From: Candidatus Poseidoniaceae archaeon
Lineage (GTDB): Archaea > Thermoplasmatota > Poseidoniia > Poseidoniales > Poseidoniaceae
NCBI GenBank assembly: GCA_938030705.1
Contig: CALHIR010000002.1
Span: forward strand, 66,515-130,514
Direction: 5' to 3'
Length of the DNA: 64,000 bases
Of this stretch, positions 1 to 64,000 are shown one piece after another; position 1 is the stretch's first letter, and each line of letters starts with the position of its first letter. Below the pieces are notes generated by a model that saw only the letters and a list, made by a program, of their open reading frames with translations, was not told the DNA's origin and did not search any database. A program made the translations under genes and the position numbers.

Positions 1-712
1 CTGGATGGTTTTCGTCGGCGGTGTGGCTTCCACGCTCACCTACCTGACAGGGGAATTCACGGCCAACGCCGTTGCCGCCTCCGAGGTTGAGGACGTTGTC
101 GCCAACAGCGGCGGTTTCTACCTGACGGGTGCCGCCATGTTTTACTTCGCCTCCATCGGGGCCATTTTGTCCACCATGGTCGTCATCCGCACCGGTATTT
201 CGGCCACCGGCCGTTCGATGGCTGTTGAAGAGACCTCGGACATGGTCACCTACACGCTGACCTCCGGCTCCTCCACCACCATCCGAGACCTCATCGGTCG
301 AGGTGTGGGCGTTGACACGGCGCTCATCGTGAGCGAGACCGAAGCTAACGAAGGTGGCTCCACCGTCATCGCCGTTGATTCCGCTCTCCACAACGATGAG
401 ATCAAAGAATTCCCCACCACGGCCTCCACGGTCATGATCGATTTCGTTCAATACCTTGCCAACACCAAACAATCCGTCTTTGAGTTGTTCCGAGGTATGG
501 ACCTTGATGACTCAGGTAAAATTGACAGCCGGGAATTCCTCGCTGCACTCGAGGCTTCAAACATCGACGCCCTCTCCTCCATCGATGCCAGTGAACTCGT
601 TGAAAGCATGGATTTGGACGGCGACGGGGAGTTGAACCTCCCGGAACTTGACATCGCCATCGCCCAAATCAAGCGAGACCACGCCATCGTCCCCTCTGAA
701 GAAGAGGAGTGA
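1..712 (+). CDS. Membrane protein C-terminus with two EF-hand motifs (5'-partial at window edge)
   Basis: ORF open to the window start; hydrophobic segment GAAMFYFASIGAILSTMVVI; two EF-hand loops, DLDDSGKIDSREF and DLDGDGELNLPEL. Confidence 0.75.
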   Translation, partial: WMVFVGGVASTLTYLTGEFTANAVAASEVEDVVANSGGFYLTGAAMFYFASIGAILSTMVVIRTGISATGRSMAVEETSDMVTYTLTSGSSTTIRDLIGRGVGVDTALIVSETEANEGGSTVIAVDSALHNDEIKEFPTTASTVMIDFVQYLANTKQSVFELFRGMDLDDSGKIDSREFLAALEASNIDALSSIDASELVESMDLDGDGELNLPELDIAIAQIKRDHAIVPSEEEE

Positions 713-733
713 ACCACCCGAGGGCGTGCTCCC

Positions 734-2014
734 GTGCGCATTGGTTTAGTCGGAAAACCCAACGTGGGCAAATCCACGTTCTTCAGCGCAGCAACGCTGG
801 CGCAGGTCGACATCGCCAATTATCCGTTCTGCACCATTGACCCCAACGTTGGCGTTGCTTTTGTTGAAGCGCGCCTCGCGTGCCCCTGCCAGGACCTGCG
901 AAAGAGACTGGAGGCGGAAGGACGTTTGGAGCCCGTCCAAGATGATGACCCTCGACAGGGAAGTTTGTGTCAACCTCGAACAGGAACGTGCATCGGCCAT
1001 CGTCGTTCAGTCCCCATCGCCTTGGTCGACGTCGCTGGATTGGTTCCGGGTGCCAGCGAGGGGCGCGGCCGAGGAAACGCCTTCCTCGCTGACCTCGCCA
1101 ATTGCGATGTCCTCATTCAGGTGGTGGACGCTGCTGGGTCAACCGACCTCGAGGGCCAATTCATTGGAGCGACCTCCTCTCCTGAGGCCGCCATCAGCGC
1201 AGTCCAGGCTGAAATTGAATTTCTTGAACACGAATTGGACGCTTGGATCGGCGGTTTGCTGGAAGACGGATGGAACCGCGGTGTCCGTAGAGTTCAGGCT
1301 GAAGGTGAAAAGGGATTGATGCTCTTTGTCCAAGAGCGTCTGAGTGGACTGGGAGCGACCTCGGCTCTTGTCGCTCAGGGCATGACGACCTTCAACGACG
1401 TTCATTCGTCAGACGCTCAACCGTGGGACTGGGAACGTTCCTCGCTCCATCTTCTCGGAAGGTGCATGCGGGAGCAATTGTTTCCCATCGTTTACGCGGC
1501 CAACAAAATGGATATCGCTCCGAAGGGCGTCGTTGAAGCCTTTCCCAATCGTTCCATGTACGCCTGTATGGCGGATATGGAATTGGCGCTTCGAAGAGCC
1601 ACATCGGCCGGGCTCATCGATTATCGGAGCGGCCAATCCAATTTTGAAACGGTTGCGGAAGCTTCTCTCAACCCGGCCCAAGAAAAAGCCCTCACGCACA
1701 TGCAGGAGCGTCTCCAAGCCGCTGGAGGTACAGGCCTTGCCAACCTCATGGACGAGGTGTTGTTTGACCGCTTGAACCACATGGTGGTCTATCCAGTGCA
1801 AGACGAAACGCATTGGGTTGACGGGGACGGACGCGTTCTTCCCGATGCGCTCGTCGTGCCGTCGGGACTTCACGCCAAAGCGCTTGCTGGACGGGTTCAC
1901 AGCGATTTAGAGATGGGATTCATTCGTGGTGTCGATGGACGGACCCGCCGAGTGGTTGGCGCCGATCACGAATTGGCCGACGGGGACGTGCTGAAAATTC
2001 ACGCCAAGTCCTGA
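734..2014 (+). CDS. ychF: Archaeal YchF/Obg-family GTP-binding protein with C-terminal TGS-like domain
   Basis: MRIGLVGKPNVGKSTFFSAATLA P-loop, DVAGLVPGASEGRGRGNAFL, AANKMD; C-terminal TGS-like region. Confidence 0.9.
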   Translation: MRIGLVGKPNVGKSTFFSAATLAQVDIANYPFCTIDPNVGVAFVEARLACPCQDLRKRLEAEGRLEPVQDDDPRQGSLCQPRTGTCIGHRRSVPIALVDVAGLVPGASEGRGRGNAFLADLANCDVLIQVVDAAGSTDLEGQFIGATSSPEAAISAVQAEIEFLEHELDAWIGGLLEDGWNRGVRRVQAEGEKGLMLFVQERLSGLGATSALVAQGMTTFNDVHSSDAQPWDWERSSLHLLGRCMREQLFPIVYAANKMDIAPKGVVEAFPNRSMYACMADMELALRRATSAGLIDYRSGQSNFETVAEASLNPAQEKALTHMQERLQAAGGTGLANLMDEVLFDRLNHMVVYPVQDETHWVDGDGRVLPDALVVPSGLHAKALAGRVHSDLEMGFIRGVDGRTRRVVGADHELADGDVLKIHAKS

Positions 2015-2019
2015 GAACG

Positions 2020-2406
2020 TCAGTGCCCTTTGGGACGATCGTAGGCGGGCGTGAGCCGAGCCATATCACCCGAATATTGGCCGCCGCGGTAGATGAAGAG
2101 AACCGGAGCCGCGAGGGTGAGCAGAATTAACAAGATAAGGAAAAACAAGCCCCAGGGTTCCACGCCTGACAAGGTTGAACCCCACAACACCCACAAGAAG
2201 GGCAGATAGAGGAAGATGCTGTACCGTCGTGCGATAATGGAAAATCGGGCGCTGGCTGCGCTCTTCTCGAAGAAGACCGGAGCATCGTCTTTCTCCACCA
2301 AGCCTTTGTCGACGCCGCATCGAACGCAAACCTGTGTGTACTGGCCGTTTCCGTGAATAAAAAATTCACGAGGATAGGTACTTGCACAGAGTCTGCAGGT
2401 CGGCAT
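2020..2406 (-). CDS. Small zinc-ribbon-like protein with two TM helices
   Basis: Likely start MPTCRLCASTYPREFF; CxxC...CVRCG pairs; two hydrophobic segments. The longer ORF start overlaps the upstream gene. Confidence 0.6.
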   Translation of the reverse strand: MPTCRLCASTYPREFFIHGNGQYTQVCVRCGVDKGLVEKDDAPVFFEKSAASARFSIIARRYSIFLYLPFLWVLWGSTLSGVEPWGLFFLILLILLTLAAPVLFIYRGGQYSGDMARLTPAYDRPKGH

Positions 2407-2443
2407 GGTTGTTCCCTGCTCCACTCCAGCCGCAAGGGATTCT

Positions 2444-4684
2444 TCAACCATCCGATTGAATGGCAAGGAATTGGGCCATGACATGCTCTCCGGTACGCGA
2501 ACCGATGGATTCTGGGTGGAATTGAACACCGTGGAGCGGAAGGTCCGGATGGCGTAAGCCCATGATGAGTCCTGAGGACGCTTCCGTAGCGTTCACGATG
2601 AGTTGGTGTTCTCCGTCTTCGATGGCGACCAGTGAATTGTATCGCGTGAATTTCAAACCCTGTCCCTGCAGGTGAAAGACCCCGGTACTGTCGTGCTCGA
2701 TCTCGACCGGCACCCCATGAACCGGGCCAAAGGGGGACGACACGACCTGTCGGCCGTCAGCAAGCGCCAGGGCCTGATGCCCGAGACAAACGCCAAGAAC
2801 GGGCATGTTCAGCTGACCCTTGAGCGCGAGGTGCGCCAACGCCATCGTCAACAACGCGTCTTGGGGGCGACCGGGACCCGGTCCGAGGATCAAATGCGTG
2901 GGCTCCAACCGTTCCAACATATCGTGGAGCAACACCGGGTCCAACCATTGCTCGCTCGAGGGTGAACGCCCCTCGAGGACCACCACATTCCGCCCCGTTT
3001 GGGCGATGGTGTCTGCGATGTTGAGTGAAAACGAATCAAGGTTGTCGATGAAGAGAACACTCGCTTTCATCTCGGTTTGAATCGCTTCGTCGAGCGTGTG
3101 AATTTCACCGCCATTGGTTGAAGGCGGGCTTCGGCGTGGGGGTTGGAGTGGATGAATGCCCAAGGTTCCGGTGGGTAGTGATGTTTGTTCTTCTTTCATC
3201 CATCCGGCAGCGACTCGCAAAGCCGCCCCTTTCCATGCCGCCTCCTCGACCTCTTTCTTTGGCTGAGAGGCGATGGTGATGCCACCCCCTGCGCCGACTG
3301 AGGCGTGCCAACGGCCGGATAGAAGATGCGCTTCAAGCGTGCGAATGAGGATGTTCCAGGCCGATTGTCCGGAATGAACATCGATGTAACCGATGGAACC
3401 CGTCCAGAAGGAGCGAGGCATTTCCTCCAATCGATCGATGACGGCACACACCACGGTTCGGGGGCAACCCGTGATGGACCCCCCTGGAAAAACCGCTTGG
3501 AGCGCACTGGCCCCAGACTCGGTTGAGCGTAACTGGGCGGTGATATGACTGACCAAATGTTGGACATTGGCGTACGCTTCCACGTCAAATCGGTCAACGT
3601 TGATGGTTCCTGCAACGGCGACTTGCGTCAAATCATTGCGCATCAAGTCAACAAGCATCCGGTGTTCTGCCCGTTCTTTTTCGTCGCCGATCATCGATTC
3701 TCGGTGCCGTGCAGCTTCATCCTCCGTTGAACCTTGAGGGCAGGTGCCTTTGATGGGCGACGTTTGCAGGTATGCTCCGTCGCACATGAGCAGGGATTCG
3801 GGAGAGGAACTTGAGAGGGCAAATCCAAGGTCTTTCGCCTCCGTGTAAGCAGAAAAAGGCGCGGGGTTACTTCTCAAGAGGCGCTGATAAACGGCGTAGG
3901 GGTGGTCAATTTCACCCTGCCAGTGTTTGCCAACATTGACTTGGTACACCTGACCGTTGATGATGCCTTGGCGGACGGCTTCAACGTTGCCTTCGTGCGT
4001 TTCATCGGTGTGCGTCACCGCTTCACGATGCGGTTGAGGAGAAGGGACTTCCACGGTCTCGCCGTTCCATGAAGTGCACGGCTTGGCGGAGTGACACCAC
4101 GTCTCATCGTCCCCAAACACCTCCACCCTGTCTTGATGATGGTCGATGACCACACCACCGCTCACCAACCACAAGACGGCCAACAATGTTCTTTCCTCGG
4201 GAGGATGTTGTAGGCGTAAGGGCTGGGTCCATTGCACAAGGTCGTAGGCCAAGGCACCGGACCAAAACGGTCGTTGGGGAAGGGAGGTGGTGTGTCGATG
4301 GCGGAACGGGGCGTCGGGCGTTTCGGCGCCCAACTTGGTGAAGACATCCTCAAGATGACGTGCTCGCAAGGTTACGCTATGGTACCACGAACCGTGTTTC
4401 CATTCCTCCACTTCAGCATAGAGCACCGAGCGGTCCTTTGTCAGGTGGAGTTCACCCACGAGCGGGTCGTGAGGCTCAGCAGCAGCGAGGTCGTTGCGTG
4501 AAGGTTGGCGAATGACCACCCGCTTGGTGGGGGGGGCAGCGATCAGGGAATGTTTTGCAAGGTGCGAGGCGGGTCCTCCAGACACCAAGAGGATTCGGTC
4601 AGGGGCGCCATGCCGGAAAGCCGCCTCACCAAGAAGCTGGTTCGCTTCGAGTTGCTCCACGATGGCCATCACGTGTTCAGACAT
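2444..4684 (-). CDS. pabBA: Fused aminodeoxychorismate/anthranilate synthase: chorismate-binding component I plus glutamine amidotransferase; PIKGT motif favours aminodeoxychorismate synthase (PabB-PabA)
   Basis: PIKGTCPQG, MLVDLMRNDL, FPGGSITGCPR in component I; GATase with LGVCLGHQALA and GVQFHPES. Start MSEHVMAIVEQL overlaps the upstream gene by 8 bp. Confidence 0.85.
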   Translation of the reverse strand: MSEHVMAIVEQLEANQLLGEAAFRHGAPDRILLVSGGPASHLAKHSLIAAPPTKRVVIRQPSRNDLAAAEPHDPLVGELHLTKDRSVLYAEVEEWKHGSWYHSVTLRARHLEDVFTKLGAETPDAPFRHRHTTSLPQRPFWSGALAYDLVQWTQPLRLQHPPEERTLLAVLWLVSGGVVIDHHQDRVEVFGDDETWCHSAKPCTSWNGETVEVPSPQPHREAVTHTDETHEGNVEAVRQGIINGQVYQVNVGKHWQGEIDHPYAVYQRLLRSNPAPFSAYTEAKDLGFALSSSSPESLLMCDGAYLQTSPIKGTCPQGSTEDEAARHRESMIGDEKERAEHRMLVDLMRNDLTQVAVAGTINVDRFDVEAYANVQHLVSHITAQLRSTESGASALQAVFPGGSITGCPRTVVCAVIDRLEEMPRSFWTGSIGYIDVHSGQSAWNILIRTLEAHLLSGRWHASVGAGGGITIASQPKKEVEEAAWKGAALRVAAGWMKEEQTSLPTGTLGIHPLQPPRRSPPSTNGGEIHTLDEAIQTEMKASVLFIDNLDSFSLNIADTIAQTGRNVVVLEGRSPSSEQWLDPVLLHDMLERLEPTHLILGPGPGRPQDALLTMALAHLALKGQLNMPVLGVCLGHQALALADGRQVVSSPFGPVHGVPVEIEHDSTGVFHLQGQGLKFTRYNSLVAIEDGEHQLIVNATEASSGLIMGLRHPDLPLHGVQFHPESIGSRTGEHVMAQFLAIQSDG

Positions 4685-5426
4685 CGTGTGGCCCCACAAC
4701 CGACCAAGTGTCCTCCTCGGTAAAATGTTGGGCCATGAGGCGTTGACATGTCGTTGAGAGGAGGTCGGAATGACCGACGTTCTCTCCGTCCAATCCATTG
4801 ATTCGGCACACACCCATGCCCGTACCAACCACGATCAATTCTGCGCACCGGGCGACCGTTCGCTCGTTCAATCTGCCTTTGATCACCGGCAGCCCAGCAC
4901 CGGGTAAAAGCGCCTCGAGGACGCCGGTGGTGACACCTGCAACGCCCCCGTCGCTCGGGGGAGCAATCCACACCGTACCGTCTTCGTCCAACACCATCGG
5001 TGTGCCTCGGTCTGCGTCCACAATGGCAAAGTCATGAACCAGCAAGGCCACATCACAACCCGCTTCCACGGCCGTCTCTGCTGCGGCCTGGTAGGCGGCC
5101 CAATCGCCGTGTTTTGTGCCGTTTGTTCGTTCATTCCATCGCGGCGCAGGGACGGTCACGCCATCAATGGCTTCGTCGCGATAAGAAAGCGGACGTTGTT
5201 GAACGTGCCAAGCGGCTTCTGTTGCTGAACATGAGATGCGAGCCAGGCGCCATCCGGATTGACCGTCTTCGGCGGTGATCCTTGGCGTTTCGCTCGGCAG
5301 GTCAATCCTCAACCGTTTCGCATGGTCCACCAATCGTTCCCAGTGGGCCGGCCAATCTGCGACCGCTCCTTGGTCATTCACCAGAACCGTCGTAAACACT
5401 TCGGAACGGGGGCCACTGTTTGCCAT
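4677..5426 (-). CDS. Class IV aminotransferase-fold protein, likely 4-amino-4-deoxychorismate lyase (PabC-like)
   Basis: Fold-type IV features: GCDVALLV...VLDEDGTVWIAPPSDGGVAGVTTGVL, LNERTVARCAELIVVGTGMGV; overlaps pabBA. Confidence 0.75.
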   Translation of the reverse strand: MANSGPRSEVFTTVLVNDQGAVADWPAHWERLVDHAKRLRIDLPSETPRITAEDGQSGWRLARISCSATEAAWHVQQRPLSYRDEAIDGVTVPAPRWNERTNGTKHGDWAAYQAAAETAVEAGCDVALLVHDFAIVDADRGTPMVLDEDGTVWIAPPSDGGVAGVTTGVLEALLPGAGLPVIKGRLNERTVARCAELIVVGTGMGVCRINGLDGENVGHSDLLSTTCQRLMAQHFTEEDTWSVVGPHDV

Positions 5427-5435
5427 GGTGCGTCC

Positions 5436-8400
5436 TCACAACAAATCGTCAAGGAAGGACGTGTCGATTTCCGGTGTCTTTGGCGCAGGGGCAGGTTCGT
5501 CAAGCAGACCGTCGAGGAGCGAGGTATCGACTTGTGGTCTGAGAACAGGTTGTGGCGCTTGGTAGGCCTGTCGCCCATAGTCTGCGGATTGAATCTCGTT
5601 GGCGGCTGCGTAGATATCGTTGGCCTGTTGTGTGGTGATGCCTGGCGGTGGTGCTGGAACAGCGGTTGGCGGTGCTGCGCTTGGTGCTGCGGCAGCGGGG
5701 GTGTCCCAATTGGTGTCTTGGATGCCCCAGGTCGCCTCCTGCAATTCCCATGACTTCGAACGTCGCTTGGAGCCGCTTCGGCCTCGGACGACCAAGACGA
5801 GCAAGAAAAGAACGATGAGCACCATGCCGGCGGCGATGAGGTTGGGCGTGGTGAGCAGTGACTCAAGGGAGAGCGGACGGTCGGCGTCGCCGTCTCCTTC
5901 GCTGTCTTTGTCCCCACTCAGCGCTTCGAGTTTCACCGCTTCCACGGTTAACTTGGCCACGGTATCGTCGTAAGGGACCACCGCCACATAATAGGCCGAG
6001 GTGTTGCTTAGGCCGTCAAATACATCCGGGGAAATTAGGAAGGAATTGGCAGAAACTGTTTCACCCACTTTGCTTGCGTCATCGGTACTGGTGAACATGT
6101 CTTCACTGATGTAGATATGATAGCCTCGGACGTTAGCGTTCACCGAATGTTGCCATTCAACGAAGATGTTGTTCTCCTCAAACCACTCAACCTCCACCTC
6201 TTCAATGTCCGGGAGGTACACCCCGGGATCGGTTATGCCCTCATCGGTCGCCGCCGAAGAGACCATCGTGAGCATGTCAACATGGGCGTTTCCTGACGAA
6301 TCCATCACCACCACTGCGACCCAGACTTCTTGTCCGGCGATAACGGGTATGTCGCCAGCAATCACGTCGATGACAAGCGGCAGGCTTGGTGCTCGATCCA
6401 GCGTGGCGATGGGGTTGAGCGCCATCTGAGTTCCGGGCTGGCCCACTTCCCCTTCAAAATTGTACGTCTCTGCATAGATGTGGTATTCCCAAACGTCATC
6501 AGCGTCGGAGAGGTCAAAGGAGAGCAACAAAGCACTTCCATCGTCGTTGGGCCGGTCGGTCAGCGTGAGGTCGGTGAGCCGGTCCGGGGCCGTGTTATCG
6601 TTGATGTTGTCAATCGGCGTGACGCTGACCTGCGTCAGGTCGGTGAGGTGGACGTTACCTTTCAGGTCGTGAACCGTCACGGCGACAAAGAGTTCCACAT
6701 CGGGCTGAATCAATCCAGGAGTTCCCTGCGAGAGGTCGTTTCCGCTGTCGACGTACAGGGCCGTTGAGATGGTGAGTTCAATCGGGTTGGTTCGCTCGTC
6801 AATCCACTGCTTGTTGAACGAGAAGCAACCGCAGATGTTGGGGTTGTTGCCGAAGGCTGCATAGGCCAAGGACAAATCTTCCACGGGAACATTGGATACC
6901 CAAACGGTGTACGAAGCAAAGTCCTCCACCGTCGACGGCTCCCAAACCACATCGATAGCGGTGCCATCATCGTTGGCGTGGTCAAAAGCCATCAGGGAGG
7001 TTATCCGTGGGGGTGTGGTGCCTTGGCCGATGATGTTCTGCAGCGGCGTGGCGGTCACCAAGAGGACATCGTCGGTGTTGCCGTTGAGCCAGACATCATA
7101 GGCGACCACACCAACGGTGTAGATTTGGCCGTCGATGAGCGGGACGCCGTCCATTGAGGAAATGATGGTCTGGTTCTCATCGCACGGGTTGATGACAGCG
7201 GCTTGCGAGAAACCATCCAGGTTATTCGCGACGTCCTCCACATGGTCGCCTTGTTTGATAAACACCGTGTAAAAGGCGCAATCATCCGCTGTACTGACGT
7301 TCCACTTCACCGTGATACGTCCGCCTTCATCGTTGAGCACATCGCTGGCCTCGGTCCCCTCGACAGGGTCCGGGGCGTCGTTATCGTTGAGCTCACCGGT
7401 GGGAACCACCGGGCCGACGACGGTGACATCGGAGAGGTTCTCTTGGCCTGTTTCGTCGACGCATGTGAATCCAATCCAAACGGGGACCCCGGGTGTTTGA
7501 GAGATCACGGATTGATTTCCTTCGTTGGGCGCGTAGGAGACGTAGGGCGTTCGGCCAAGTGCGTCCACCATGGGCGTGGTTGAGACGTACACGTTGGTGC
7601 TGGCAAGGTCGAGCGCCGTGCACCGGGCCCATTCGAGTTCAATGTCACCATCATCACCGTTGCTGCCCATGGCGCTGGCGGCTGCCCAAACCGGAGCCCC
7701 GGGGACCTCATCACTCGGTGAGGCTGGACCGAACGGCAGGGACACTTTGCCCCACCGACCATCGGTGTACTCGGCAACCACGACGGCGTAGTAATCCGTT
7801 CCGTCCTCGAGCGGGACGCCGTTGGCCGTCTCGATATCGGCCGCCAAGCGACTGTGGAGGGAGATGGCTTTGTCCGGCGTTTGGCCGAGCAACTCCAGTT
7901 CTGTGGGAGCCGTGGTCCACGGCCCCTCGTTGAGGAATACGAGGTATCGAGCGAAGTCCTCGTCGTGAACCAACGACCATGAGGCGGTCAAGACGCTGCC
8001 TCCGTCATCGGGGCGATCGTCCAATCCCACCATGGTCACGGGCGATTCGGTTCGGATGTAATCGTAGGTCAGTCGAACTTCCAAACTGCCGTTTGAAGGC
8101 GAGAAGAGACGCAGCGTGACATGGCGGGTGTTGTTGTATAACATCCCGTTGTCCACCGCGTCCTGAAGGTTCAACTCGAGCGCTGGGTCTTGGCTGAGGT
8201 TCAGCAGGACATCGTATTCCAACGCTACGGACTTTGCCCAGACGGGGGCGCCTGTGGTGGGCGAGGTCAACACCACGGGTACGTTTTGGAATAAGAGGCC
8301 ATGAACACCCGGCGCGCCCAAGGAATCGTCAAGTGCGTACGAGCCAGACGGGTCCACGAGTTCGATTGACATGCCGGGGTGCGTCATCTGCGTGATGTTG

Positions 8401-11400
8401 ATGCCACCTCCGTTGCCCATGGCACGGACCGTTAGCGGTAGGGCACGTCGCATCGAGGTGGGCTCAACTGGCGTGAACTGTCCGGTCCTGTCCCATCCCT
8501 GCAATCCATCCTCGGTGATGGCCCAAATGTAATTTGCACCCAAGACGCCGTTTCCAGCCTCCGTGGCCCTGAGGAAGACTTTGGCGGCGTGGTCATTTGT
8601 TCGGGCTTCAGAAAGCATCAGGTCGTTCTCCGACCCGATGGAAAGGAGATCTTCTCCGTCGCTCATCATGTGGACGATCGGGTACTGCGTCTGGAAGAGC
8701 GATGTACCGTCTTCGAAATCACCACTTGAGGCGTTCCAGTGGGTCAATGGACCTACATCGGTGGCCATGTGGACGCCCCACCAATCAGTAGTAACAGCCG
8801 TCACGGTGTTGGAAGGTAGCTGGTCGAAGCGGTGCGTTGAAGTAACGAGGAGGGTGCTTGGGTCAACCAGCGACACGCCGGGACGGTCCGACCCCCCTCG
8901 GCCGTCGTGGCTAATGATGAGGGTGGAGGCGCCCACGTTGTTTGTAATCACGGCAAGCCCCCACGCAGACTGACCCATCAGCCCGTTGGCTTTGGTCAGC
9001 GTCGTGCCGTTTTGGGTGGACGGGTTCCAAACAAACAGGCCCGCCGGGGTCGCCATGTAGACCTTGGAGCCAATGACGACCACGTCTTCTACCACGTTGC
9101 TGGGCAGGCCGTTGAAGGCGGTGATGGAATCCATCCAATCGTTGGTGCTGTAGTTCCAGCGACCAATACCACCATCGGTGGCGATGTAGAGTACGTTCGG
9201 GCTGTCGGCAAAGCCGTTCACGATGTTGGAGGGTAGGCCGGCGATGAGTCGTCCATTGCCGAACTGGTCGGTGGTTGGATTGAACATCTGCACGCCGGGC
9301 GGGCTTCCGCCATCGCCTGCAAGACCGACCACGAGTTGGCTGTTGTAGGTGTGCATCGTGTCGAATTTGGTGTGAAGCGAACCGCCGATGGCGGAGATGG
9401 ATTTGGTCAGCGTGTCGAGTTTGAGCATGCCGCCTGGGGAGGAAGCGATGTACAAGTCGGTCCCGTGAAGGTGGAGGTCGTTGGCCACGGTGTTGCCGGG
9501 GAGGGTCCAACCGTACTGCCAATCAACGGTGCCGTTTGGCAGGAAGGTGCCCTGAAGGATACCGGTCCCCGTGCTCCCGAAGTTGCCCAGTGCTGATGAG
9601 CCCGTCGTCGCCCAAAGATGGGTGGCGTTGGCGACCATCGAGGTGACTTGACCGCTGACGAGTCCGGGGAGGTCAACCACCGTTTGTCGTCCGGAAGATG
9701 AGAGCGTAGCGACTTCACTGTAGCCGGATGAGCCACCGGCCCGGCCGATCAACCATTCCGAAGATCCGCTGAGCCACTGCAAGGAGGTGACCGGTGAACC
9801 GGCCCCTTGGACTTGCGCTTGGAGGGCGGTTGCCCCACTGGCGACCAAGGTCGAATACCCGCCAGCGATGAGGTTGGACCCCGAGTTTCCAACAGCGTGT
9901 CCGACGATGAGTTGCGTGCCCGAATGGGAGAGCGCATCGTACCACACACGGTCGCTCGGGAGGTTGTGGCTTGCGGTGGTCAAACTGGAGATGAAGCTTG
10001 AGGTAGCGTAGCTGTAGCGGCTGATTGGCTGGTTGTCGTTGTAGTAGCCGATGTAGAGGGTGTCTTGATTGTCGCAGGCGACGGATGCGGGGGCTGTTCC
10101 GTCGAGTTGACTGCGGTCAAAGGGAGAGAGCGTGCCGTTTTGCAGGTCAATGCGAGCGATGCCGCCGTTGTTGTTGTACATGGCGACGTTAAGGACGCCA
10201 CCGCACATCTCCATCGAGATGGGATAGCCGTCTGGAACGAGGCTGAGGGAGTCTGCGGGATAGGTTGTCCAGGCACCAGCGCTGTTGAGGTGCGAAATGA
10301 TGCCTTCTCGGAATTGACCAAAGTTTGAGATGTCGGCACCGCCAACCACGAGGTTCGTGCCGTCCGTCCACAATTCATAAAATCGGTCACCGGCGTTGTT
10401 TGGTAGTCCGTTTCCTGCTTCCCACATGGTGTTCCATGTGTTGGTGGTTTCGTTGTACCGGGCGATGCCGTCTTCGGTAGCAAAGAGCGTTTCGCCGTCG
10501 TATTCCACGATGCCTCGGATGGGGAATTCAAAGTTGGTCCAGGAATTGACCAGCGTTTTGGAACTGTCATAAAGGTCAAGTTTCAAATCGCCCCATGCAA
10601 CCCAGGTGTTCCCGTTGGAAGATTCGTAGGCCGTGACGCGGTCAATGGACCCCGTGGGCAAGATGTTGCTCTCATAGGCTGAGTTGGTCGTGTTCCATCG
10701 TGCGATGCCTCCTGAGCCGTCGGTGTTCCACCATTGGCCTGAAACAACGCTGACCAGCAAGGTGTCGCCCACCAATTCCATGTTGACGATGTCCCCGCCG
10801 TTTTCCCCGACTTGGGCCCCGATGTCAAGGTTGGAGAGTGGAACAGCGTTGGTCACGTTCAAGCGACTGACTTCATCGCCGGCCGTGCCTGAGTGGTAAT
10901 ACATGATGTTGTTGTGGAGGATCATGCCGTACGGGTCGCCGTTGGCCGTGTATTGGCTGCTGGTGCTTTCGATATCGTAAACCTCCGCGCCGTTGGTCAC
11001 GTTGATGAGTTGGAAACCGTCACTTCCACCGACCCAAATCATGTCTTGACGAATATCGGCCACTAAACCGGTGACATCGTCGTTGCCACCGTCGAGCACA
11101 CCGTTGTCTTCGGTGAACGGGGTGAGCCACTGGTTGGAGGTGATGTTGTAGCGTAACACGCCCAACCCCTCGGTTCCGATGTAGGCGATGTCGCCCATGA
11201 TCTCGACCACGGCGTTGCCCGTTTGGGTGCCTTGGCCCCAGTTCTCATCGTGTTGGAAGTTGGATTTTGTGATGAGCCCCACGCCTGAATTGGTGCCGCC
11301 ATAGACGTAGGTGCTGTCGTAGCCCACGCTGTACGTGGCCCAGTTGGGCATCCCGTCGTAGACGTTCTGGCAGTCGTTGATGCCCATGGTGGCAATGCTG

Positions 11401-13766
11401 TATTTACAGACGCCAATGTTGGTTCCTGCGTAGAGGCTTCCTCCACTGATGCTGGACTCGACAGCGAAATCATAGAATTGCTGAGGTCGTGTTTGCCATG
11501 AGGAGCCTTGGCCGAAACTTGTCATTTGATTCCCGTCCCACTTCCGAGCACCTTGTTGGGTGCCGATGTAAAGATTGAACCCATCCGTATCAAGCGCAAA
11601 AATTTGGTCGGATGGGAGCAGACCGCCTCGGTTTCCTGCGGTCAAGGGTGAGAGAATTTCGCCCGTGCTGAGGTCCTTGCGCACCACGCCATACCCCTGC
11701 AAGCCGAGATGGAGGATGTTGCCGACCATGGCTACGGGGGCGTTGTTGACGCCGTTGATGCCCGTGGAGCCCCAGGGCTCAAGCCATGTGTCGTTGGTGA
11801 TGTCGTAGCGGAGGAGGCCTTTGTCCTCCGTGGCTACATAGGCGGTGTCGTCGAAGAGAGCGACATCGCCGACAAATGATGTGGGGAGCCCGTTGGTGGT
11901 ATCGTAGGCCGTACAGGCTCCACCGTTTCGGTCAAAGTGAACAAATGCACCACCGTCAAGAGAGAAGACCACGCTGTCTGCGTCCACCGCGAGGTCGTTG
12001 ATGTTGGCCGAAGACGGATAGCATCCCGAGGTCCCATCGTAGGTCTGAACGCTGTTGCCACTGGTGTCCATTTCTTCGACCACAGGGCTACCTTCCATGC
12101 CGAGGAAGAGCGTTGTCGTTCCTTGAGTTGTCGGTGCGGCGACGATGTGTATCACGTTGTCCGTGACCGTCCATGGCGTGAGCCAGACCGAGTTGCTGAT
12201 GTCGTACCGCATGACGAGCATGGAGTTGTCCGCCGTCCCGAGGTAGAGGACGTTGTCAACCTCGACCAAACCGGTCATCTCATCGGTCGCAGGGGCACTG
12301 GCGAGCAACAATTCACCTTTGACGAACGGGGATTGGTTGGGTGAGAGGTGAATCAGGTTCCCGCTGCCATCGCCCACCAGCAAGGCGTCATTGGCGGGGG
12401 AAGCGCCCCCGCTCGACATCCAGGGAAGAAGCGATTTTCCTTCGTTGGTCAGTCCGAGCGTTTCAAGATCGTAAGTGGTGGAGAAGACGCCGTTGGTGGT
12501 GTTGTAGGTGTGCAGGGAATCGCCGTTGAGAATGAAGAGGGTTGGGCCAATCCGGGCCAAACCAGCGATGCCGTCACTGTCGAGCCAATTTCCAGAATTC
12601 CATGTTGATAACCAAAAGCCGGATGCGTAATCAAATCGCCCCAGCCCGTTGTCGGGGGAGCCGAGCAGGAGTTGGTTTCCAGAGACGACCATGTGAGTGA
12701 TCCGGTCGGAATGAAGGTTGTTGGCCGAACTCCACGTGGCGAGGCCACTTCCAGTGTTGATGTCGTACCTCAAAACCCCAGCGCCTTCAATGGCCGCATA
12801 CACGACGCCACCAACTTCGAGCATGGACAGCGCCTTCGTGCCTCCGTCGGTGGCGGTGACGGATACCACGGAATTCCATGCTGCACCGTCCCACTTCACG
12901 AGGCCTAAACCGCTTGCAGCGAAGACCTCGCCGCCACTCGTTAGCAGGAAGCGATCCACGTCTCCATCGGCCAAGGGAGTGACGAAACTGCTGTTGGTGG
13001 TGAGAAGCGCGCGGAAGGTCCCGTCCGCCATCAGGAGATGAAGGACACCGGTGCTGTCGTCCATGACCATGTCGAGCACACCGCCCTCGGCCGTGTAGTC
13101 GTAGACGTCAATGGTGTTCGGGTCGTTGTTGGCGTGCAGGACGAAGAGTTGTTCGTTGACCGCAAGGTAAAGCAATCCAGTTTCAGGATTGACGACGCGG
13201 TCATGAATCTCAAAATTAAGCGGTGTGAGCGACACCAAGGGGTCGGCCGGCGCCAATGCTTCAATGACCATCTTGGTGATTTCGGCATCCGATGGCAAGT
13301 CCCACCCAGCTCCTGAATTGCTGTTTGGGTTGAGGCGCCCGGCATAGGTGCTCCCGGTGGTGAAGGAATCGGCTTCGCCGAGCACGCCCAAGCCTCGCCA
13401 GTCAAACAGCGAGGTTCCCAAACCGTCAACCACCAATTGTGGTTCCTCGATGGTCATGCCGTCTTGGCCGCTGGCCCGTATTTCGAGCGTGACATTCGAT
13501 AAATCGGCTCCGGGAGCGAAGGCCAAATCCCAATCTGCACTCGCTCGTTGACCCGTTTCAGGGACGGCACCAAGCGCATCGAGCGTGACCCACCCGGTGT
13601 CGTTACTTCCTTCCAGTGGCCATGTCACGCCGCTTGGTTCCGCGTGGGCTGAAACGACCGGCGTGGTGAGAAGGGGCCCCATTGACATGAGGACCATCAG
13701 GACGACCATGGAAAGGGCTCGTTGGCGACGAGCCCCAAGACGGTCACCTTGGTGGCTGAGTTTCAT
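5436..13766 (-). CDS. Giant surface protein (2776 aa): signal peptide, many beta-propeller-type repeats, several FN3-like domains, C-terminal TM helix and cytoplasmic tail
   Basis: Recurrent GVLRYNITSNQWLTPF / GLPSNVV / LYIGTQQGARKWDG units; FN3-like RPNDDGSALLLSFDLSDADDVWEYHIY units; TM LIAAGMVLIVLFLLVLVV followed by basic RGRSGSKRRSK. Confidence 0.85.
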   Translation of the reverse strand: MKLSHQGDRLGARRQRALSMVVLMVLMSMGPLLTTPVVSAHAEPSGVTWPLEGSNDTGWVTLDALGAVPETGQRASADWDLAFAPGADLSNVTLEIRASGQDGMTIEEPQLVVDGLGTSLFDWRGLGVLGEADSFTTGSTYAGRLNPNSNSGAGWDLPSDAEITKMVIEALAPADPLVSLTPLNFEIHDRVVNPETGLLYLAVNEQLFVLHANNDPNTIDVYDYTAEGGVLDMVMDDSTGVLHLLMADGTFRALLTTNSSFVTPLADGDVDRFLLTSGGEVFAASGLGLVKWDGAAWNSVVSVTATDGGTKALSMLEVGGVVYAAIEGAGVLRYDINTGSGLATWSSANNLHSDRITHMVVSGNQLLLGSPDNGLGRFDYASGFWLSTWNSGNWLDSDGIAGLARIGPTLFILNGDSLHTYNTTNGVFSTTYDLETLGLTNEGKSLLPWMSSGGASPANDALLVGDGSGNLIHLSPNQSPFVKGELLLASAPATDEMTGLVEVDNVLYLGTADNSMLVMRYDISNSVWLTPWTVTDNVIHIVAAPTTQGTTTLFLGMEGSPVVEEMDTSGNSVQTYDGTSGCYPSSANINDLAVDADSVVFSLDGGAFVHFDRNGGACTAYDTTNGLPTSFVGDVALFDDTAYVATEDKGLLRYDITNDTWLEPWGSTGINGVNNAPVAMVGNILHLGLQGYGVVRKDLSTGEILSPLTAGNRGGLLPSDQIFALDTDGFNLYIGTQQGARKWDGNQMTSFGQGSSWQTRPQQFYDFAVESSISGGSLYAGTNIGVCKYSIATMGINDCQNVYDGMPNWATYSVGYDSTYVYGGTNSGVGLITKSNFQHDENWGQGTQTGNAVVEIMGDIAYIGTEGLGVLRYNITSNQWLTPFTEDNGVLDGGNDDVTGLVADIRQDMIWVGGSDGFQLINVTNGAEVYDIESTSSQYTANGDPYGMILHNNIMYYHSGTAGDEVSRLNVTNAVPLSNLDIGAQVGENGGDIVNMELVGDTLLVSVVSGQWWNTDGSGGIARWNTTNSAYESNILPTGSIDRVTAYESSNGNTWVAWGDLKLDLYDSSKTLVNSWTNFEFPIRGIVEYDGETLFATEDGIARYNETTNTWNTMWEAGNGLPNNAGDRFYELWTDGTNLVVGGADISNFGQFREGIISHLNSAGAWTTYPADSLSLVPDGYPISMEMCGGVLNVAMYNNNGGIARIDLQNGTLSPFDRSQLDGTAPASVACDNQDTLYIGYYNDNQPISRYSYATSSFISSLTTASHNLPSDRVWYDALSHSGTQLIVGHAVGNSGSNLIAGGYSTLVASGATALQAQVQGAGSPVTSLQWLSGSSEWLIGRAGGSSGYSEVATLSSSGRQTVVDLPGLVSGQVTSMVANATHLWATTGSSALGNFGSTGTGILQGTFLPNGTVDWQYGWTLPGNTVANDLHLHGTDLYIASSPGGMLKLDTLTKSISAIGGSLHTKFDTMHTYNSQLVVGLAGDGGSPPGVQMFNPTTDQFGNGRLIAGLPSNIVNGFADSPNVLYIATDGGIGRWNYSTNDWMDSITAFNGLPSNVVEDVVVIGSKVYMATPAGLFVWNPSTQNGTTLTKANGLMGQSAWGLAVITNNVGASTLIISHDGRGGSDRPGVSLVDPSTLLVTSTHRFDQLPSNTVTAVTTDWWGVHMATDVGPLTHWNASSGDFEDGTSLFQTQYPIVHMMSDGEDLLSIGSENDLMLSEARTNDHAAKVFLRATEAGNGVLGANYIWAITEDGLQGWDRTGQFTPVEPTSMRRALPLTVRAMGNGGGINITQMTHPGMSIELVDPSGSYALDDSLGAPGVHGLLFQNVPVVLTSPTTGAPVWAKSVALEYDVLLNLSQDPALELNLQDAVDNGMLYNNTRHVTLRLFSPSNGSLEVRLTYDYIRTESPVTMVGLDDRPDDGGSVLTASWSLVHDEDFARYLVFLNEGPWTTAPTELELLGQTPDKAISLHSRLAADIETANGVPLEDGTDYYAVVVAEYTDGRWGKVSLPFGPASPSDEVPGAPVWAAASAMGSNGDDGDIELEWARCTALDLASTNVYVSTTPMVDALGRTPYVSYAPNEGNQSVISQTPGVPVWIGFTCVDETGQENLSDVTVVGPVVPTGELNDNDAPDPVEGTEASDVLNDEGGRITVKWNVSTADDCAFYTVFIKQGDHVEDVANNLDGFSQAAVINPCDENQTIISSMDGVPLIDGQIYTVGVVAYDVWLNGNTDDVLLVTATPLQNIIGQGTTPPRITSLMAFDHANDDGTAIDVVWEPSTVEDFASYTVWVSNVPVEDLSLAYAAFGNNPNICGCFSFNKQWIDERTNPIELTISTALYVDSGNDLSQGTPGLIQPDVELFVAVTVHDLKGNVHLTDLTQVSVTPIDNINDNTAPDRLTDLTLTDRPNDDGSALLLSFDLSDADDVWEYHIYAETYNFEGEVGQPGTQMALNPIATLDRAPSLPLVIDVIAGDIPVIAGQEVWVAVVVMDSSGNAHVDMLTMVSSAATDEGITDPGVYLPDIEEVEVEWFEENNIFVEWQHSVNANVRGYHIYISEDMFTSTDDASKVGETVSANSFLISPDVFDGLSNTSAYYVAVVPYDDTVAKLTVEAVKLEALSGDKDSEGDGDADRPLSLESLLTTPNLIAAGMVLIVLFLLVLVVRGRSGSKRRSKSWELQEATWGIQDTNWDTPAAAAPSAAPPTAVPAPPPGITTQQANDIYAAANEIQSADYGRQAYQAPQPVLRPQVDTSLLDGLLDEPAPAPKTPEIDTSFLDDLL

Positions 13767-13895
13767 GGGTTAAGGGGTATTTTTCACTTATTTGAAGGGA
13801 AGCCTTCGCTGTCTGTACAATGCTCAAGGAAAATCCAATTCATAACACGAGAATATCGGGGGAATGTTTTCATCGTGTGACCTTTCTTTTCAACC

Positions 13896-14480
13896 ATGGA
13901 AGAAGCGTTTTGGAAGGCAGACGACGGAGGCGATGACAACGTAAACAACGCTGCTGACACCACCTCCCCCACACCCCCTCAGTCGTTCTCACAAACCGAG
14001 CACATCATTTACGGCTCTCCACTGACGATGGTTGGAGGAATTCTTCTCTTTGTTATCATCGCCATCTCACTCATTTCTGAAGCCCGCAGCGACGGCATTG
14101 AATTCAGCCCCGAGTTGTTCGGCTTCGGTTTTGTCGCCGTTGTTCTCCCCTGGTATGGCTACTTTCAGTATCGGAAAACCGTGGTCATTTCGTGGCGTCA
14201 AGATGAGCGGCGCGTGGAGGTGTTCAAAGGTATTCGAAACAGCGACGAACGAAGCACCATGTTTGCTTACACATCCGAGCCTCGCGATCAAATCATCATT
14301 CAGTCCGAAACGACCTCTTCCAATGCCCACCATTCCGCCGACCACGATGATACAGATTCGGAAACAGAATATTGGTTGGTCGTCAAAAGGGTGGACGGCA
14401 CGACCATCGCATCATCAGACGCCGCCAAGAACACCTATTTTCTGAAGCGAATCAAGCAATATCTCGACCAACTCCAATGA
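13896..14480 (+). CDS. Membrane protein with two TM helices and a soluble C-terminal domain
   Basis: Single ORF with two hydrophobic segments; no family recognised. Confidence 0.6.
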   Translation: MEEAFWKADDGGDDNVNNAADTTSPTPPQSFSQTEHIIYGSPLTMVGGILLFVIIAISLISEARSDGIEFSPELFGFGFVAVVLPWYGYFQYRKTVVISWRQDERRVEVFKGIRNSDERSTMFAYTSEPRDQIIIQSETTSSNAHHSADHDDTDSETEYWLVVKRVDGTTIASSDAAKNTYFLKRIKQYLDQLQ

Positions 14481-14579
14481 ACACAGCCCTGCGTGCTCGC
14501 ACGGTGTTGATGTGCTGAAACAGCGTCATGGCCGCTTCAACTCCGCACAACAATCAAACCCTGCCTTCTCGCCCTTTTT

Positions 14580-16916
14580 TTGGGGAAGCCCATGTCCATG
14601 AGCAAAAAAGACCGGATGCTGCGCAAGGAGGCGCTTGAGTATCACGAGGCTGAACCGCAGGGAAAAATCAAGGTTGTACCGACCAAACCTCATGCCACCG
14701 CTCACGAGTTGAGTTTGGCCTACTCCCCCGGTGTCGCTTATCCCTGCTTGGAGATTGAGGAGCGGCCCGAAGACGCCTACCGATACACGTCAAAAGGCAA
14801 CCTTGTGGCGGTGATTTCCAACGGCACGGCCGTCCTCGGCTTGGGTAATATCGGTGCTCTGGCCAGCAAACCCGTCATGGAAGGCAAGGGGTTGCTGCTC
14901 AAGACCTTCGCCGGCATCGATGTCTTTGACATCGAAGTCGACACCGAAGACTCCGAGGAATTCATCAACACCGTCGTCAACATCTCGAAGACCTTCGGCG
15001 GTATCAACCTCGAGGACATCAAAGCCCCCGAGTGTTTTGAGATCGAACGCCGTATCTCGGAAGCGACCGACATTCCCGTGATGCACGACGACCAGCACGG
15101 CACGGCCATCATCTCCGCTGCGGCCCTCCTCAACGCTGCTGAACTTCAGGGCAAAGCCCTCGCCGACCTTTCCGTGGTGGTCATCGGTGCCGGCGCCTCG
15201 GCCATCGCCTGTGCCAATCACTATGTTGCCGTGGGTGTGAGCATGGAGAACATCACGCTGGTTGACAGTCAAGGCATCATCACCAAAGCAAGGCTGGAAG
15301 CAGGTGAACTGAACGAATACAAGGCGCCCTTTGCCCAAGACCGCCCCGCCGGCGACTTGGCGGACGCCCTCAACGGTGCGGACGTGATGTTGGGCCTTTC
15401 TCGGGGCGGTTTGGTCACCAAGGAAATGGTCGCGAAGATGGCCGAAAAACCGATCATCTTCGCGCTGGCGAACCCCACCCCCGAAATTCTTCCCGAAGAG
15501 GTGCTTCAGGTGCGTCAAGACGCCATCATCGCCACCGGCCGCTCCGATTATCCCAATCAGGTGAACAATGTTCTCGGGTTTCCCTACATTTTCCGAGGCG
15601 CGTTGGACGTCCGGGCGCGGGACATTACCCAGAAGATGAAAATGGCCGCAACGAAAGCCTTGGCGGCCCTGGCCAAGGAACCCGTTCCTGACTACATTTC
15701 GGCAGCCTACGACGGCGTCGTGATGCAATACGGCCCCGAGTACATCATCCCGAAACCCTTTGACCGGCGAGTGCTTCTTTGGGAGGCTGCTGCGGTTGCA
15801 CAAGCCGCCATTGACGAGGGCATTGCTGGCGTTTCAACTGAGGAGTTCAACATCGACCGCTACCGAGAGGAACTCGAGGCGCGTTTGGGTGAATCGTACT
15901 CTGTCATGCGCCAGATGATCAACCAAGTCAAAGGGAAAGAAAAGCGAATCGTCTTCCCCGAGGGCGACAAAGAACCCGTCCTCCGGGCAGCCGCTCAGTT
16001 GGTGGAGCAAAACATCTGCCACCCCATCCTCCTTGGTCCCGTTGACCGTATCGACCGAATGGTTGAGGAATTGGGGTTGAATTTTGAATACGAAGCCTTT
16101 GACCCCCGCTACGACGAGCGACGAAAAACGGAGTACGCCAACGCCTTCTTCAAGCGGCGACAGCGAAAAGGAACGACCTGGCCTGACGCAGCTCGCTTGC
16201 TCAAAAGCCGCCCCTATTTCGCCGCCCAGATGGTTCATGCAGGCGATGCTGACGGTTTTGTTGGCGGCGTCAGCCGAAATTATGCCGACGTGCTCAAGCC
16301 AACGTTGGAACTCATTGGGAAGGCTGACGATGCACACTGCGTCATCGGCTGCTACATGATGAACATCAAAGGCCGAACGATTTTCCTCGCCGATGCGACG
16401 GTGAACGTCTATCCCGACAGCCGAACGCTGGCGGAAATTGCCGTTCAAACTGCGAAGGTTGCCCGACGGTTCGGTGTGGCGCCGCGGGTGGCCATGCTTT
16501 CGTTTTCCAACTTTGGCTCCACACGGGCCCAACGTTCAGAACGCATCGAGGAAGCGGTCGTGATGGCCCGAACATTGGACCCGACGCTGATGATTGACGG
16601 CCCCATGCAGAGCGATACCGCCCTCAACCCTTCCATTCAGGAGGAGTATCCGTTCATGAAACTGGTCGGTCCGGCCAACGTGTTGATTTTGCCCAATTTG
16701 GCCTCGGCCAACATCGCCTACAAACTTCTTGAGGAACTTGGCGACGCCGAGATGACCGGCCCCATTCTCGAAGGCATGGCTCACCCTGTCCAACTGGTGG
16801 CGCGTCAAGATGGAGTGCGCCACATCGTCAACATGGCGACGATTTGTACGGCCGACGCCATTCGAAAAGACACCTATTGGGCGACGCTTATCGAGGATGA
16901 TTCAACTTCATCGTAG
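14580..16916 (+). CDS. maeB: NAD(P)-dependent malic enzyme, MaeB-type, fused to phosphotransacetylase-like domain
   Basis: SLAYSPGVAYPCLEI, VAVISNGTAVLGLGNIGALASKPVMEGKG, MHDDQHGTAII; C-terminal PTA-like GGVSRNYADVLKPTLELI...NVLILPNLASANIAYKLLEELG. Confidence 0.95.
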   Translation: MGKPMSMSKKDRMLRKEALEYHEAEPQGKIKVVPTKPHATAHELSLAYSPGVAYPCLEIEERPEDAYRYTSKGNLVAVISNGTAVLGLGNIGALASKPVMEGKGLLLKTFAGIDVFDIEVDTEDSEEFINTVVNISKTFGGINLEDIKAPECFEIERRISEATDIPVMHDDQHGTAIISAAALLNAAELQGKALADLSVVVIGAGASAIACANHYVAVGVSMENITLVDSQGIITKARLEAGELNEYKAPFAQDRPAGDLADALNGADVMLGLSRGGLVTKEMVAKMAEKPIIFALANPTPEILPEEVLQVRQDAIIATGRSDYPNQVNNVLGFPYIFRGALDVRARDITQKMKMAATKALAALAKEPVPDYISAAYDGVVMQYGPEYIIPKPFDRRVLLWEAAAVAQAAIDEGIAGVSTEEFNIDRYREELEARLGESYSVMRQMINQVKGKEKRIVFPEGDKEPVLRAAAQLVEQNICHPILLGPVDRIDRMVEELGLNFEYEAFDPRYDERRKTEYANAFFKRRQRKGTTWPDAARLLKSRPYFAAQMVHAGDADGFVGGVSRNYADVLKPTLELIGKADDAHCVIGCYMMNIKGRTIFLADATVNVYPDSRTLAEIAVQTAKVARRFGVAPRVAMLSFSNFGSTRAQRSERIEEAVVMARTLDPTLMIDGPMQSDTALNPSIQEEYPFMKLVGPANVLILPNLASANIAYKLLEELGDAEMTGPILEGMAHPVQLVARQDGVRHIVNMATICTADAIRKDTYWATLIEDDSTSS

Positions 16917-17737
16917 CGCAACACCGGTCGTCGTGGACGCCAGATGGCCCCGGTGAAGAAACCGGCACACAACCCGCCGAACAAGAGGTTGACCCACCCT
17001 TCCGTGGCGTAGTCACCCATGCCCCTCAACACCGGAATAAGGAAGGAAGGCACAATACCCAACACCGTGGTCCACAGCAGTTCAGAACGCACGTTCTTCC
17101 ACCGGTCAGTGTGCTCAGGAACTCGTTTTCCTTCGCCACTCCGCACGGGCGAAAGCGCCAACCTCGCCACGACGTTGGGCAGCGGTCGGTCAAGCGGAAC
17201 GCTGGTGATCGCCGTGATGCCTTCGTTTCGCGGGTGGACGGCGACGGCGGCGGTTTGAGCAGCTGCCGGGCCGAGCAGTTCGTTGGGGCGAGGACGCCCA
17301 TCCATCATGGCCCCTCGGTTGTTGGAGGACGGGGCGTCGGCCAGCCGTTCCGTCAACCCGTTTTTGAGCAAGAGCACGTTTTGGTCTCGAGCAGCATACC
17401 ACTCGGCTTGGGTCAGGGCGCGAAGTTCCCACTGACCGCCCAGTTGATTCACCACCTCACGAAATTCATCCGTGCTCATCACGCGGTCAGCCAACTCTTC
17501 CAACTCGCGGGAGGTGAGTGCCTCGGTGGGCTGTTGGCCTTCTTGTTCTCCACTCACGCCCATGGCGCCAGCGACCTCTGACCCGGTGATCGGTGAGGCC
17601 ATGACATAGAAGGTCGGCGTTTTTGCTTCATAGCACGGGCGCTGGCCAGCGTAAACCCAGCCTCCTTTGGTGGTGCCCAAGACGGTGGTGGTTTCCTTCA
17701 CCGGAACGAATTCAAGACCGCTGAGGCTGATGGTCAC
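16874..17737 (-). CDS. Divergent formylglycine-generating-enzyme (FGE/SUMF)-like domain with C-terminal TM helices
   Basis: GLEFVPV, FYVMASPITGSEVAGAMG and WELRALTQAEWYAARDQ resemble GMEFV / FYI..YPVTNAQ...MG / YRLPTEAEWEYAAR; C-terminal hydrophobic segments. Converges on maeB with a 43-bp overlap. Confidence 0.6.
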   Translation of the reverse strand: MTISLSGLEFVPVKETTTVLGTTKGGWVYAGQRPCYEAKTPTFYVMASPITGSEVAGAMGVSGEQEGQQPTEALTSRELEELADRVMSTDEFREVVNQLGGQWELRALTQAEWYAARDQNVLLLKNGLTERLADAPSSNNRGAMMDGRPRPNELLGPAAAQTAAVAVHPRNEGITAITSVPLDRPLPNVVARLALSPVRSGEGKRVPEHTDRWKNVRSELLWTTVLGIVPSFLIPVLRGMGDYATEGWVNLLFGGLCAGFFTGAIWRPRRPVLRYDEVESSSISVAQ

Positions 17738-17746
17738 GTCGACCCC

Positions 17747-18439
17747 TCAATTCAACGATGCTTCCATGCGCTTGTACCATGCCATCCCGTTGGTGTGGTC
17801 GGTAAGTTGCCTGAACTGAGGATAGGGGGAAACAGAGCGCATGTAGCCAAAAGCAGCAAAGTCAACCAAGTCCGGTGCATCACCGCCAAAGAAGGGCTGA
17901 CCGTCGTGGGCATCGGTGAATTCCGTCAGCAAATCATGCCAGAGTTGCTTGGGTTTGCGCCCGTCTTTCTTGACCCGCTTTCGGGCGATGATGCCCCACA
18001 TGATGGGGAAACCAGCCCATGCGTACAGTCGCTTGGAGATGAAGCCGAAGTTTTCAATTTTTGAAATACGAGTGGTGGTTTTCAAAGCCGAACCGAGGCT
18101 GCCGTAAAGGATCGGCACCGTGGCCTTGGAAAGATGGGCATCAACCCACTCCATCCATGTCTCTTGACGGGCACGGTCGCCCCTGCTGGCCATCTTCCCA
18201 CCGTTGTACTTCTCGTCGATGATGCGAAGAATCGGGGTGGAGTCCACGTGATGCTTTCCTTGTTCGTCGGTGAAGACCGGTACTTTGCCCCAATCGCCGG
18301 TGAACGCAACGTCCTTTTTGATGCGCATTCCGTTGACAGGAACGTAATCGGTCTCCACGTTGAGGTGCTCGAGCAAGCCGCGTACCTTCCAGCAGAAGGG
18401 ACACGAATAGAGGAGGTGCAGGGTTGGGGTTTGACCCAT
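17747..18439 (-). CDS. Glutathione S-transferase-fold protein resembling membrane-associated prostaglandin E synthase 2
   Basis: [30 protein letters not shown]-terminal FISKRLYAW...[22 protein letters not shown]...[11 protein letters not shown]. Confidence 0.75.
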
Positions 18440-18465
18440 GGTGCAACCTGTGGGCACGCCCTTCT

Positions 18466-18831
18466 TCAAGGCTCGTTCTCTTCATCAAGGCCCGGTTTCC
18501 ACCCGGCCTTCCAGAAGTTCAGGTCGTCCAACCAACCCATCCATTCCTTGTCGGTGCAATTGAGCAAACGAAACGCTCGCCCCTCCAACCCCTCTCGGAG
18601 CGAAGGGGACATGTCGCCTTTGTCCATGGCCTCCTTCCATTCCACCTGCATGTGCCTGATACGGCGGCGCGCTTCCTCCGGTTGGTCAAAATTCATCTCG
18701 CAGGTATCTCGCAGTTCGGAAAGCCAGGTCCGGGTGTCCTTCAGAATTGGGTCGTTGCTGTTGGAGCCTTGTTTGGCTTTCTTTCCAAACGGCCACCAGC
18801 CCATGAACCCTCGTCGTTCTTTTTGGTTCAT
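18466..18831 (-). CDS. Conserved-looking small soluble protein, unknown function
   Basis: [21 protein letters not shown]...; clean fit between neighbours. Confidence 0.5.
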
Positions 18832-18883
18832 GGTCTTGTCCATTCGCCAACGGATTCAAGAGGCGAGTTCACAAGAGGCGCCC

Positions 18884-19318
18884 ATGGGCCGTTTGACCGT
18901 TCACACCCACGGTGTTCCGAAGGAAAAGGCGATGAAACACCTCATTGAAATGTACGGCGAACGCCTCAAAGGCCGAGGCGTGAGCGTGGAGCATCACGCT
19001 TCGAAACTGGACGGTACGGCCTACGTGGAACGGTTACTCTCCAAGCGAGGTCGCTTAATTTTGCTCGATGAAGGCGGTTTGGAAGAACCGTCGTTGGCCT
19101 TTGCTGCTCGCTACGAGGCGTGGCAACTCGGGAGCGATGCTGTTCACCTTGCTTTGGGTCCGGCCGAAGGCTGGCCACGCCACGAAGGTTTGAACGGGCT
19201 GGACCGCCTTTCGCTCTCGGCGATGACGTTTCCCCACGAATTGGCGGCCGTCATGTTGGTCGAGCAACTCTACAGGGCGAGCGAGCTCAAGCGTGGCTCG
19301 GGTTATCACAAAGCATGA
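18884..19318 (+). CDS. rlmH: RlmH-like 23S rRNA (pseudouridine-N3)-methyltransferase (SPOUT fold)
   Basis: [10 protein letters not shown] and [24 protein letters not shown]; start at [10 protein letters not shown], because the upstream part of the ORF overlaps the opposite-strand gene. Confidence 0.8.
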
Positions 19319-19344
19319 TATTTGACGGCCGTTAGGGTAAACCA

Positions 19345-20118
19345 ATGGATACGATGTTTCTTGACGAAACCTCGGGGAAGTGGTTGGCTTTGGCCGTCCT
19401 CGCCGTCGTTTCCATCTCGCTGATCGGCGGCAGCCGACATCAGCCCTTCCCCGAAATATCCGGTCGTTTTGGTTGGATTTTAGCCAGCATCACGGGGCTG
19501 CTTGCGTTGGGCGAATCCGCCCCTCGCCCGATGTCGCTCACGTTTCTGCTCGTCGTGGTGTTGGGCTTGGGCAGTTACGGGGTCCTCGTTGGCGTTCACC
19601 ACATGGTTCGAACGCGCCGGGACGTGTTCATCGCCCCCATGTCGGGTTTTGTGTTTTGCACCGGGGCAGGCGGGCTCATGGTGTTGACTTGGCCCGACCT
19701 CAACACCCTTGAGCAGTGGGCAGGCTTTCTTTTGCTCGTTCTGCTGGGAGGGGGCCAGACGTGGATGGTGTTCCGTGGGCTCCTCATCGGCCGCCTTCCC
19801 CTCGCATGGAGTCAAGCCGGCATGGTGGCGTTGCAGCGACGTCAACTCCATGGCCCCCACGGAGCAATTTCCTGTTTTGAACGAGGCTGGGATGCAGATG
19901 AGGAACACCTCAACCCGATGGCCTATGTTGCCTTGCACCGGATTCATGTGTATCTCAACCAACCCGAGGACGCCCGTCGGTGGTTGGAGGCGTTTGAAGA
20001 CGCTGGTGGGGAGGCAGCGGTTGCGCCCGAATGGATTGGGGCCATACACGAGGCATTGACCGAGATGGGTGCAGATTTTTCTTCCTTCAGTCCAGTTTCA
20101 AGCACGGAAGAGGGTTGA
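19345..20118 (+). CDS. Multi-TM membrane protein with C-terminal soluble helical region
   Basis: Several hydrophobic segments followed by a TPR-like helical tail. Confidence 0.55.
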   Translation: MDTMFLDETSGKWLALAVLAVVSISLIGGSRHQPFPEISGRFGWILASITGLLALGESAPRPMSLTFLLVVVLGLGSYGVLVGVHHMVRTRRDVFIAPMSGFVFCTGAGGLMVLTWPDLNTLEQWAGFLLLVLLGGGQTWMVFRGLLIGRLPLAWSQAGMVALQRRQLHGPHGAISCFERGWDADEEHLNPMAYVALHRIHVYLNQPEDARRWLEAFEDAGGEAAVAPEWIGAIHEALTEMGADFSSFSPVSSTEEG

Positions 20119-20161
20119 ATTCACTCTTTTTCGGGGGAAACTGATACATCAAAAACGAGGA

Positions 20162-20170
20162 CTTATATTC
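20162..20170 (+). promoter_or_regulatory. Putative archaeal TATA box (CTTATATTC)
   Basis: AT-rich TATA-like element about 25 nt upstream of the ATG at 20191, consistent with a leaderless transcript. Confidence 0.35.
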
Positions 20171-20190
20171 TTCAAGGGTGATGTAACATC

Positions 20191-20472
20191 ATGAAAACCC
20201 TCAGGGAAGCCCCCGACGACTGGCCCCTGGGCAACATCCTTTGGTTTGCCGTGCTCGTTTGGTTTTCGTCAAGCCTCCTCTCCCAATCGGCTTACATGGC
20301 CATCCACGGCTTGCCGTACGACGCCGTCCCCATGCTGAAGTCGCTCGGTCCGGTGTACTACCTGATCATCGCCCTCGAGGTCACCCTCTGGGCCGGTCTT
20401 CTGGTGATGGGCTTGCTCAAGCTCAGTCGCTCCCGTCGCCCCGAGGCGCCCATGCCGGGGACTCCTGCGTGA
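20191..20472 (+). CDS. Small two-TM membrane protein
   Basis: Two hydrophobic helices; preceded by a TATA-like element about 25 nt before ATG. Confidence 0.55.
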   Translation: MKTLREAPDDWPLGNILWFAVLVWFSSSLLSQSAYMAIHGLPYDAVPMLKSLGPVYYLIIALEVTLWAGLLVMGLLKLSRSRRPEAPMPGTPA

Positions 20473-20567
20473 CCTTGACGGTCGGAAGTAGATTTTTCGT
20501 CAAAAAACGAAGATTCTTCATCCCTAACCTCCGATGAGTAAAAGAAGCGTCAAGTGAAGGGTAAACC

Positions 20568-21053
20568 GTGACTACACCTTCCGATGAACCTCTCTATTCC
20601 GGTTTACCGATGGAGTTGGACGAACTTTCCCCCGAAGCGGCTTTGCCGTATCCGCTACCGGACGGAGCGTTGGTGGTCACCATTGAAGAGGCGCGAGCTT
20701 CACTCCCGGAAGCGCACAACGTGCTCATGGTGTTGCAGGCGATGAGCGATGAGGCGCATGATTTGACCAACGAACTTGAATTGCTCCTCGACCAGTTCCC
20801 CATGACCCATCCCCACGTGATGGAGGTCGCAGAACATCTCGGGCAATTGGTCACTCAGTGGCAAGCCAGCGTGGCTCGTCTCGAAAGCATTGGCGCCCGC
20901 ATCGTTTCCATGGACCCCGGACGCTTGGAGTGGTATGGGGTTGTTGACCGCCGAATGGCCTTGTTTTCATGGGCGGTAGGCGAGGTCGATATCGAGTGGT
21001 ATTATCGGATGGAAGAAGGCTTCCCTTCCCGCAAACCCCTCATAGAGGCATGA
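20568..21053 (+). CDS. DUF2203-like protein
   Basis: VVTIEEARASLPEAHNVL..., GARIVSMDPGRLEWYGVVDRRMALFSWAVGEVDIEWYYRMEEGFPSRKPL matches the DUF2203 pattern. Confidence 0.65.
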   Translation: MTTPSDEPLYSGLPMELDELSPEAALPYPLPDGALVVTIEEARASLPEAHNVLMVLQAMSDEAHDLTNELELLLDQFPMTHPHVMEVAEHLGQLVTQWQASVARLESIGARIVSMDPGRLEWYGVVDRRMALFSWAVGEVDIEWYYRMEEGFPSRKPLIEA

Positions 21054-21076
21054 TGTCGCAGGGCTGAGGTCGGTCC

Positions 21077-21772
21077 ATGGTCAAGATCAATCGCGTGTAC
21101 ACGGGTGGCGGCGACGAAGGGGAATCCTCGCTTGTTGACGGTTCCCGTCGCAAAAAATCAGACCCGCGGTTCAGCGTGGTCGGCACCTGTGACGAGGCCA
21201 ACAGTTGGCTTGGCTTGGTCTTGGCTGAAATTAACCGCCTCCCCGACCACGAAGACGGAGGGGAGCGAACCAACGTTCAACGCGTGCAAGCCGTTCTCAA
21301 CGAAGCCATTGTTCGTGTTCAAAACGAACTGTTTGATTTGGGCGCCGAGTTGGCCTGCCCTCCCGAAACTTTGCCGGAATACATGGTGCTTCTCTCCCAA
21401 GGTCAAACGGATGTGTTGATGGCCGAAATGGATGCGTGGTTGGCTTCCTTGCCCGAATTGACAAGTTTCATTCTCCCCGCAGGCTCGCCGCCCGTAGCGT
21501 GCATGCAGGTCGCTCGGACGGTGGTGCGAAGGTTGGAGCGTGATATCGTGCAACTCCAGGAACATGAGGGGGCGGCTTCGGTTCGCCCGCTCGTGAAAGT
21601 CTACGTAAACCGCCTTTCTGATTGGTTGTTCGTCATGGGGCGTTGGGTCAGCACGATGTTAAACGAAGAAGAGGCGCTGTGGGTTCCCTTGGGCAAGCGG
21701 CCGGCGGAGAAAGGCGTGGCGCACCGTGTTGAACAGATGCAAGCCAACGACGATGATTTTTCCACGTTGTGA
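21077..21772 (+). CDS. PduO-type ATP:cob(I)alamin adenosyltransferase
   Basis: VYTGGGDEGESSLVDGSRRKKSDPRFSVVGTCDEANSWLGL, FDLGAELA, FILPAGSPPVACMQVARTVVRRLER, YVNRLSDWLFVMGRW. Confidence 0.9.
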   Translation: MVKINRVYTGGGDEGESSLVDGSRRKKSDPRFSVVGTCDEANSWLGLVLAEINRLPDHEDGGERTNVQRVQAVLNEAIVRVQNELFDLGAELACPPETLPEYMVLLSQGQTDVLMAEMDAWLASLPELTSFILPAGSPPVACMQVARTVVRRLERDIVQLQEHEGAASVRPLVKVYVNRLSDWLFVMGRWVSTMLNEEEALWVPLGKRPAEKGVAHRVEQMQANDDDFSTL

Positions 21773-21773
21773 A

Positions 21774-22184
21774 TTACTGGGTCCCGTGCAACTCAACAAA
21801 TCGCTTGGCCAAACGGACCACGGCTCGCGTCTCATCGTGGGTGATGGTGTCCAAGGCCTGCTCCCAATCCAGCCAGAGGTGGCCTCGGTGTTCATGTGAG
21901 AGCTGAACGTCCATCTCATCGGTTTCAGCGATGTACCAGTAGACTTCCTTGACCTGCCGCTTACCTTTGTGGCGGAAGGTGTATTCCGTTCGCTCCTCGA
22001 AGCCTTCCAAAATCGTGACGTCAAGAATGCCAGTTTCCTCAGCGAGTTCACGTCGCATCGTGGCGTGACGGCCCGCATCGTCCGCTTCCACATGGCCTTT
22101 GGGCAGGTCCCAATGCCCTTGCGGGTATTGCAGCAAGAGCACCGTTCCATAATTGACCAGCACCACCCCGCAGGACGTTTCCAT
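21774..22184 (-). CDS. NUDIX hydrolase
   Basis: GHWDLPKGHVEADDAGRHATMRRELAEETGI Nudix-box-like segment. Confidence 0.85.
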   Translation of the reverse strand: METSCGVVLVNYGTVLLLQYPQGHWDLPKGHVEADDAGRHATMRRELAEETGILDVTILEGFEERTEYTFRHKGKRQVKEVYWYIAETDEMDVQLSHEHRGHLWLDWEQALDTITHDETRAVVRLAKRFVELHGTQ

Positions 22185-22269
22185 GTGGGGGGGCTATCGC
22201 TTCTCATTCATGGTCATAACGGGTGAGCACCACCCAACCTTGATGGACATGGGCGAAAGGCAGTGAAGC

Positions 22270-23259
22270 ATGGGCATCCTTCCGTTGAGCATCGATGAGG
22301 TCCCCCCCTACCGTCGTATCGTGGCCGATTCGGACATGGACGGCTTGTTCGGTGCGGCCGTCCTCAAAGCCTTTCGTCCAGAGGCGACCGTCACCTTCAC
22401 CCACGCCGCTGCACTGCGTGCTGGACTGGTAGACGAGACGATTGGACGGGACACGGTGCTGGTGGATTTACCCTTTCATCCGGCCTGCGGCTGGTTTGTT
22501 GACCACCATTTGACCAACCGGCCCGACGAGAGCGAGGCGACGATGTTTGAGGCCAAGGGGGGCACTCAGCACTGGGAAGCCACGCCATCGGCCGCCCGAT
22601 TGGCGTACGAATTGCTGGCAGACATCACCGATATGGACCACTTGGCGCCGATGATGCCGGTGGTGGATGCCTTGGATTCCGGTGGTATCACCAAAGAAGA
22701 ATTTCTGGCCGACGGCCCGTTGTTACAACTCGCACGAACCTGCACATCGCGAGACCCCGAGTACATGGCGCATCTGGTCAATTTGTTGGCCAACGGGGCT
22801 TCGTTTGAGGCGTTGCTTTCCGACCCCATCGTCAAAGCCAGATGTCAGGAAGCAGCCAAGGAACGAAACGTCGCTCAACGTCATGTGGAACAAAACACCA
22901 CCGTACACGATCGCTTGGCTGTGTGTCGGATGGATGAAACGTCCTTGCGAAGCAACGGCTACTTGGTCACCGCATGGGTGGGCGACGCTGCCGATGCGTG
23001 TTGCATCGTCCACGGGTATGCCGATGGCGCCCTTGAGACGCCCGACCGCCCACCGCTCGGGGCCAGTTTTTACGCCAATTCTTTTCTTCCCAACGGCCAA
23101 GGTCGATACGATCTGTCCCGTATGGCCACGTCGCTGGATCCTACCGGCGGCGGCCATGCCAATGCTTGCGGCTGCAGAATCCAACCTCCTGGCCTTGAAG
23201 CCAACATGGAGCACTGGCTTTCGATGTGGGCTGACCGCGACGTCGTGCTAAAGCTCTGA
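22270..23259 (+). CDS. DHH-family phosphoesterase
   Basis: IVADSDMDGLFGAAVL, DTVLVDLPFHP, WFVDHHLTNRP; C-terminal GGGHANACGCRI DHHA1-like motif. Confidence 0.85.
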   Translation: MGILPLSIDEVPPYRRIVADSDMDGLFGAAVLKAFRPEATVTFTHAAALRAGLVDETIGRDTVLVDLPFHPACGWFVDHHLTNRPDESEATMFEAKGGTQHWEATPSAARLAYELLADITDMDHLAPMMPVVDALDSGGITKEEFLADGPLLQLARTCTSRDPEYMAHLVNLLANGASFEALLSDPIVKARCQEAAKERNVAQRHVEQNTTVHDRLAVCRMDETSLRSNGYLVTAWVGDAADACCIVHGYADGALETPDRPPLGASFYANSFLPNGQGRYDLSRMATSLDPTGGGHANACGCRIQPPGLEANMEHWLSMWADRDVVLKL

Positions 23260-23260
23260 A

Positions 23261-23497
23261 TCAGAACTTCCGAGTCACCGTGATGTTTGAGGCGTTCTCG
23301 ATGTCAATTTCCTCATCGGGCTCCTCAATCGGTTCTTGGGCTTGAGCAGGAGCCGCCTTCAATCGCTTGACGGCCGCCTTGAGCACCTCAAATTCAATCT
23401 CGAGGTCCTCCAAAGCATCTCGCGTTTCCTCGATGTGCTTTTCAACACGGGCCAACACTTTGTTGACTTTCTTCAGGGTACGGTCCTGTCGTGCCAT
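23261..23497 (-). CDS. Small coiled-coil protein, unknown function
   Basis: MARQDRTLKKVNKVLARVEKHIEETRDALEDLEIEFEVLKAAVKRLKA; heptad-like helix. Confidence 0.5.
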   Translation of the reverse strand: MARQDRTLKKVNKVLARVEKHIEETRDALEDLEIEFEVLKAAVKRLKAAPAQAQEPIEEPDEEIDIENASNITVTRKF

Positions 23498-23548
23498 GGT
23501 GTTCCGTCCGCCAGCCTTGATTTGAAGGTTCTCCACCGGAAAGGGGGG

Positions 23549-25885
23549 TCATTCCTGCTCAATTTCACTCGGCGAAGGCGTTGCTGAAGGACGAAGGAAA
23601 GCCGGCGCCCACCAGTTCCACTTCCCCATCAACCGCATGGTCGAAGGCACCACCAAGGCGCGCACAAGCGTCGCATCAATGAAGATGGCCAAGGCCAAAC
23701 CCAACCCAATTTGCTTCAGGATGATGACCGACGAGAGGCCGAAGGCGCTGAAAACGACGACCATGATGGCGGCGGCGCCCGTGATGAGCCCTCCCGTTTT
23801 CTGCAAGCCATTGGCGACAGCGAGCGTGTTATCGCCGGTCCGTTCCCATTCCTCATGAATGCGAGAAAGCATCAGGACTTCGTAGTCCATGGAGAGACCA
23901 AATACGATACAAAACATGATGACCGGATTGCCTGAATCAATGGGTTGCGGGGTGAAATTAAGCAGTTCAGCGCCGTAGCCCCATTGGAAGACCCAGACCA
24001 ACATTCCGAAAGAGGCCGAAATGGAGAGGATGTTCATGGCAATGGCTTTGATGGGAATCACGATTGATTTTACTTGAACGAAAATCAAGACGGATGTGGC
24101 GATCAGAATAAACGCCAGGGCTCGGGGTAAGTTGTCAGCGATGGCGTCGAGGTTATCGGCGTTGTAAGCAGCGAAACCCGCGACCAGGAGTCGGTCATTC
24201 TCGCCGGTCAGTTCATCAAGGAAGCTCCCTCTTTCCTCGCGAAGGTCCTCGACCACCTGGCGAGAATCGACGTTTGTTTGCGCTCCTTTGAGTTGCACCG
24301 ACATCATCGTTGCATTCTCGCCCACAAAGGCTGTTCGGAGGCTTTCGCGCATTGCGGCTTGTCCCGGCGGCATGGCTTCGCTGGGGGCGTTCCAGAACTG
24401 CACGACATCATTTGCACTCATGCCCGGTGCGGGAAGGCCAACGCCGATGCCTCCTGACACCCTCGTATCGTTCAAGAGTTCAAGGAGGTAGGCGTGTTGG
24501 GCTTTCAGGTTGTCCTCACTCAGCGGGTCGGCTCCGTCGGTATCGATGACGATGAAGATGGAATTGGCCGCTTGGTCAGGCCAGAGTTCGTCAATGAGTT
24601 CCATGCCTTGCCGGGCTTCGTCATCGGGTGGGAGCGCTTTCCATGAGGAGAGTGAGAATTCAGCGTAGGCGAAGGGCAAACCAGCGCCGATCAGGAGAAT
24701 GAGGGTTGGGATGAGGACGGCCCATGGGCGATCCATAACTCGCTTGGCAATTCTCGCCCAGACGCCATCGTCCTTGGCCCGCATGTCAAAAGCATAGGGG
24801 ATTTTGAAATTGTTGATTTTTGGCCCGAGCGAGGCCATAACAGCGGGCAGGACAACGGTCGAGTACACCATCGCAATGGTCACGGCGATGGTGCCACCGA
24901 TTCCGAGCGATGGAAGGGAGGTGTTGGTGAAGAACAACATTCCCATCAACCCGATGGCCACGGTTATGCCGGAGTAAAAGACGGCCTTGCCGGCGGTTGC
25001 ACAACTCATGGCCGTTGCCGTTCTGGTGTCGTGGCCTCGATCCAACTCCTCTCTGAAGCGGTTCACCAAGAAGAGGGAGTAATCAATGGATACACCGATG
25101 CCGATCAGCGACACGATGTTCGTAGCGTAGACGGTGACGTCGGTGATGTTTGACAACCAAATCGTCATGCCAACTGCGGCCACCAAGGTGCCACCGCCCA
25201 CCCCCATCGGCAAGATGGCTGCGATGAGCGAGCCAAAGATGAGGCCGAGGATGAGGAGGGTCAGTGGAATGGCCACCACTTCTGCCTTGATGAGGTCTTT
25301 TTTGATGCGGTCGTCAAAGGTCCAATCGAGAAAAATGCCGTCGGTCATCCATCCGTCGAAGGCGCTGTCGAGGTCAACCGTCTCTTCGAGGTCGGTAAGC
25401 AGAGTTTTTGCCTCTTTCCGGTTGGTGTTGAAGACGATTTTATTGATGGCGTATGTTCCGCTTTCGTCCGTCACAACGACGTCATCTCGGTCGACTTCAT
25501 CCTTTTCCCATGAATATTCAACGTTGGCGTTCGGATGGTTTGCGATATCGCTCAAGGCATCTCTCACGGCCTGTTGCCATTCCTCAGAGGTGTCGTTGAG
25601 GGTTGGGTGGAACACCACATAGCGGAAGGAGGGCCCGCTTTCTTCGGTATCGGTGGCGAAGCGCTCGGAGATGAGGCGGCCAGCGTTGACGGACTCGACA
25701 TCGTCTTCTCCAAACCCTTCCGCCCAGTCGGGGCCGATCGCCATGAGCCCCCCCATCAGGATACACGAAACAAGACCAAAAGCCATCATGGCTTTCCTGT
25801 GGTCGTGGATGAACAAACCGAGTTTGAAGAAAGCCCGGTTCTCGAGCATCTTTGGGTCAGTAGCCCCTTCCATGGGTGGTTCCAA
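23549..25885 (-). CDS. MMPL/RND-superfamily transporter
   Basis: Two sets of TM clusters; GIGVSIDYSLFLVNRFREEL and FGLSMDYEVLMLSRIHEEWERTGDN motifs. Confidence 0.9.
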   Translation of the reverse strand: MEPPMEGATDPKMLENRAFFKLGLFIHDHRKAMMAFGLVSCILMGGLMAIGPDWAEGFGEDDVESVNAGRLISERFATDTEESGPSFRYVVFHPTLNDTSEEWQQAVRDALSDIANHPNANVEYSWEKDEVDRDDVVVTDESGTYAINKIVFNTNRKEAKTLLTDLEETVDLDSAFDGWMTDGIFLDWTFDDRIKKDLIKAEVVAIPLTLLILGLIFGSLIAAILPMGVGGGTLVAAVGMTIWLSNITDVTVYATNIVSLIGIGVSIDYSLFLVNRFREELDRGHDTRTATAMSCATAGKAVFYSGITVAIGLMGMLFFTNTSLPSLGIGGTIAVTIAMVYSTVVLPAVMASLGPKINNFKIPYAFDMRAKDDGVWARIAKRVMDRPWAVLIPTLILLIGAGLPFAYAEFSLSSWKALPPDDEARQGMELIDELWPDQAANSIFIVIDTDGADPLSEDNLKAQHAYLLELLNDTRVSGGIGVGLPAPGMSANDVVQFWNAPSEAMPPGQAAMRESLRTAFVGENATMMSVQLKGAQTNVDSRQVVEDLREERGSFLDELTGENDRLLVAGFAAYNADNLDAIADNLPRALAFILIATSVLIFVQVKSIVIPIKAIAMNILSISASFGMLVWVFQWGYGAELLNFTPQPIDSGNPVIMFCIVFGLSMDYEVLMLSRIHEEWERTGDNTLAVANGLQKTGGLITGAAAIMVVVFSAFGLSSVIILKQIGLGLALAIFIDATLVRALVVPSTMRLMGKWNWWAPAFLRPSATPSPSEIEQE

Positions 25886-25982
25886 AAAAACACTGTATTT
25901 GAATCGGCGTCTTTCTTCCCAACACCAAGTGTCCCGTAAACCACCACATCAGATGGTGCGGTTTGGCTGACCAAAGGCTGGA

Positions 25983-26453
25983 TCACATCAGTACATCGAA
26001 CGTGTAGATGAAACCCAAGAAGGCGTGAATGAATACGAGGTAGATGATCAGGTCTGCGGCTCGTCCGTGCTTGAGTTTAGCTACAGCGAAGGATTCTCCT
26101 GCCGTTCGCTGAGCTCGGGCCTGCTTGCCAAGGCGCGTCATGAACACCATCAAGCCAAAGCCAACGGGCCCCATGAACCCGTGGAGGGATTGCGGCACAA
26201 GGGAGACCATCACGCCTTCACCGGCGTACCAGCCCGTGAAGCCACGGGCAACAAAGGCCACGAGGATGACGACCCCGGTGGCCCAAAGGAGGCGTTCCCC
26301 GTTGGTTTCGTGGCGGGCCAAGTGGATGGCTCGCTCTTCGCCTTTGAGTTGATAGGACTTTTTTCGCCAAGCGTATTGCCACCACATCCACACCACCAAT
26401 GCGCTCGCCAGAAGCGGGTGCAAAAGCAAAGCAACGGTGGGTATGAGTTCCAT
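25983..26453 (-). CDS. Four-TM membrane protein, possibly DUF4079/cytochrome b561-like
   Basis: LLLHPLLASALVVWMWWQYAWRKKSYQ and further TM helices; family call is tentative. Confidence 0.5.
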   Translation of the reverse strand: MELIPTVALLLHPLLASALVVWMWWQYAWRKKSYQLKGEERAIHLARHETNGERLLWATGVVILVAFVARGFTGWYAGEGVMVSLVPQSLHGFMGPVGFGLMVFMTRLGKQARAQRTAGESFAVAKLKHGRAADLIIYLVFIHAFLGFIYTFDVLM

Positions 26454-26580
26454 CTTGACTCAACGCCGACGATAGGTCTCGGGTTCATGGAGGTATGCCT
26501 CCAGCTCCCAAAATGGGCAAATCAACCCATCGGTGGGTTGAAAGGGCTCTCGTCGTGGGGGAAAATGAGGGGATGAAGGG

Positions 26581-29500
26581 TTGGACGAACAGTACATGGA
26601 AACCTGTCTCAAGGCAGCGTTTTCAAAACCCAAGTCGGGTACTGTTCGCGTCTCCATCATGAATCGTGAGTCTGCGTGGAAGATGTTGGCCAAACCTCTC
26701 CGTGCCCATTTGGTCATCGCTGCTCACGAACAAGAGCCGCCTGCTTCTGAAGACGATGAGGACGCTTCACCACGCCGCCCCACCATGAATCGACCCCGAG
26801 GTCGCATGCGTCGTTCGGGTCGACAAACGGGCCCAGCTCACATGTCATGGCTTCACAAACCCCAAGAGATCATCGACGAGTCTCCCTACTCCACCGCCTA
26901 CCAATTGGCAACCTTGCTGGTGCATAAGCAACTGGATGAGGACAACTGGGACGAGGCTTGGAATGCTCAGGAAAACCTGCTTCGAGAAACGTGCATGGTG
27001 GAAGGCGTCCATCCCGTGTGGCATACCATCGGGGAAAAGACCCCACTTCTGGGCCAATTCCTCGCCTTCCCAAAGGCCAAGGTGGTCAAGGCCAAAGAAA
27101 CGGTATCGATGGGAACGGACTTCTTCTGGATTGACCCGCGGGACAAAGACGGCATCATAACCGTACTGAAATTAGCCAGCGCTGGCGTGAACGACCCGGA
27201 CATCAAGGTCGCCCTACAGAAGGCCACCAACCAAATTTCTGGCGGCCGGTCGTTGGATTTGGAGGCGCCACTGAACGCGCTTGAGGGCTCCATGGCCTTC
27301 ATCACCGTCTTGCTTGCACTTCATGCCGGTCATGAAGTCCCCCCGGCGGCGAGAAAGGCCTGCAAGAAGGCTGATGGGGACCTTGCTGATGCACTGGAGG
27401 ACTTCGAACGTCTTCTCGCCGGCACCGTCAACGATTGGCCCTCGCTTCTTTCGTTGAGTCGCGACGACTCGCTCTCGATGGCTCGCCGAACCCTCGGCTG
27501 GCAACACGCTCCCTCAGAAGCCGAGTCTTGCACTTCAAGTGACCTTGAGGCAGGCCTGGCTTTGCTTGAACAAGCAGGCATCCACGAAGGTCGTGATCGA
27601 TTGACGTGGTGGCGTTTGAATGCGCTGCTGAAGGAAGGCGATCAAACCGAGGCGGTCAGCGTTCTCCAAGAGCGCCGACTGGATGCCACCTCGGATGTCG
27701 CCGAATTGCTTCCAGTTGTTGTCTCCCTCAACAGCGAAGAAGCCAACGATTGGCTGATGCGTTTCATGGACGACGTGGACGAACATGCCCTGTATCATAT
27801 CCTTCATGAGATGGCCTTGAGCGCTCCGCTACGTCGCAAGGCGGCCCAGCGTCTGTGCGATGAGCAAGGTCCGATGTGGGAGGAAAGTCGCTCGGTGGCC
27901 CTTTCGCTGTTGCTCGAAGAACTCGATGTTGACCGTCTGGCCCGAGTCTTTGCAAGCGACGACCTTCTCTCACTCTCCCATCCCTACATGTCGCTGCTCG
28001 TGAGCCATCTGGCACCCGCCAACATCAATGCTGCTCTTCGCCCTCACATCTCGACGTGCCGCACGCAGGCTTTGCAAGCCATTCACGGGGCAGAGGTGCC
28101 CGATGTGTTGAGTCCTTTGGCCGAGCACCTCCTTCTGTTGATGGAAGGCATCTACAAAGAAACTCCAGAAGTGGCTGAAGTGCTCAGCACCAAGGCGCTG
28201 AAGGCCTTCTCGCCGATCAGCAGGGCCCTGGCCGGCGACGGCGTGGTCAGCGCTACCCATGTTCGCAACATGGGAGCCAGTTTGGAAGAACTGGCCCTTT
28301 CGCCTATCGAGCGACGCTTGTTTGACGTGATGTTGCTCACCCTGACGATGAACCGCCACCTCCAGGCGTTCAACATCGGCATGGCAAAGGCGGAGGACAC
28401 CGAAGAATTGGACCACCTCTTGGTCAATCCCGCCCTCCCGCTTCGCCTGATTCAATCCTTCTCCGTTTTGATGGTGGAACACGACCTGGGCCTGCCGAAC
28501 CTGGTCGCTTGGTACCAGAAGAATGACCCGCTCTCACCGTGGGCGCCGCTGGCCCGAGCGGCTCATTTTACCGCCGAGGCTGATGAGTTGAATTCCGCTC
28601 GCGAATACTCCCGGGCGGCCGAGTTGTTCAACAAGCAACGAAAGAGCGGCAACGACGCCACCGACTGGGCATCCAGCAGCGAAGACAACGACTTCGTTCT
28701 CTCGTTGCCGTTGATGCTCTATCGCAAGTCCCTCATTCACTACGCCCACGCCACTTCATGGTCTGAGGCCGTTGAGTTGCTCGATCGTGTGCCTTCGCTG
28801 AAGACCGCCATTACGGAACGCTTCAAACTCTACTTGCGGGTGTGTCACTTGGCAGGGAAGGACACCAATGCTGCCGCCCGCCTTATCCGGAACCATGTGC
28901 AACAACGCCGGACGGTCCTCGAAGAGGATGTTGAAGGCAACATGGTGGAAAAGACGCGAACGTCCTACAACGAAGAAGAACTCGACCTGCTTCGCAATTA
29001 TCCGTTTGAACAGGCCCACCTTCTGCCACCTGAGCCCTTCTTGGGTCGTGTCACAGCGGCATCGACCCACATCAGTCGGGACTTGCGCCGTTCCAGAACA
29101 CAATTCGAGCATCAATTTAGGCAAGCCATGCAGGGCAGTTCGCCTTCCATGGAAGAGATCTACGAGATCGCCAAGAACGCTGCCGAAGAAGCGGCCTTTG
29201 AGGGCTTGATGTACCTCGAGCGGGCTCAGAACTCGAATAAATTCTCAATCACGGCCCGCCAACGACTTGCCGGCGTCGAACAATCGCTTTTCTCACAGTA
29301 CAAAGATGACATTCCGACCTCAAAACGTCGGTTCTTGCACAATCTTTCCTTGACGCCACTGGTCATTGTTGACACCAACGTGCTCGTTGATGCCCTCGTA
29401 GAGCGGATGTACCAACGCATGGATTTGGTGCTTGAAACCAACGTCAACATCATTGGCGCAAATCAGTTCCATCGTATTCTCCTCCACCACGCTCAAGCCA

Positions 29501-30039
29501 AGCGTCTGGTGATGATGATCCCCGAAGATGTGCGGGGCGAACTCAAGCAGTTTGCCAAGGACCAACGCCTGCTCTACCGTTTCAAGAGCGCCATGGTGGA
29601 CACTTCACTCCTCGAAGAGACCTTGAACGAGAAGGTGATGATGAAACTGGTTGAGGAAGTCCTCTCGGAATACAGTACATGGAGCCCGAGTGCAGAAATG
29701 TTGGCGGGCGTGCCCGAGGCTTCCGACGACCTCAACGCCTTCTTGATTCGACACAGCGACGTGTTTGAAGAACTCAGTGAACTCAAACGCTACCGCGGCA
29801 TCACGTACCGAACAGATTTGGAAGGGCGCGAAATTTACCCCGAATCCACCGACCTTGACATCTATCGCCTCGCCACGCATCTTGCCTCGCTTCCTCTCCC
29901 CACGATCGGCGTGGTGCTGGTGGCGACCATGGACGGTGACTTCACGCTGGTGGACCGGGCCATTGAGGAACGCTTTGGCTTCAGTGTGGCCAAGAACCAC
30001 CGTTCGCTTAAACCGTGGCTGAAGCGACAGGCCAACTGA
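26581..30039 (+). CDS. Large helical-repeat protein with C-terminal PIN-domain nuclease
   Basis: 1152-aa ORF (TTG start, or ATG at 26596); C-terminal LVIVDTNVLVDALVERM...MIPEDVRGELKQF...VLVATMDGDFTLVDRAIEERFGF carries PIN acidic residues; upstream ~900 aa look alpha-helical. Confidence 0.75.
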   Translation: MDEQYMETCLKAAFSKPKSGTVRVSIMNRESAWKMLAKPLRAHLVIAAHEQEPPASEDDEDASPRRPTMNRPRGRMRRSGRQTGPAHMSWLHKPQEIIDESPYSTAYQLATLLVHKQLDEDNWDEAWNAQENLLRETCMVEGVHPVWHTIGEKTPLLGQFLAFPKAKVVKAKETVSMGTDFFWIDPRDKDGIITVLKLASAGVNDPDIKVALQKATNQISGGRSLDLEAPLNALEGSMAFITVLLALHAGHEVPPAARKACKKADGDLADALEDFERLLAGTVNDWPSLLSLSRDDSLSMARRTLGWQHAPSEAESCTSSDLEAGLALLEQAGIHEGRDRLTWWRLNALLKEGDQTEAVSVLQERRLDATSDVAELLPVVVSLNSEEANDWLMRFMDDVDEHALYHILHEMALSAPLRRKAAQRLCDEQGPMWEESRSVALSLLLEELDVDRLARVFASDDLLSLSHPYMSLLVSHLAPANINAALRPHISTCRTQALQAIHGAEVPDVLSPLAEHLLLLMEGIYKETPEVAEVLSTKALKAFSPISRALAGDGVVSATHVRNMGASLEELALSPIERRLFDVMLLTLTMNRHLQAFNIGMAKAEDTEELDHLLVNPALPLRLIQSFSVLMVEHDLGLPNLVAWYQKNDPLSPWAPLARAAHFTAEADELNSAREYSRAAELFNKQRKSGNDATDWASSSEDNDFVLSLPLMLYRKSLIHYAHATSWSEAVELLDRVPSLKTAITERFKLYLRVCHLAGKDTNAAARLIRNHVQQRRTVLEEDVEGNMVEKTRTSYNEEELDLLRNYPFEQAHLLPPEPFLGRVTAASTHISRDLRRSRTQFEHQFRQAMQGSSPSMEEIYEIAKNAAEEAAFEGLMYLERAQNSNKFSITARQRLAGVEQSLFSQYKDDIPTSKRRFLHNLSLTPLVIVDTNVLVDALVERMYQRMDLVLETNVNIIGANQFHRILLHHAQAKRLVMMIPEDVRGELKQFAKDQRLLYRFKSAMVDTSLLEETLNEKVMMKLVEEVLSEYSTWSPSAEMLAGVPEASDDLNAFLIRHSDVFEELSELKRYRGITYRTDLEGREIYPESTDLDIYRLATHLASLPLPTIGVVLVATMDGDFTLVDRAIEERFGFSVAKNHRSLKPWLKRQAN

Positions 30040-30090
30040 AAACCGTTTGTCCACCGTTGGTATCTACGGCGGTGCTGTTCGCCTTTTGAC

Positions 30091-31329
30091 TCACATGTGT
30101 TGAATCATGGCTTCGCCAAATGCGCTGCATGAAAGCAGCGTGGCATCGTCCATCAATCGCTCGAAGTCGTAGGTGACCGTTTTGTTGGAAATGGCGCCTT
30201 CCATGCCTTTGACGATGAGGTCGGCAGCTTCTTTCCATCCCATGTGGCGCAGCATCATTTCTGCAGAGAGGATGAGTGAGCCGGGGTTCACTTTGTCTTG
30301 TCCGGCGTACTTTGGAGCGGTACCGTGGGTGGCCTCAAAGATGGAAATGCCCGTGTCGTAGTTGATGTTGGCGCCCGGTGCGATACCAATACCGCCAACC
30401 TGGGCTGCGAGTGCGTCGGAGATGTAATCGCCGTTGAGGTTCATGGTGGTCAACACGCTGTATTCTGCAGGTCGCGTGATGATTTGCTGGAGCATGGCGT
30501 CAGCGATGACGTCTTTGATGATGATCTCGTTCCCGGTGTTCGGGTTGGTGAGTGTGCACCATGGACCACCGTCGAGTTCCTTTGCACCAAACTCCTTCTG
30601 GGCGAGGGTGTAGCCCCAGTCTCGGAACCCACCTTCGGTGAACTTCATGATGTTGCCTGTGTGGACCAGGGTGACGCTTGTTTGGTCGTTGTCAATGGCG
30701 TACTGAATAGCGGCCCGGACGATACGGGCCGTGCCTTCCTTCGAAACGGGTTTGATGCCGATGCCCGAGGTGTTGGGGAATCGGATTTTGTCGACCCCCA
30801 TCTCGTTTTGCAAGAAGTCGATGACGCGCTTCACCTCGTCGCTTTCTGCTTCCCATTCAATGCCCGCGTAGACGTCTTCACTGTTCTCTCGGAAGATGAT
30901 CATGTCAACGTCTTGGGGCGCTTTGACCGGCGAAGGGGTGCCGTCGTACCAGCGGACGGGGCGAACACAGGCGTAGAGGTCAAGCTTCTGACGAAGCGCA
31001 ACGTTGAGTGACCGAATACCGCCGCCCACGGGGGTGGTCAGGGGTCCTTTGATGGAGACCAATCCAGATTTCATGGCGTCAAGGGTCGCTTGAGGCAGCC
31101 ATTCACCGGTGGCGTTGAAGGCTTTCTCGCCCGCGAGGACTTCGGACCATACGATGCTTTTCTCGCCACCGTAGGCTTGTTCCACCGCAGCGTTGACCAC
31201 ACGAATCATGACGGGCGTGATATCAACGCCAATGCCGTCGCCCTCAATGTAGTGAATCACGGGGTCGTTGGGGACCTTGAGTGTGCCGTCTTCCATGGTT
31301 ACCGGTGTACCTGTCATGTCTCTCACCAT
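30091..31329 (-). CDS. icd: Isocitrate dehydrogenase (NADP-type)
   Basis: [81 protein letters not shown]. Confidence 0.95.
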
Positions 31330-31375
31330 TGGCGACCAACCTCTCCTTCAAGAATGAACCGCCCTTCCCCCGTCC

Positions 31376-31771
31376 ATGCAAGGGCGCGTTGAATGGACGG
31401 GCGGTACAACGATGGATGGCATCAATGCCGCCGGGCAACGAATCGCCATGGATTGGGAATCGGGCCCTTCACCGATGCAACTCACCCTCCAGATGGTGGG
31501 CGCGTGTTCGCTGGTCGACGTGGTCGTCGGTCTGAAAGAGCGCGCCTTCACGAAGGCCTGGGTGGAGATGGATTCAACCCGTGCAGAATCATCGCCTCGC
31601 CGGTTTACAACCATGACCATGGTGTACCATGTTCAGGGCGATGTGCCGCAGAAATTGGTTGAGCGCGTGGTGGCGAAGAGCCACGAGAAATATTGCAGTG
31701 TCTCCAATTCGCTGGATCCGACCATCACCATCAACTGGCGGGTTGAACTTCACCCAGAATCAGAGGGTTGA
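31376..31771 (+). CDS. OsmC/Ohr-family protein
   Basis: SPMQLTLQMVGACSLVDVVVGLKER and SHEKYCSVSNSLDPTITINW. Confidence 0.8.
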   Translation: MQGRVEWTGGTTMDGINAAGQRIAMDWESGPSPMQLTLQMVGACSLVDVVVGLKERAFTKAWVEMDSTRAESSPRRFTTMTMVYHVQGDVPQKLVERVVAKSHEKYCSVSNSLDPTITINWRVELHPESEG

Positions 31772-32290
31772 AGGTCGGCCTTGTTGCGAGAGCGCATCCG
31801 TCAGGGCCTTGCACAGCGAATCGTAGACCGGCTTCCAATGGGCGTGCAGGCCACGGGGAGCAGCCATCGGCTTCCAGGCGTCTTCAACCGCAACCACCGT
31901 GGCGAACGGTTTGATTTGCTCGCCGCCCATGTCAACGATGAGCGAAAGGTGGTAAGCGTCGCGGTCTCGTTGGACCTTGAGGCTGGTCATGTCCACGCGT
32001 CCCCCTGCGAGCGAGGCAGCGAGCCGTTCGTGGTCGAGCAGGTCCCGAGCCAGCGTCGCCAGGAGGGATTCGACCGTTTCGTTTGTGACGACGGGCGAAG
32101 GGGCGAACATGTCGTGGACGCTCGTTTGTGCAGCAAAGTCGTCTTCCTCATCATCGTCCATGAAGGCAGCCAACGGGTCGTAAGTTTCCGTGGTTGATTG
32201 GTCGGTAGACACCGGTGTGTTCAATCCGAGCGCATCGTAAATGTCAATGTCTTCTTCTACCGTTTCAGGGAGCGTAAATGCATCAATCAT
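31760..32290 (-). CDS. Hypothetical soluble protein
   Basis: ORF from MIDAFTLPETVEEDIDIYDALG; no family recognised. Confidence 0.5.
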   Translation of the reverse strand: MIDAFTLPETVEEDIDIYDALGLNTPVSTDQSTTETYDPLAAFMDDDEEDDFAAQTSVHDMFAPSPVVTNETVESLLATLARDLLDHERLAASLAGGRVDMTSLKVQRDRDAYHLSLIVDMGGEQIKPFATVVAVEDAWKPMAAPRGLHAHWKPVYDSLCKALTDALSQQGRPSTL

Positions 32291-32402
32291 GGATACCCAT
32301 CCCGACCTCTTCATACTTAATGCATGGTTTCTGTTGAACCCTCGTGCATCATCGTTTCAAGCAAAAAGCAAGCCTCATACCAGCCCTCATGCTGGAAGCA
32401 TC

Positions 32403-33014
32403 ATGGTCCGCCGACGTACACTGGTCGTCGCGGTTTTGGTCTTGGCCTTGTGGTCGGGTCAACTGGCGGTCGCCTCGCCGAACGGTCTTGGTTCAGAAGC
32501 GAACGAAGGTTGCCTTTGCCACACGCCCGATGCCGTTACGCAGGTGAGACTCTCCGGGTTGCCAGAAACTTACGAAGCCAACACAACCCACCGTTTGACC
32601 TTGGAGGTCATCAGTGCCATTGAAGCGATCGACAATCGGTCGCAAGGGGGCTTCCGAATGCTGGTCTCAGGAGGCCACCTTTCCTATGACAACGCCAGCG
32701 TTCAGGTCCTTGACAACGGTTGGACACAGACCTACAACGGTTCCTTCCAGCGAACGTGGACGTTCGCATGGACCTCACCCCCCTCCAACGACAGTGCGAC
32801 CACGTTTACGGTTCATGGAAACGCCGTGAACGGAAATAACGCACCGACTGGAGATGGATGGGCAACCTTGGAAACCGTCGTCCCTGGCGTGATGTACGAA
32901 GGAGACTTGTCTCCCGATGAAGGCATTGACGGCGTGAGTCAAACTGACCGCATCGTGCTCGCCGTGGGGCTCTTGCTCATCGTCGGTCTGCTTTGGTCGG
33001 TGGCCCGACCCTGA
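32403..33014 (+). CDS. Secreted, membrane-anchored reeler/choice-of-anchor-like protein with CxCH motif
   Basis: Signal peptide MVRRRTLVVAVLVLALWSGQLAVA; NEGCLCHTPDA; GGFRMLVSGGHLS...WTFAWTSPPSND..TFTVHGNAVNGNNAPTGDGW; C-terminal TM. Confidence 0.7.
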   Translation: MVRRRTLVVAVLVLALWSGQLAVASPNGLGSEANEGCLCHTPDAVTQVRLSGLPETYEANTTHRLTLEVISAIEAIDNRSQGGFRMLVSGGHLSYDNASVQVLDNGWTQTYNGSFQRTWTFAWTSPPSNDSATTFTVHGNAVNGNNAPTGDGWATLETVVPGVMYEGDLSPDEGIDGVSQTDRIVLAVGLLLIVGLLWSVARP

Positions 33015-34142
33015 TCAGTTGACGAATTCGATTTGTCGATTTCGTAGCGCTCTGAGTTGGCGGTTCTCAGTAGCGCCGTGGATCTGGTCGCTTTTGACAC
33101 CGGTCAGGACCAACATGACACGAAGCTCGTCGCCGAGTTCTTCTCGTACGGCAGCACCCCAGATGATCTTCGCATTTGGCGAGATTTGTTCCTTGATGAG
33201 TTGCGAACAGCGCTCGGCTTCACCCAACGTCAAACTGCTTCCACCCACCACGTTGATGAGCGCACCACGGGCGTCGCTCATGTCCAAGTCAAGCAGCGGT
33301 GAATGCAGTGCCTCCATGGTGGCGGCATCCGCTCGGCCTGGGCCCTTGGCACTTCCAAGCCCTATCATGGCTACGCCAGCCCCAGAGTTAACGATTGATT
33401 TGAGGTCTTCAAAGTCAAGATTGACCATGCCGTCAGTCGTCAGCAACTCGGTTACACCGGTGATGGAACGGACAAGCAGTTCGTCACCTACACGGAACGC
33501 ACTGGCGATGGGGAGGTCCTTGACGCCCTCAATTTCAAGCAGACGTTCGTTGGGGATGACCAAGATGGTGTCGCAGTGTTCGCGAAGGCGCTCGAGCCCC
33601 CATTCTGCATTTTGCTTCCGTAGTGAGCCTTCGGATTTGAACGGATAGGTGACAACGGCGATGGTCATGGCACCTTGTGCTTTGGCGAGGCGCGCAATGT
33701 GGCCTGCTGCTCCGGTCCCTGAACCACCGCCCATTCCGGCCGTGATGATGGCGAGTTGCGTATCGTTCGTGATGCGTCGCAAGACACGTTCGGATTCCAA
33801 AGCGGCCGCTTCCCCCTTGGTCGGGTCGCCGCCTGCGCCGCGACCTCGTGCAGTTCGGCCGATCAGAATTTTCTCTTGGATGGGTGATTGAAGAAGGGCT
33901 TGCGCATCGGTGTTGATGGCGTACCCCGTCACGTAAGACGATTCAAAGAGCCTCTCATCGAACAGCCGGTTGATGGCGTTGCATCCTGCCCCGCCAACAC
34001 CGTAGACGCGGATACGAGGTTGAAGCGATTCAAGGAGCGCCTTCAATTCCTCTTCGGACCCCTGGTCGGGAGCCTCTTCGTGGTGAACAACACGTTGCTC
34101 CTCATCGGAGAGTTCCAGTACACGTTCAATCAAATGGCGCAT
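33015..34142 (-). CDS. ftsZ: Cell division GTPase FtsZ
   Basis: VYGVGGAGCNAINRL, GMGGGSGTGAAGHIARLAK tubulin signature, NVVGGSSLTLGEA. Confidence 0.95.
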   Translation of the reverse strand: MRHLIERVLELSDEEQRVVHHEEAPDQGSEEELKALLESLQPRIRVYGVGGAGCNAINRLFDERLFESSYVTGYAINTDAQALLQSPIQEKILIGRTARGRGAGGDPTKGEAAALESERVLRRITNDTQLAIITAGMGGGSGTGAAGHIARLAKAQGAMTIAVVTYPFKSEGSLRKQNAEWGLERLREHCDTILVIPNERLLEIEGVKDLPIASAFRVGDELLVRSITGVTELLTTDGMVNLDFEDLKSIVNSGAGVAMIGLGSAKGPGRADAATMEALHSPLLDLDMSDARGALINVVGGSSLTLGEAERCSQLIKEQISPNAKIIWGAAVREELGDELRVMLVLTGVKSDQIHGATENRQLRALRNRQIEFVN

Positions 34143-34230
34143 GGTCGCATTTCAATTGTGGACATTTTCAATGTGCCGCCCTTGCAAGGGTGCAGGAGAC
34201 GGGTTTGCGAAGCCGCTTGAGAACGCCGCC

Positions 34231-35265
34231 TCAGTCGCGGAGGCCTTCTTCGGTGACTTGGTAGACGCACTCTCCATCGGGAAGGTTGGGGGAGTCGACC
34301 AGTCGAGCAATTCGTCGTCCACCCTTGGCTTTGCGCAAGTAGAGTCGGAAGGTACTGGCGTGGGCCAGGATGTGGCCGCCGATGGGCTTGGTTGGGTCGC
34401 CCCACATAGCATCGGGCTTGGAGTGCACTTGGTTGGTGACCAACACGAGGGCGTTGTTCACGTCGGCGAGCTTTTTGAGGTCCTTCAGGTGGCTGTTGAG
34501 TTTTTGTTGCCGGCGTGCGAGCATGCCTCGTCCAATGAACTCGGCTCGGAAGTGGCTGGTCAGCGAATCAACGATGATCATTTTGACGTTCAATCCCTTG
34601 CTCATGCGCTTGATCTCATCGGCCAAGAGCATTTGGTGAGCTGAGTTGTACGCACGAGCGACGTGGATGCGAGAGAGGACATAATCGGGATCCAATCCAT
34701 GGCCCCGTGCCATCTGCGTGATACGCTCGGGTCGGAACGTGTCTTCCGTATCGATGTAGAACACATCACCGTCCAGACCCCCCTGGTCAACCGGTAAGGT
34801 GCAGTTGACGGCGAGTTGGTGACCGATTTGGGTCTTCCCGCTGCCGAATTCACCGTACACCTCGACGAGGGCTTGAGTTTCAAATCCGCCACCGAGGAGG
34901 TCGTCGATGGACTGTACCTTGGAGGAGAGTTTCTGGACTTCACGGCGGCGCTCAAGCAGTGCATCACCGGAAACGAAACCACCGATGTTGGCCATCTTCT
35001 TGGCAGCGGCGATGATCTTTGCCGAAACGGCTTCGCCAAGTTCAGCTTCTTCGGCAAGGTCGGCAGGCGACATGACGGCGAGGCCCAGGAGTTCTTCAAA
35101 ACCGGCTTCTCGCAACTTTTCTGCGGTCGCAGGTCCTACGCCGGGAAGGTCTTCAATGGTCACCTTGACCTCATCTTCTTCAGTCATTGGCATGACCTCT
35201 TCTTCCACCGGTGCTTCATTCTTTTCAACTTCAATGCTGACGTTTTTCTTCGATTTTGTTGGCAT
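34231..35265 (-). CDS. radA: DNA repair and recombination protein RadA
   Basis: N-terminal Hh[18 protein letters not shown]; Walker [31 protein letters not shown]; start [10 protein letters not shown]. Confidence 0.95.
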
Positions 35266-35413
35266 GTTCCATCCCTTCACATCGATGGTGGTGTGCTTCC
35301 CTATATGAAGGAGCGAAAGAGGGCTGCCTTCTAAACACGGACCGTGATGTCATTTTTCCTAGCGAGGATAGGCTCGCAGTACGGCGAAATTTTCACTTTT
35401 CGTTTTGATTTTA

Positions 35414-36250
35414 TCAAACTGAAAGTGATTCTGATTCCAGTTCGGTCACCTCTGTAGGGAGCGGGTTGGGGGCCGATTCTTCCGCTTCGTAAGCGATGAG
35501 GACGACGTGATGAATGTCGATGGAATCGTTCCCGGCGTCAATCGACACGTTGAGCGACCAGTCGCCACCCTCCACGTTGTATTGGCTGTGCGTCCATGAC
35601 GCTTCTTGCCCGTCGCCAATTTGTTCGGTATGGAACGCCTGTTCTTCGCCTTCTGGGTCGTTGAGGTGCCAGGTGACGGTGATTTGTGTCCCGGGGATGA
35701 TGTCGTTTCGGTTGGTGATGGTGGACTCGACGGCGAGGTGTTCGGGGGCCGGGCACTGACAGTCGGGTGAGGTGGCAAGCAGCATGATGTCCGGGTCGTC
35801 GGTGTTGGTTTGGGTCCAATCAATTTCCTTGTCAATTCGAAGCACGAGTTCAAGCGATGCTTCGTTCTCACTTTCGTCGATGGCGGTTAACACGGCGGTG
35901 AACAATCCGTGGGTCTGGTAGGTGTAGGTGATTTCAGCCTGCTCGTTGGCGTTGACCGTGACGGCGTTGGAACCGACCTCGTCATCGCCGGGGTCAAAGG
36001 TGAAGGTTTTCATCGTCCCTGCTTTTGAGGTCACACGGGCAAAGTCAAAGGATAATTCAACCCCTGTGGTCGACAGCACGGCACCGTTTTGGAAGCGCTC
36101 GGTGATGGTTCCCGAGGTCGCCTCGTAATGGACGTTCATGGAGATGGGGTTGGCATTGTCGCCATTGCTGTCGCCCTCCAGACAGCCGGCCAGTGAAGCG
36201 GCAAGGAGGACGGCGAGCACGGCCATCGTCCGGATGTACTCGGCTCGCAT
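35414..36250 (-). CDS. Lipoprotein with PKD/Ig-like domains
   Basis: Lipobox MAVLAVLLAASLAGC; FTFDPGDDEVGSNAVTVNANEQAEITYTYQTHGLFTAVLTAID PKD-like segment. Confidence 0.7.
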   Translation of the reverse strand: MRAEYIRTMAVLAVLLAASLAGCLEGDSNGDNANPISMNVHYEATSGTITERFQNGAVLSTTGVELSFDFARVTSKAGTMKTFTFDPGDDEVGSNAVTVNANEQAEITYTYQTHGLFTAVLTAIDESENEASLELVLRIDKEIDWTQTNTDDPDIMLLATSPDCQCPAPEHLAVESTITNRNDIIPGTQITVTWHLNDPEGEEQAFHTEQIGDGQEASWTHSQYNVEGGDWSLNVSIDAGNDSIDIHHVVLIAYEAEESAPNPLPTEVTELESESLSV

Positions 36251-36344
36251 GAGCCATGTAGGTCACTTCACCTCATCAAACCACCCTTTTTCATGATGGG
36301 TCGGAGACGGTGGTTTGAAAGCGGTGAACCGTGGCGGACAAAGT

Positions 36345-36422
36345 AGCGAGGTGGGGTAGTCTGGATATCCCGTCGGGCTCATAACCCGGAGATCGATGGT
36401 TCAAATCCATCCCTCGCTACCA
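36345..36422 (+). tRNA. Initiator tRNA-Met (CAT), CCA encoded
   Basis: Acceptor AGCGAGG/CCTCGCT, anticodon arm TCGGG-CTCATAA-CCCGG, T arm GATGG-TTCAAAT-CCATC, ACCA end; A1:U72 and GGG/CCC anticodon-stem pairs are initiator hallmarks. Confidence 0.93.
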
Positions 36423-37172
36423 TCATCCGTACTGATAGTAGTCGTGTTTCGGCTGCAAACTGTCAAGGGCCGTTTGGAGCCGCGCATTGGCGGCTTGTTC
36501 TCCGGCGAGAATGGCCGCTTGTTGCGCCTCAAGGCGTGAACGCTCGGCCTGGAATTTCTCTCCGTGCGATGGAATCGTCGTGGCGCCGTTGTGAAGGGTC
36601 GTCAGCACGTCGTGCAGCACAACGGGTGGTGAGCCGGTCGGTTCAAGTTGAAACACGCCGTTGGCTTGAATGACGTTCCCTGCAGCGGCAATGGCGCTGA
36701 GGAACCGTTCAGCATGTCCCTTGCCCGGTAAGGCTTCGACCGCAGCCCGAGCCGCAGCCAAGTGGCCTGGTACCAACTTTTCACACACGGCGAAGGCCTT
36801 GGCCGCCTTCCGATGCTTGCCGGCGGCCGCCCAGAGTCGACCGGCCCGCAAATGGTCTTCATGTTCGGGTTGCATTGAGGTCAGCATTTGGGGTGCATGT
36901 TTCTGCAGCACCTTGACCAGCGCCTTCCGTTCTCCATGCATTCGCTTGATGGTGGCCATGCTCTGGTTGGCCTTCCCTCGCATCAGGTAGATGTCGCACA
37001 TTAATCGGAGGCCCTTGAGCAGGAAGATTTGGTCCTGAGGTTCTCGTTTCTTTCGCCCCAACATCATCTCACAGAATTGGGTCGCCATGACCTCGGAGAG
37101 TTCCAACCGACCTTCCTGCATGTAGCGTTCGATTTGATGCAAGGTCTGTGAGGGGTCCTGCATCCCGAACAT
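36423..37172 (-). CDS. Helical (TPR-like) protein, unknown function
   Basis: Start MFGMQDPSQTLHQIERYMQEGR; alternating helical repeats. The longer ORF start overlaps the upstream region. Confidence 0.6.
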   Translation of the reverse strand: MFGMQDPSQTLHQIERYMQEGRLELSEVMATQFCEMMLGRKKREPQDQIFLLKGLRLMCDIYLMRGKANQSMATIKRMHGERKALVKVLQKHAPQMLTSMQPEHEDHLRAGRLWAAAGKHRKAAKAFAVCEKLVPGHLAAARAAVEALPGKGHAERFLSAIAAAGNVIQANGVFQLEPTGSPPVVLHDVLTTLHNGATTIPSHGEKFQAERSRLEAQQAAILAGEQAANARLQTALDSLQPKHDYYQYG

Positions 37173-37247
37173 GGTAACAACTCCTCTGAACACCCGCGAG
37201 GCTATGATGCCTTTGCCTTCTCGGTCTTTTCTCGGCCTTGTGCGTTT

Positions 37248-37826
37248 ATGGACTATGGCTCGCACGGGAAGCCTGTGGAAGACAGCGGTGTGTTGGCGAT
37301 TTCGGGTACGCCGGGCGTTGGTAAAACCAGCCTGTGTGCCGTGCTTGAGTCCGCTGGTTGGAAGGTGCTCTCGCTGGCCACCCTCGCTGAAGAGCACGAG
37401 TGCTTGGAAGACGTCGATACCGACGACGGTGCGGCGCCCGTTGACATTCACCGCCTCGCAGAAGCTTGGGCGGCCCCCTCATCAGGCCGTTGGGTTGTCG
37501 ACGGCCACCTTTCGCATCTGCTCGATGTGGACGGCCTTGTTCTGCTTCGGTGTTCACCCTCCATCTTGACCCAGCGGCTGGAGGCTCGAGGCTACACTTC
37601 ACAGAAGGTTCGGGCCAACGTTGAATGGGAAATGACGGCGGGACACTGGGCAGAATTGCTTGAGTTTGAGGTTGAACTTCCTCTCTTGGAGTTGAATGCA
37701 GGAGAACTTTCCTCCGAAGCCTTGGCCGAGCAGGTCGAGGCATGGTGCGCAGGGGGATTGCCCACCAAACCGATGCACGACCTCGCAGGCGAAGCCGTTG
37801 ATTGGCTCGGTGAATCGCAAGATTGA
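37248..37826 (+). CDS. AK6/Fap7-type adenylate kinase-like NTPase
   Basis: LAISGTPGVGKTSLCAVLE; VVDGHLSHLL; LLRCSPSILTQRLEARGYTSQKVRANVEWEMT. Confidence 0.85.
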   Translation: MDYGSHGKPVEDSGVLAISGTPGVGKTSLCAVLESAGWKVLSLATLAEEHECLEDVDTDDGAAPVDIHRLAEAWAAPSSGRWVVDGHLSHLLDVDGLVLLRCSPSILTQRLEARGYTSQKVRANVEWEMTAGHWAELLEFEVELPLLELNAGELSSEALAEQVEAWCAGGLPTKPMHDLAGEAVDWLGESQD

Positions 37827-37875
37827 CCGGTTCGCCCTCCATAAACCATAACACCCCCTTGGAGGTGGTTCTTCC

Positions 37876-38586
37876 ATGGCCCTAGAGAAAATGCGTCGTC
37901 GCTGGGAAGCGTGGCTCCAACCCTTGTTGACCGCCTTTTCCAAATTGTCCCCTTCAACGGTGACCTGGCTGGCGCTCCCCTTCGGTGTGGCAGGTGGGTT
38001 GTTGGCCATGTACGCTCCCGAGGATTCTACGGGCGGTGGATGGCTCCTGAGTGGAGCGCTCATGATCGCATTGGCGATGCTCTTTGACGGTCTTGACGGG
38101 TCGTTGGCCCGAGCCAAGGGTGAGGTCACCCGATGGGGCGACTACCTCGACCACACCATCGACCGGGTGCTGGACGGGGTATGGGTGGTGTGCATCAGTG
38201 CCTCGGTGTTCGTCGGTGATATGACCCTCGGGTTTGCGGCGGCCTTCCTGACCTTGATGGGCTCCTACATGGGCACGCAGGCACAGGCCGTTGCAGGCGC
38301 CAGAAACTATCGGGGCTTTTCCAGAGCAGACCGCACCGTCCTGACCCTTCTCTCCTTGGTGGTCATGGGAATCATGGTGCTGGCCGGTTGGAGCATTGAC
38401 GCGACCTACCCCGGATGGTTTGACCACATCCAAGTGAATCCGATGAGTTTGGTCGTTTTCATCTCTGCCATCGGCGGCTTGTGGACCTTTACGGTACGGT
38501 TTCTGCAGGCCAAAGCCGAAATTCAGGCCCTCGATGCGACGGACCCGCTGCCCCAACCCGGTTTGGAAAACGAGCATGAATCCTAA
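37876..38586 (+). CDS. CDP-alcohol phosphatidyltransferase family protein
   Basis: DGLDGSLARAKGEVTRWGDYLDHTIDRVLD matches D-x2-DG-x2-AR-x8-G-x3-D-x3-D; multiple TM segments. Confidence 0.9.
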   Translation: MALEKMRRRWEAWLQPLLTAFSKLSPSTVTWLALPFGVAGGLLAMYAPEDSTGGGWLLSGALMIALAMLFDGLDGSLARAKGEVTRWGDYLDHTIDRVLDGVWVVCISASVFVGDMTLGFAAAFLTLMGSYMGTQAQAVAGARNYRGFSRADRTVLTLLSLVVMGIMVLAGWSIDATYPGWFDHIQVNPMSLVVFISAIGGLWTFTVRFLQAKAEIQALDATDPLPQPGLENEHES

Positions 38587-38672
38587 CCGATTGGTTCACC
38601 TAAAACGGTCCTTGGATGGGCTGTTTTGTCCTTTTTGAAGCGACATAGTCATAACGGACGAAGGCGACATAG

Positions 38673-41942
<3,270 letters not shown>

Positions 41943-41983
41943 TTTTGTACCGTTCGTTTCTGCTCTGAGCGAGGTGAACACGC

Positions 41984-42520
41984 ATGAGGAAACAGGAGAA
42001 GGTTGGCTACGGGATGGTCGCCGTGGCCGTTTTACTGACCCTCGGTGGTTCGATTGGTTTTGTTATGGATGGCGAAGTGAACGATATTCCAACCCCCAAC
42101 GCTCCCGAGCGAACATTTTTCGGAGACGAACCCCTTCCTGAAAACGGCCTCAGCACCTTCATTTCGGCTCGCCTTACGTTGACGTGGGACCGCGATGACA
42201 TTTACGTGGTGATCGTCGATGAAGACGAGAAAAAAACCTGCGAGGCGCCCCCTCCAGGTCTTTTGAACCAAGGTTCGACCACGGCATGCACCCCTTACGA
42301 TGCCGACGTTCGAGCGGCTGGAACCGACGGTAGCGAGGGGTTGAACTGGGACGTTGAGCCTGGTGTGCACTTTGCCGGCATTGGCACCGTTGGCCAGACC
42401 TTGCCGGAGGGGACGGAAGTGAACATGTTCTACGAGGTCCATCTTCAGGCAGGCTTTGTGTCGTACTTCCTCTTCGCTTTGCTCGGCGTGGGCGGCTTGG
42501 CGTATTCACGGGTGGAATGA
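41984..42520 (+). CDS. Two-TM protein with extracellular domain
   Basis: N- and C-terminal hydrophobic helices flanking a soluble segment. Confidence 0.6.
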   Translation: MRKQEKVGYGMVAVAVLLTLGGSIGFVMDGEVNDIPTPNAPERTFFGDEPLPENGLSTFISARLTLTWDRDDIYVVIVDEDEKKTCEAPPPGLLNQGSTTACTPYDADVRAAGTDGSEGLNWDVEPGVHFAGIGTVGQTLPEGTEVNMFYEVHLQAGFVSYFLFALLGVGGLAYSRVE

Positions 42521-42522
42521 GA

Positions 42523-43779
42523 TTATTCCACGCCGTCGTAATAGGTCGCTACGGCAGCGTCAATTTCGTCGAGCACCGCAGCCTCGTTGACGGTTAGGGT
42601 GTTGCCGTCCCTGCGCAGCGCTTTCCCGTTCACCCACAGGTCCATGCAATCGGCACCGTTGAAGATGAGGTTGGCCAAATGCCGATTGTCCGAGCGTCCT
42701 CGGGGGCGCATGCGGACATCGTCAAGGTTCCAAACGGCCCAATCGCGACTTCCCATGGTGGCCAAATCCATCGCCTCCACCGCAGGAAGCAGGGTTGAAT
42801 CCCAATGGTCGTGGCGTTGTACGAGCGACGCCAAGCGGGCTTCCGCTTGCATGTTCAGGCCGTTGCCCGATGAGGCGGCCCCGTCGGTGCCCAATCGGAC
42901 GTCCACGCCTGCTTCTTTGTAGGCGGGTAGGGAGAGGGTGCCTCCACAGGCCAGTTTCATGTTGGACGAGGGGCAGTGAACGGCGGTGGCCTCGTGGCGT
43001 TTGAGCAATCGAATCTCGTTCTTCTTTACCCACGAAGCGTGGGCGCAAATGGTTCCCGGTTGGAAGAAATCAATGCTGTCAAGGTATTCGATGGGATAGA
43101 GCCCCGTCTTGGCGTGGCAGTCGGCGATCTCTTTGCGGGTTTCGCTGACATGGATGTGCAGGCGGGCATTTCGCTTTTCAGCCAGTTCGGAAGCGCGGCG
43201 CAGGGTGTCCTCGCTGCACAAGTAAACCGAATGGGTGGCGATGGCGTACTGCACCAGGTCCTCTGCGCTGTTGTTGGCGAGTAAACCGTCGAGTTCCTCA
43301 AGGGCCGAGGCGGCATCCGGGTGGCTTGGAAGCGCCGCATCGCTGACCGGTCCACCGACCAGTCCACGAAGACCGGCATCGGTCAACACCTCGCCCGTCA
43401 CGCTGGGATAGAAGTACATGTCCGCCGCAAAGCTGCTTCCTGTGCGTATCATTTCGGCTGCTGCACACCGGCTCCCCATGCGAACATAGTCCGGCGTGAT
43501 GCGGGCTTCGGTGGGGAAGATGGCCTCTTCAAGCCAACGGTGAAGTGGAAAACCATCGCTGAAGTCACGGGCGTTCAACTGCATGGCCAAATGCGTATGC
43601 CAATTTTGGAAACTGCGGGTGATCAACCGCTTGGAACCGTCAAGGTCCTCCATGACATCTTCGTCCCCGTTGGACGGCGTCCATGAGCCGTCGGCATGGA
43701 GCAAGACGTCGCCCACGGCCTTTTGCCCGCCGCGGTCGTAGAGGACCGTGTTGCGGTAGCGGACGGGGGCATCGCTCAT
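42523..43779 (-). CDS. Amidohydrolase (MtaD/SAH-deaminase-like)
   Basis: SFQNWHTHLAM, HIHVSETRKEI, CAHASWVKKNEIRLLKRHEATAVHCPSSNMKLACG, VRLGTDGAASSGNGLNM; start MSDAPVRYRN. Confidence 0.85.
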   Translation of the reverse strand: MSDAPVRYRNTVLYDRGGQKAVGDVLLHADGSWTPSNGDEDVMEDLDGSKRLITRSFQNWHTHLAMQLNARDFSDGFPLHRWLEEAIFPTEARITPDYVRMGSRCAAAEMIRTGSSFAADMYFYPSVTGEVLTDAGLRGLVGGPVSDAALPSHPDAASALEELDGLLANNSAEDLVQYAIATHSVYLCSEDTLRRASELAEKRNARLHIHVSETRKEIADCHAKTGLYPIEYLDSIDFFQPGTICAHASWVKKNEIRLLKRHEATAVHCPSSNMKLACGGTLSLPAYKEAGVDVRLGTDGAASSGNGLNMQAEARLASLVQRHDHWDSTLLPAVEAMDLATMGSRDWAVWNLDDVRMRPRGRSDNRHLANLIFNGADCMDLWVNGKALRRDGNTLTVNEAAVLDEIDAAVATYYDGVE

Positions 43780-43863
43780 GGTGAGGCCTGCTCGCCATGA
43801 TTCATGAACGCTGAGGTTCGCACCGTGGGCCTTATGTTTGATTGAGACAGCGGCAAACTTGCC

Positions 43864-43936
43864 GCCACTGTGGCTTAGTTGGTAGAGCGTCTGATTCGTA
43901 ATCAGAAGGTCGGGAGTTCGAGTCTCCCCTGTGGCT
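43864..43936 (+). tRNA. tRNA-Thr (CGT)
   Basis: Acceptor GCCACTG/CTGTGGC (one U-U mismatch), D arm GCTTAGTTGGTAGAGC, anticodon arm TCTGA-TTCGTAA-TCAGA, T arm GGGAG-TTCGAGT-CTCCC; discriminator T, no encoded CCA. Confidence 0.9.
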
Positions 43937-43939
43937 CCT

Positions 43940-45199
43940 TCACGCTTCACTCTCAGCCGTGCTGATGTCGATGCCAAAAGCCACGGCGCTCTGTTCAAGG
44001 CTGACCACGGCCGGAAGGGGCCGTCCCGCAATGTAATCCAAACAGGCTCCGCCGCCGGTGGAGACGTGGCCCATTTTGTCGGCTAAGCCTCGCTGAGCGA
44101 CGAGGGTGGCGGTGTGGCCACCGCCCATCACGGCGTAGCCATCAGACTCGGCGCAGGCGTTGAGCATCTCAATGGTGCCCAGAGCGAAATCGGGGTTTTC
44201 AAACACCCCGGATGGACCGTTGAGAATGATGGTGCCAGCGCTTCGAATGGCTGCAGAGAGGTGGAAAACAGAGGTGATGCCAATGTCCCAAAACGGGGCT
44301 TCAATGGGAAAATCACGCAAGGGAATGTCCACACGATTGCCTTCGATGTTGGCGGCCAAATCCACGGGGAGGTGGATCTTGTTGCCGTAGTCCTCGATGA
44401 GCGTTTTTGCCATGGCGAGGGTGCTGGTCCAGTTCGTGCCGAGTTCTTTCTTGAGGAAGGCACGGTTGGGCTCGCCGATGTCGTAACCGGCCAAATCGAG
44501 AAGGAGGTTGGCCACCCCCCCGGTGGGCCAAACGGCGTCGGCGGTTCCGTTGCGCAACATGTTGTCGGCGACTTGAATGGAATCGTCGACCTTCACTCCA
44601 CCCAGTACAGCGAGGCAGGGGCGTTCTGGCGTCTCGAGGGCATGGTCGAGTTTCCTGATCTCGTTGCCCATCAGTTCGCCCGCCACGCATGGCAGCAAGC
44701 CCGTGAAGCCGATGATGGAGGGGGTGGCGCGGTGAGCGCAGGCAAAGGCGTCGTTGACGAAGAGGTCCGCCACGCTGGCCAGACGTTGGACAAACCTCGT
44801 CTCGGCCATGGCGGCCACGTCCTCTACCGAAGTTTCTTCTTCGTCCATGCGGACGTTGTTAAGCATCAGGAGTTGGCCGACTTCAAGCTCTTCAATGGCT
44901 TTCATGGCCTTGGGACCGTGGATGTCGTCCACCCACTTCACTTGACGGCCGAGAAGTCGCCCAAGTTCACGGGCATGGCCCAGCGTGCTGGTGAAGTCGT
45001 CCTTGCCAGGGCGCGATTGGTGGGCGAGGATGATGACCTTGGCTCGGACCAACCGCTGAATGGTTGGCAGGATGGCTCGGATGCGGGTGTCGTCAAGAAA
45101 GGACTTGGTGGCCGGGTCCAAGGGGCTGTTGATGTCCACGCGGAGCAAGACGGTTTTCCCGTCCACGTTGACATCGTCCAAGGTCAGGACCTTTGCCAT
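43940..45199 (-). CDS. pgk: Phosphoglycerate kinase
   Basis: VLLRVDINSPLDP, ILAHQSRPGK, MLNNVRMDEEE, FVNDAFACAHRATPSIIGF, NGPSGVFENPDFALGT. Confidence 0.95.
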   Translation of the reverse strand: MAKVLTLDDVNVDGKTVLLRVDINSPLDPATKSFLDDTRIRAILPTIQRLVRAKVIILAHQSRPGKDDFTSTLGHARELGRLLGRQVKWVDDIHGPKAMKAIEELEVGQLLMLNNVRMDEEETSVEDVAAMAETRFVQRLASVADLFVNDAFACAHRATPSIIGFTGLLPCVAGELMGNEIRKLDHALETPERPCLAVLGGVKVDDSIQVADNMLRNGTADAVWPTGGVANLLLDLAGYDIGEPNRAFLKKELGTNWTSTLAMAKTLIEDYGNKIHLPVDLAANIEGNRVDIPLRDFPIEAPFWDIGITSVFHLSAAIRSAGTIILNGPSGVFENPDFALGTIEMLNACAESDGYAVMGGGHTATLVAQRGLADKMGHVSTGGGACLDYIAGRPLPAVVSLEQSAVAFGIDISTAESEA

Positions 45200-45351
45200 C
45201 GTTCCATTCCAAGCGCTTTCGGTTTTTCATCCCTCCCTTGAAACAACGGTTGTATCTCTGACCATGGTGGTGAACAAAAGGTCGCAAGACGCGCGTCCTC
45301 CTCTCGGTTGGGGCGCGAAAGGTGATAAGTCCTGCGAGTCCCTTGGCCTTC

Positions 45352-46314
45352 ATGGCTGATGAAGCGCCGGGAGACAGCGCTCCCTTGGAGGGGGCCCGTC
45401 GTCGCGCCTCCACTGCGACCTCTTCCTTTGGCGTCTCCCGTCGGGAAGGCCACGACGCCAGCGTCTACTACACCAGCCGTCTCAACGAAGGCCTCGTCAG
45501 TTCACGAGAGGTGGGGGCGGCTCAAGCCTTCCCTGAGGAACATGCCAACACGGTGTTGTGCGGGGATTCTCGAGCCCTTCCACTGCCCGAAAACTGCGTG
45601 CATTTGGTGGTGACCTCGCCGCCTTACAACGCCTCCAAAGATTACGATGAGAACCTCTCACTCAAGGAATACTTGACGATGTTACACGATGTCTTCGCCG
45701 AATGCTACCGGGTGCTCATGCCGGGGGGCCGAATGGTGGTCAACGTCGCCAACTTGGGTCGCAAACCGTACATCCCGCTGTCCTCGCACATCAACATCAT
45801 CATGGCTGAAATCGGCTTTTTGATGCGCGGCGAAATCATCTGGGATAAATCCGCCAGTGCAGGGTCGTCGTGCGCTTGGGGTTCGTTCCAATCCGCTTCC
45901 AACCCGTGCCTTCGGGACGTGCACGAATACCTCTTGGTGTTCTCCAAGGGCGATTACAAACTTCCTCGCAGCAAGAAAGAGCGCAGTGAGGGGCGACTTG
46001 ATACCATCCCCCGAGACGATTTCATCCAGCACACGAAGTCCATCTGGTCTTTTGCTACCGAGCGAGCCTCTCGCGTGAACCACCCCGCACCGTTCCCTGT
46101 TGAACTGCCCAAGCGTTGCATTGAGATGTACTCCTTCACCGGTGACGTGGTGCTCGACCCGTTCAACGGTTCAGGCACCACCTGCGTAGCGGCGAAGATG
46201 CACGGTCGCCGCTACATCGGCGTGGACATGTTGGAGGCGTACTGCGCCATCGCCGAGGATCGGCTGAGCCAAACCCCGGCCTTAGGTCTCGACGATATCG
46301 TTGTTCGGCCGTGA
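45352..46314 (+). CDS. DNA methyltransferase, beta-class order (TSPPYN then FNGSGTT); N4-cytosine or N6-adenine
   Basis: VVTSPPYNASKDYDENLSLKEYL (motif IV) precedes VVLDPFNGSGTTCVAAKMHGRRYIGVD (motif I). Confidence 0.9.
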   Translation: MADEAPGDSAPLEGARRRASTATSSFGVSRREGHDASVYYTSRLNEGLVSSREVGAAQAFPEEHANTVLCGDSRALPLPENCVHLVVTSPPYNASKDYDENLSLKEYLTMLHDVFAECYRVLMPGGRMVVNVANLGRKPYIPLSSHINIIMAEIGFLMRGEIIWDKSASAGSSCAWGSFQSASNPCLRDVHEYLLVFSKGDYKLPRSKKERSEGRLDTIPRDDFIQHTKSIWSFATERASRVNHPAPFPVELPKRCIEMYSFTGDVVLDPFNGSGTTCVAAKMHGRRYIGVDMLEAYCAIAEDRLSQTPALGLDDIVVRP

Positions 46315-46543
46315 ACCCGTCGTAGCCTCCGATATTCATGCCCACCTGGACGGACAGGTCGGGGTCGTTGTCCAGCGGGGTCGCCCCTCCCTCAACGGTA
46401 GCGGTAACCTCGACGCTCCACTCACCATCATACGGCTTGATGAATTCGATGCAGGAGAGGTACGAGGCCTCGTCAGGTGCATCCTCCTCGTCGGGCAGGT
46501 ACACCTCGCCCTCGGAAGGCGAAGGCTTTTCCCAACTGAACAT
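46163..46543 (-). other. Uncertain ORF (126 aa); possible gene remnant or lineage-specific small protein
   Basis: N-terminal ~75 aa look protein-like (GEWSVEVTATVEGG); the rest is antisense to the methyltransferase 3' end. Confidence 0.3.
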
Positions 46544-46650
46544 AGCGAGAAAAAAGACGATTAGAGATTTAACCCTTCATCCGTCATTTCCATGCTCTCC
46601 CCTCTCATCGTTGCGATTGGGTTTTGAACGGGTGGCGTTCACCTTGCATC

Positions 46651-47931
46651 ATGACCTCGTGGTCCACCTCGGACATTGTCGGCCCGGAAGGGGAGGACTG
46701 GCGCGTTCCGGTCTCTGAATTGGCCGCTCGTCAAACTCGTTTGGCCGAGATGTTGGCCGAGGAAGGGCTCCCGGGGGCGTTGATTCAACACCCTGTCGAC
46801 CTCTACTACTACGCCGGTGGACGGCAGGACGGCTCGTTGTTCGTCCCCGCTCAAGGAGCGGGTGGCAGTGAGGAGGCCGGTGGTGACGGCCCTGTGGCTT
46901 TTGTCCGCCGCTCGCTCAAGCGGGCCGTTTGGGAAGCCGGTGGCGATGATGCACCGCACCGCATCGAGTCTTTTCCTCGCCTCTCGACCTTCGCCGAATA
47001 TCTCGGGAGCAAAGGCGTGAACGGCGCCCCAGCCCTTCAGTTTGGCGAAGCCCCTGGTGCCTTCACCGCTCGCTTTGCAGCGGCGCTTTCTTCGCTCGGC
47101 GAGTGCGGCGACGCTACGCCCATCATCCACCGGCAGCGCGAGGTGAAATCGGCTTGGGAAATCGAGCAGATGGACGTCGGGGCGTCGGTGCAAATACGAA
47201 TGTTCGAAGCGGTTCAGGCCGTTGGTGGCGAGGGCATGAGCGAACTCGACATGGTGGCCGCCGCCGAGGCCGTGAGTCGTAGCGAAGGCTTTGGCGGTAA
47301 CGTCCAGATGCGCCGCTATCCGCTTCAGTGCGACCGTGGCGTCATCGTCGCCGGCCGCGCTGGCGGCATCCCCTCGTTCTTTGACTCCGCCGTTGGCGGT
47401 ACGGGCCCCCACCCGCTCAGTGGCATGGGTTCAGGTTTTACTCGTGTCAAGAAAGGCGAACCGGTCCTTGTGGACTTGGTGCATGCCCACCGAGGGTACA
47501 TGGTGGATGCAACACGCATGTTTGTATCGGGAAGTCTTGATGAGACATGGCAGCAGCGACTTGACGACATGATCGCCGTCAAGGAAGAAGTCGTTGACGT
47601 GCTCGACCAAGGCCTCAATTGCGGTCAGGCTTGGGAAGCCGGCCTTGCGCTGGCTACCGAGTTGGGTTACGCCGACCATCTGATGGGCACCAAGCCCGAC
47701 CAAAGCCGCTTCTTGGGTCATTCGATTGGATTGCAACTCGATGAATCGCCCGTGGTGGCCGCCGGCTTTGACCGACCGCTCCCGGTCGGCGGGACGATGG
47801 CCATTGAGCCAAAAGCGGTGTACGCCGAAGGCAGCGTGGGCAGCGAAGACACATGGGTTCGCGACGAGGAAGGCATGCGGCCAATCACCGCCGATGGCGC
47901 CCTTCCTTGGGTGATGGAGTGGGATGCATGA
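46651..47931 (+). CDS. M24-family peptidase (Xaa-Pro aminopeptidase-like)
   Basis: LAEMLAEEGLPGALIQHPVDLYYYAGG; VLVDLVHAHRGYMVDATRMFVSG; FLGHSIGLQLDESPVV; GGTMAIEPKAV. Confidence 0.85.
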   Translation: MTSWSTSDIVGPEGEDWRVPVSELAARQTRLAEMLAEEGLPGALIQHPVDLYYYAGGRQDGSLFVPAQGAGGSEEAGGDGPVAFVRRSLKRAVWEAGGDDAPHRIESFPRLSTFAEYLGSKGVNGAPALQFGEAPGAFTARFAAALSSLGECGDATPIIHRQREVKSAWEIEQMDVGASVQIRMFEAVQAVGGEGMSELDMVAAAEAVSRSEGFGGNVQMRRYPLQCDRGVIVAGRAGGIPSFFDSAVGGTGPHPLSGMGSGFTRVKKGEPVLVDLVHAHRGYMVDATRMFVSGSLDETWQQRLDDMIAVKEEVVDVLDQGLNCGQAWEAGLALATELGYADHLMGTKPDQSRFLGHSIGLQLDESPVVAAGFDRPLPVGGTMAIEPKAVYAEGSVGSEDTWVRDEEGMRPITADGALPWVMEWDA

Positions 47932-48191
47932 CACAAGAAAACGAGAACGAAGAATTCTGTGAGAAGACCGAAGATTGGGACGAAGACGACGTGGGGAAGC
48001 GCATTGAGAAGCGTGTTACGCCCAACGGGACCTACTTCAACGAACTCATTGTCAATGTGTTCTGTGCCATGTGCGGGGCCTCGTTCATTGGACCTTCTCG
48101 TGAAGCGGGCGGCTTCCTTGGCGGTCACGAATGTTTGCATTCTTGGGAATTCGGGCAAGTGATGGGCCGAAGCGACGGGTTGACCGAATGA
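47928..48191 (+). CDS. Small Cys/His-containing protein
   Basis: Start MTQENENEEF overlaps the upstream stop; CAMCG...HECLH possible metal site. Confidence 0.6.
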   Translation: MTQENENEEFCEKTEDWDEDDVGKRIEKRVTPNGTYFNELIVNVFCAMCGASFIGPSREAGGFLGGHECLHSWEFGQVMGRSDGLTE

Positions 48192-48243
48192 ACCAACAAA
48201 CGGCACCACATCATTGAAGGGTTGCACGACCACGACCAGATAC

Positions 48244-49044
48244 ATGGTCGCCAAACCATACTCCAGCAGCCACATCGCCGCGGTCTCTTCGCATTTCACC
48301 ACCATGCGCCTGTCGGGCGACGTGAAGGAGCGCCTCGTGAACCTCCTTTGCGAGGAACTTGACCGGTTGGTGCCTCGCATGGAAGATGAAACGCTCTCCC
48401 AAGATCCGGAGCGAAAGACGTTGGACGACCCGAGGCGCAGTCGCCTCAACTACAACCGAACCCGAGCGTTGATGATCGACCGTATCAAGAACGTCGAATC
48501 CGTCGGTTCTGCTGCTGTGCAAGCGGGCATCGACCATCTCGAAAGCCATCTCGCTCACCTCCTTCGGCACGCGGCTGAGGCCGCTGAACGAGACCGCGTG
48601 GCGACCATCAAACCGCGCCACCTCGACCGAGCGCTTCTCAACATGAAACCCGGCGAGGGCGAAGAAGAAGGTGAAGCGGTCGCAGAAGCAGGTGCCGCCG
48701 AGGAGTTCGTAGCGGGTCAGGCCGGCGGACTCATCACAACAACCGGCTTGCTCTCGATGGCCAAGAGCATCGCTCGGATGGGGGTGACCAAGGACGCCTT
48801 GGACGAGTTGCTCTACCTCTATGCCGAGGTGCTGGAGGATTTGGAAGAGGACATTCGCAATCATGCGCAGTTGGGGAGCAATCCCGTGCACTTCATCGAA
48901 TCCGTCAACACCATGCGGGGGATGATGACCTTGGGTTGGATTCGAGCAAGGCTTACCCGAGCCGCTGAACACGCCAAAGGCCGCGGTGCCAAAGCGATTG
49001 AACTCCAGGACATCATCGACAGCCAATCCTACACGTTGGAGTGA
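48244..49044 (+). CDS. Histone-fold protein with a probable second histone-like domain
   Basis: RALMIDRIKNVESVGSAAVQAGIDHLESHLAHLLRHAAEAAERDRVATIKPRHLDRALLNM aligns by eye with alpha1-alpha2-alpha3 of archaeal histones; C-terminal GWIRARLTRAAEHAKGRGAKAIELQDIIDS resembles alpha2-L2-alpha3. Confidence 0.65.
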   Translation: MVAKPYSSSHIAAVSSHFTTMRLSGDVKERLVNLLCEELDRLVPRMEDETLSQDPERKTLDDPRRSRLNYNRTRALMIDRIKNVESVGSAAVQAGIDHLESHLAHLLRHAAEAAERDRVATIKPRHLDRALLNMKPGEGEEEGEAVAEAGAAEEFVAGQAGGLITTTGLLSMAKSIARMGVTKDALDELLYLYAEVLEDLEEDIRNHAQLGSNPVHFIESVNTMRGMMTLGWIRARLTRAAEHAKGRGAKAIELQDIIDSQSYTLE

Positions 49045-49048
49045 TGGT

Positions 49049-49372
49049 ATGGACATCACCGCCTTGACCGATGCCCAGCAGGTGCTCGGCGTCCCTCAAC
49101 CCACGCTTCTCATCCTGGGCCGGCCAACCTGCGATGATTGTCAGGCGTTCTACGGCCGCTTGCAAGGTTGGGAGCCGCCCGTCCCCCTCGAGGTGTTGAC
49201 CCTCAACCTTCGGGCGCCAGAGGGCGATGCGTTTCGGTTCGCAAATCCCTGGGTTGCCGTCATTGATTTCGTGCCGTTCAACGTGCTTTATGTGAACGGG
49301 GAGGCGGTGGATCAGTGGACCGGGGGCGACGTGACCCGCCTTGAATCGAGCCTGTCCCGTTTGGGGGCGTAA
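49049..49372 (+). CDS. Thioredoxin-like protein (CDDC)
   Basis: TLLILGRPTCDDCQAFYGRL; start MDITALTDAQQ. Confidence 0.65.
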   Translation: MDITALTDAQQVLGVPQPTLLILGRPTCDDCQAFYGRLQGWEPPVPLEVLTLNLRAPEGDAFRFANPWVAVIDFVPFNVLYVNGEAVDQWTGGDVTRLESSLSRLGA

Positions 49373-49374
49373 GC

Positions 49375-50208
49375 TTGGTTCTCACGTCAATTCTGATTTC
49401 AGCCCTGCTCGCCGGTGTGGTGGCAACGGCGGTTACGGTGGCCATTGAGAAGTGGGGCGGTCTTGTCGGCGGTTTGTTGGGAACGGTTCCTTCAACCATC
49501 GTGCCGGCCGGTATTGGTATGTATCTCGCAGGCGGCGAAGACGACTTCGTCGGCAGCATGATGGTGGTGCCGCTTGGCATGTTGCTCAATGCGCTGTTTC
49601 TGGGAGCATGGCTGGTGCTTCCACGCTGGTTCTCCAAGGCCTCCCATCCGCTTCTTTTGACCTCCATCGGCGCTCTTGCCTTTTGGTGCCTCATGGGCAT
49701 GGGCGTGTGGTTTCTCCTCCAGAACACGGTCGCCGGCATCCTCCTCACGGAACAGCAATTTGCCGCCGTGGGACTGGCCCTGTTGTTCTTCATTGCGGTG
49801 TGGTTCAACCGGCGCCCTCAACCAACACCGAAAGGATCCAACGCCGTTTCCAAAACCGTGCTCTTCGCTCGAGGAAGCATGGCGGCTGCCGCCATCGGGG
49901 TGGCCGTTTGGATGGCCGGGCTCGGCTATCCGCTCTTGGCCGGTTTAGCCAGCGTTTTCCCAGCCATCTTCCTCACCAGCATGGTGGCGCTTTGGTTGGC
50001 GCAAGGCCCCACCGTTCCACAGGGAGCAGCGGGGCCGATGATGCTGGGAGGCGCCAGTGTAGCCGTGTACGCCAACATCGCCATGTGGTCGCTTCCCGCT
50101 TATGGGGCTCTGGTTGGCTCGCTCATCGCCTGGGTCGGTTCGGTGGTCGGTTGGTCGCTGCCGGCGTTTGTGGTGCTGCGCCGCCACCACGCGGGACTCA
50201 ACGATTGA
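49375..50208 (+). CDS. Polytopic membrane protein, unknown function
   Basis: Multiple hydrophobic helices; TTG start directly after the preceding stop. Confidence 0.6.
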   Translation: MVLTSILISALLAGVVATAVTVAIEKWGGLVGGLLGTVPSTIVPAGIGMYLAGGEDDFVGSMMVVPLGMLLNALFLGAWLVLPRWFSKASHPLLLTSIGALAFWCLMGMGVWFLLQNTVAGILLTEQQFAAVGLALLFFIAVWFNRRPQPTPKGSNAVSKTVLFARGSMAAAAIGVAVWMAGLGYPLLAGLASVFPAIFLTSMVALWLAQGPTVPQGAAGPMMLGGASVAVYANIAMWSLPAYGALVGSLIAWVGSVVGWSLPAFVVLRRHHAGLND

Positions 50209-50494
50209 CCGCTCGGGTCCAACGAGGCGCGGCTGGAATGTCCACCACTTGCAGTTGCACGAAGGTCACGCCTTTGACCTCCGTCAAGCGCTTGCGCAAG
50301 GCATCCAAATCAAGCAAGCAACAGGGGCAGTGGGGCCGTGAGGGTTTGACCGTCAAGTTCACTTCGCCGTCTTCGGCGATGTCGATGTGTTGAACGATGT
50401 CAAGCTCGGGGTAGGGTTTGGTATCGTGAGGGTCGGTCCACGACGATAGCACGCGAGCGACCCGTCGTTGGAGGGCCACGTGCTTCCGTCCCAT
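50198..50494 (-). CDS. MIP18/DUF59-like Fe-S assembly-related protein
   Basis: VARVLSSWTDPHDTKPYPELDIVQHIDIAEDGEVNLTVKPSRPHCPCC. Confidence 0.55.
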   Translation of the reverse strand: MGRKHVALQRRVARVLSSWTDPHDTKPYPELDIVQHIDIAEDGEVNLTVKPSRPHCPCCLLDLDALRKRLTEVKGVTFVQLQVVDIPAAPRWTRAVNR

Positions 50495-50503
50495 GCCAAC
50501 CCC

Positions 50504-50725
50504 TCAGTCGTCTTCCTTCACCAAGGCTTCGGCTTCATCGAGTCGCATCTCAGCCAAACGCCCTTCCACCTCGCCAAGTTCTTCCTTGCAGCGCTTGAGC
50601 AAGGTCGTTCCTTCCTCAAACATGGCCAAGGTCTCGTCGAGGTTTTTTCCTCCTCGCTCCAGCTGGGTCACAAGGTCTTCCAAACGTCGTAAGGCTTCGT
50701 CATAGGTCATCGTTTCTTCGGTCAT
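50504..50725 (-). CDS. xseB: Exodeoxyribonuclease VII small subunit
   Basis: MTYDEALRRLEDLVTQLERGGKNLDETLAMFEEGTTLLKRCKEEL; directly downstream of xseA. Confidence 0.9.
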   Translation of the reverse strand: MTEETMTYDEALRRLEDLVTQLERGGKNLDETLAMFEEGTTLLKRCKEELGEVEGRLAEMRLDEAEALVKEDD

Positions 50726-51984
50726 CGTTCATCCTCCAGGGGTTCAATCGTGTGCACGTCGGCGGCGGCTTGGCCGTCGGCGAATTGGAGTTGGATGGTT
50801 TGCCCTTCTTTCAGGTTCGTCACGTCGGAGATGACCGCCCCTGTCTCGTCTTGGACCATGGAGTAGCCGCGTTCCAACACCCGTTTTGGGTGGGCAGCGT
50901 TCAAGGTCGCTTCAAGTTGGGCCAAACGCTGTTGGCGGCGTGAAACGGCCGTTTCCATGCTTCGCTGCATACGGTGGTTGAGCCGGCTTAGTCGTTCTTT
51001 GGCCGAGTAGATCCCTTTGCCGGGTGCGTGGCGCAATTGGTTGGCCAGAAGCGAAAGGTGCTGGCGCAACTCCTGCAAACGTCGTTGCATGGCGCCTTTA
51101 ATGCGAACATCAAATTCGTCGAGCAATTGAACCATGGCTTGTCGTTCAGGAATAAGCCGCTCGATGGCGTTGGACGGGGTGGAGGCTCGAACATCCGCAA
51201 CGAGGTCAGAGACCAGGTGGTCTTGTTCGTGGCCCACGGCTGAAATGATGGGCACGGTGCTGGCGAGAATGGCCCGCACCACCGGCTCAAGGTTGAACGC
51301 CCACAGGTCTTCGGGCGAACCGCCACCTCGCCCCACGATGACGGCATCCACGGGTGGCAGGCCGAGTCGTTGGGCTACCTCGGGGCGTGCAAGGGCGCGG
51401 GTTACGGCCAAGCCTCGGACGATCTCCCTGGCGGCGTGTTCGCCCTGAACGAGCACCTCGATGACGGTGGTTCGCAGACCCGGCCATCGGTCGGCCATGA
51501 GTTGACGCATGTCGGACAGGGCCGCTGAATCGGCCCCGGTGACGATGGCCACGTGCTTTGGCAGCAACGGCAACCTGCGCGAGGGAAGGTCGAGTGAGCC
51601 TTCTGTTCGGAGCGTCTCAATGAGTTGTCGCTTCGCTTCCTCCATGGCGCCCAGCGTTTGGACGGGCTGGATGCGAGCGACCACGATTTGCAGGCGCCCT
51701 CGCTTCGGCCAAACGTCAACGCTGCCGATGATGATGACCTCGCTGCCGATCTTGATGGCAGGGTCCACCGTTAGACGGGCACTGCGCCACATGACACAAT
51801 CCATCTGCCCGTCATCGTCTCGCAGCGTGAAGTAGATGTTTCCGTTGTGGACACTCCAGGAAGAGACTTCACCCTGCAGGGCCTGATGCTGAAAAAGCGG
51901 GTCGTTCTTGACCGTGTGTTGGACCAGTCGGGCGAACTGTCCGATGGGCAGCGGGCCCGTCGTCGTTTCATGGCCCGCTGACAT
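50722..51984 (-). CDS. xseA: Exodeoxyribonuclease VII large subunit
   Basis: OB-fold LQGEVSSWSVHNGNIYFTLRDDDGQMDCVMW; VDAVIVGRGGGSPEDLWAFN; PIISAVGHEQDHLVSDLVADVRASTPSNAIE. Confidence 0.95.
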   Translation of the reverse strand: MSAGHETTTGPLPIGQFARLVQHTVKNDPLFQHQALQGEVSSWSVHNGNIYFTLRDDDGQMDCVMWRSARLTVDPAIKIGSEVIIIGSVDVWPKRGRLQIVVARIQPVQTLGAMEEAKRQLIETLRTEGSLDLPSRRLPLLPKHVAIVTGADSAALSDMRQLMADRWPGLRTTVIEVLVQGEHAAREIVRGLAVTRALARPEVAQRLGLPPVDAVIVGRGGGSPEDLWAFNLEPVVRAILASTVPIISAVGHEQDHLVSDLVADVRASTPSNAIERLIPERQAMVQLLDEFDVRIKGAMQRRLQELRQHLSLLANQLRHAPGKGIYSAKERLSRLNHRMQRSMETAVSRRQQRLAQLEATLNAAHPKRVLERGYSMVQDETGAVISDVTNLKEGQTIQLQFADGQAAADVHTIEPLEDER

Positions 51985-52034
51985 GGTTGCAAAGGGTCGT
52001 CAAGGGTTCTTGAAGCATCGGGCTTCGAAGTTTG

Positions 52035-52235
52035 TCATGGCGTTCCCTCTTCGCTGGCCGGTTGTGTCGCTTCGTCCCTGTCCCGTTTTCGCATCAACCG
52101 CTCGTGCGCTTGACGTGCTTCCACTTCCTTCAGTTTGAGTCGGATGCGGGATTTGAGGAACATGACCACGATGACGATGGCGATCAAGTCCACCAGCAGG
52201 ATGAGCCAGGTGCTGGCCGTCAAGTTCCCGAACAT
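52035..52235 (-). CDS. Small single-TM protein
   Basis: LTASTWLILLVDLIAIVIVVMFLKSRIRLK. Confidence 0.5.
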   Translation of the reverse strand: MFGNLTASTWLILLVDLIAIVIVVMFLKSRIRLKLKEVEARQAHERLMRKRDRDEATQPASEEGTP

Positions 52236-52244
52236 GACGTCCCC

Positions 52245-52592
52245 TCAAATCGGTGGGCGGATGTCAATGTCCACATCGCCGCGAGGCTTGCCAATGCAAC
52301 CGAGTCGAGCCCCTTCTTCCACCAACCAATCGTCAAGGCCGGGGGGGAGCACTTCAGGAAGCGGGACCTCACCGAGGATGAGGCTGACCATGCAGGTGCC
52401 ACAGGTGCCGGAGGTGCAGTTGGTTGGCAATTTGATGCCACAGGCTTCGGCGTGATCAACGATGGTCTCGCCCGGATTGACGGCGCATTGCCCGAGCAGG
52501 TGTGGGCCTTTCAAGAAGCGAATAACCGGGGCGGGAGGCGTGTCGGCTTTAGGTTCCGCATCGGCGGTCAGGGAAGCCGGACTTGCGGACAT
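52245..52592 (-). CDS. 2Fe-2S ferredoxin
   Basis: CGIKLPTNCTSGTCGTCMVSLILGE with a later Cys in ARLGCIGKP. Confidence 0.85.
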   Translation of the reverse strand: MSASPASLTADAEPKADTPPAPVIRFLKGPHLLGQCAVNPGETIVDHAEACGIKLPTNCTSGTCGTCMVSLILGEVPLPEVLPPGLDDWLVEEGARLGCIGKPRGDVDIDIRPPI

Positions 52593-52602
52593 GGGCGACG
52601 CC

Positions 52603-53688
52603 TCAACGTGCTTTTTCTCGGGTCCAACGGCCGGTTTGCTTGTTGAAGAACAGGCCGGCCTTCTTCATCCACTTGTTGAATTTGGTCGCACCGGCTCCCG
52701 TTCGCAGAATGAAGTCTTCACGGTCTTCTTGGGCTTGGATGTAATCCTTGGCCGCAAGCGTTTGGTCAATCCAGTCGTTGATGTCCATGAGGCCTCCGGC
52801 GACCACGCTTTCTTCGACCACGCGGGTCATTTCATCGGCGGTGGCGCCGGTCTGCTCAAGGTCCTTGCGAATGAGATCGGAGACGGAGGAGAAGTCCATG
52901 CTGGCCGGCTTGGGAGGTACTGGATTTCGTGGTGGTCTATCGGGGTCGATGACGATGCGCCTCTCGTCGAGGATGGTCTCCACGTTCAAGGCAAGGTCGG
53001 GGGTGAAACTCGTTTCGCATTCCCAGCAGATGAAGGCCCATGCGTCGGGCTGGTCAGGGTCGCGCGATTGGCGAGGGTCAAGTTCATCACCGCATTCAGG
53101 GCAGGCGTGGAAAATCAAACCAGGAACGTGTTGTCGGCGAAAGTCAACGATGTCCTGCGGCGTGCCTTCCAGTTCCAGCATCTCGTGGTCTCGAGCGGCT
53201 TCAAGACCACGGGTTTCGAGCTGGTCTCGAATCTTGACCTTCTGGTCGTCCTTCCCTTCGTCGTGAAGGTTATTCTCCAGTTTAACGATGAGTTCCACGG
53301 TCTTACCGAGTCGGTTCATGATGAGTTTCTGAGCACGGAAGGCTTCGACCTTGGCGATCTTCAAGCGTTCTTTTTGTTCAGCCAATTCAGCGAGAACGTC
53401 TTTCTGTTTTCGCTGGAATTTCATCTCTTCAATGCGGGATTCCTGCTTCTTTTCAGGAGCGAGAACTTTGGAGAGAAAGCGTTCTTTGCCGTGGGACTGT
53501 GGGCCAGCGGTGATGATTTCAATGACACCCTGAGCGATTTCTTCTTTCAACCCGTAGTTCTCAACGAGCATCGCTTTGTCGATTTTCTTCAAATCGCCAA
53601 TTTTCAAGCCCGCATCGGCCAGTTGGTTCGCCGTGGTATCGTCAATACCTCGGCGGAGCAATGCAAGATAGGTGTCCTTCTTTGCCAT
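52603..53688 (-). CDS. Protein with HhH-like N-terminus, coiled coil and zinc ribbon
   Basis: ACPECGDEL...FICWECETSF; GIDDTTANQLADAGLKIGDLKK. Confidence 0.6.
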   Translation of the reverse strand: MAKKDTYLALLRRGIDDTTANQLADAGLKIGDLKKIDKAMLVENYGLKEEIAQGVIEIITAGPQSHGKERFLSKVLAPEKKQESRIEEMKFQRKQKDVLAELAEQKERLKIAKVEAFRAQKLIMNRLGKTVELIVKLENNLHDEGKDDQKVKIRDQLETRGLEAARDHEMLELEGTPQDIVDFRRQHVPGLIFHACPECGDELDPRQSRDPDQPDAWAFICWECETSFTPDLALNVETILDERRIVIDPDRPPRNPVPPKPASMDFSSVSDLIRKDLEQTGATADEMTRVVEESVVAGGLMDINDWIDQTLAAKDYIQAQEDREDFILRTGAGATKFNKWMKKAGLFFNKQTGRWTREKAR

Positions 53689-53777
53689 ACAAATCCCCCC
53701 GACAAGTTGAGGCGAGCAGACACTCCTAAGAAAAGTCTCTCCCCAAACCGTTCATTCATTCGACCCGTCTTGAAGGT

Positions 53778-54653
53778 TCAAGCTTCTTCTTCACAGGAGG
53801 CAAAATCAACGCCTAAATCGGCCCACTCGTCCAGTTCCAAAGTTTCCGGTCTTCGCTGAAGTCTCGGGTCGTGCTCCAATGAGGCATAGGCTCGTTTCCA
53901 GCGGGTGGCGTGCCAGCCCGGAATGCGACTCAGGCGTCGCGGCGGGCTGCGGAGCGTGCGCTTGAGTTTCTTCCGTCGCTGTTCAAACGCCGCCCGAATC
54001 ATTTGAACCAACAACCGCCGGTCGCAAGGCCATTCTTCGTCGTGCGGCGTCATGCGAAGCAAGCGAGAATGGACTTTTGGCATCGGCGAAAAGGCGTGGG
54101 GGCCAACCCGCTCGCCCAAGTCCGCCTCGAAGTCCAGGGCGACGACCATGCCGAGGGAGCCCACATCGCTTTCGTATTCCATGACAACCCGCTCGGCAAA
54201 TTCCTCTTGGACGAGCATCACGATGTCTTGTAGCGGGCTGGTTTTCGGGTTCCGATGGTACCGGGTGATGACGTCGATAAGCGGTGAGGAAATTTGGTAG
54301 GGGATGTTGGCGACGACCCGGGTGATATCGGTGGGCCACGAGACCTGAAGGGCATCGCCTTCCAAGAGCGTCAGGGTTTCTTCGGCAATGGCGTCGGCAA
54401 ACACCGAACGTAGGTGTTCACATGCTCCGCTATCAAGTTCGATAGCCGTGACTTTGCACCCTTGAGAAAGAAGCACCTCCGTCAGTGTTCCCGGACCGGG
54501 TCCAATTTCCAGCACGTGGTCTTCAACGTCGACTTCTGCCCATTCAACGGTGCGCTCGAGGACATCATCGTGGACGAGGAAGTGTTGGCCCAAGGCCTTG
54601 TTGAACGGTTGTTTGGCGCGGAGAGCATCAACGAGGCGCCGAGCGCCCTTCAT
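53778..54653 (-). CDS. ksgA: 16S rRNA adenine dimethyltransferase KsgA/RsmA
   Basis: KALGQHFLVHDDVLERTVEWAEV, VLEIGPGPGTLTEVLL, VVANIPYQISSPLI; 4-nt overlap with upstream DUF655 gene. Confidence 0.93.
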   Translation of the reverse strand: MKGARRLVDALRAKQPFNKALGQHFLVHDDVLERTVEWAEVDVEDHVLEIGPGPGTLTEVLLSQGCKVTAIELDSGACEHLRSVFADAIAEETLTLLEGDALQVSWPTDITRVVANIPYQISSPLIDVITRYHRNPKTSPLQDIVMLVQEEFAERVVMEYESDVGSLGMVVALDFEADLGERVGPHAFSPMPKVHSRLLRMTPHDEEWPCDRRLLVQMIRAAFEQRRKKLKRTLRSPPRRLSRIPGWHATRWKRAYASLEHDPRLQRRPETLELDEWADLGVDFASCEEEA

Positions 54654-55498
54654 GCTGCCACCGGGAGAAGAAGTTCAGAGAGCCGAGGAATGAGCGCTTT
54701 GTCTTCAATCTCTTCAACGAAACGCTGGGCCAAGAGTTCAGCGCCCTTGATCTTCGCCAGCGCGTTGAGTTCGTCCATGGAAGCGAACATGCCAACTTGG
54801 TCTCGTGCCTTCACCATGTTGCGAGCCTTCACCGGGCCGACGTCAGGCAGCAGTTCGAAGGCGTGTTGCTTGAGCGACATGGGCCCTGCTTTGTTGTAGA
54901 ATTCATCCACAAAGTACTGAGCATGTTCTTCAATGAAGCGTTGCACCAAGGTGGGCAAATCCTGTCGTGCCATGTTGGACATTTTATCCAGGTGGGCCAT
55001 GCCAATGATCGCAGCGACACGGTTCCGCTTGGAGGCGTCCTTGCCGATGTAAATGCGCTCGTTGATGGCCATGAGGTCGCTTCCTTTGAGTTTCAGGCGG
55101 CAGAACGCCAGGCTTTTTTCGGCCATGGCGGTGGCGATGCCAGTACCTGTGTCATGCTCGAGAATACGGGCGTGCGTTTCGTCTTTGAGCGCTTCCGGTT
55201 CAGGGCGAGGTTGGTCTCGGCGCCCTTGACCACGCCCACCTTGACCACGCCCACCTTGTCGTCCGCCCCGCTGACCGCCACGTTGTCCACCGCCCTGTCG
55301 GCGAGGTTGACCTTGGCCGGAACGGCCGCCACCTTGACGGGGCTGTTGCGTAGGGTCGGGCTTGGGCTGAGGTTTAGGGACCTCATTTCGACCCGTTGCC
55401 GTCTTTAACTTGTACTTTGAAAGGTCGGGAGAGGCCGCTTTCTTTTTCGGACCGGAGGGGGTCTTGATTTGGCGCCTTCGCCGTGGGTCTGACATCAA
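54650..55498 (-). CDS. DUF655 (COG1491) predicted RNA-binding protein with Gly/Arg/Gln-rich N-terminus
   Basis: LLPDVGPVKARNMVKARDQVGMFASMDELNALAKIKGAELLAQRFVEEIE; position between rpoF and ksgA; RGGQRGGRQGGRGQGGRGQ repeats. Confidence 0.85.
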   Translation of the reverse strand: MMSDPRRRRQIKTPSGPKKKAASPDLSKYKLKTATGRNEVPKPQPKPDPTQQPRQGGGRSGQGQPRRQGGGQRGGQRGGRQGGRGQGGRGQGRRDQPRPEPEALKDETHARILEHDTGTGIATAMAEKSLAFCRLKLKGSDLMAINERIYIGKDASKRNRVAAIIGMAHLDKMSNMARQDLPTLVQRFIEEHAQYFVDEFYNKAGPMSLKQHAFELLPDVGPVKARNMVKARDQVGMFASMDELNALAKIKGAELLAQRFVEEIEDKALIPRLSELLLPVAA

Positions 55499-55527
55499 AC
55501 ATCACCTGTTGGGAGATGCGAAACGCA

Positions 55528-55881
55528 TCAAATGACTTGGCGCACAATCTCGAGAACAGCATCAATTTCGCTGTCTTCAATCACAATGCGCTTGGAACTG
55601 AACACCGCTTTCACGTCATCGACGGTGGCGGGCATGAGTTCGGCGAGTTTGGCGGCGAGTTCAGGGTGCTTGGCCAACGTTTCAACATCGAGGAGTTTGG
55701 TTCGAAGTTCTTCAAACACTTCGGGCTGGGTTGAGACACCGTTGCGGGCTTCGCTGGCGGCCCATTCGGCGTGTTGCAAGGCCCACTTTTGTTCATACTT
55801 GAGCGTGCCACGGCGCTCTTGAGCGTCGTACAGCATCTCACGGACGGTGGCGAAATCCAGGAATCTCTCTTCTTCGGTCAT
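55528..55881 (-). CDS. rpoF: RNA polymerase subunit F (Rpb4-like)
   Basis: MTEEERFLDFATVREMLYDAQERRGTLKYEQKWALQHAEW; position between L21e and DUF655. Confidence 0.8.
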   Translation of the reverse strand: MTEEERFLDFATVREMLYDAQERRGTLKYEQKWALQHAEWAASEARNGVSTQPEVFEELRTKLLDVETLAKHPELAAKLAELMPATVDDVKAVFSSKRIVIEDSEIDAVLEIVRQVI

Positions 55882-55891
55882 GGTGCATCCC

Positions 55892-56182
55892 TCATTCAAG
55901 TGGGCGGAGGTGCTCTGGGCGAGCGATCACGGTCTTCTGCATGTTGCCGTCCTTGACAGCAACAATCCATGCCACACCTTGGCGCTTCGTGATGAAGCCG
56001 GTGCGACCGTGGAAGCGGCGGTGAGGCATGCCACCTTGCTGACCACCGTCGAGGACGATAGCGACGCGGTCGCCTTCCTCGTACTGGTGCATCACGCGGC
56101 GGATATTCAAGCGGCTGCGCTGGTTCTTTCGTCGTCGCAAAATGCTACGAGTTCCGACTCGCTGACCCTTTGAGCGCTTCAT
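55892..56182 (-). CDS. rpl21e: Ribosomal protein L21e
   Basis: KGQRVGTRSILRRR...YEEGDRVAIVLDGGQQGGMPHRRFHGRTGFI. Confidence 0.93.
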   Translation of the reverse strand: MKRSKGQRVGTRSILRRRKNQRSRLNIRRVMHQYEEGDRVAIVLDGGQQGGMPHRRFHGRTGFITKRQGVAWIVAVKDGNMQKTVIARPEHLRPLE

Positions 56183-56294
56183 TTTTTTCGCCTCCTTCGT
56201 CCCAAATCAGCGCAAGCGCATCTTCGGAGCAAGTTGCCGACCCACCTTCCCCATATAAGCACCGCGACGGGAACGAGCGGCCTCAAACAGCGGC

Positions 56295-58031
56295 TCAGTC
56301 GGCGTGGATGTCGCCTACGTCCAACCAGATCACGTTGCACTTGGCTTTGATGAGGGCCGCTACGGAGGGTTGGGTTCGCCCACTGTCGCCGTGAATCGTC
56401 TCTTTGACGTACGTGCCCGATTCACAGCGAAGCGTGAATTCAATTTCCCGCTGCCCGTCCTCGTTTACCTCGATAACTGGCGAGTGCGATTCAAACACGG
56501 TTCGCTTTCTGATGAGGTCTGAGCGTCGGTGCGAGACGCGTTCGGGCGTGCGCTGAGCCAATTTCATGCCGTTAAGTCCCTCAACCACTTTGAGGATGGC
56601 TTCGTCGTCGGGCAAATCAAACACAGCCGGTGCCGGTGGCAGGGCCGCGAGAATGCGCTCGATGAGTTCGTCTTTCTTTCCGGTCTTGGCCAGCCCGTGG
56701 GTCTCGGCGAGAGCGACCAGTTCTGGCTTTTTCATCGCCTTAAGTTCCTTTTCGCTGGGTCCGGCGGCCGGAACTTCGATGGTCGTTTCCAGCGGTTTGG
56801 TCCGGTCGGCATCCTTGTCGCCTCGGCGTTGCCGCCGCCGTTTCTTGCTTCGGTTTTGCACGTCCTCCTTGGTCATGTCAACCGGGGCGGTCAGCACGGC
56901 GTATTCCGCTTCGTTCATGGGCTCAAGCGTGAACCGGATGGTGTAGGATTTCTCAGCTGGCGTGTCTTTGATACGCACAACTTCGCTCCGAGTTGAGGGG
57001 CGAATGGACGAGACTTCGACCGAGCCTTTCGCTGCTTTGTTGATGATTTCCGCCAGCTTTTCGGCGTTGAAGCTGCGCTTACGAGGCTCTTTAATTTCAA
57101 GAACAAAGGGTCGACCACGACCCAAACAGCGCACATCGATGTCTTCTCGACCCATACCGTGGAAAGCGTGTTCGCTACCTTGGAAAATTTCGAGCATCGG
57201 GTTACCGACCAGGTCCTGGACGCTCTTCTTGTATTGCAGACCGGTTTGGTCGCAGCGTTCGCAACCTCGTCCTTTACAGGCTCGGCACGGCCATCGAGTT
57301 TGAGGAATGCCTCGTTCGAGTTTTCGATAGCGACCGTAGACGTAGACAGCCCGTACATCGAGGTCCACCGTGAGGGTCAACACGTCGATGAGTGCCAACA
57401 CATCCGGCTTATCGCTCACCATCGTGATGCCGTCCAAGCGGTCGTTGAGGCGCTTTCCGATCGCTTCCACGAGCGATGATTTGAGCGGGTCTGAACCACC
57501 GGCACCAAGGCGCTTTCTGAGTTTCTCTTCGTCCTCGATCTGGTCTTTGGGAAAGCGTGCACCGAGTTGCAATCGGTTGATGTCGTAGGGCTCAATGGCG
57601 TCAAAGATGATGTCGGCGAGTAAATCCACTTCCTCGAAGAGGTTCTCGCAGAACGGACACAACGGCTCGTCTTCCCGGGCCTTGGCCAGATGGGGGTCTC
57701 GTTCGACCACCGATTCACGAACGCCTTTGCCCGCATCTTCAAGCGATTGACCGTACATGCGTTTCCCACCCACGCGGCCTAAACAGGCATCACAGGTCCC
57801 TTGACGAACCAAATGCTTGTGCCCGGCGGGGCGCGGTGCCCGAGGAATTTCCTCAACGTGCGTGCCCAATTGCATGGCCACTTCTTGCTGGTGGGCTTCG
57901 TCTTCTTCCGCCGGTGCAATGTCGTCCCAGAGGGAATAATCCGTCTCACCAAAGCCAGCGTTGGCGTACTTCATCCAGTCGTCTTCATCGTCATCGACGT
58001 CTTCGGCCGTATCGGGTTCATTGGTTGTCAT
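56295..58031 (-). CDS. pus10: tRNA pseudouridine synthase Pus10 with SAP-like insertion
   Basis: CDACLGRVGGKRM, GREDIDVRCLGRGRPFVLEIKEPRKRSF, AQRTPERVSHRRSDLIRKR, CESGTYVKETIHGDSGRTQPSVAALI; inserted LKAMKKPELVALAETHGLAKTGKKDELIERILAAL. Confidence 0.9.
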   Translation of the reverse strand: MTTNEPDTAEDVDDDEDDWMKYANAGFGETDYSLWDDIAPAEEDEAHQQEVAMQLGTHVEEIPRAPRPAGHKHLVRQGTCDACLGRVGGKRMYGQSLEDAGKGVRESVVERDPHLAKAREDEPLCPFCENLFEEVDLLADIIFDAIEPYDINRLQLGARFPKDQIEDEEKLRKRLGAGGSDPLKSSLVEAIGKRLNDRLDGITMVSDKPDVLALIDVLTLTVDLDVRAVYVYGRYRKLERGIPQTRWPCRACKGRGCERCDQTGLQYKKSVQDLVGNPMLEIFQGSEHAFHGMGREDIDVRCLGRGRPFVLEIKEPRKRSFNAEKLAEIINKAAKGSVEVSSIRPSTRSEVVRIKDTPAEKSYTIRFTLEPMNEAEYAVLTAPVDMTKEDVQNRSKKRRRQRRGDKDADRTKPLETTIEVPAAGPSEKELKAMKKPELVALAETHGLAKTGKKDELIERILAALPPAPAVFDLPDDEAILKVVEGLNGMKLAQRTPERVSHRRSDLIRKRTVFESHSPVIEVNEDGQREIEFTLRCESGTYVKETIHGDSGRTQPSVAALIKAKCNVIWLDVGDIHAD

Positions 58032-58118
58032 ATCGCCACCACCTTCCCGGGGTCAACCCCTAAGACGGCAAGGTTAGCGCAGGCTCAACCCTTGATGAAG
58101 TCACCGCCCAATCAGACC

Positions 58119-59129
58119 TCACTTCTGGTCCAAGAAGGCCAACACGCCGGCTACCAGGCCGAGCACACCGCCAAGCACCGTCATCCACACACCCATACCC
58201 GCCGAGGTATCGGTATCGGTTTCGGGCAGCAAGAGCCACCACACCAAGACAGCGAGGAGCATCAAGACGCCAGCGGCCATGCCGGCCCACTTGCCGTGGT
58301 TCTCGGCTGCTGCGGGCAGGCTGCGACCGATGGAGGCCGAAGCGAGCATGACGGTGCCGAGCAAAGCGCCGATGGAACCCAGCCAGAGAATCATGCCGCC
58401 GGTTGAGCCGGCGGCCGGCGTTTCGAGGCAGGTATCTCGAACGTCACTCAGATTGGCAAGAGCATCTTGGTCTCCCATCATCAACGGTGCTGTAAAGGTG
58501 TAAACGTTGTCGCAATAATCCTCGTAGTCGCCAATAATTGTATCATCAATATCATCGACGTCGTCGAGTTCATCGGTTGCAGCATCCATATCTTCGGCGA
58601 AGAACCCGTAGGCAAAGGCCTTGCAAGCGTCGATGGCTTGTTGTTTGGTTTCGCCCGCATCGGGTTCTGTCACCGAACAGTCCTGCCGAATCGTGGTCAG
58701 GCCTACGGTCTGACCTTCACCGCCTTCTTCGTTGTTGACGATCCACGAATGGCTGAATTGCCCTGCCACTGACAGGAGCAGGGCGAAGACGATGCAGGCC
58801 ACAGCGCCCCACATCATCGGCGAAGTGCTGTCTTCTGGAAGCGGCGTGGGCGACATGGGGGCGTAAGCGTTGGGGGGCGCAGCGGCGGGAGCGGCTACGG
58901 AGGTTGTCGGTGCGGCGACCGCAGGTGCGGTGACTGCAGCATGCTGGGCAGCGGGCTGAACTGCGGGAACCGCCTGTTGGGAAACAGGGGCCAGAACGGG
59001 CGCGTCCACGGCCTTCGAGACCCCGGGAACAAAGTCGGGGTAGTGTTGACGGGTGTAGGCGAGGGCGTTTTCGGGCGAATGGCCGATGGAGAGGACTTGA
59101 TTGTAGTAATCTTGAGCAGCCGACATCAA
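58119..59129 (-). CDS. Membrane protein with short N-terminal motif, Ala/Pro linker and TM helices
   Basis: AQDYYNQVLSIGHSPENALAYTRQHYPDFVPG; low-complexity linker; several TM segments. Confidence 0.6.
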   Translation of the reverse strand: MMSAAQDYYNQVLSIGHSPENALAYTRQHYPDFVPGVSKAVDAPVLAPVSQQAVPAVQPAAQHAAVTAPAVAAPTTSVAAPAAAPPNAYAPMSPTPLPEDSTSPMMWGAVACIVFALLLSVAGQFSHSWIVNNEEGGEGQTVGLTTIRQDCSVTEPDAGETKQQAIDACKAFAYGFFAEDMDAATDELDDVDDIDDTIIGDYEDYCDNVYTFTAPLMMGDQDALANLSDVRDTCLETPAAGSTGGMILWLGSIGALLGTVMLASASIGRSLPAAAENHGKWAGMAAGVLMLLAVLVWWLLLPETDTDTSAGMGVWMTVLGGVLGLVAGVLAFLDQK

Positions 59130-59171
59130 GGGTGTCTTGCTGCGGGGGCTTGAAGTTGTTTTCTCCGTTTT

Positions 59172-62100
59172 TCACGCTTCTTCTTCGGACGGAAGGCCGG
59201 TTGAGGGCGAGGCTTTGAGGTCGGCCACGACGTTGTCGGCAGGTGTGCTGATGAGGCCGAGGGCGGCGGTGGTCAATACCAGGCTGGCGAGCAGGGAGAG
59301 GGCGATCATCGCAGCCGAGAAGATACCGAAGTTGGCAAACAAGCCCATTGGTGAGAGGGCGATGACGAGGAAACCAGCGATGTCCGAGGTCGCTGAACCA
59401 AGCAGGGCCAAGCCGCAGGCACCGCCGACCGCAGCGAGGGCGTCGTTGTGGGTCTCGCCGTTTTCCCTGCCCTCGCGATAGCGCTCAGTGACGTGAATAC
59501 AGTAGTCGATGCCCACTCCCAACGAGATGGTGGCGATGGTGACGGTGACGATGTTGAGCGAGGCCCCGGCGACGTACATCAAGCCGTAGAGCCACACGAC
59601 GACAAGGAAAATCGGTACGAAGGTAACGACCGCCTGCTTGGGCGAACGGAAACCGATGGTCAACGAAGCCAGGACGAAGACGGAGCCGAGCACGAGGGAG
59701 GATTGCATCTCCTCTTGCATGGCGGTGGAGGCCGTGAAACGGGTGATGGGTCGGCCGGTTAGCATGACCCAGGTCAGCGGCTTGTCATCTTCTTCCTCAC
59801 CGGGTTCCTCGTAGGTGCCGCTCGAGAGGTTGGTGAAGACCTCCAAATCCCGCCAAACTTCAGCCACACCGCCTTGCATGCCGGGGAAGTCTTCGGGCTG
59901 GGTCATGCCGAAGCGAATCTGCATCATGTCGTAAGCGGCGTCTTCGCCGTTCACGTCAAGCCACGGCTGGTCGGGGTCAAGGTCCACGACGGGCATGATG
60001 TAGAGTTGGACGATGCTGGCGGGGATGTCAGGAATCGGACCCACACCCGGAACACCGTACAGCGATAAAAAGCCGTAGAAGAACGCCAAACACTCACGGT
60101 CGGTCGTGTCAACCAGTGGTCCATTACCGGCGAGTGAACAATTCATGCCAAAACCGTCCACCTCCGGCTGCCAGCCAGCTTCCTCAAAGGGCGCGCTGTC
60201 GAGCACCAGGCTGCCTTGAGCAGCAAACACCATTTCGTCGAGGGCAAGAATGTCGATGGTGCCGTCCGGTTGACGGGTGATCTTGTCGGGGACGCCTTCG
60301 GGGAGCGCATCCATTTCTTGACGGAACTCGTCGATGGCGGCGAAAACTCGCGGGTCCAACACGTCGCCCAGAATCAACAGATTAGCCGGCTCGCCTTCGT
60401 CGGCAAATCGCTCGGCAATTTCTTCCACGCCGATGGCGAAGTCGGAGCGTTCGTCGAGGAAATCCTCCACGGCGAAATCACCCTCAAGTTGGGCCATGCC
60501 CATGGCAGCGGGGACGGTCAAAGCAAAGGCGACCAGCGCGATGACCGTGGCTCTTTTTCGTTGGCCTGAGCCGAGCGTAACTCGTTTTAACCATTCGGGA
60601 TTAACGATGGATTTGATTTCATTTTGGCTTTTCTTCCTCGCTCGGGATTCAAGCCAGTCGTCCATGCTGACACGAATCAGCGGCGCCCACAAACCGGTCA
60701 ACATGAACGCCGCTAAAACACCGAGAGCGGCTTCAATACCGAAGGAGCGTAAGGCGGCAATATCGCTGAACAGATTCGCGGCAAATGCAGCCATGGTGGT
60801 CAACGAGGTGAGGGTGATGGCTCGGCCGACACGGGACAGGGTGATGCTGCCAGCCTCTTCGGAAGTTTTCCCGTTGGCTCGCTCTTCTTTGTAACGATGG
60901 AGAGCGTGCAAGGAGTCGTCGATCCCCAGGGCCAACACGAGAATCGGTAACAGGTTGGAGAATTGCGAACGAGCGATGAGGCTCAGGCCAAACCAACCGG
61001 TGATGTTGGCGAAGTGACCGATCATCCCCTGCATCCACAACAGCGCCGCACCCAACGCAAACATGACGATGGCCACGTCTGACCAGCGGCGCAAACTGAC
61101 GTAGAGCAGGACGATGATGGCCAGCCCCATCATCGCAATGAGGCCTGCACTTGACTGGAGTTCACGGTTGACTTCGACGTTGACGCCCTGACCGAGCAGC
61201 AGCGTGACCGTCGTGCGGTCGTGGGAGCGCAGGTGGCCTTCAAGGTCCATGTAGGTCCATTCAGTAGCACACCCTGCTCCTTCTTCTTTGAGTTCAAGGC
61301 AGGTCGCTTCGTCGTATTGCGGTGGATGAAGAACCAGCGCTCCGTCGGCGAGGCGATAGCCACCCACACGGAATCCTTCGTCGGTGAACTGTATCTGTTT
61401 CTCTTGGTGGGCATCCTTCCAAACGACTTCCCAACCCATCTCTCTGAGCTTTGTGCTGTCAAGTTGCACCAACAACCACGTCGAGGAACCGGTCCATCGG
61501 CCCTTGCCCCACAGGGCCCCTTCCCACGTGCCGTTGGACAACAACTGCCCGTAAATCGGCCCTTCTTGGTGAGCGGTGTAGTCTGCCTTGAAGCCGCGGT
61601 CCAGCGAAAGCCAGCGCAGGAAATTATTGTCTGAGGCCTCCGCCATGCGAGCCGCTGCCATGTCGATGTGAGCCTGCGTGATGTTGGCGTCATCAAATTC
61701 CAAGCAGTCCAATGGGAAACAATCCGACCAGTTCGTCGGTGGTTCGGTGACCACCCCCAGCGTCGTGAGGCCGGGTTGGGTGAGGATGGAGGTGTTGTTC
61801 ATGAACCCTCGAAAGTGGTCAGAGAGCGAGATGGCGCCGTTGGATTGATGACCAGTGACGTCGTTCACCAGCGGTTTGAGCGCAGGGGCGAGTGGGTGCT
61901 CGAGCACGAGGTTGAGTTTGGTATCCAATTCTCGCAACACCGTCAGGTTGAGGATTCCACCCGTCGGGTCGTCAATGCCGCTCCATGGGTCTCCAGCAGG
62001 AATCATCTCCGATGGATGAATCAGCGAGGAATAATCCGGTGAACCGTCGGCCATGCGGGGCACGGGTTCCCAGTCTTCCACGGCTGGAACGAGGTCGGGG

Positions 62101-62333
62101 TTGCGGGCCGAAATAAGGAACCCGAGGATAATTTCCGAATTGGGAAATTCCTCGTTGACGAGAGTTTGTGCCGACAGTTCGGGGGATTCCATCTCGTAGG
62201 ACTCCATGTCGATGGGCTGGAGCGCTGTCATCGCGCCGGGAATCATCAACAACGTCAAGAGCAGCACGGCGATGTGGGCACCCCGTTTGCGAGGCAAGAG
62301 CCATGCAGCAAGACGGTCGTAGCGACGGCTCAT
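59172..62333 (-). CDS. MMPL/RND-superfamily transporter (large)
   Basis: LPILVLALGIDDSLHALHRYKEERANGKTSEEA and ISLGVGIDYCIHVTERYREGRENGE; two TM clusters and large extracellular loops. Confidence 0.9.
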   Translation of the reverse strand: MSRRYDRLAAWLLPRKRGAHIAVLLLTLLMIPGAMTALQPIDMESYEMESPELSAQTLVNEEFPNSEIILGFLISARNPDLVPAVEDWEPVPRMADGSPDYSSLIHPSEMIPAGDPWSGIDDPTGGILNLTVLRELDTKLNLVLEHPLAPALKPLVNDVTGHQSNGAISLSDHFRGFMNNTSILTQPGLTTLGVVTEPPTNWSDCFPLDCLEFDDANITQAHIDMAAARMAEASDNNFLRWLSLDRGFKADYTAHQEGPIYGQLLSNGTWEGALWGKGRWTGSSTWLLVQLDSTKLREMGWEVVWKDAHQEKQIQFTDEGFRVGGYRLADGALVLHPPQYDEATCLELKEEGAGCATEWTYMDLEGHLRSHDRTTVTLLLGQGVNVEVNRELQSSAGLIAMMGLAIIVLLYVSLRRWSDVAIVMFALGAALLWMQGMIGHFANITGWFGLSLIARSQFSNLLPILVLALGIDDSLHALHRYKEERANGKTSEEAGSITLSRVGRAITLTSLTTMAAFAANLFSDIAALRSFGIEAALGVLAAFMLTGLWAPLIRVSMDDWLESRARKKSQNEIKSIVNPEWLKRVTLGSGQRKRATVIALVAFALTVPAAMGMAQLEGDFAVEDFLDERSDFAIGVEEIAERFADEGEPANLLILGDVLDPRVFAAIDEFRQEMDALPEGVPDKITRQPDGTIDILALDEMVFAAQGSLVLDSAPFEEAGWQPEVDGFGMNCSLAGNGPLVDTTDRECLAFFYGFLSLYGVPGVGPIPDIPASIVQLYIMPVVDLDPDQPWLDVNGEDAAYDMMQIRFGMTQPEDFPGMQGGVAEVWRDLEVFTNLSSGTYEEPGEEEDDKPLTWVMLTGRPITRFTASTAMQEEMQSSLVLGSVFVLASLTIGFRSPKQAVVTFVPIFLVVVWLYGLMYVAGASLNIVTVTIATISLGVGIDYCIHVTERYREGRENGETHNDALAAVGGACGLALLGSATSDIAGFLVIALSPMGLFANFGIFSAAMIALSLLASLVLTTAALGLISTPADNVVADLKASPSTGLPSEEEA

Positions 62334-62435
62334 GCCTGAACCTCCGCACCATCACCTTTTGAAGGAATGTTTTCTGCTCATTTCCTTTCACAAAAAATTT
62401 CTGTTCAATCCTGACGCCGTCTTCGTTTTTGTTCA

Positions 62436-62445
62436 CAAATATCGG
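62436..62445 (+). promoter_or_regulatory. Putative archaeal TATA-like element
   Basis: CAAATATCGG about 20-25 nt before the ATG codons at 62456/62462. Confidence 0.25.
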
Positions 62446-62455
62446 CGAATCAGTT

Positions 62456-63796
62456 ATGAGTATGAGGTTGGACGCCGGAACAGGAGACATTGTCGTGTCG
62501 GCTATCGATGACCTCATTGAACAAGCAAACGGGCTTGATACGTGGGCTCAATACGCTCTGGGGCTCAGTTTGACTGCGCTTTCTCTTTTGATCGTCCGTT
62601 TTGTGATGAAGAAAATCATCCTCGATTTTGTGAAAGCCACCTCGTTCAAATGGGATGACGCCCTCTACAGGCCGGTTACTCAGCGGTTTTATGCGTTCAT
62701 TCTTTTGGTGGGCATCCAATTGACCCTGCTTTGGATTCGAGGAGATGAGGAAGAACTCAACGTCGCCCTCGACCCGTTGTTCAGTGCCTCCTACATCTTG
62801 CTCACGACCTCATTGGCCAGCGTGGCCATCAAAGTCATGATTCCTGTCCTGACCGAGCGGTTCTCCAACCCCTCTTCGGTCACCGTTTCAGGCAGCAATT
62901 CACTGGTCATCTTTTTGTTGAGGGCTGCCGTTTGGTTTGGCGGTCTTTACCTCGCTTTGAATGAACTCGGTTTTGAGTTGCTTGGGCTGCTCGCCTCGTT
63001 GGCGGTGTTCTCACTCATCATCGGTCTGGCCATGCAACAGACGCTTGGAAACATCGTCAACTCGTTCATGCTCGCCTTGGACCAACCCTTCGAGGTCGGC
63101 GACCGTATCGAAGTGGACGGCCACCTCGGCTCGGTTGTCTCTGTTGGTATCCTTTCGACCAAAATCTTGACCATCGGCGAGAACCTTGTGGTCATCCCCA
63201 ACAACAACCTCGTCAACTCCACGGTCATCAACCACGCTCGAGGCGGTGGCGACGGTCAAGGGCGGCGTATTTCATTGGTGCTCGACGTCGGCGTTGAATA
63301 CGATGAGGACATTTCGCACGTCAAGTACACCACGCTTCAGCTGCTGCGAGAATGCCCCTACATTATCGAATCACCAGAACCGCGTGTGCTGCTCAATGAG
63401 TTGGGCGAATACGCCAAAATCTTCCGAATGTATGCCTGGGTTGAAGACTACTCGGACGAGTTTGTCGCCAAAGATTGGCTCTTCAAGAACATCGCTGAAC
63501 GCTTCGAGGCAGAAGGCATCGGCATCCCGTTCCCAACGGCCGTGGAAATCGGTGCGACCTTCAAGGAGTCCTACAACAAGCAGCGCAAGGCCACCAACGT
63601 GCGCCGTGCTCGCCTGCAGATGATCAAGGAAGACAAGGCCCTCGAGCGAGAGCGCGCCGAGGCCAAATGGGAAATCGAGGCCATCACGGAGAAACTCAAG
63701 GACCCAGAATTGGGCCGGTCCGAGCGGGAAGGTTTGGAAGATTCGCTGCGGGAACTCAACCGAGTGCTGAGCATGTTTGAAGCCGGCGATAGTTGA
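62456..63796 (+). CDS. MscS-family mechanosensitive channel
   Basis: LLASLAVFSLIIGLAMQQTLGNIVNSFMLALDQPFEVGDRIEVDGHLGSVVSVGILSTKILTIGENLVVIPNNNLVNS. Confidence 0.92.
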   Translation: MSMRLDAGTGDIVVSAIDDLIEQANGLDTWAQYALGLSLTALSLLIVRFVMKKIILDFVKATSFKWDDALYRPVTQRFYAFILLVGIQLTLLWIRGDEEELNVALDPLFSASYILLTTSLASVAIKVMIPVLTERFSNPSSVTVSGSNSLVIFLLRAAVWFGGLYLALNELGFELLGLLASLAVFSLIIGLAMQQTLGNIVNSFMLALDQPFEVGDRIEVDGHLGSVVSVGILSTKILTIGENLVVIPNNNLVNSTVINHARGGGDGQGRRISLVLDVGVEYDEDISHVKYTTLQLLRECPYIIESPEPRVLLNELGEYAKIFRMYAWVEDYSDEFVAKDWLFKNIAERFEAEGIGIPFPTAVEIGATFKESYNKQRKATNVRRARLQMIKEDKALERERAEAKWEIEAITEKLKDPELGRSEREGLEDSLRELNRVLSMFEAGDS

Positions 63797-63869
63797 GACG
63801 ACAACCTCAATTCAGGCCTGCGTTTCGCGGTTGAAACCAACCGGTCGCTTTTTACGGAGGCCCCCGTTC

Positions 63870-64000
63870 ATGATAGGTATGGGCGCTGCTGACCTTCGCT
63901 ACATGCAAATCAACATAACACCCGAAACAGGCGAGCATCTGCCCGGGCGAGCCCTTCTGGACTCCTTCTCGAGCATAGAATTCCTCTCCCACATCTCGAA
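63870..64000 (+). CDS. Possible 3'-partial CDS running off the window
   Basis: Open from ATG: MIGMGAADLRYMQINITPETGEHLPGRALLDSFSSIEFLSHIS; no stop before window end. Confidence 0.35.
   Translation, partial: MIGMGAADLRYMQINITPETGEHLPGRALLDSFSSIEFLSHIS

Follow-up and report, generated by a model that had tools for sequence, protein, structure and literature searches.

The window, i.e., the whole stretch of 64,000 nucleotides of Ca. Poseidoniaceae DNA analysed here, carries an intact open reading frame (ORF) of 1152 aa, just as a sequence-only reading of this DNA had described, with TTG as its start codon (Table 1). We refer to it as the PIN gene after its predicted C-terminal domain. A start codon (TTG, ATG, or GTG) was aligned at the same place in 48 of 67 relatives, which makes initiation at TTG plausible. 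Searching with the whole protein gave a match in 168 of the 194 genomes of Ca. Poseidoniales (Marine Group II), mostly over the full length and with 27–100% identity. The dN/dS of the whole gene was 0.05 and 0.07 against two close relatives. These two results indicate that the ORF is a real gene. In the same comparisons, the main segments all gave values below 0.1, and the insert within the PIN domain was the least constrained part (0.10–0.17). The gene is thus under strong purifying selection. A search with the C-terminal part found one copy in its own genome. The whole protein had no match in Pfam, NCBIfam, or the PDB sequences, in agreement with the earlier remark that no family could be recognised for the helix-rich part, and the PADLOC scan likewise gave nothing usable.

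Table 1 Features of the PIN gene and its two flanking genes in the window.
Feature	Position	Strand	Evidence or remark
Divergent upstream neighbour, cytochrome b561-like membrane protein	25983..26453	-	PF01292 E 6.9e-5, below cut-off
Whole gene, predicted helical-scaffold PIN protein, TTG start	26581..30039	+	1152 aa, intact ORF
Predicted disordered basic RG-rich loop, residues ~56–83	26746..26829	+	pLDDT <50 at 56–83
Predicted alpha-solenoid, residues ~86–910, degenerate TPR-like helix pairs	26836..29310	+	AlphaFold2 full-length model
Predicted PIN-like domain, residues ~924–1147	29350..30021	+	Invariant acidic residues D931, E987, D1091, D1118, D1120
Predicted helical insert within PIN domain, residues ~997–1084	29569..29832	+	Model, alignment
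Convergent downstream neighbour, presumed isocitrate dehydrogenase (context)	30091..31329	-	Syntenic in most loci

The PIN gene is flanked by a divergent gene upstream and by a convergent gene downstream, the latter presumably isocitrate dehydrogenase (IDH), judging from its sequence; therefore, the PIN gene appears to be transcribed alone. The sequence-only reading had pointed out that no small antitoxin ORF is adjacent, and this was borne out by the orientation of both flanks. A VapC toxin–antitoxin pair was rejected on the length of 1152 aa, the divergent and convergent flanks, and the absence of a partner gene. A search with PF01850 found no VapC-type PIN domain in the genome of the window, and the 1152-aa protein also failed this model. 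The gene order DHH(+), cytochrome b561-like(-), PIN gene(+), IDH(-), and OsmC(+) recurred in both families of the order, with some rearrangement downstream of the PIN gene in one of the two. A nudix gene was also among the conserved neighbours, besides DHH and IDH. The pair of cytochrome b561-like and PIN genes was kept in nearly all loci; we regard the former as context, not as a proven partner. In many genomes, the PIN gene and IDH are separated by a TPMT-like methyltransferase gene. It was not found in the window, and it was seen beside IDH at L194:13169-13816 and L195:12686-13378. Elsewhere in the window, a 2776-aa ORF (5436–13766, -) had no Pfam match at E <= 0.001. A 1089-aa ORF (38673–41942, +) had no Pfam match and has a homologue with 34% identity in the g9 genome locus L195. 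A Pus10-like protein that also carries a SAP domain (56295–58031, -) and a malic enzyme fused to a phosphate acetyl/butyryltransferase domain (14580–16916, +) were also encoded.

PIN-type acidic residues had been noticed in the last ~250 aa. D931, E987, and D1118/D1120 in the stretches quoted at that time, together with D1091, which was not quoted, proved invariant. In all, D931, T932, N933, E987, R1077, D1091, D1118, D1120, and F1121 were identical in 68 of 68 aligned proteins, the distant members of which share only 26–30% identity. The acidic set (D-T-N, E, D, and D-x-D) stood in the PIN order (D...E...D...D) in all 68. An AlphaFold2 model of residues 880–1152 based on 52 sequences (model m8e072d1a44e4; pLDDT 82.7, pTM 0.83) predicted the secondary structure b1-a1-a2-b2-a3-insert-a-b3-a-b4-a, in which the strand and helix order of PIN domains is present and the acidic residues occupy PIN positions. 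In this model, the helical insert falls between the E987-bearing helix and D1091, and the E987-to-D1091 span was 101–123 residues in all relatives.

Profile comparisons pointed in the same direction. A Pfam scan of 38 members gave only weak matches, namely PIN in 10, NYN in 7, PIN_12 in 6, and PIN_3 in 3, and none of the members scanned passed the Pfam PIN cut-off; one relative matched PIN_12 over its full length (E 8e-4). When the profile without the insert was compared by hhalign with two PIN alignments derived from loci of Thermoplasmatota, the scores were 38.4 and 40.7 (probability 87–88%), and the maxima with shuffled columns were 18.9 and 16.1; removal of the insert was chosen after the intact profile had scored lower (probability 35% and 83% in local mode). 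Foldseek of the PIN model against the PDB gave no significant PIN match (best E 0.23, not a PIN), and the top match in a viral fold library was a PIN protein below significance (E 0.19, probability 0.72). PDB matches of the profile to lectin neck repeats and a Dot protein look like chance repeat or coiled matches and were rejected. Taken together, these results suggest that the C-terminal domain very likely has a PIN-like fold, short of proof.

The helix-rich nature proposed for the preceding ~900 aa was reproduced in the full-length AlphaFold2 model (pLDDT 82.8, pTM 0.64), which was all-helical to ~910 apart from a beta hairpin at 774–796, and disordered at 56–83 and 691–703. In Foldseek, this model had no match with E <= 0.001. 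Its best matches were long TPR/HEAT scaffolds (Ski complex, Paf1-complex chains, and importins; E >= 2.5e-3, TM <= 0.18), Ski3 and Ctr9 among them, a weak similarity typical of any long helical solenoid. TPR_19 and PPR were each matched weakly in one of the 29 members scanned. The solenoid is mostly acidic in charge, and no recognised RNA-binding domain was found in the protein. The loop (~56–90) was basic and rich in RG in every aligned relative, each of which carried at least one RG or GR dipeptide (mean 2.8), at varying positions; R78 was invariant and R77 was conserved in 94%. The predicted architecture, a solenoid followed by a C-terminal PIN domain, thus gained support from the AlphaFold2 models, the invariant residues, and the profile comparison.

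The named relatives were Ca. Poseidonia and other Ca. Poseidoniaceae, and in the GTDB genome scan, which yielded 160 further relatives, all 80 loci kept had titles fitting the Marine Group II lineage. When 293 genomes of the phylum were searched with a profile, the PIN gene was detected in 77 and in none outside Ca. Poseidoniales, six sister-family genomes of the same class included. The survey of neighbourhood and phyletic spread that had been proposed revealed a conserved gene order and a gene not found outside one order. The PIN gene was missing from every listed member of the genera g13 (family f2) and g9 (family f1). Even at E <= 10, the profile that had found the gene in 77 genomes detected no PIN gene in g9 and g13 (a search run with no positive control). 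In five g9/g13 genomes, DHH was followed by the methyltransferase, IDH, and OsmC, and the PIN gene was gone; one of these carried a small additional ORF within this run. In the sixth (G013), the cytochrome b-like gene was kept, a different gene lay at the start site of the PIN gene, and the contig ended soon after. Replacement of the PIN gene by the methyltransferase was rejected, because the latter coexists with the PIN gene in many genomes; it is simpler to assume that the PIN segment was deleted. The two losses are probably independent, since g9 and g13 belong to different families. Some further absences reflect incomplete genomes and carry little weight. We also rejected a tie between loss of the PIN gene and a lack of rhodopsin (deep-water habit), since rhodopsin occurs in members of both g9 and g13. 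The gene has apparently been inherited vertically, and because two genera lack it, the lineage as a whole can dispense with its function.

From these results, we consider it probable that the PIN gene encodes a metal-dependent PIN endoribonuclease built on a TPR-like alpha-solenoid, with a vertically inherited, dispensable role in RNA processing or turnover in Poseidoniales. The solenoid and the RG-rich loop would recruit an RNA or a ribonucleoprotein, or else a protein partner that brings in either of these; D931, E987, D1091, and D1118/D1120 would bind one or two divalent metals; the PIN domain would cut the recruited RNA; and the helical insert may shape the channel for the substrate or else an interface between two subunits of a dimer. 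What we infer is the nuclease activity, the preference for RNA over DNA, the role of the solenoid, and the pathway. The architecture and fold are predicted, and the gene itself, its invariant acidic residues, its conservation across the order, the gene order, the purifying selection, and the absence from two genera are observed. A housekeeping role is favoured by the presence of the gene in most genomes of the order, the conserved gene order, and the low dN/dS, and the protein gives the impression of an ordinary, inherited enzyme of cell maintenance, not of a toxin or virus-defence gene. The sequence-only reading had offered RNA quality-control, ribosome-associated, and defence roles. Of these, defence is disfavoured by the apparent vertical inheritance, fixed gene order, single copy, and marginal PADLOC match, and a general role in RNA metabolism is the best inference, be it in quality control or in rRNA or tRNA processing.

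Other explanations were weighed on the same evidence. RNA is favoured as the substrate because of the basic RG-rich loop. PIN-like folds include DNA flap nucleases, and the superfamily contains FEN1/XPG-type DNA nucleases; with flap and 5'-3' exonucleases among the very weak viral fold matches, a stable nuclease acting on DNA in repair or flap processing comes into view. We think this unlikely, since the weak Pfam matches lie on the PIN/NYN/PIN_12 side and the RG-rich loop is present in every relative, even though both would be compatible with DNA too. PIN nucleases and TPR-like sensors also occur in defence systems, and two genera manage without the gene, as might be expected if the solenoid sensed an invader and the PIN domain cleaved host or viral RNA in abortive infection. 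However, both families have the gene as a single copy at one locus, where neighbours including DHH, nudix, and IDH are conserved, patchy gain was not seen, purifying selection is strong, and the only PADLOC match, to BrxF, was marginal and confined to 2 of 29 members (best E 3.7e-4), all of which makes such a function quite improbable. A non-catalytic structural or binding domain is conceivable given that catalytically dead PIN domains exist, e.g., in SMG5 (PMC12923823). In a dead PIN, loss of some acidic residues would be expected, whereas all five were invariant even in the distant members, and we give this option very little credence.

Known proteins with comparable layouts bear on two further possibilities. 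PRORP joins a helical-repeat RNA-recognition region to a PIN-like metallonuclease, and HARP, common in archaea, carries inserted helices (the spike-helix domain) in its PIN domain (PMC8266387). Both likenesses, of layout only in the case of PRORP, would suit a lineage-specific stand-in for Nob1, HARP/PIN_5, or protein-only RNase P. In contrast to PRORP, the archaeal protein has no clear PPR repeats beyond the one weak match, and HARPs have no solenoid. Nob1 (PIN_6) was encoded by a separate protein and archaeal RNase P RNA was present in 10 of 10 genomes tested, PIN_5 (PF08745) was above cut-off in none of ten genomes (its own and nine others), and g9 and g13 lack the PIN gene. Identity with Nob1 or HARP and the need for a replacement RNase P enzyme were therefore rejected, and a stand-in role is largely refuted and very improbable. 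The PIN core resembles PIN_12 (PF16289) and VapC-type PIN (PF01850) in profile, but it is far below the curated cut-offs, and VapC proteins are small two-gene toxins. In SMG6, the endonuclease of metazoan nonsense-mediated decay, a C-terminal PIN domain with the D, E, D, D set comes after a TPR-like helical region (PMC12923823); our protein resembles it in layout alone, as judged from predicted structures. The archaeal solenoid is much longer, no 14-3-3-like domain was identified, ~100 residues separate the E and the next D, and the protein is limited to one archaeal order; among the Pfam, PDB-sequence, and Foldseek matches listed, none was to SMG6. SMG6 and PRORP (PMC12923823, PMC8266387) indicate that a scaffold plus PIN is a workable plan. 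That the protein is a dedicated archaeal RNA-surveillance endonuclease on the SMG6 plan, of independent origin in Poseidoniales and with a solenoid that docks on the ribosome or on a decay complex, is a specific proposal to which we assign only a small chance.

Among the planktonic archaea of surface waters, Marine Group II are the most abundant, and none of them has been cultured (PMC6461757). Our literature search retrieved no paper joining Poseidoniales and the PIN domain; in one virus paper, Marine Group II and the PIN domain were mentioned once each. The main text of a metatranscriptome study of Marine Group II archaea was silent on nucleases and hypothetical proteins, and no expression or biochemical data on the PIN protein were found in this search. 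What stands out here is a large conserved gene with an apparently intact nuclease site that is covered by no family model. If the surveillance reading were true, the SMG6-type plan of a TPR-like scaffold and PIN would have arisen separately in archaea. The conserved gene of ~1150 aa offers a concrete target in the RNA metabolism of Marine Group II, and the two genera without it provide a natural comparison.
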